IMG/VR virus record: IMGVR_UViG_3300004097_000068
Coordinates: 1 to 21,668 of that record
Length of the DNA stretch: 21,668 nucleotides
Origin: a virus
Direction: 5' to 3' (one strand)
Below are positions 1 through 21,668 of this stretch, in pieces. Position 1 is the first letter of the stretch. Every line of letters starts with the position of its first letter. Both the position numbers and the translations under genes were made by a program. The notes under the pieces are model-generated. The model was not told where the DNA came from. It ran no database searches and saw only the letters and a list, made by a program, of their open reading frames with translations.

Positions 1-2914
1 AAACTTGCTCGCCTAAATAGCTCTGCATACTGGAACTGCGAGTAAAGCTGAATATGTCCGACCACTTTTTCTCTATCTTCGCCGCGCCGCCAAGCGCTGA
101 AGTATCAACAACGGCCGTCCACCCAGATACCACATACTTTGATAGGCTAACTGCGTCCGACCACTGGCGGCGAATCTTCACTGCCGTGTTTAAGGTTGAT
201 GTCTCTACCACATCCCACCAGTGCGTAATTTCCCATCGCCTCAAGTGGATGGCATCGTGCCACCAGCGACGAACCTTCGCCGCGCTATCCAGCGACGAAA
301 CCTGAACTACGTCCCACCAGTGCGTAACCTCAATTCGCGCCAAATCAAGAACGCTATCCCATTCCAGTTTTATCGGGCTGTCGGGTAGCTGAATAATGCT
401 ATCATAATTGTCAACGGCAACCGAATCACCGCCCGTAACAGCCACCTTACCCGCGCGAGTGCCGCCAGCATAAGGCGAGGCTGATGGAACATTCACCGCG
501 TCACCTGAACGCGAGCGAGCCAATACCAGCGAGTTTTTAATGGCCGTCATAGCTGTTTCAAACTCACCTAAAGCTTTTTTCTGCAAGAAGGTGTCGCCAC
601 CCGCCTGATTAAAGCTGGTCGAGAGGTTTGCGCGAGCTGAAATAGATTCCTTCTGGAAGCGCAGGGCCGTCAATCGATCTTCGTTACTGGAAAACCCATC
701 CACCAGCCGCTTCGCCGCCTTGTTCGCCGCCTCTAATCGCACATCGACAAACATTTCTTCAAGCTGATTGAATTGGCGGGTCGTTAAGTCAATTAGGGGG
801 GTGATTGCTCCGGTAGACAGGTCAAAGTTGGCAATCTCCTTAAACGACTCGGTGAACATATCGATAATCGCTTGGCCTACGGGGCGCGTTACGGCTTTAT
901 TATGTGAAAAAGCCTCACTTGCACCCGCAAAAGACGAAGTGATTATTTCGCCAAAATTACTTAACTGCTCTTTTGCTGCATTACCCTGCGCTAAGACAGA
1001 CTCAAATCCTTCGCCGGTAGTTAGTGGCGTATCTCTGAAAACATCTTTTATATTGGCGATCATTTCAAGCAACTCAGAAAAGGGCAAGTTACTAATAGTA
1101 GCAACGCCCTTCAATATCTCATCCCTACCGCCGCCAAAGACCGTTTCAGCGAAGGTATTAAAATCATCCAAGCCTAAATCCCTCGCCGATAAGTCTTGCT
1201 GTCCAGACGTGTTAAAAAACTCCTTCGCATCGCCGTTAAAGAGAAGTCCTGAGTAGATCGCACGTAGCTGGTCAGAGGCATCGGCCGTCTTAGTCAATTC
1301 TTTGGCGGTAAAGTCTCCCGTTGCCGAACTGAAGCGCTCTAAGGCCTCTGCGGCTGCTCTCGACGCTTCGGCCGATTCGCGCAACTCTCTCGACATTCTC
1401 TGAGATTGCGTTTCTGCAACTCCCATAGCAACTAAGAAGACATTGAAAGCTGCCGCCGCGCCCAAGATCGGACTCTCCTTAAATGAGGTGAAGATGCTTT
1501 CAATGCCACCGAAAACCGCATCCATCTTCGGGTCAAGCCCTGCGAGCGCAGTAGAGAAAAAGGCGGCATTGTTTCCTACTGCCTTTAGGACGGCAGAAAC
1601 CCTCTCCATCTTGCCAGTTACAATAGTTTCCCCGATTGCAAAAGGGTCTTGCTTTTGTGACCCCTCATACCTTTCTATGGCAGAGGCTTTTATTTTATCT
1701 TTCAGCGCGGCAATGTCATTGGAAAAGCCCTTCTTAACACTGTCATACGCCTGACTTAACCTTTCGAATCCGCTTAGAGGGTTGTCAATGAAAGCGCCAA
1801 TGGCGGCAAGCAGATCCGAGAAGGCGTTGATTATGTTGGTGAATATACCACCTTGCCCCAATGCAGAGATTAAATCGGTCATGCTCGTATCGATCGTGCC
1901 GAAGTCAATGGTATCGACGCTTCCGAGTGAAATGCTGTCGCTAAATTGGTAGGCAGCAGACAGCCCCGTCACAATGAGTGCTATGGCCGCTGTAAGGGGG
2001 TTCAGCTTCGCCGCCAACCCGATTAGCCCCTTTATGGCGCTACCGGTAGCAAAGACCGTGATGGTCGTTAGAATAGCCTTCAGGCCTCTTGCAACATCAT
2101 CGATATTTAAGGCTAAGCTTTTCATCATATCGGTAAATCTTTTCGAAACGCCAAGTGATGCGTCGAGTTTACCGGTATAGCGAACAACTGCATTCTCTAA
2201 TATTTGAAAGCTTTGTCCAATAGTCGAGCCAGTGCGCCCAAAAGCCTCTTCTAAGCCCTTTGCGCTTCTGAGTAGACCGGTTGCCAACTGCTGACTTGTA
2301 AGGTCTTTAGCCTTGTCTCTGAACTTGTCAAAGGGAATGCCTAACCCTTCGGCGATCGACTGCGCCAAGATCGGCAAGTTTTCCATAACCGAGCGAAGTT
2401 CGTCGCCAGCGAGCTTACCAGACTGAAAGGCTTGCGATAGCTGAATTAATCCAGCTTCGGCCTCTTTAGTCGTCGCACCGGACACAGCAATACCTCTATT
2501 GACGGCCGTTACAACCGTAATAAGCTCTTCAGAGCTAAGCCCTAATCGATCTTGAGCGCGTCGCATACGCGTATAAAGCGCAACGGTGCCCTCTAAAGAC
2601 TGCCTTGTGTCCTGTGATATTTTGAATAGGCGTTCCTGTGCTCGCCAAACCTCTGTAGTCGTCTTCTCGACTACCTTTAGCTGGTTGGTGAGCCTTAGCC
2701 ATGTATCAGTGTATCGGCTGAGCTGGCGTATCGACAACGCACCTGAGAGCACTTGAAAGGCGCTTGCCAATTGCCCAGACGATCGACTCAGGCTATTGAA
2801 ACCTTTTTGCGTCTGCCCTGCGGATCGCTGCGCGGAGCGCATGTTCGTATTGAACGATGCGACTCCGCGCCGCGATTGATCGCGAACTACAAAGGCTAAG
2901 GGAATTTCACTCAT
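1..2914 (-). CDS. Tail tape measure protein (3' end outside window)
   Basis: The frame is open from an ATG at 2914-2912 to the window edge: 971 codons with the C-terminus missing. The protein sets tail length, is packed inside the tail tube and is ejected with the DNA. Residues about 68-250 fit the conserved N-terminal tape-measure domain, including a TRMRRAQDRLG stretch and the region ending ENLPILAQSIAEGLG. Hydrophobic, membrane-compatible stretches lie near residues 285-325 and 485-505, as is common in these proteins. Near the window edge it carries 33-residue tryptophan-rich repeats (separate entry). The start ATG overlaps the TGA of the frameshifted chaperone frame (ATGA), which fits the G/GT-tape measure order of siphophages. 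The role is confident; total length and distal domains cannot be judged. Confidence 0.93.
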   Translation of the reverse strand, partial: MSEIPLAFVVRDQSRRGVASFNTNMRSAQRSAGQTQKGFNSLSRSSGQLASAFQVLSGALSIRQLSRYTDTWLRLTNQLKVVEKTTTEVWRAQERLFKISQDTRQSLEGTVALYTRMRRAQDRLGLSSEELITVVTAVNRGIAVSGATTKEAEAGLIQLSQAFQSGKLAGDELRSVMENLPILAQSIAEGLGIPFDKFRDKAKDLTSQQLATGLLRSAKGLEEAFGRTGSTIGQSFQILENAVVRYTGKLDASLGVSKRFTDMMKSLALNIDDVARGLKAILTTITVFATGSAIKGLIGLAAKLNPLTAAIALIVTGLSAAYQFSDSISLGSVDTIDFGTIDTSMTDLISALGQGGIFTNIINAFSDLLAAIGAFIDNPLSGFERLSQAYDSVKKGFSNDIAALKDKIKASAIERYEGSQKQDPFAIGETIVTGKMERVSAVLKAVGNNAAFFSTALAGLDPKMDAVFGGIESIFTSFKESPILGAAAAFNVFLVAMGVAETQSQRMSRELRESAEASRAAAEALERFSSATGDFTAKELTKTADASDQLRAIYSGLLFNGDAKEFFNTSGQQDLSARDLGLDDFNTFAETVFGGGRDEILKGVATISNLPFSELLEMIANIKDVFRDTPLTTGEGFESVLAQGNAAKEQLSNFGEIITSSFAGASEAFSHNKAVTRPVGQAIIDMFTESFKEIANFDLSTGAITPLIDLTTRQFNQLEEMFVDVRLEAANKAAKRLVDGFSSNEDRLTALRFQKESISARANLSTSFNQAGGDTFLQKKALGEFETAMTAIKNSLVLARSRSGDAVNVPSASPYAGGTRAGKVAVTGGDSVAVDNYDSIIQLPDSPIKLEWDSVLDLARIEVTHWWDVVQVSSLDSAAKVRRWWHDAIHLRRWEITHWWDVVETSTLNTAVKIRRQWSDAVSLSKYVVSGWTAVVDTSALGGAAKIEKKWSDIFSFTRSSSMQSYLGEQV
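29..325 (-). repeat. Three tandem 99-bp repeats inside the tape measure gene
   Basis: Three in-frame units of exactly 99 bp (33 residues) begin at residues 864, 897 and 930 (bases 325, 226 and 127). The first two begin THWWDVV and the third SGWTAVV. Each has a second tryptophan at unit position 22 (RRWWHDA, RRQWSDA, EKKWSDI). The first two units share 15 identical bases, offset by 99 (312-326 and 213-227). A degenerate half-unit precedes them (EWDSVLDL, residue 851 onward) and a fourth may start at base 28. Repeats with aromatic residues at fixed spacing are known in tape measure proteins. Confidence 0.85.
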
Positions 2915-3261
2915 GCGGGGTCAATTTCTTTTTTGTCAGTTTTAGCAGACTGCATGAGATAGACACTGTCGAGCGCTTTTATAATCCTCAAAAAGCGGTC
3001 AAAGTCTTCTATCTCAAAACGAAGGGCGTAATTGTGAATCTCAGTAAAGTTTAATGGCGCGGGAACTGCCGCCATGCCGCCTATAATCGTCCTACCGCCG
3101 CTTAAAATTGACCACGCAAACCAAAGGCTTGCTAAGTCGGTATAGAGATTTGGTTTCTTGCGCAGGGCCGGATGGTCTTTACCAAGCGACTCTGCTTTAT
3201 CTATCGCGCCTAAGTGGTCTTTCCAGAGGATTTCCCACTTGAGGCGCTCGACGAGTTTTTT
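2911..3261 (-). CDS. Tail assembly chaperone, -1 frame extension (lambda GT-like)
   Basis: This frame has no start of its own. It is entered by a -1 slip at 3261-3255 in the upstream chaperone gene and then runs 114 codons from CTC at 3255 to TGA at 2913-2911. The fusion would be about 245 residues. The extension contains LWFAWSILSGGRTIIGG, then a PLNFTEIHNYALRFEIEDFDRF stretch and LDSVYLM, which looks like the T domain of G/GT-type siphophage chaperones. In lambda the GT product binds the tape measure protein and recruits tube subunits during assembly. Its stop overlaps the tape measure ATG, which supports a translated frame. Neither a good start nor a ribosome binding site is visible for independent translation. 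Confidence 0.85.
   Translation of the reverse strand, partial: KKLVERLKWEILWKDHLGAIDKAESLGKDHPALRKKPNLYTDLASLWFAWSILSGGRTIIGGMAAVPAPLNFTEIHNYALRFEIEDFDRFLRIIKALDSVYLMQSAKTDKKEIDPA
3206..3261 (-). promoter_or_regulatory. Programmed -1 ribosomal frameshift signal
   Basis: The heptamer A-AAA-AAC (3261-3255) is correctly phased: zero-frame codons are GAA AAA AAC, codons 129-131 of the upstream gene. After a 7-nt spacer comes a stem: GCGCCT (3247-3242), one bulged C (3241), AAGTGG (3240-3235), a 17-nt loop, then CCACTT (3217-3212) and AGGCGC (3211-3206). That is 12 perfect pairs. The zero-frame stop TAG lies inside the 3' arm. The 17-nt loop leaves room for a pseudoknot, which I did not resolve. 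Confidence 0.92.
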
Positions 3262-3647
3262 TCAGCGTCCTCTACTTCTTTGCTTCGAAACAACTCCATC
3301 GACTGCGCAATCTCCGCAATCTCTTCGCGGAAGTCTTTGTATTCGGTCAACAATTCGATTGCCTGAGACACGCTGTAAGGCACAGCTTTTCCGTCGATCT
3401 CCAACCCCTCCCAATCGAGAAGCAAGCACTCAGCCATAGCTTGTATGGTGATTTCTTGCTGCTTCTCAACACTCAGATTCCCGCTTGCTATCTGTCGCCG
3501 ATACGGACGCATGAGGTTCTCAGCGATGCGCTGATGATGTGGGTTGTTTGCACGCGCTACTCGCACGCGAAACCCCTCGTCAATGTCCTCCCATACGCCA
3601 TCGTTCTCTAAATCTTTGCTCGTTTCGTATCTCTTCTTAAAATTCAT
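3210..3647 (-). CDS. Tail assembly chaperone, zero frame (lambda G-like)
   Basis: This 145-residue protein is the short product of a G/GT-type chaperone pair that helps wrap the tail tube around the tape measure. It has a charged N-terminal half, a middle segment typical of these proteins (MAECLLLDWEGLEIDGK then PYSVSQAIELL), and a low-complexity Ser/Gly/Lys tail after residue 128. That tail is the part read past the slippery site, so most ribosomes make this form and a minority make the fusion. It sits between the tail tube and tape measure genes, the standard place. The ATG start follows a hairpin-containing gap of about 100 bp. Family assignment rests on position, the frameshift and residue pattern. 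Confidence 0.87.
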   Translation of the reverse strand: MNFKKRYETSKDLENDGVWEDIDEGFRVRVARANNPHHQRIAENLMRPYRRQIASGNLSVEKQQEITIQAMAECLLLDWEGLEIDGKAVPYSVSQAIELLTEYKDFREEIAEIAQSMELFRSKEVEDAEKNSSSASSGKSSGKTT

Positions 3648-3670
3648 CGTTCAACTCTCAGGGTAAGTGA

Positions 3671-3700
3671 CGAGAAGGCGTACCCTGTAACGCCTTCTCG
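3671..3700 (-). other. Strong hairpin behind the tail tube gene
   Basis: A perfect 11-bp inverted repeat (3671-3681 with 3690-3700, loop 8 nt) lies about 47 bp downstream of the tail tube stop. No run of T follows on either strand, so it is not a clear intrinsic terminator. It may protect the 3' end of the tail tube message or act as a partial terminator. A smaller 6-bp palindrome (TGCGGT/ACCGCA) lies just upstream in the transcript. Confidence 0.7.
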
Positions 3701-3746
3701 CCGATGCGGTCAACCGCAAATTCAGGGATTTTTTAAAGTAGGGTTT

Positions 3747-4946
3747 TTAGACGTACCTGCTAATCTGGATCGTTTTTGTCTCTAAGCCGATAGCGGCTGG
3801 CTCAGCCGAAAAGTCAAGGCTTAACATAACATCGCTATCCACACCCGCAACTGATCCGGGTTCACTCGTCAAATGACACTTGGGCATGAAGATGTGATAT
3901 TGATGCCCCGCGCCGTCTGTAACGGCGTAGGCCAACGAAAAACTGGTGTATGACAGCAACATATCCTGAAGAGTCGCAAAGTTCGCATCCTCAAGATAAA
4001 ACTCCATGCTGCCGGACACTTCCAGTGGCCCTAATTGCATTCCAACCTTAGCCAGATTGCCTAAGCCCGACTGAGGGCGAGAGTTTGCTGAGATATTCAG
4101 CGAAGTCGAAACCATTTCATAGGTCGTAACTTCCGCGCCGTCAATCCAGAATCCCGTAAAAGCGTCAACTTCGCTCATCACATCATTGTCGGTAAAGGCA
4201 GTAACCGAACCGTTGCCGGATTTAATGGTGGGCCGAGTCATCGACTTGCCGGACATACCAACAGAGCCAGTGATAATCGACTGCGCTGAAATATTAAGCC
4301 CGAACGAGTTGATGCGATTGCCTGTGATTAGGCGAAATAGATTCGTCTGGTCTAAATATTCCATCTGCGCCGAGAAGCTGGTTAGTTCAGCACCGTTGCG
4401 AACATACGACCCGTCCATTGAGATCTCAAGCGAGCCAGCCGCCTCAGTGACAATAGCTGTGCCAGCTATGGCGAGGTTATTTGCATCCGTAATAGCGGAA
4501 ATTTGCTGCCAGCCGTTGTTCGCAGCAGTAGCAAACCCAGAGACATAAATCCACTGACCTACAACTAAATTAGAAGTTGTAAAGTCTTGAGTAATCGAGG
4601 TGTATTTATTACCCACACTGGCGGCGGCAATGTCACCACTGCTAGCCGTAAAGTTTACAGCCGTAGACCAATCACCTGAAGCGGTCGTATTACGCAGGGC
4701 GGCGCGCATGAGAATATCGAGATTGTCGCCCTGCAACTCAAAGTCAAAGGTCGCGGCTGGCTCAACCGAAGTTCGCTTTGTTCCGGCGAACTGAGCATCT
4801 GAGCGTAGCTGATTAGAGCGAACCGTTGAGGGTGATTCGCTCATAGAGGCACTGGTTATCGGCAACTCAATAAAGGGAGAGTTTGGGGTCGTGCCCCAAG
4901 TCGCTTCCTCTAAAAGTGACACTTGAACTCTATTTGCATCGGACAT
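3747..4946 (-). CDS. Major tail tube protein
   Basis: A 399-residue protein that polymerises into rings forming the inner tail tube. The N-terminus (VSLLEEATWGTTPNSP, then ITSASMSESPSTVRSNQLRSD and FDFELQGDNLDILMRAAL) matches the pattern I know from the phage tail tube family with the EATWGTTP opening (Phage_tube_2-like). It is longer than simple tube proteins. Extra sequence around residues 95-170, rich in Thr, Ala and Gly, may be a surface-exposed insertion. It lies between the tail terminator and the chaperone genes, the conserved siphovirus order. The ATG at 4946 has a GGGAG stretch about 13-17 bases upstream, a rather distant ribosome binding site. A strong hairpin follows the stop. Confidence 0.88.
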   Translation of the reverse strand: MSDANRVQVSLLEEATWGTTPNSPFIELPITSASMSESPSTVRSNQLRSDAQFAGTKRTSVEPAATFDFELQGDNLDILMRAALRNTTASGDWSTAVNFTASSGDIAAASVGNKYTSITQDFTTSNLVVGQWIYVSGFATAANNGWQQISAITDANNLAIAGTAIVTEAAGSLEISMDGSYVRNGAELTSFSAQMEYLDQTNLFRLITGNRINSFGLNISAQSIITGSVGMSGKSMTRPTIKSGNGSVTAFTDNDVMSEVDAFTGFWIDGAEVTTYEMVSTSLNISANSRPQSGLGNLAKVGMQLGPLEVSGSMEFYLEDANFATLQDMLLSYTSFSLAYAVTDGAGHQYHIFMPKCHLTSEPGSVAGVDSDVMLSLDFSAEPAAIGLETKTIQISRYV

Positions 4947-4963
4947 TTTATTTGTTACTCCCG

Positions 4964-5395
4964 TTACGCCAGTTCATCGTATTCAAAAGGCGTGTTTACG
5001 TTTACTTGATAGAATGCTGTATCTCGCCCAACTGCTTCAACGGTAGAGGCCTTCAGCCTCACGCCGCTCGTCGTAATACCTCTGAGCGCCGTCACTACAT
5101 CGTCAGCAATCGCTAACCCTTCATTCGCCCCATTGCCCAAAGGTGCGAATATCTGAACAAAAACTATGCCACTTACGCGCCATCGGCGCGAGCCTACAGC
5201 CCCTATTGTTTTCTGAACTGATCCCGCGTTTTGTGCGGTTATTCTTGCCCATGCTTCGTGCGTTGCTTCGTCGTAATCATCTTTTGGCGTAAACTCTACA
5301 TTCGGCCAAGCAATAGGAACATTCGGCCTACTAATATCCATGACAGTCTTAAACTGCGCCAGAATGGAATCAAATGCCGCCTGTGAATTAGGCAT
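4964..5395 (-). CDS. Tail terminator (tail completion) protein
   Basis: A 143-residue protein resembling lambda gpU / DUF4128-type tail terminators, which cap the tail tube when it reaches full length and form the joining interface to the head. Visible features are an N-terminal helix (AAFDSILAQFKTVMD), the PIAWPNVEFTP loop typical of the family, an edge-strand region (RRWRVSGIVFVQIFAPLGNGANEGLAIADDV) and a C-terminal FYQVNVNTPFEYDE strand. It overlaps the stop of the gp10-like gene by 8 bases, so translation is probably coupled. It lies directly upstream of the tube gene, which is the expected position. Confidence 0.82.
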   Translation of the reverse strand: MPNSQAAFDSILAQFKTVMDISRPNVPIAWPNVEFTPKDDYDEATHEAWARITAQNAGSVQKTIGAVGSRRWRVSGIVFVQIFAPLGNGANEGLAIADDVVTALRGITTSGVRLKASTVEAVGRDTAFYQVNVNTPFEYDELA

Positions 5396-5819
5396 GACGC
5401 AATATTACCTCTTCTACGGCCAAGCGGCCGATGCCCATAGGTGCTTGCTGCCGTGAGGTGCCTCTGTCTAAGTCTGTAATATAGTGAACATTATTGGTAA
5501 TGTAGATGTTTTCGCCCTCTTTCGATCGCTCGATATGCCGCGCGCCGCGCAGAATCGTCTTAGAGCCGCCTTTGTCGAACCGGTTTACATTGACTGCTCT
5601 TGAGGGGCGCGAGCGCGTTACATTCCAATTAGAGCGCGCACGGCCCGTTTTAACAGGCGTTCGCATAGTTACGCTCGTCAATAACTCAAGCGCAATCACC
5701 TTCTTGAATTTTAATATAGCCGCTGGCGCAATATCGCGGGTAGTTATATTGATCGCCCGATTGAATGAGTCCATATCGGCGGCAACTGCAAAATAGTTTT
5801 CACTTCGAAAGGTTGGCAT
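5388..5819 (-). CDS. Neck/tail completion protein, HK97 gp10-like
   Basis: A 143-residue protein with the hallmarks of the HK97 gp10-like family: an N-terminal helical region, the TPVKTGRARSNWNV motif (residues about 55-68), and a C-terminal NNVHYITDLDRGTSRQQAPMG segment followed by a helix. Proteins of this family sit at the head-tail joint or top of the tail in siphophages. The start overlaps the preceding stop as TAATG at 5821-5817, and the end overlaps the tail terminator gene, so the head-to-tail connector genes form one translationally coupled string. Confidence 0.82.
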   Translation of the reverse strand: MPTFRSENYFAVAADMDSFNRAINITTRDIAPAAILKFKKVIALELLTSVTMRTPVKTGRARSNWNVTRSRPSRAVNVNRFDKGGSKTILRGARHIERSKEGENIYITNNVHYITDLDRGTSRQQAPMGIGRLAVEEVILRHA

Positions 5820-6178
5820 TATTGTCTCGCGTGAATCCAGTAAGCAACCGTAACGTCTTTTGCGCGCAGAGGGCGAGTGCCCACGATCTCTAAGTCGTCT
5901 GTTCCATCAGTAATACGGTCGCCAGCAACGGGCAAGGTAGTCAACCCAGATGCGGCCACCAGATATTGCCGATCGTCTATGCGAATAATCGAACCATCGC
6001 GTTGATCGTCGGTGAAGTCAGCAAGAATACCGGTAAGAGTTTGCGTAGTGTCGGCGCTACTCGCCTTTTTCCACGGTGTTGACGCATTAGCAGTAACAAC
6101 TTGCCTTGTGAGAGTGTAGGTGGTGCCATTGCGCTCAAGAGTGCCGAGTGCGCGAGTGGCAATAGCAGTCGCGTTCAT
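5819..6178 (-). CDS. Head closure / head-tail connector protein
   Basis: A 119-residue, beta-rich protein with no clear catalytic residues. Size, position between the adaptor and the gp10-like gene, and the sequence pattern (an N-terminal RNGTTYTLTR strand, GILADFTDDQRDGSIIRIDDRQYLVAAS in the middle, then PVAGDRITDG) fit the head-closure (stopper) proteins that plug the portal-adaptor channel after DNA packaging, as in SPP1 gp16. The ATG overlaps the adaptor stop (ATGA at 6178-6175). The assignment leans on gene order as much as on residues. Confidence 0.68.
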   Translation of the reverse strand: MNATAIATRALGTLERNGTTYTLTRQVVTANASTPWKKASSADTTQTLTGILADFTDDQRDGSIIRIDDRQYLVAASGLTTLPVAGDRITDGTDDLEIVGTRPLRAKDVTVAYWIHARQ

Positions 6179-6681
6179 GCTCGTTCCAAGTCGCCCGTGA
6201 TGCCATACCGAGCCTTGCCTAAGCCCATAATAATGCGGCGCAAGATCGGAATAGCGGAATCGGGCTGAGCGCCGGATTCGAAGACGGTTTCAATCGGGCC
6301 AACGCGCTCGCTACGAATGCTGTTTCCTCGCGAGTAATTGCTGTTTAGTGCTTCGGTTCTGTGAAGTAAGGCTAATTCGCAGACGGCAACCTCAATGCGA
6401 GTAGGAACGATACTGCCGCTAATCTTTCGCCCCTCTTCATCCCATACGCCCGTGCGCGGCCAGCCCAAGTTTTGCGTCGAGGTCGCGACTACGCCAACCC
6501 ACGAATAAAGACCATCTAAAGAGGTCGTGGCGTAACGTAAGGCAGACTCTTTTAACGCAGTCGTCAACCCAGACCATGCAGTCGGATCGTCGTGTGCGGT
6601 AAAATACGCATCGGCATCGGCCACACTGATATAACTTACAGCCGCCGCTAATCCTGTGCCGTCTTCAACCGTAATCGTCAT
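6175..6681 (-). CDS. Head-tail adaptor protein (DnaT_2-like fold)
   Basis: A 168-residue protein with the residue pattern of the phage family often annotated as 'putative DnaT-like ssDNA-binding protein': SYISVADADAYFTAHDDPTAW, then KESALRYATTSLDGLYSW, QNLGWPRTGVWDEEG, and PTRIEVAVCELALLH. In phages these are helical adaptor proteins that dock under the portal ring; the DnaT label is misleading. It directly follows the two small genes behind the coat gene and precedes head closure, as expected for an adaptor. It starts at an ATG at 6681. Confidence 0.8.
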   Translation of the reverse strand: MTITVEDGTGLAAAVSYISVADADAYFTAHDDPTAWSGLTTALKESALRYATTSLDGLYSWVGVVATSTQNLGWPRTGVWDEEGRKISGSIVPTRIEVAVCELALLHRTEALNSNYSRGNSIRSERVGPIETVFESGAQPDSAIPILRRIIMGLGKARYGITGDLERA

Positions 6682-6696
6682 GAGCCTATTATCGCC

Positions 6697-7005
6697 TTAT
6701 TTATAGTAGAAGCTGAGTTTTACGTCCGTATCACCGGTTCGCAGTTCGTCGGGTATTTCCACGAAAGCGCCAAGCTCGCCCTTTTCTTTGACGTAGTGAA
6801 GTTTCGTCGGACACATCACCATCAACTCTTCAGAGCTTAATATCAATCCATTTTCGATGCCTGAAAACTTCATTAGGATTGACTTATAATCCGTCAGATT
6901 TTCGAGGCACTGTGAAAAGTCGGCGTAAAATCGATCTTTGCTTAGATCGATCGTCGCATCGGCCGAGAATTTAAACGAAGGTGTTTTCAACCGCGTCTTT
7001 GCCAA
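6697..7005 (-). CDS. Conserved-looking small protein of the capsid module, TTG start
   Basis: I place the start at TTG 7005-7003, giving 102 residues beginning (M)AKTRLKTPSFKFSADATID. A good ribosome binding site (AGGAG) lies 7 bases upstream of this TTG. The upstream in-frame ATG at 7098 would add 31 very basic residues that lie wholly inside the preceding gene in another frame and look non-coding. The body is mixed alpha/beta with no motif I recognise. Position between the coat and adaptor genes suggests a decoration, minor capsid or assembly role, but this is inference only. It overlaps the preceding gene by 35 bases. Confidence 0.72.
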   Translation of the reverse strand: MAKTRLKTPSFKFSADATIDLSKDRFYADFSQCLENLTDYKSILMKFSGIENGLILSSEELMVMCPTKLHYVKEKGELGAFVEIPDELRTGDTDVKLSFYYK

Positions 7006-7153
7006 CTTCAGTCTCCTTTTTCTCTTCGATAACCTTCTCAGTGCGAGCCTTGCGATAACCGCGATTGCGATACTCGTTTTCTGCGTCGCTATTCGCATTC
7101 ACAACAACGCTATCCTTGCCTTTGGAGAGCTTGACGGTTTCAATTGCGGCCAT
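6971..7153 (-). CDS. Small charged protein downstream of coat gene
   Basis: A 60-residue protein starting at ATG 7153 (MAAIETVKLSKGKDSVVVNAN). The frame is open further upstream to 7201, but that extension would begin inside the hairpin behind the coat gene and adds a segment unlike the rest. The N-terminal half has a beta pattern (VKLSKGKDSVVVNA). A YRNRGYRKA segment follows, and the C-terminal half is Glu/Lys-rich and probably disordered or helical. Short proteins of this pattern often sit between coat and adaptor genes in siphophages, possibly in a role like lambda FI, but I cannot assign a function. Confidence 0.65.
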   Translation of the reverse strand: MAAIETVKLSKGKDSVVVNANSDAENEYRNRGYRKARTEKVIEEKKETEVGKDAVENTFV

Positions 7154-7193
7154 TGGAATATACTCACAGGATAAAAGTTTAAAGGTCGATAAG

Positions 7194-7225
7194 GCAAGCA
7201 AGCGGCGAGATTGCCGCTTGCTTGC
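7194..7225 (-). other. Strong hairpin behind the coat gene
   Basis: A perfect 13-bp inverted repeat (7194-7206 with 7213-7225, loop 6 nt) begins 19 bp beyond the coat stop. No U-tract follows in the transcript (CTTATC comes next), so this is not a standard intrinsic terminator. A likely role is shielding the very abundant coat message from 3' decay, or partial termination that lowers expression of downstream genes. Confidence 0.75.
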
Positions 7226-7243
7226 AAATTTACCGCTTACTGC

Positions 7244-8383
7244 TTAGCCCAAGACGCGGGTTAGCAATTCACCATCTTGCACCTTTGCGCCGCAAAGCAC
7301 ATCGAATGAGATAGTGTCAGTCTTCGTAGAAGCGCTGTAGTCATAGACGATACGAACGCCTAAGCCGCGATCCGCGATGTACTCGGCGCGAGCCGCACCA
7401 GCCGGAAGTTCCAGAGGCACAACGGCGAGGGTCAAGCCGCGAGCATCGCCAGCGATATTCAACTGGTGATCAGTGTCAACGAACGTAACAACCGCATTGT
7501 CGGCCCAAGCCACCTTAGCGGCAGGGAAGAAGGAAACGCTTGCAAGAGCATTACCAGCGGCCGTAGCAAGCGCCGTAACCGCATACTGCTGCGTGTCGCC
7601 AGCGACCGTAAATAGATCACCTTCGACCACGGTGCCCGTAAGGGAAGTATCATCCATCGGCACCGTCAAATCACCAACGGCAACCGAAGCATTGTTGATT
7701 TTCGCGAGCATACCCGAACCGTTAGCCAGCGTGCCAACCGTGTGCGTGGCAACATTCTGATCCATGATCCAAGAAATGCCCAAAACTTCGCCAATCTGGG
7801 CGCGAGTAAGAGCCTGTCCACCATCGGCGCGCTGCTCGGCTTGCAAGACCTGAGTGACATTCGCGAGAATATCATTCTTGGCCTGTGAGTCGATAATAGC
7901 AAAACGATTTGCCGTAGGAACTTTCAAGTCGTTGAGCTTCTTATCGACGGCAACCAAGTCAGCCAAAGAGTCAGGCGGGTCGCCAGCAGTGCCAACGTGA
8001 TTGTAAATCTCGACAGCCTTGCCAAGAGCGTAGGCATCGACCTTCTGAGCGATTGCAGCCATTGCGGGAGCAATCACACGGGCGCGAAACTGGTCTAACT
8101 CCAAAGTCCAATCTTTCGCCGTCACACCGACCGTTACGTCAAAATGCTTCTCCAAGACAAGCGAGGTGCTTGCTTCGGTGATATTCTGCGTGGTGGTCGT
8201 GGTCGTAAATTCCTGTGCCGTAAAGCTGGCAGGGCCGCGAACGGTGATTGTGTCGCCCACCTTAGCGCCGGTAAACTCTTCGGTGTGACCGCGATGAAAC
8301 ACATTGGCCGCAACCAAGTTGTTTTCGAGGATCATCAGCGCTTCGCGAGCGACAATACTTGGGGTAATTAAACTATTAGCCAT
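7244..8383 (-). CDS. Major capsid protein, P22 coat-like
   Basis: A 379-residue protein with the N-terminal signature of the P22 coat family: MANSLITPSIVAREALMILENNLVAANVFHRG in the first 32 residues, then KVGDTITVRGPASFTAQEF. This family has the HK97 fold with an added domain and assembles on a separate scaffold without proteolysis, which agrees with the scaffold gene just upstream and the absence of any protease gene here. Residues about 215-300 (VAVGDLTVPMDDTSLTGTVVEGD and following), rich in Gly/Thr/Val, look like an inserted beta domain. The C-terminus has RAEYIADRGLGVRIVYDYSAST, typical for the family. The start is the ATG at 8383-8381. Confidence 0.9.
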   Translation of the reverse strand: MANSLITPSIVAREALMILENNLVAANVFHRGHTEEFTGAKVGDTITVRGPASFTAQEFTTTTTTQNITEASTSLVLEKHFDVTVGVTAKDWTLELDQFRARVIAPAMAAIAQKVDAYALGKAVEIYNHVGTAGDPPDSLADLVAVDKKLNDLKVPTANRFAIIDSQAKNDILANVTQVLQAEQRADGGQALTRAQIGEVLGISWIMDQNVATHTVGTLANGSGMLAKINNASVAVGDLTVPMDDTSLTGTVVEGDLFTVAGDTQQYAVTALATAAGNALASVSFFPAAKVAWADNAVVTFVDTDHQLNIAGDARGLTLAVVPLELPAGAARAEYIADRGLGVRIVYDYSASTKTDTISFDVLCGAKVQDGELLTRVLG

Positions 8384-8402
8384 TTTTGACTATACTCCGA
8401 TA

Positions 8403-9191
8403 TTAAATGCGGCCCTCTTCAACTGCCTTGCGATATTCGGACATTGAAAGCTTACCCGCTTGCTCGGCAGTGAGCTTGCCGCGTGTGTTGGTATTGTTGA
8501 CATTGCTGTTGGTGCCACCACCAGAGGCACCAGAAGCCGCAAAAGCCTGTGCGTAATCAGGATTCTCTTTTACTTCAGCAACCAAATCACCAAAAGACAT
8601 ACTTTCCAATCCGGCACCCATGACTCGCTCGGTGCCTTCTGCGTCCACGATAACGGCTGAAATAGTGCCGTCGTCATTTTCACGCGCCTGAACTTGGCCC
8701 AAAAGAGCCGGTATCAAGAGCAGGGGATTGCCTTCTGCTTCGGTAATCGCTTTGCGCAATTCATTCACTATCGTAATCTCTTTAAGCTGCGCCGTTCGTG
8801 CTTCGAGCTTGCCGTTGATGGGCGCAACGGCCTTATCGATCTCGACGAGCGACTGAGCTTTGAGTGACTCAAGTGAACTCTTTAGCGCGGCGACAACCTC
8901 TGTTTCGTTGCCCTGCGCATCTCTCAGCGTAGCCAGTTCGCCTAACTGCGCTGTAATCTCGCTGGCGCTCAAGTTCAACTCGGAAAACGGCTTTGCCGCG
9001 TTCTCTGCATTCGTCGCGCGCTCTTTGAGTTTCCCTAACGTAGATTTCAGTCCGGCAACGTCTTCCAGAGCAAACCCGTTCGTCGGGGTTACATCCAGAT
9101 TATATCGACCCGTGCCCTCGTCAAGGGTGTAGTGGTCGGTCATCCCTGCTGGCACTTCTTCTACGGTTTCTACATACGGCAAAACGGCCAT
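8403..9191 (-). CDS. Scaffolding protein
   Basis: A 262-residue, acidic, mostly helical protein directly upstream of the coat gene. Residues about 45-150 are long heptad-like helices (GLKSTLGKLKERATNAENA and neighbours). The C-terminal region has a Gly/Ser/Asn-rich linker (residues about 218-238) followed by a short charged helix (KLTAEQAGKLSMSEYRKAVEEG), resembling the coat-binding C-terminal tails of phage scaffolds. It guides procapsid assembly and leaves before or during DNA packaging. A GGGGG stretch precedes the ATG. Order and composition make the call strong; there is no enzymatic motif and no protease domain. Confidence 0.85.
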   Translation of the reverse strand: MAVLPYVETVEEVPAGMTDHYTLDEGTGRYNLDVTPTNGFALEDVAGLKSTLGKLKERATNAENAAKPFSELNLSASEITAQLGELATLRDAQGNETEVVAALKSSLESLKAQSLVEIDKAVAPINGKLEARTAQLKEITIVNELRKAITEAEGNPLLLIPALLGQVQARENDDGTISAVIVDAEGTERVMGAGLESMSFGDLVAEVKENPDYAQAFAASGASGGGTNSNVNNTNTRGKLTAEQAGKLSMSEYRKAVEEGRI

Positions 9192-9257
9192 ATCGGTACC
9201 CCCATCTGGGTTGCACGCGCTCGGCGCGACTTGTTTTAGGGTATGAGCTTTCGCCCG

Positions 9258-10370
9258 TTAAATCACGTTAGCCGCCTGTGCTATACTCGACTCGCGCCGG
9301 TATAGGTCACTCAAGGTATAAAGACGACCTTTTCTGTCTGCAAATCTCGTTATGTCAGTAAGGCCATTGCTGAACATCTGATAGCGCTTTGGCCCTAATA
9401 CTTCTCGCTGAAAACCAGCGGATTGACTGCGAAACCATTGCGGGTATCTCAAGCTTCCCGCTACTTGTCCGTTCATGCTGGCTCGCGCAGCCGGAGAGTA
9501 GGTGCCCAAGTTGCCTATGCCCAACTCTCGCAAACTTCTAATTATTGGCACTGTAGTAGTGCGGCAGTTGAAGTGAAAAGGTGGGCGCGTGCCGCTTGAT
9601 AGTGGAAAAACCTGCCCGTCGATGTTTCGGCAGAAGGGAGAGGTTCTACCATCTAAGGTTGCCACCATCTGAACCCCCTTTATCAACTCACTATGCTCGG
9701 CGTAGGTCGCTTCTCTTGCGTGCGTCGAAACATGATTAACAGCGGTTCGCACTACGCCTCGCGCCTGTCTTCGCCCTACCTCTAAACTCCCATCGGCAAA
9801 CCCTGCGCCGCGCGTTCCAACTACGCGATCAACGATTTGCTCAATCGATTCACCTTCAGCTACGCCCAATCGAATCGACTGCCGTAAATTACGCCTCTGT
9901 GCATCTTGAAGCGTTCCATACCACTCTCTAAGGTGACTGCCCTGAAAAGGCCTACTCACGACTGCTGAGCGCAAAACTGCGCTACTCGGCAACACTGCGC
10001 CTACTTCTATGGGCACCGTGTTTATTAACATTTCAGAGGCGAATCTTGATTCTTGCTGCGCGAAGGCAATCAGCCGTTCGCTTGTCTCGTTGTAAGACTC
10101 TCGGTATATGTTTCCTAAAAGCTCGTCTAAGTCGCTATTCAGGCGCGTCAGGCGCGATAACTCTCTTCGGCCAAGTGAATACCCTCGTTGCCTGAACTGC
10201 CGCAGACGGGAGCTTATAAGGCCTTCTACGTCTAACTGTGCTTCACGTAGGAAATTCTCTATTAGCCTTGCTTCTCGATTGCTATAGCCAAGCACCATGA
10301 CTTGATGGCGGACGGCGCGGCTTTGCAGTCGCTCATTAGTCGATAGGATCGGCGCTGTTCGCTGGTTCAA
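9258..10370 (-). CDS. MuF-type minor head protein
   Basis: A 370-residue protein of the Mu gpF / SPP1 gp7 family, injected or head-associated proteins that bind the portal. The diagnostic part is residues about 200-275: GVVRTAVNHVSTHAREATYA, then VATLDGRTSPFCRNIDGQVFP and RPPFHFNCRTTTVPI, with the conserved DGRTSPFC and H-x-N-C-R elements. The likely start is TTG at 10370, inside the portal gene (35-bp overlap): GAAGG lies 8 bases upstream, and the family-typical segment LQSRAVRHQVMVLGYSNREARL begins soon after, so the first ATG (residue 25) would cut the domain. The remaining C-terminus has no recognised effector domain. Confidence 0.88.
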   Translation of the reverse strand: MNQRTAPILSTNERLQSRAVRHQVMVLGYSNREARLIENFLREAQLDVEGLISSRLRQFRQRGYSLGRRELSRLTRLNSDLDELLGNIYRESYNETSERLIAFAQQESRFASEMLINTVPIEVGAVLPSSAVLRSAVVSRPFQGSHLREWYGTLQDAQRRNLRQSIRLGVAEGESIEQIVDRVVGTRGAGFADGSLEVGRRQARGVVRTAVNHVSTHAREATYAEHSELIKGVQMVATLDGRTSPFCRNIDGQVFPLSSGTRPPFHFNCRTTTVPIIRSLRELGIGNLGTYSPAARASMNGQVAGSLRYPQWFRSQSAGFQREVLGPKRYQMFSNGLTDITRFADRKGRLYTLSDLYRRESSIAQAANVI

Positions 10371-11781
10371 GTTCGTCGCCTTCCTCTTGCGAAGCTCGGT
10401 CTATTACTTCGTCAATATCCATATCCTCAGAATAGAGGCCGCGAGCTTTTCGGTGCTCCAAATACGTGCGCTGGTCAATTACGCCCATCGTGTAATCAAG
10501 GCGCATTTCCTCTAATTCTCTATCGCCGCCCATTGCCAGCGCATCGTCTTTAGCGATGTTGACTGCTGGCACTGCTTTCGGATCAATCTTTTTCCACATG
10601 GCGACGATCTTCAGGCCGTCCCGTAGGCCTTTTTCCAGCCGAACGACATACGCCTCTAAGTCAGACATATTGCGCTGTTCGTCTAAGACCATTTCAGTCG
10701 CCGTAACCTGTTGAGGTTTGCGCTGTAGCGGTTCCATCGACATAGCTTGCATCTGCTTTTCGAGTCGGCCCAATGCGTGTGCGCCAACTTCGACGGCCTT
10801 GCCGCTTGTCTCGACCACCTTAATGTCAGATTCGTGCGCTCGGTTGCCGAAAATCTTATACGGGCCAACTTCAACGGCCGCAAGTTTCTCAACGTCGAAT
10901 CCGCGAAAAAAGAGCATTGGCACGCGAGCAACGGTTTCTATCTGGTCTTGGTCGCTCTGCATCCACCAGTGTTTTTGATTTAAGTGGGCCAAGCCTTCCA
11001 TCGGGGGAAAAGCCTTCAAGAAACCTTTGCGGTTCGCGTAGATCGTAATAAGAGGAATGAACCCTAATGTATTCGGGCGAGTACTCTCAAGGGGCCATTC
11101 GTCTGTGTTTTTATCTAATTTCCGATAAGTGTCTATTTTCTCGCTCGTCCAAACATGCACGCGGGAGACTTCTTTCTCTTCCCATTCGTCAACTCGTTCA
11201 AATGACGTTTCAATGAAGCGCACTTGCTCTAATACTTCTACGCCGCCAACTCGCTTAGACAGCCAGCCAATGACGGATGCTGGCGATATATGCGAGAAGT
11301 AGGGCCGTAGGTTAAATTCATTTTCGTCGGCTTTTGTCAGTTGATCTTTCGACAGCTCAGCCTTTAATCGTTCGGTGTCGGGAAAGTCAACGAGTATATG
11401 CGACTTGCCGAAGGTCAGCATATCCTCAAGCTGCCCCTTAGCAAAGCTGGTTAGCGAACTGCCAGCGTGATCGACATTTGAAACAAACTCACTCCACATG
11501 TCTCCCGCATCCTCGTCAATCGTTATCTCTTTGGCGAAAGGCCGAGAGCTTAGATTGTCAACTGATTTGCGGAAAGATTCCAGCAATACCGAGTTTTTGA
11601 CGCGGCGCGCATAGCGCTCGTCGCCCTCTGAAGGGTATTGTGGCATATAGGCGGTAGATTGAGCGCGCATTGCCAGCGTTCCTTGCAGTAGGGCCACAGG
11701 CAAAGCAAAGCGCTCTTGCATTTGCATGTAATCTTCTGTTGGGGTGCTTGGGTTTGCGGTATTTGTCTTAGTTTTTGCCAT
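10336..11781 (-). CDS. Portal protein (DUF4055-like)
   Basis: A 481-residue protein forming the dodecameric DNA entry ring. The pattern fits DUF4055-type portals: RYARRVKNSVLLESFRKSVDNLSSRPFAKEI near residues 57-87, LTSFAKGQLEDMLTFGKSHILVDFP, the LNQKHWWMQSDQDQIETVARVPMLFF region, and a helical clip/stem region including QQVTATEMVLDEQRNMSDLEAYV. The C-terminus is acidic. The predicted ATG (11781-11779) directly abuts the T-run of an intrinsic terminator and has no normally spaced ribosome binding site. An alternative ATG is codon 19 (11727), with a weak AGAAGA ahead of it. It is the first gene of the structural operon and overlaps the MuF gene by 35 bp. Confidence 0.9.
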   Translation of the reverse strand: MAKTKTNTANPSTPTEDYMQMQERFALPVALLQGTLAMRAQSTAYMPQYPSEGDERYARRVKNSVLLESFRKSVDNLSSRPFAKEITIDEDAGDMWSEFVSNVDHAGSSLTSFAKGQLEDMLTFGKSHILVDFPDTERLKAELSKDQLTKADENEFNLRPYFSHISPASVIGWLSKRVGGVEVLEQVRFIETSFERVDEWEEKEVSRVHVWTSEKIDTYRKLDKNTDEWPLESTRPNTLGFIPLITIYANRKGFLKAFPPMEGLAHLNQKHWWMQSDQDQIETVARVPMLFFRGFDVEKLAAVEVGPYKIFGNRAHESDIKVVETSGKAVEVGAHALGRLEKQMQAMSMEPLQRKPQQVTATEMVLDEQRNMSDLEAYVVRLEKGLRDGLKIVAMWKKIDPKAVPAVNIAKDDALAMGGDRELEEMRLDYTMGVIDQRTYLEHRKARGLYSEDMDIDEVIDRASQEEGDELEPANSADPID

Positions 11782-11820
11782 AAAAAAAGCCCAACCCTCA
11801 GTATTAACCGAGAATCGGGC
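11782..11820 (-). terminator. Intrinsic terminator abutting the portal ATG
   Basis: In minus-strand RNA a 14-bp stem (GCCCGATTCTCGGT with ACTGAGGGTTGGGC, 11820-11807 and 11802-11789, several G-U pairs, tetraloop TAAT) is followed at once by seven U (11788-11782) and then the portal ATG. This is a textbook Rho-independent terminator by form. It lies downstream of the promoter at 11975-11947, inside the portal leader, so it would act as an attenuator unless it is bypassed. Confidence 0.8.
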
Positions 11821-11860
11821 GCTTAGTTGCGGTGCCGATGAATTTGGTTGTTGGCATGTG

Positions 11861-11895
11861 GGTAGGTTGCGGTGGAGAAGCTACCGCAACCTACC
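11861..11895 (-). other. 13-bp inverted repeat in the portal leader
   Basis: A perfect 13-bp inverted repeat (11861-11873 with 11883-11895) with a 9-nt loop that can add a G-U and a G-C pair. It is not followed by T on either strand. A short 5-bp hairpin (11920-11935) lies between it and the promoter. The core of the 3' arm, ACCGCAAC, recurs in the RNA at 11833-11826 right before the terminator, so the 5' arm has two possible partners. The whole 11782-11961 gap is non-coding leader. Confidence 0.75.
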
Positions 11896-11946
11896 GAATC
11901 ACACCACGAATCAGGAGAAGAGGGCACCACCCCTCATCACACCTGT

Positions 11947-11975
11947 ATATTAGCGCTTTTATCAAGCAATGTCAA
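11947..11975 (-). promoter_or_regulatory. Sigma70-like promoter for the structural operon
   Basis: TTGACA (11975-11970), a 17-bp spacer and TAATAT (11952-11947) on the minus strand. The -35 is a perfect consensus and the -10 matches 4 of 6. Expected start is near 11940, giving a leader of about 160 nt before the portal ATG. The -35 overlaps the last codons of the 61-residue gene. Confidence 0.72.
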
Positions 11976-12147
11976 GCCTGCTTTTATCTGTTTTTATTGA
12001 ACCTAAGACCTCTAACGGCGAACCGTGAATTTCCACCTTTGCCTTAAATGACCCACCCGACTTGTTGAGGGTGAAAGAGCCATTAAGGCCCGACCGCATC
12101 CACTGTTCGATTTTCTCAAGCAGTAACTTGTGGCTCTTATTGCTCAT
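11962..12147 (-). CDS. Hypothetical 61-residue protein
   Basis: A small protein (MSNKSHKLLLEKIEQWMRSG, then NGSFTLNKSGGSFKAKVEIHG) with an N-terminal amphipathic helix and a C-terminal beta hairpin pattern. I do not recognise it. Its ATG overlaps the stop of the RusA-like gene as ATGA (12147-12144), so it is the last member of the HNH/RusA cassette. The structural promoter begins within its 3' end. Confidence 0.6.
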   Translation of the reverse strand: MSNKSHKLLLEKIEQWMRSGLNGSFTLNKSGGSFKAKVEIHGSPLEVLGSIKTDKSRLDIA

Positions 12148-12542
12148 TTCAACCCCGCAATCGTCAGCACTAAGCGTGGAAGCTTAACGTCAACGTCAAA
12201 GTCATGTTCGAAACCTTCGATCTCTTTCCATCCATCATTTTTAATAATGCCGATTTTAACCAGAGAGTCTTGAACGAATTTTTGGCCGTAGGCGATATTG
12301 TCTTTATCCTCGCGGCGAGAAGCTCGATACCACATATAATAAAGCCTGACGCTCTTAAACTTGCCTATGCCCTGACTGAGCATTTCCCCCATAAGATTTG
12401 CTTCGACTTCGCGCTTGAGCTTCGACGCAAGTATAGCACCGATCTTGCGGGTTCGCTCGACCTTAATGTATTCGTTGAGCGTGGGTATATAACTGCGCAA
12501 GGTGATATGCTTGAGGGAATGACCGAACTTGTCTATACCCAT
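12144..12542 (-). CDS. RusA-like Holliday junction resolvase
   Basis: A 132-residue protein with the RusA pattern: an IPTLNEYIKVERTRK stretch near residues 19-33 (the substrate-binding N-terminal region), acidic residues in REDKDNIAYGQKFVQDSLVKIG (D79, D81, K88, D92) and a following IIKNDGWKEIEG with D103. RusA enzymes are dimeric, Mg-dependent nucleases that cut four-way junctions and resolve branched DNA; in phages they help clear DNA before packaging. The D-x-D-N and downstream K...D spacing is that of the family, although the N-terminal half diverges from E. coli RusA. It lies 4 bp behind the HNH gene in the same small cassette between the terminase and portal genes. Confidence 0.72.
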   Translation of the reverse strand: MGIDKFGHSLKHITLRSYIPTLNEYIKVERTRKIGAILASKLKREVEANLMGEMLSQGIGKFKSVRLYYMWYRASRREDKDNIAYGQKFVQDSLVKIGIIKNDGWKEIEGFEHDFDVDVKLPRLVLTIAGLK

Positions 12543-12546
12543 GACC

Positions 12547-12948
12547 CTACTCTTTTCGATGCTTCTCTTTGTGGCATGGCACGCATAAAAAATCTACCTC
12601 AAGTTGCTTTGCGTAATCTTCGTGATGCGCCTCAAGACGGCCTCTATTGCCACATCGACACGAAGAGGGGCGAATGAGTGTGCCGTGAATTAAGGCCTGT
12701 GCTACGGCATAATGGGCTGCATACTTTTCTTTATTATTTTCGCGATACTTTCGATTATGGCGCTTGCGAGCCTCGTTGCTTTGAGGATTTTCCTTTATGT
12801 ATTCGCGCTGTTTCGCATTAAGCTTCTCTCTATTCTTGGCCCTATACTGCGCCACCTTCGCTAATCTCTTTGCCCTCTGCTCTGGCGTTTGCTTCCGGTA
12901 ATACTCCCGCATGTAATCCGCGCGCAGTTTCTTTTTCTCGTCCGACAT
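12547..12948 (-). CDS. HNH endonuclease
   Basis: A 133-residue protein. The first ~80 residues are very rich in Lys/Arg/Glu/Tyr (repeated YRKQ, YRAKNREK, YREN motifs) and probably helical and DNA-binding. The last 40 contain the HNH-like zinc site: C97-R-C99, RLEAHHEDY (H108, H109), FLCVPCHKEKH (C122, C125, H126, H130). This E/V-A-H-H-x-D-Y form is common in small phage HNH nucleases. Proximity to the terminase genes allows a role in DNA cutting for packaging, as for HK97 gp74, but it could also be a free-standing homing-type nuclease. A strong AAAGGAGG lies 8 bases before the ATG. Confidence 0.85.
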   Translation of the reverse strand: MSDEKKKLRADYMREYYRKQTPEQRAKRLAKVAQYRAKNREKLNAKQREYIKENPQSNEARKRHNRKYRENNKEKYAAHYAVAQALIHGTLIRPSSCRCGNRGRLEAHHEDYAKQLEVDFLCVPCHKEKHRKE

Positions 12949-12979
12949 AATAGCATCCTCCTTTGAGTGATGCTATTAT
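12947..12979 (-). promoter_or_regulatory. Dyad over promoter start and HNH start codon
   Basis: A perfect 11-bp inverted repeat (12947-12957 with 12969-12979, loop 11). It spans the end of the -10 box, the expected transcription start (near 12971), the ribosome binding site (12964-12957, largely in the loop) and the first bases of the HNH ATG. It is probably a DNA operator, because the transcript would begin within one arm and could form only part of the stem. Confidence 0.6.
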
Positions 12980-13006
12980 CATAGAAAAACTGTAGCACAC
13001 TGTCAA
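12978..13006 (-). promoter_or_regulatory. Sigma70-like promoter for the HNH/RusA cassette
   Basis: TTGACA (13006-13001), a 17-bp spacer and TATGAT (12983-12978), matching 6 of 6 and 5 of 6 consensus positions. It sits directly behind the large terminase terminator and ahead of the HNH gene. Confidence 0.82.
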
Positions 13007-13031
13007 AACCAAGTCTTTAAAAGACTTGGTT
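13005..13031 (-). terminator. Terminator behind the large terminase gene
   Basis: A near-continuous palindrome immediately after the TerL stop: 12-bp arms (13007-13018 with 13020-13031) around one base, followed in the transcript by T residues (13006-13005) that extend the TT ending the stem. The short T-run makes it a moderate terminator. Its T-run merges into the -35 box of the next promoter. Confidence 0.62.
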
Positions 13032-14441
13032 CTAGACCCAATTCATCTGCCCCAACGTCATTCTGTCACCGGCAATCGGGTATTCTGCGGCGATGTAATA
13101 GCCCAACGCGTCAGAAATATGCGACAGTTCGGGGTCGCTTCGTTTGTCCAATTCTCCCGACCCACCTTCCAGTAGGCGCACACCCTCTAAATCTCGCGTA
13201 AGATAGGGTGCGGTTTGTGGATTCACTCTAAATCTTACCTCACTTGCCGTGCTCTTAAATCTTGAATTTACTGAGTTTACGCGACTTCTTTCGGTCGGAT
13301 TAAAAGTAGGGACTCGCATTCGAATATCGAACTTAGGCCGTAGCGTCTGCTCTACGATCTCCCAATCAGAGCCTTCAGTTTGCGCAGTTCCGCGAGCGCC
13401 GCCCGTGGCATCGCCATAGATATAGGTAGGCCCATTATGCACTCCAGCCCACTTAGCAATAAGGCTATTACAAACAGCCACAGTATTAGAATTTCGCGGT
13501 ATATAGACCTCATCTAACACGCATGTTCCAGTGAACGCTTTTGTTCCTCCGCTCGCTGGCAACGACTGCTCTTGCAATACCACAGCAACGCCCGGACTAA
13601 CATTAAAATCGAAGCAAAAAGCCAAATCACCCGCAGGGTTGTAGTGCGTTTCATGGAAGTGATCCCTCTCGTTAAAGCAGTAATACGCTTGCCCCATGAA
13701 GTTGACAAAAGACGCTTCGTATTCTTGCTGAAAAGTTAGTGGGTCTAAGTCTGTGCGAGCCGATTCAACCTCTGACGCGGGTAATATGTCGGCCGACACC
13801 CAATGAAAGGTCGCCCACTCGTCACTTTTGCGCTCTTGCGCCGATTTATATAGCTCGTAGAAGTGGTTTCGGCCTTCAGGCACCCCAACGAAGTCACACC
13901 AACCTTGACGATCTGACAGGGCGGGTCGAACATTTGCCATCCACGCATTTGCCTTCATGTTGGCGAACTCGTCCAATACGCCACCATCCCACGGCGAACC
14001 CTCAATACGCTCTGGCTTGTCTAATCCGATAACGTGTATCTCTGCTGCGTTCACCAAGCGCAAGACTAACTCGCTCTCGGAAACCGACTTGATGAACTCG
14101 CGCGGCACCATCGTTTTTAAATCTTCCCAATAAATCCGCTTAGCCTGATCGCGGGTCGGCGCACCGGCAAAGAATCGGGGGCGAGGGTATTCAGTGCCCA
14201 TAAGAGCACGAAAAATAAGCTTTCGCTTGGCAAATTCCGTTTTACCCGATCGGCGACCAGCAGGGTTGACGATAAAACGCGCAGAAGACTGCCAGCGCGC
14301 TTCCTGTATGGGGTGAACGCGCAACTCTTCCCATCGGGGGGTTAGCTTAAAAGCGGCCGCGTCTGCTATGCCCTCTTGCCTCTGGCGCAACTCTCGCTTA
14401 TTAACTCGCCGCGCCGTGTGTGCGTTTCTTGCTACAACCAT
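13032..14441 (-). CDS. terL: Terminase large subunit
   Basis: A 469-residue DNA packaging motor. The ATPase has a Walker A (GRRSGKT, residues 62-68), a Walker B (VLDEF, 155-159) and the coupling segment FVGVPEGRNHFYEL. The RNase H-like nuclease has FCFDFNVSPG (D278), IYGDATGG (D344) and HISDALGYY (D444), three acidic metal-binding positions. It cuts concatemeric DNA and pumps it through the portal. The start ATG overlaps the small subunit stop (TAATG, 14443-14439). A hairpin terminator follows the stop. All key residues are present, so it should be functional. I cannot tell cos from headful packaging from this sequence. Confidence 0.95.
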   Translation of the reverse strand: MVVARNAHTARRVNKRELRQRQEGIADAAAFKLTPRWEELRVHPIQEARWQSSARFIVNPAGRRSGKTEFAKRKLIFRALMGTEYPRPRFFAGAPTRDQAKRIYWEDLKTMVPREFIKSVSESELVLRLVNAAEIHVIGLDKPERIEGSPWDGGVLDEFANMKANAWMANVRPALSDRQGWCDFVGVPEGRNHFYELYKSAQERKSDEWATFHWVSADILPASEVESARTDLDPLTFQQEYEASFVNFMGQAYYCFNERDHFHETHYNPAGDLAFCFDFNVSPGVAVVLQEQSLPASGGTKAFTGTCVLDEVYIPRNSNTVAVCNSLIAKWAGVHNGPTYIYGDATGGARGTAQTEGSDWEIVEQTLRPKFDIRMRVPTFNPTERSRVNSVNSRFKSTASEVRFRVNPQTAPYLTRDLEGVRLLEGGSGELDKRSDPELSHISDALGYYIAAEYPIAGDRMTLGQMNWV

Positions 14442-14908
14442 TATGCCGCAACCTCTGGTGTCTGTAGAGCTTCTTTTACTTTTTTAGCATCTAAGCTTTT
14501 GTCGCCCTTCTGTGGAGAAGTGCGCCGCTGCATTTCCTTTAGTGCTATAGTGATTTTGGTTGCCATTTCGATAGCATCTTCGCCCTCTGTGCCCTTGTCG
14601 CTCTGCCCTAAGTCTTGCTTGCCCAACCATATCAACATGGCCGTATTGCCGCTCATAGCCGCTTTCCATTGCGCCCTCTTCAGGCTCAGCTTTCTACCGC
14701 CGCGCCCCAACTCTAAGGCAAGCTGCACCTCTTCGCGCAACATCTGATCTTTACACGCCTCAACGGGTATCGAGAAGGCAAATGCTATTTCCTCAATCGA
14801 TGGGGATAGAAGCGCAATGCGCGCCAATTCCTCTGGATCGATCTGTGGAATTTTAGGCTTTCTCTTTACTGGCGTTTTCTTCTTTACTCCAACTTTAGCC
14901 TTAGCCAT
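14441..14908 (-). CDS. terS: Terminase small subunit
   Basis: A 155-residue protein with a very basic N-terminus (AKVGVKKKTPVKRKPKIP), a helix-turn-helix-like region (ARIALLSPSIEEIAFAFSIPVEACKD), and the segment GRGGRKLSLKRAQWKAAMSGNTAMLIWLGKQDLGQSDK. The G-N-x-A/T-M-L-I-W-L-G-K-Q element is typical of small phage terminase subunits that recognise packaging DNA and form a ring feeding the large subunit. The C-terminus is polar and probably disordered, where TerL contact is usual. It sits directly upstream of terL with overlapping stop and start. Confidence 0.88.
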   Translation of the reverse strand: MAKAKVGVKKKTPVKRKPKIPQIDPEELARIALLSPSIEEIAFAFSIPVEACKDQMLREEVQLALELGRGGRKLSLKRAQWKAAMSGNTAMLIWLGKQDLGQSDKGTEGEDAIEMATKITIALKEMQRRTSPQKGDKSLDAKKVKEALQTPEVAA

Positions 14909-15044
14909 TACTAAACCACCCTTTTATTTGTATGTGCCGTCCATTGATAGTCACTTTCGTTGTAATGGCACCGAGCGTTGCCGCCCACAGGGTAGTTGCC
15001 GTAAGTCGCGCCAGTAAGATATTAAGCCTTTTTTTCTTACTCAA
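14901..15044 (-). CDS. Candidate 47-residue protein, TTG start
   Basis: A short frame from TTG 15044-15042, (M)SKKKRLNILLARLTATTLWAA and onward, ending with TAA that overlaps the terS ATG by 8 bases. It starts within the last codons of the preceding gene and has an AGAGAG stretch ahead. The same frame is open further upstream to 15191, but that part lies inside the 69-residue gene and looks like its shadow. The end-to-end overlaps with both neighbours match the coupling style of this genome, which is the main evidence. No function is assignable. Confidence 0.45.
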   Translation of the reverse strand: MSKKKRLNILLARLTATTLWAATLGAITTKVTINGRHIQIKGWFSNG

Positions 15045-15246
15045 CGATTCTCTCTTCAGTCTCAGTAACGTAAGCTTGCGCCTTAGCGAGGTTTGGAAAA
15101 TAATCTCTATGTTCATGTTCCTCTGCAAGCGTCTTACGCGATCCATCATCGAGCGGGACGGTTGTAACAATTCGCACTTGAGTTGCGACATAAAATAGTC
15201 TCCCCTCTGCTACGGGCGTGCCCACTGAAATAACCTTTTGACCCAT
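15037..15246 (-). CDS. Hypothetical 69-residue protein
   Basis: A small protein starting MGQKVISVGTPVAEGRLFYV with a beta-strand pattern (FYVATQVRIVTTVPLDDGSRK), then a helical acidic C-terminus (LAKAQAYVTETEERIVE). The AAGGA ribosome binding site precedes the ATG by about 8 bases, 11 bp after the previous stop. I do not recognise the family. It lies between a membrane protein and the terminase genes. Confidence 0.68.
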   Translation of the reverse strand: MGQKVISVGTPVAEGRLFYVATQVRIVTTVPLDDGSRKTLAEEHEHRDYFPNLAKAQAYVTETEERIVE

Positions 15247-15257
15247 GACTATTATCC

Positions 15258-15533
15258 TTAGTTGTATGAGGCTTTGTGTAATGCCGACAATGCGGCCGTT
15301 TCAGCCTCTATCGCCTTCTTGTTGGCCCTACCTGCGGTTTTGTTCACCTCTTTTATGGTCGCCTCAAGCGCCTTGATCTTTCGGGCAATGCCTGTCACTT
15401 CAATATCAAGCGTGCCCAAGCGCAGTAGGCGACTATTGGCGCTCTGTATCTTCTTAGATGTAGACAAGTGCGACCACATAATAATAAAGAATAGTAGGCC
15501 AAAAAACAGGGCGATAATATAATTAGGTTCCAC
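15258..15533 (-). CDS. Small membrane protein with coiled coil, GTG start
   Basis: A 91-residue protein with one N-terminal transmembrane span (residues about 5-20, IIALFFGLLFFIIMW) followed by a long charged helical region (residues about 24-88, repeated Lys/Glu/Ala heptads), probably a coiled coil. GTG at 15533 follows the CmoA-like stop directly. The topology (short N-terminus, one span, coiled coil) is like an inner-membrane spanin or a membrane-anchored assembly factor, but no outer-membrane partner or overlapping lipoprotein frame is visible and the lysis genes lie over 3 kb away. Function unknown. Confidence 0.65.
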   Translation of the reverse strand: MEPNYIIALFFGLLFFIIMWSHLSTSKKIQSANSRLLRLGTLDIEVTGIARKIKALEATIKEVNKTAGRANKKAIEAETAALSALHKASYN

Positions 15534-16235
15534 TTACTTTACGGCCACCCAAGCCGCGAAATTCATCCAACGCCAGAAGCAATCAACTCTAAAGCCGACG
15601 CGGCGCAACATATGCTCATTGTGGCTCGCCGAAAATGGGTTCATAGCAAACTTGAGCGACTCGCTTTTCGCCTTAATCTCCTTATCGCTATACCCGTTTC
15701 CCTTTTTCATGCGGTGGTATCGATCCACCATCATCTTGTCGATATTGAACGTATCGCCCAAGACCTTTTCCACGACAATCAATGCGCCGCCAGCCGATAA
15801 AGACGAATAGGCCTGTTCAATAATCAATTCGCGCGTGATGGGCGCAAGGAATTGCAGGGTTAATACGGCCGTCATTAAAGTAGTGCCGCCGCCAAATCTC
15901 AGGCCGGTAGAAAGATCGTGTTCAAATATATGTACATTCGCATCGTGCTTAAACCGCTCTGTGGCGTGCTCTAACATCGGCTTAGAGTTTTCATACCCGA
16001 CGAACCTCGTATTGCCCTTAGCGTGCGGCAGAAGGCCAGCAATCGTATCTCCATGCGAACAGCCCAAGTCAACGACAACCGAATCGTGGCGCATAAAGAA
16101 GTTGCCCACATCTGAAACCAATTCGCGCATAACCCAATATTTCGGAATTGATCGCTCTAACATATCTTCAAAGCAGTCGGACACCGAAGCATCGAAGGCC
16201 CAATGCTCAGTAGGTTCATGGCCTAAACTCGTCAT
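15534..16235 (-). CDS. CmoA-like SAM-dependent enzyme (Cx-SAM synthase homologue)
   Basis: The start at ATG 16235 gives 233 residues and overlaps the DNA methyltransferase stop (ATGA); the longer open frame upstream is a shadow of that gene. The sequence aligns throughout with CmoA as I recall it: FDASVSDCFEDMLERSIPKY (14-33), VVDLGCSHGDT (SAM motif I, 54-64), LTLQFLAPITRELI, LSAGGALIVVEK, KGNGYSDKEIKAK, and RRVGFRVDCFWRWMNFAAW. CmoA converts SAM plus prephenate into carboxy-SAM, normally used by CmoB to modify tRNA wobble uridine. In an ungapped alignment the carboxylate-binding Arg199 of E. coli CmoA is Ser191 here. It could be an altered Cx-SAM synthase, make another SAM analogue, or be a plain methyltransferase. 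Coupling to a DNA methyltransferase suggests a DNA modification role. Confidence 0.82.
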   Translation of the reverse strand: MTSLGHEPTEHWAFDASVSDCFEDMLERSIPKYWVMRELVSDVGNFFMRHDSVVVDLGCSHGDTIAGLLPHAKGNTRFVGYENSKPMLEHATERFKHDANVHIFEHDLSTGLRFGGGTTLMTAVLTLQFLAPITRELIIEQAYSSLSAGGALIVVEKVLGDTFNIDKMMVDRYHRMKKGNGYSDKEIKAKSESLKFAMNPFSASHNEHMLRRVGFRVDCFWRWMNFAAWVAVK

Positions 16236-17224
16236 CGTCTGCTTTCCTTTATCTCGTCTATGAGGGTTGCTATGGGCTGAGCGATGGCGCGCATCATCAA
16301 GGGGGGCACGGCGCGGCCTAAGCGTTCCCACTGCTGCGCGTAGGTGCCCGTCAATTGAAAATCGGCGGGGAACGAGCAGATAATTTTTAATTCTTCGATA
16401 GTGAATTTTCGGCGCTCGGTTTCGGTTTCAATCCAGCCGCCAGCAGAGAAGTAGGCGCTCTCTGGCTTATCGGCATCTGAGGCAAAGATTGTGGGCGAAG
16501 GGCGATCAGGGTGTCGCCATTTGTCGGGCATACCGCCCAAGCGTAGCCGCTTGACGTAGGGGAATATCTCTCGCACGGTATAGCGGTGCGGCATCGGCAG
16601 GGGAAAAACAGGATCGCGCTCAAGGTCACTGCGCACGCCGACGAATATTAAGCGCTCTCTGGCTTGAGGCACGCCCAGACGGTGAGCGCCCAGAAGTTTG
16701 ACCTTCACGTTATAGCCACAATCGCGCAACTTCTGCAATACCTGCTTAAAGTAGCCCTGCGAAGCGCCCTTCATCATGCCAGCCACATTTTCAGCGACGA
16801 AAACCCACGGTTGAAGCGAATCAACGAACCGGATATACTCTTCGAAAAGGTCATCGACGCGCTGAGTCTTATCCGAGTAGGATTTTTCCTTACCCCAGAG
16901 CTTTGCGCCTTTGCCTGATCCAGAGAAGGCGGCGCAGGGCGGCGAGCCGTCTAATAATTCAAGGTCGCCGACCTTAATGCCCGTAGCCTCTCTGATAAAT
17001 ATTTCTCGTATATCTCGCGCATCGACCAGCGTAGTCGGGTTGTTGAGTTGATAGACCTCCCGCGCGGCCGGAACAAACTCATTGGCCCAGAATACTTCAA
17101 AGCCAGCCATGCGATACCCCAAAGTTGAGCCGCCGCAACCTGAGAAGGTTGACATAGCTCTGTGCCGTGGGCGAATCGCGGCAATCTCTTCCATCGTCGG
17201 TATGATGTATTCTGGTTTATTCAT
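16232..17224 (-). CDS. C5-cytosine DNA methyltransferase with altered motif X
   Basis: A 330-residue protein with C5-methyltransferase motifs in order: I, STFSGCGGSTLGYRMAG (25-41); II, WANEF (46-50); IV, DGSPPCAAFS with nucleophile C97; VI, AENVAGM with E145; VIII, QARERLIFVGVR (187-198); IX, RPSPTI (241-246); X, RLGRAVPPLM (301-310). The usual Gln after the catalytic Pro-Cys is Ala. Motif X normally reads G-N-(A/S)-V; here Arg304 replaces that Asn, which lies beside the cofactor. The target-recognition region between motifs VIII and IX is short, about 40 residues, so recognition may be of a short site. It overlaps the upstream gene by 8 bases and the CmoA-like gene by 4. It probably protects phage DNA from restriction; the product may not be simple 5-methylcytosine. 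Confidence 0.93.
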   Translation of the reverse strand: MNKPEYIIPTMEEIAAIRPRHRAMSTFSGCGGSTLGYRMAGFEVFWANEFVPAAREVYQLNNPTTLVDARDIREIFIREATGIKVGDLELLDGSPPCAAFSGSGKGAKLWGKEKSYSDKTQRVDDLFEEYIRFVDSLQPWVFVAENVAGMMKGASQGYFKQVLQKLRDCGYNVKVKLLGAHRLGVPQARERLIFVGVRSDLERDPVFPLPMPHRYTVREIFPYVKRLRLGGMPDKWRHPDRPSPTIFASDADKPESAYFSAGGWIETETERRKFTIEELKIICSFPADFQLTGTYAQQWERLGRAVPPLMMRAIAQPIATLIDEIKESRR

Positions 17225-17453
17225 CTTCCACTATCGATATTTCTATGCGGGTCTTCGGGCCTGTAAGCCTCAAGGGGGCTGTTGGCCCCATACTCTCTAA
17301 GATAGCACCCAAGACCCTTGCAAACGCCTCGTTTGGGTCTTCCTGTTCCTCAAACACCTCAACGACGGTTGACTCTTGCCCGTGAGCAAGAATCAACCAG
17401 CCGTTTGAAATGCGAACCATCTTAATTTGCGATTGCTCTGCTAAGTCGAGCAT
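17217..17453 (-). CDS. Hypothetical 78-residue protein
   Basis: A small acidic protein with an N-terminal beta pattern (KMVRISNGWLILAHGQESTVVEVFEE), a helix (PNEAFARVLGAILESMG) and a C-terminal strand (KTRIEISIVEDE). I do not recognise it. Its ATG overlaps the SSB stop (TGATG at 17455-17451) and its end overlaps the methyltransferase start, so it is co-translated with both. It could be linked to replication or to DNA modification by position only. Confidence 0.68.
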   Translation of the reverse strand: MLDLAEQSQIKMVRISNGWLILAHGQESTVVEVFEEQEDPNEAFARVLGAILESMGPTAPLRLTGPKTRIEISIVEDE

Positions 17454-17881
17454 CAGAAAGGCAGATCATCCCCGTCGCCATTATCTGACGCAGAATAGGG
17501 CGGCTGGCTTGCCGCTTGCGGCTGAGCCGCCTTGTTGCCGCCACTTTTAGCGTCGCCGCCGAGCATAATCAAGTCGTTTACGATAATTTCGGTGGTATAT
17601 TTCTTCACACCGTCCTGTTCGTAGTCGCGGGTTTGCAGTTCGCCGCACACATACAGCTTGTTGCCCTTCTGCACCCACTCGCCGACAATCTTCGCCAGAT
17701 TGCGCCACGCTACGCACCGGTGCCATTCGGTTTTTTCGTGCTTTTCACCGGCCTTGTCTGTCCATTGCTTAGAGGTGGCGAGCGAGAAGCTGGCAACCAT
17801 CGTGTCGTCTGCGAGCGTTTTAACGTCTGGATCGTTTCCCAAATTGCCAATCAACTTTACTTCATTTAAGCTGCGTGCCAT
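17453..17881 (-). CDS. ssb: Single-stranded DNA-binding protein
   Basis: 142 residues from ATG 17881 (MARSLNEVKLIGNLGNDPDV). Earlier in-frame codons would add 22 residues that run back to the preceding gene and have no family match; AAAGGAAT lies upstream of the chosen ATG. The OB fold occupies residues about 1-107: VASFSLATSKQWTDKAGEKHEKTEWHRCVAWRN, the KGNKLYVCGELQTRDYEQDGVKKYTTEI region. A Gly/Gln/Pro/Ser linker is followed by the acidic tip DDLPF, the usual docking site for replication and repair partners. It coats ssDNA during phage replication and recombination. Confidence 0.95.
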   Translation of the reverse strand: MARSLNEVKLIGNLGNDPDVKTLADDTMVASFSLATSKQWTDKAGEKHEKTEWHRCVAWRNLAKIVGEWVQKGNKLYVCGELQTRDYEQDGVKKYTTEIIVNDLIMLGGDAKSGGNKAAQPQAASQPPYSASDNGDGDDLPF

Positions 17882-17909
17882 TTCGCGTATTCCTTTTGAT
17901 ATTTCGCGT

Positions 17910-18518
17910 CTACTTTTTATTGATCTTCGATTTACCAGACCAGCCATACCCGCATTGAGGGCATTCGTGATCCGTTTTCAGGGTTTCATCTACTTCTGGA
18001 AAATCCTCTTCTTGCTCATCCAGTTCGTTGAAAAACTCGTCTTTGAATTTGGATAAGTTCAGGTCTGGTAGGTCTAAATCGGATAAGTCGTCAACCGTCA
18101 ACGCGTGCGCCGAGATAAAACTATACAAACCTTGCGAGGTTCGCGTGCCGTGCTGTGAATCAAAGCGCAAAACCAACTCAGCGGCCAACTGCGGCGTTTC
18201 GGCCGCTACTGCTATGGTTGGCACCTTGCCGCCCTCTATCTCCCATTCAGTCGTCTGGAAGACGCGCTTGCGTTGGTGGCCGTCGATTAGATAGGGCTTC
18301 TTAGAGCGCTCGTTGTTTTTGCCCTTCCAGATAAATACGGGCATGAAGAATCCATGCTTTACCAGTGACGTTTTAAGGTTCTCAAAGCCTGAAAGTGTCA
18401 AATCTTTCAACTCGCCCTGAAATTCCTCTAAATCGTCCCATGTGTAAGCCAATTCAACGTGCGCCGTATCGCAAGTAACTGCTATCAACCCCGCATTTTC
18501 ACTGCCCCCTTTTGACAT
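17910..18518 (-). CDS. ParB/Srx-fold protein with C-terminal CPxCG knuckle
   Basis: A 202-residue protein. Residues about 40-120 have the ParB N-terminal-like pattern: FENLKTSLVKHGFFMPVFIW, then PYLIDGHQRKRVFQ with the G-H-x-R motif (80-83), and VPTIAVAAETPQLAAELVLRFDSQHG. A DLDLPDLNLSKF stretch and an acidic region follow. The C-terminus has a single HECPQCGYGW zinc-knuckle half-site (residues 184-193). Phage proteins of this type often accompany DNA methyltransferases and may bind or cut nucleotides or DNA; they are not plasmid partition proteins (no ParA, no clear DNA-binding domain). GGAG 9 bases before the ATG supports the start. Confidence 0.8.
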   Translation of the reverse strand: MSKGGSENAGLIAVTCDTAHVELAYTWDDLEEFQGELKDLTLSGFENLKTSLVKHGFFMPVFIWKGKNNERSKKPYLIDGHQRKRVFQTTEWEIEGGKVPTIAVAAETPQLAAELVLRFDSQHGTRTSQGLYSFISAHALTVDDLSDLDLPDLNLSKFKDEFFNELDEQEEDFPEVDETLKTDHECPQCGYGWSGKSKINKK

Positions 18519-18519
18519 G

Positions 18520-18876
18520 TTATAAATCTCCGCGTTGCTCGTATAGTGTAGCTTCGCGAGGCGTTAGTGCGACCTCTGTATCGGCATCAAACGATACGCC
18601 CTCGAAAAACGGTGTGTGATCGATAACTACCATATCATCGGCCTCTATGATCTGCTTGCAATAAGCACGCATCGACGCGGATAGTGCGTGACTCCACTGA
18701 CCACTATTGCTTGCTGATACGGCGAACGTGTTGAGTAAATTGAGCGCATCACGTCTTAGCATAATACCTTTGTTTAATTGAACAGGGGGCAGGTCGCTAA
18801 CCGCTACAATCCGTCCCATGACGGGCGCTCGCAAGCTAATGCGAGCTATCACCCTGTTTATCGCGAGGGCGCGCAC
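18520..18876 (-). CDS. Hypothetical protein of up to 118 residues, start uncertain
   Basis: The frame is open from GTG 18876. An ATG at codon 20 (18819) is the other candidate; neither has a clear ribosome binding site. The body includes VAVSDLPPVQLNKGIMLRRDALNLLNTF, then SMRAYCKQIIEADDMVVIDHTPFFEG and a C-terminal TPREATLYEQRGDL. No family recognised. Its stop lies one base before the ParB-like ATG, so the two are probably coupled. The 66-bp gap ahead of it holds a small hairpin (18889-18894 with 18904-18909) and nothing else I can identify. Confidence 0.6.
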   Translation of the reverse strand: MRALAINRVIARISLRAPVMGRIVAVSDLPPVQLNKGIMLRRDALNLLNTFAVSASNSGQWSHALSASMRAYCKQIIEADDMVVIDHTPFFEGVSFDADTEVALTPREATLYEQRGDL

Positions 18877-18942
18877 TGGTCTACCATCGGGAAAGAGCTA
18901 TAGTTTCCCTACTCTCGATCCCAGCCGCCTACCCCCCTGATT

Positions 18943-19512
18943 TTATATTACTATCTGTTCGTCGAGAAAGCTGGTAATGCCGGTAAAGACCGTCACGGCA
19001 TACGTGACCATCGCCGCTTTAGTCTCAAGCCATTCTCTATGCCTCGGATGATCCTTAAAGGCAATTTCAGTGATAACAGACGGGCACGAAGTCTGGTTGA
19101 GGAAGTAAAGCGATCGGTCGTAATCTGATTGAGGCCCATACGTGCAAGGCCAGTAGACGACCTCGTCCATTGCGCTGGTGATTCGTGAGGCGAGCAATTC
19201 ACCCTGCTCAGAGGTTCGGCCTTTTTCCTTATCGTCCCAATACAGATTGGTAGCATAATTGCCGCCGCCAGCGTTTAGATGTAATTCAACAGCCAATTGA
19301 CAGTCGCTACCATTGCACTGCGCCACCTTCGACTTCAGGGCCGCGTCATTGGTCATAGCATAGGTGTGACCCTGCGCCTGTATTACTGCGTGCCCTGCCC
19401 ATCGAAGCAAGTCAGATAGGCGATCTTGGGCAATACGGCACTTTTCCCACTCATACAGACGCTCGCCTTCTGTATTTGACGAATGCCCTGCCGCTATATA
19501 AATCTTAGCCAT
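18943..19512 (-). CDS. N-acetylmuramoyl-L-alanine amidase (endolysin)
   Basis: A 189-residue Amidase_3-type zinc enzyme: IYIAAGHSS with H10, an ERLYEWEKC helix carrying the probable zinc-binding Glu, VELHLNAG with H78, and VITEIAF with catalytic E149. It hydrolyses the bond between MurNAc and the stem peptide to lyse the host. There is no signal peptide, membrane span or wall-binding domain, so it should accumulate in the cytoplasm and need a holin to reach the wall. This compact form suits a Gram-negative host. It overlaps the 75-residue gene by 8 bases, downstream of a small membrane protein. Confidence 0.9.
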   Translation of the reverse strand: MAKIYIAAGHSSNTEGERLYEWEKCRIAQDRLSDLLRWAGHAVIQAQGHTYAMTNDAALKSKVAQCNGSDCQLAVELHLNAGGGNYATNLYWDDKEKGRTSEQGELLASRITSAMDEVVYWPCTYGPQSDYDRSLYFLNQTSCPSVITEIAFKDHPRHREWLETKAAMVTYAVTVFTGITSFLDEQIVI

Positions 19513-19732
19513 CTTTGTTTAATTCCTTTTCTGCCAATGTGCGGTTGTGTATCATATTTTCCCAACCGTAATTCACAAGCTCTGATATTCTCTGCTGTTC
19601 GCGCTCTGTCGGCGTAATGCAGACCAAGCAGTCGCGAATGTCAAGCATCACCTCTAAAGAAAGCCTCTCTTGATTCGCCTTAATTGACTGTCCGGCGTTA
19701 AAATCGGCCATTATATGATCGCGTGTGCGCAT
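19505..19732 (-). CDS. Hypothetical 75-residue protein of the lysis group
   Basis: Starts at ATG 19732, whose A is the last base of the preceding stop (TGATG), with AGGA 6 bases upstream. It is a soluble, helical protein (FNAGQSIKANQERLSLEVML, then ERQQRISEL-like helices) with no signal peptide or span. I do not recognise it. Position between the membrane protein and the amidase makes a lysis or host-takeover role possible but unproven. Confidence 0.62.
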   Translation of the reverse strand: MRTRDHIMADFNAGQSIKANQERLSLEVMLDIRDCLVCITPTEREQQRISELVNYGWENMIHNRTLAEKELNKDG

Positions 19733-19893
19733 CAATCTTCCTTGTGTTGTATCATTTTAACCACCAGCCATGCAACCAAGCCAATGACGATAAAAGGCAA
19801 TAGAGCGCCGCAAATGACAGATATGAAGTTCGCTGTGCCGTAGAAGGCATCAAAGAAGCCGTAATCACCAAAGCCTTGACTATTCAGCACCAT
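19732..19893 (-). CDS. 53-residue one-span membrane protein, holin candidate
   Basis: ATG 19893 to TGA 19734-19732. The N-terminus (MVLNSQGFGDYGFFDAFYG) is followed by a hydrophobic span at residues about 24-47 (FISVICGALLPFIVIGLVAW, then LVV) and a short charged tail (KMIQHKED). It overlaps the upstream gene by 14 bases and the downstream gene by one base, the same coupling seen in its neighbours. A tiny membrane protein two genes ahead of a signal-less amidase fits a holin or pinholin, but one-span proteins can also be antiholins or inhibitors. Confidence 0.68.
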   Translation of the reverse strand: MVLNSQGFGDYGFFDAFYGTANFISVICGALLPFIVIGLVAWLVVKMIQHKED

Positions 19894-20176
19894 ACATCGC
19901 TATCATTTCTTGCGTGATCTTCGTCAATTCGGGTGAGGCGACCGCACTGCCCTGCTCTTTCCACTTTTTTATGACGTGCAGTAGAGCATCGTTGTTCGCG
20001 CAAAGCGTTCGCATATAGTAGCGCACTAACTTTTCTAAGTGCTCTGGAATGACGGTGCGCTCAATCACTTCATAGGGCATCGTCAGATTCTTCAAATCCC
20101 GCGTATCGTTGACGAACTCTATCCATTCTTCATTTTCGGCCTCTGTTGGCTCGAAAAGCGGCGTTGCCTCGCTCAA
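19880..20176 (-). CDS. Hypothetical 98-residue protein, TTG start
   Basis: The TTG at 20176 overlaps the preceding TGA and begins an acidic N-terminus (SEATPLFEPTEAENEEWIEF). The remainder is helical (ERTVIPEHLEKLVRYYMRTL, then LLHVIKKWKEQG and TKITQEMIAMYGAE). The next in-frame Met is residue 33, which would drop the acidic part. No family recognised. It overlaps both neighbours, so it belongs to the same translation unit as the lysis group. Confidence 0.6.
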   Translation of the reverse strand: MSEATPLFEPTEAENEEWIEFVNDTRDLKNLTMPYEVIERTVIPEHLEKLVRYYMRTLCANNDALLHVIKKWKEQGSAVASPELTKITQEMIAMYGAE

Positions 20177-20379
20177 TTCAGGCCTATAATCTGTGGGCGC
20201 GTGCCGCTGGTCGCCAGTGCTGCCAAGATCATATCCGGCGTTTCTCGCACCGGTATGAGGCTTACGCCAGCCATTATCGTAGGCTGGCCGTCTGAATGCG
20301 TGTATATGGCCGTTATCTTGCCAATCTCTATGTAAATAGGATTATCGTCATGGCCGGATGTTAATTTAATAAAGGTCAT
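20173..20379 (-). CDS. Small beta-rich protein, FlbD-like pattern
   Basis: A 68-residue protein with the pattern IKLTSGHDDNPIYIEIGKI, then AIYTH and PTIMAGVSLIPVRETPDMIL. This I-x-L-T...P-I-Y-I...I-x-x-I...V-x-E-T-P layout resembles small FlbD-like proteins often found in phages, whose role is not established there. The ATG follows the previous stop directly and the end overlaps the next start. Confidence 0.62.
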   Translation of the reverse strand: MTFIKLTSGHDDNPIYIEIGKITAIYTHSDGQPTIMAGVSLIPVRETPDMILAALATSGTRPQIIGLN

Positions 20380-20601
20380 CTATAGTCCCGTGATTTTGCG
20401 AAACGTCTTAGAGAAAATCTCATCTTTAACTAAAGACCCCATCATCATAAAGTCTAACTCGTCGCGCGAACGCCTCTTAGGGCGAACCCGTGCGCCACTG
20501 AGCAGCAATAGCGCACGGCGCTTCTCGTTGGCCTGTCGGGCTGGCCGCGTCATATTCATGCGGTGACGATGGGCTTTGCGTTGCGTAAAACGACACGCCA
20601 T
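20380..20601 (-). CDS. Hypothetical very basic 73-residue protein
   Basis: A strongly basic protein (MACRFTQRKAHRHRMNMTRP, then RARVRPKRRSRDE-like residues) with a more ordinary C-terminal third (MMMGSLVKDEIFSKTFRKI). GGAG about 8 bases before the ATG supports translation. Its charge suggests nucleic acid binding, but no family is recognised. It directly abuts the FlbD-like gene. Confidence 0.55.
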   Translation of the reverse strand: MACRFTQRKAHRHRMNMTRPARQANEKRRALLLLSGARVRPKRRSRDELDFMMMGSLVKDEIFSKTFRKITGL

Positions 20602-20634
20602 TACGGTATCTCCACTGGTTTTCGGGTGTGACTG

Positions 20635-20895
20635 TTATTTAAGGATATTGCGTATCTTATCCATCAACGAAGCGGATTGAATGGCATATCCCGCACGTTG
20701 CCTCGCGGCCTTATCCATGTGAAACATGGGGTGCGGGTAATAAAAGAAGATAGGAAGAGGTTTATTGCGAAAGGCGCGCTTCGATAGCTTATACAGCCGA
20801 TCAACCGTGGCTTTCTTGAAGTTCTCAGGTAGGCTTTGTTCAGTCAGTGCTATGTAAGCCAACCGACGAAGTGCTTTTGCTTTACGTCCTCGCAT
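20635..20895 (-). CDS. Hypothetical basic 86-residue protein
   Basis: First clearly coding frame of the leftward block. ATG 20895 follows GAGG. The N-terminus is basic and helical (MRGRKAKALRRLAYIALTEQ), the middle has KKATVDRLYKLSKRAFRNK, then aromatic PLPIFFYYPHPMFHMDKAAR, and a helical C-terminus. No family recognised. It is probably transcribed from the promoter at 21341-21313. Confidence 0.58.
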   Translation of the reverse strand: MRGRKAKALRRLAYIALTEQSLPENFKKATVDRLYKLSKRAFRNKPLPIFFYYPHPMFHMDKAARQRAGYAIQSASLMDKIRNILK

Positions 20896-21001
20896 CTTTA
20901 CCTCGACTCGCGTGGTGGGTGATGAACCCGTGGAAATTTCATCGGGGCGCGCTTCCTGACTGCGCCAACGGTAGACTAAGCCGACACATGGCTATTATGG
21001 C

Positions 21002-21074
21002 CTCACCGTGCGGGATTCGAACCCGCGACCTCCCCTATATTTCTGGGTTACTCTGACTGCGAGTTCCACGCCGA
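21002..21074 (-). tRNA. Degenerate tRNA-like element (probable pseudo-tRNA)
   Basis: On the minus strand a 73-nt segment folds as a damaged tRNA. The T arm is perfect (GCGGG, TTCGAAT, CCCGC; 21026-21010). The D stem is perfect (ACTC/GAGT) but its loop lacks the GG pair. The acceptor (TCGGCGT with ACGGTGA) has one mismatch and one G-U. The anticodon stem pairs at only 3 of 5 positions, and the loop GAAATAT lacks the invariant U33. Three rather than two bases separate acceptor and D stem. GCCA follows the likely discriminator. It is unlikely to decode; it could be a tRNA relic, a tRNA mimic, or half of an attachment site. Confidence 0.45.
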
Positions 21075-21119
21075 TCAAAGCGCCGAGTTCAGCAGTCAAT
21101 TCACCCACGGTCGATGAGA

Positions 21120-21353
21120 CTAAGGCTGATTAGTGCCTCTCGCATCGACCTTATTTTCCCGATTTTGATGCCTACCGACCCACAGCCAGTGAAAGTAGGT
21201 GAACGGCAGATCGGCTAACTGCCTAAATAGTCGCCCCCCGTTTGAGCGTCGCCACGGGGTAACGGCGAAGGGGTGCAAGTGCATCAAGCAGCCCACTGTA
21301 TCGCTCAGGTAAAGTATGGATATGCCGAGATACTTTGTCAACAGTTCTTTCAA
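21120..21353 (-). CDS. Doubtful small frame in the right-end region
   Basis: An open frame of 77 codons from TTG 21353 (LKELLTKYLGISILYLSDTV and on; AGGGTGA lies upstream). Its 5' part contains the sigma70-like promoter, so if that promoter is used the protein would have to start later, for example at ATG 21284 (MHLHPFAVTPWRRSNGGRLF). I do not recognise the product. Composition (many Trp, Arg, His, Phe) is not typical of its neighbours. Confidence 0.25.
   Translation of the reverse strand: MKELLTKYLGISILYLSDTVGCLMHLHPFAVTPWRRSNGGRLFRQLADLPFTYFHWLWVGRHQNRENKVDARGTNQP
21313..21341 (-). promoter_or_regulatory. Sigma70-like promoter at the head of the leftward genes
   Basis: TTGACA (21341-21336), a 17-bp spacer and CATACT (21318-21313) on the minus strand; the -35 is perfect and the -10 matches 4 of 6. 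The expected start is near 21306. It could drive the tRNA-like element and the small genes down to the lysis group. Confidence 0.6.
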
Positions 21354-21668
21354 AATTCACCCTAATTTCAATAAAAACAACGGATTCTACGGACGCAGTA
21401 TTTTAAGTCCGGCATGGGCAGAGGGGTATGGGGTTAACGATTCGTTAGCAGAAACAAGGGCATGTGTTACGCGAGCTTAATCAAATGCTGGCGTGTTGGT
21501 GATGCCAATATCTGAGCGCGGCTGGTGTGTGAGAGTGTAAAGAGATAGGGGGGTGCCTGACTTTAGAGAGGGGAAGAGGGGGGTGGGGTGCTTTCGGTTT
21601 TTGGGGGGTGGCCCCTTCGCTAATCCATCCCCTTACGCCGATTCTAAGCCCCTCTCAGCGGCCGATCG
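21354..21668 (+). other. Non-coding, G-rich right end
   Basis: No convincing gene. The plus strand carries G-runs at 21548-21553, 21570-21573, 21578-21583, 21585-21588 and 21603-21608, which could form a four-stranded structure with two long loops. A small palindrome (TAACGA/TCGTTA around 21441) and a GGGG/CCCC hairpin (21605-21615) are also present. The region may be a control region or near a genome or contig end; I cannot tell which. Confidence 0.5.

Follow-up and report, generated by a model that had tools for sequence, protein, structure and literature searches.

The closest described counterpart of the locus analysed here was published in December 2025 for Synechococcus phage S-B43. In this DNA-modification system, CmoA makes carboxy-SAM (Cx-SAM) and CmoX, a methyltransferase homologue, forms 5-carboxymethylcytosine (5cxmC) by placing the carboxymethyl group on C5 of cytosine at GC sites (PMC12783734). 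The carboxymethylated base is then amidated with glycine by the ligase CmoY, and the glycine form was the sole form detected in S-B43 phage DNA (PMC12783734). In SpCmoX, for which a structure with Cx-SAM is available (8YF3), Arg350 replaces Asn304 of M.HhaI and contacts the carboxymethyl group, and Cx-SAM is the only cofactor that the wild-type enzyme accepts (PMC12783734). Restriction resistance has been shown for HhaI only, after treatment of the DNA with the S-B43 enzyme (PMC12783734). The idea that a CmoA and a cytosine transferase work jointly, which the earlier note had put forward for the present locus, is thus not new, and it gains support from this work, as the same pathway has been shown biochemically in S-B43 and the diagnostic Arg is found in the enzyme described below.

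The window, meaning the whole stretch of DNA that was analysed, is a single linear contig of viral origin, 21,668 bases long and probably a fragment; the cultured relatives of its terminase and portal are all distant. Both the ORF list and the sequence confirm a gene pair on the minus strand, consisting of a homologue of the CmoX-type DNA cytosine C5-carboxymethyltransferases (17224-16232, 330 aa, ATG start; PF00145, 4.1e-51) and a phage-type CmoA, a probable carboxy-SAM synthase (16235-15534, 233 aa, ATG start; phrog_4752, 3.3e-62). The two genes share an ATGA stop/start overlap at 16235-16232 (minus strand), as the earlier note had claimed. The ORF list also holds a longer alternative with a GTG start at 16331 for the CmoA gene; we prefer the ATG at 16235, since the resulting N-terminus matches that of the relatives, since it is preceded by AAAGGAAAG (16250-16242, minus strand), a likely ribosome-binding site, and since the sibling contig L006 keeps the overlap. 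A four-base overlap is common and on its own proves little. That the pair is more than a chance neighbourhood is argued by its conserved adjacency and by purifying selection: the arrangement is kept in L006, whose two proteins are 97% and 84% identical to those of the window, and dN/dS is approximately 0.03 for the methyltransferase gene and 0.10 for the CmoA gene.

The pair lies in a tight gene run in the order ParB-like gene, single-strand DNA-binding protein (SSB), 78-aa gene, methyltransferase, CmoA and 91-aa gene. The ParB-like gene (18518-17910, minus strand; family HMM 8.2e-19, phrog_498 1.7e-7) is of the kind that usually stands upstream of these methyltransferases, and no PF02195 (ParB_N) match was obtained for it or anywhere in the record. 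It is followed by the SSB gene (17947-17453, minus strand; PF00436, 2.4e-31) and by the 78-aa gene (17453-17217, minus strand), which overlaps the methyltransferase start by eight bases and gave no match in Pfam or NCBIfam, while the 91-aa gene (15533-15258) comes after CmoA. Downstream of the run, a 155-aa gene occupies the place of the small terminase subunit, accompanied by the large terminase. Elsewhere in the window (12144-12948 and 18943-19512), a RusA-like resolvase, an HNH endonuclease-like gene and an amidase endolysin represent ordinary phage genes. As in S-B43, homologous CmoA and C5-methyltransferase genes thus share one gene run that lacks CmoB; unlike S-B43, the window lacks a linked CmoY ligase, carries the ParB-like and SSB genes upstream, encodes a shorter methyltransferase (330 aa vs 372 aa for S-B43 CmoX) and has the order CmoX-CmoA instead of CmoA-CmoY-CmoX. 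Pseudomonas phage PaBG and Streptomyces phage TurkishDelight likewise combine a ParB-like gene, an Arg-type methyltransferase (Arg at the motif-X site) and CmoA in one run, but differ from the window in that an asparagine-synthase-like or glutamine-amidotransferase gene is also present.

The window methyltransferase shares with S-B43 CmoX both the SPPC motif and the Arg at the site of the Cx-SAM carboxylate. Its catalytic motif IV (SPPC, 16945-16934, minus strand) contains the nucleophile Cys97, aligned with the SPPC/Cys98 of SpCmoX and Cys81 of M.HhaI, and its motif X (LGRAVPP) contains Arg304 (codon 16315-16313, minus strand), aligned with SpCmoX Arg350 and M.HhaI Asn304. Equivalents of all four Cx-SAM contacts considered (Phe25, Glu47, Phe48 and Asp69 of SpCmoX) are present in the alignment. 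Among PDB sequences, the CmoX entry 8YF3 is the top match (4.6e-57; next match 1.5e-22), and it is also the top fold match (3.7e-27) of the AF2 model (pLDDT 90.9), with a modest identity of 30% to SpCmoX in the fold alignment. The Pfam, PHROGs and NCBIfam labels for the pair say merely DNA methylase and CmoA/tRNA methyltransferase. In the engineered carboxymethyltransferase M.MpeI N374K, too, a basic residue stands in place of the active-site Asn and enables Cx-SAM use; this enzyme is, unlike that of the window, a laboratory mutant with Lys instead of Arg and a CG preference (PMC12783734). In every CmoX sequence comparison that we made, the window enzyme agreed with CmoX, and it is very probably a Cx-SAM-dependent enzyme predicted to form 5cxmC.

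We read the pair as a module of the CmoA-CmoX kind with which the phage modifies its DNA to contain 5-carboxymethylcytosine, and we assign to this reading a probability of roughly 0.9. By analogy, we infer that the window proteins act as their S-B43 homologues do. CmoA would convert SAM and host prephenate into carboxy-SAM; the methyltransferase homologue would flip out the cytosine, Cys97 would attack C6, and the carboxymethyl group would be transferred to C5. Arg304 would hold the carboxylate of carboxy-SAM, so that this cofactor is selected over SAM, and the 5-carboxymethylcytosine thus formed in the phage DNA would probably protect it from restriction.

Since the earlier note had named rare adjacency of the homologues in other phages as an observation that would speak against the joint pathway, this comparison was run. 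Loci were fetched by the methyltransferase alone, with CmoA disregarded and with ordinary Dcm-type and ordinary SPPC queries as controls, and were tallied after removal of duplicate proteins, with CmoA counted as nearby if it lay within 6 kb. The joint pathway passed, as CmoA was found near 125 of the 128 distinct Arg-types and near none of the 91 methyltransferases with another residue. The Arg-type exceptions (L092, L147, L183, L194 and L355, some of which were removed as duplicates) lie at most 172 bases from a contig end, and in Erwinia phage 2910A, which stands outside the tally, CmoA is located elsewhere in the genome. A further, broader GFPC sample gave CmoA with 6/6 Arg-types, which overlap the earlier loci, and with 0/66 others. 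The Fisher p of 6.7e-59 for the association between Arg and CmoA is overstated, as the sequences are related and kinship is ignored. The tree yields five independent contrasts, none of them opposite; three lie on branches with good support (sign test p 0.25), and by themselves these contrasts are too few for significance. An Asn clade of 11 rows without CmoA is nested among the Arg-types (support 99). It looks like a reversal, with the direction being our reading of a tree for which no root was inferred; a query with the nested Asn-type enzyme returned two loci only. One enzyme with Leu at the motif-X site (L086) is without CmoA but is situated near a contig end. Contigs of Acidobacteriota MAGs (L238, L242, L243 and L244) also encode enzymes that are closely related to that of the window, have Asn at motif X and are not accompanied by CmoA; these are probably plain methyltransferases.

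The change from Asn to Arg is also found in Dcm/HhaI-like methyltransferases that carry GFPC instead of SPPC (L034, L060, L063, L065, L012 and L161-L236), where motif X reads CGRT in place of GNSV. CmoA adjoins these GFPC Arg-types in 74 of the 76 fetched loci, and both exceptions are at contig ends. In the tree, they group with ordinary GFPC enzymes, and a branch with a support of 99 separates the SPPC group; a single grouping of all Arg-types was rejected (AU p 0.0016, for a quick tree and a group named from the trait). In one GFPC pair, CmoA is 43% identical to the window CmoA, whereas the methyltransferase has only about 33% identity to that of the window over the catalytic half. Taken as sequence relationships, these data suggest that the DNA-tagging half of the kit arose at least twice in phages. 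The published census required SPPC, and its text makes no mention of GFPC (PMC12783734); the GFPC lineage with the same Asn-to-Arg change and the loci free of a ligase are hence what goes beyond that study. In Staphylococcus phages (L249, L250 and L359-L362), the partner of CmoA is a GSPC methyltransferase in which Gly occupies the motif-X site, so that Arg is not the sole solution. One of these loci, L361, has the order CmoA, CmoY-like ligase, GFPC Arg-type methyltransferase and GSPC methyltransferase.

With regard to the end product, plain 5-carboxymethylcytosine may be the final base in the window and in its ligase-free relatives, as no ligase is linked to the pair. Neither an Asn_synthase (PF00733) match nor a ligase HMM match was obtained in the record, itself probably a fragment, and the sibling L006 has no Asn_synthase-type ligase gene. 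It could instead be imagined that 5cxmC is merely an intermediate, which is then joined to glycine, ammonia or another amine, either by a ligase encoded beyond the fragment or by an enzyme of the host. The incompleteness of the contig, the exclusive detection of the glycine form in S-B43 DNA and the presence of a CmoY-like gene near 57 of 129 SPPC Arg-types speak for such a further step; the absence of an Asn_synthase-type gene from the record and L006 speaks against it as far as this type of ligase is concerned. A CmoY-like gene is moreover missing from 23 of the 45 SPPC Arg-type loci that are flanked on each side by 3.5 kb or more of sequence, and it was found near 0/28 SPPC Asn-types and 0/83 GFPC Arg-types of that set; L361, the one GFPC Arg-type with a ligase, was found after this set. 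We therefore regard a role of 5cxmC as a mere intermediate as possible but rather doubtful. The cultured Moraxella phage Mcat8 is a further carrier of the pair without an adjacent CmoY-like gene. No other recurrent hypermodification gene was recognised near the ligase-free GFPC pairs, where the families, judged by eye, were those of recombination, HNH, resolvase, replication and terminase. A role of the ParB-like gene in the carboxymethyl chemistry was considered and is rejected: because the gene also stands beside 26 of the 28 SPPC Asn-types, which lack CmoA, it is an associate of the methyltransferase rather than of carboxymethylation. Overall, the view that there were at least two origins, one in the SPPC lineage including the window and S-B43 and one in the GFPC lineage, and that plain 5-carboxymethylcytosine is terminal and not a handle in many phages, including that of the window, has in our opinion a slightly better than even chance of being correct.

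A different explanation would be that the methyltransferase uses SAM to form ordinary 5-methylcytosine, with CmoA serving something else, for example the modification of wobble uridines in the host. Such a division of labour would fit the C5-methyltransferase fold as well as the role of bacterial CmoA in tRNA modification, and hosts bearing CmoB could use its product. We nevertheless consider it very improbable, given that Arg replaces Asn at motif X and CmoA tracks that residue, that Asn-type relatives in the same setting have no CmoA, and that wild-type SpCmoX takes Cx-SAM only. The record itself, in line with the earlier note, offers no CmoB-like gene, as TIGR00452 has no match in it.

The carboxymethylation reading also requires that the window CmoA produces Cx-SAM, which is probable from the sequence comparisons. 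The AF2 model (pLDDT 94.2) has 1IM8, 4GEK and 4IWN as its top fold matches. Against TIGR00740, the protein scores 155.8 bits (1.5e-45), under the curated cut-off of 193.3 bits, and the proven SpCmoA scores still lower (115.6 bits). Lys190 (codon 15668-15666, minus strand; E. coli Lys198) is invariant in the relatives. The neighbouring position, which in E. coli CmoA is the carboxylate contact Arg199, is Ser191 in the window protein (codon 15665-15663, minus strand). Because of the score below the cut-off and the replaced Arg199, we filed the protein as a phage-type rather than a bacterial CmoA. In the E. coli CmoA sequence used for the alignments, Arg199 agrees with the numbering of the paper. 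Compared with the E. coli CmoA-CmoB pathway to cmo5U in tRNA, the window thus shares the CmoA fold and the probable Cx-SAM product, but has no CmoB, a replaced Arg199 and, at the position of Gln231, Arg222 (codon 15572-15570, minus strand). Arg199 is often absent from phage CmoA, and the residue equivalent to E. coli position 231 is nearly always basic (220 of 235 proteins; 158 Arg and 62 Lys), so that a shift of the carboxylate contact to residue 231 in phage CmoA is possible. That the Ser at the Arg199 position instead marks an enzyme that produces, or merely binds, some other SAM analogue and hence leads to a different C5-alkyl cytosine is highly unlikely, since SpCmoA has Glu there and yet works at about tenfold the rate of the E. 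coli enzyme (PMC12783734), and since the basic residue at 231 could act as a substitute. In Alcaligenes phage Afa-NA1 (L247, 8001-8708) and Aeromonas phage HJ05 (L248, 2675-3376), CmoA is present and no C5-methyltransferase is annotated in the stretch shown.

For phages that modify their DNA, the present comparison provides independent support for a modification that is known from one phage. The residue at motif X predicts a nearby carboxy-SAM synthase, and sequence data can therefore be screened with it for carboxymethylated DNA. At loci free of a ligase, the effect of 5cxmC by itself could be observed, and the GFPC lineage, provided that its chemistry can be confirmed, would widen the reach of the modification and may supply DNA-labelling enzymes with other recognition sites.
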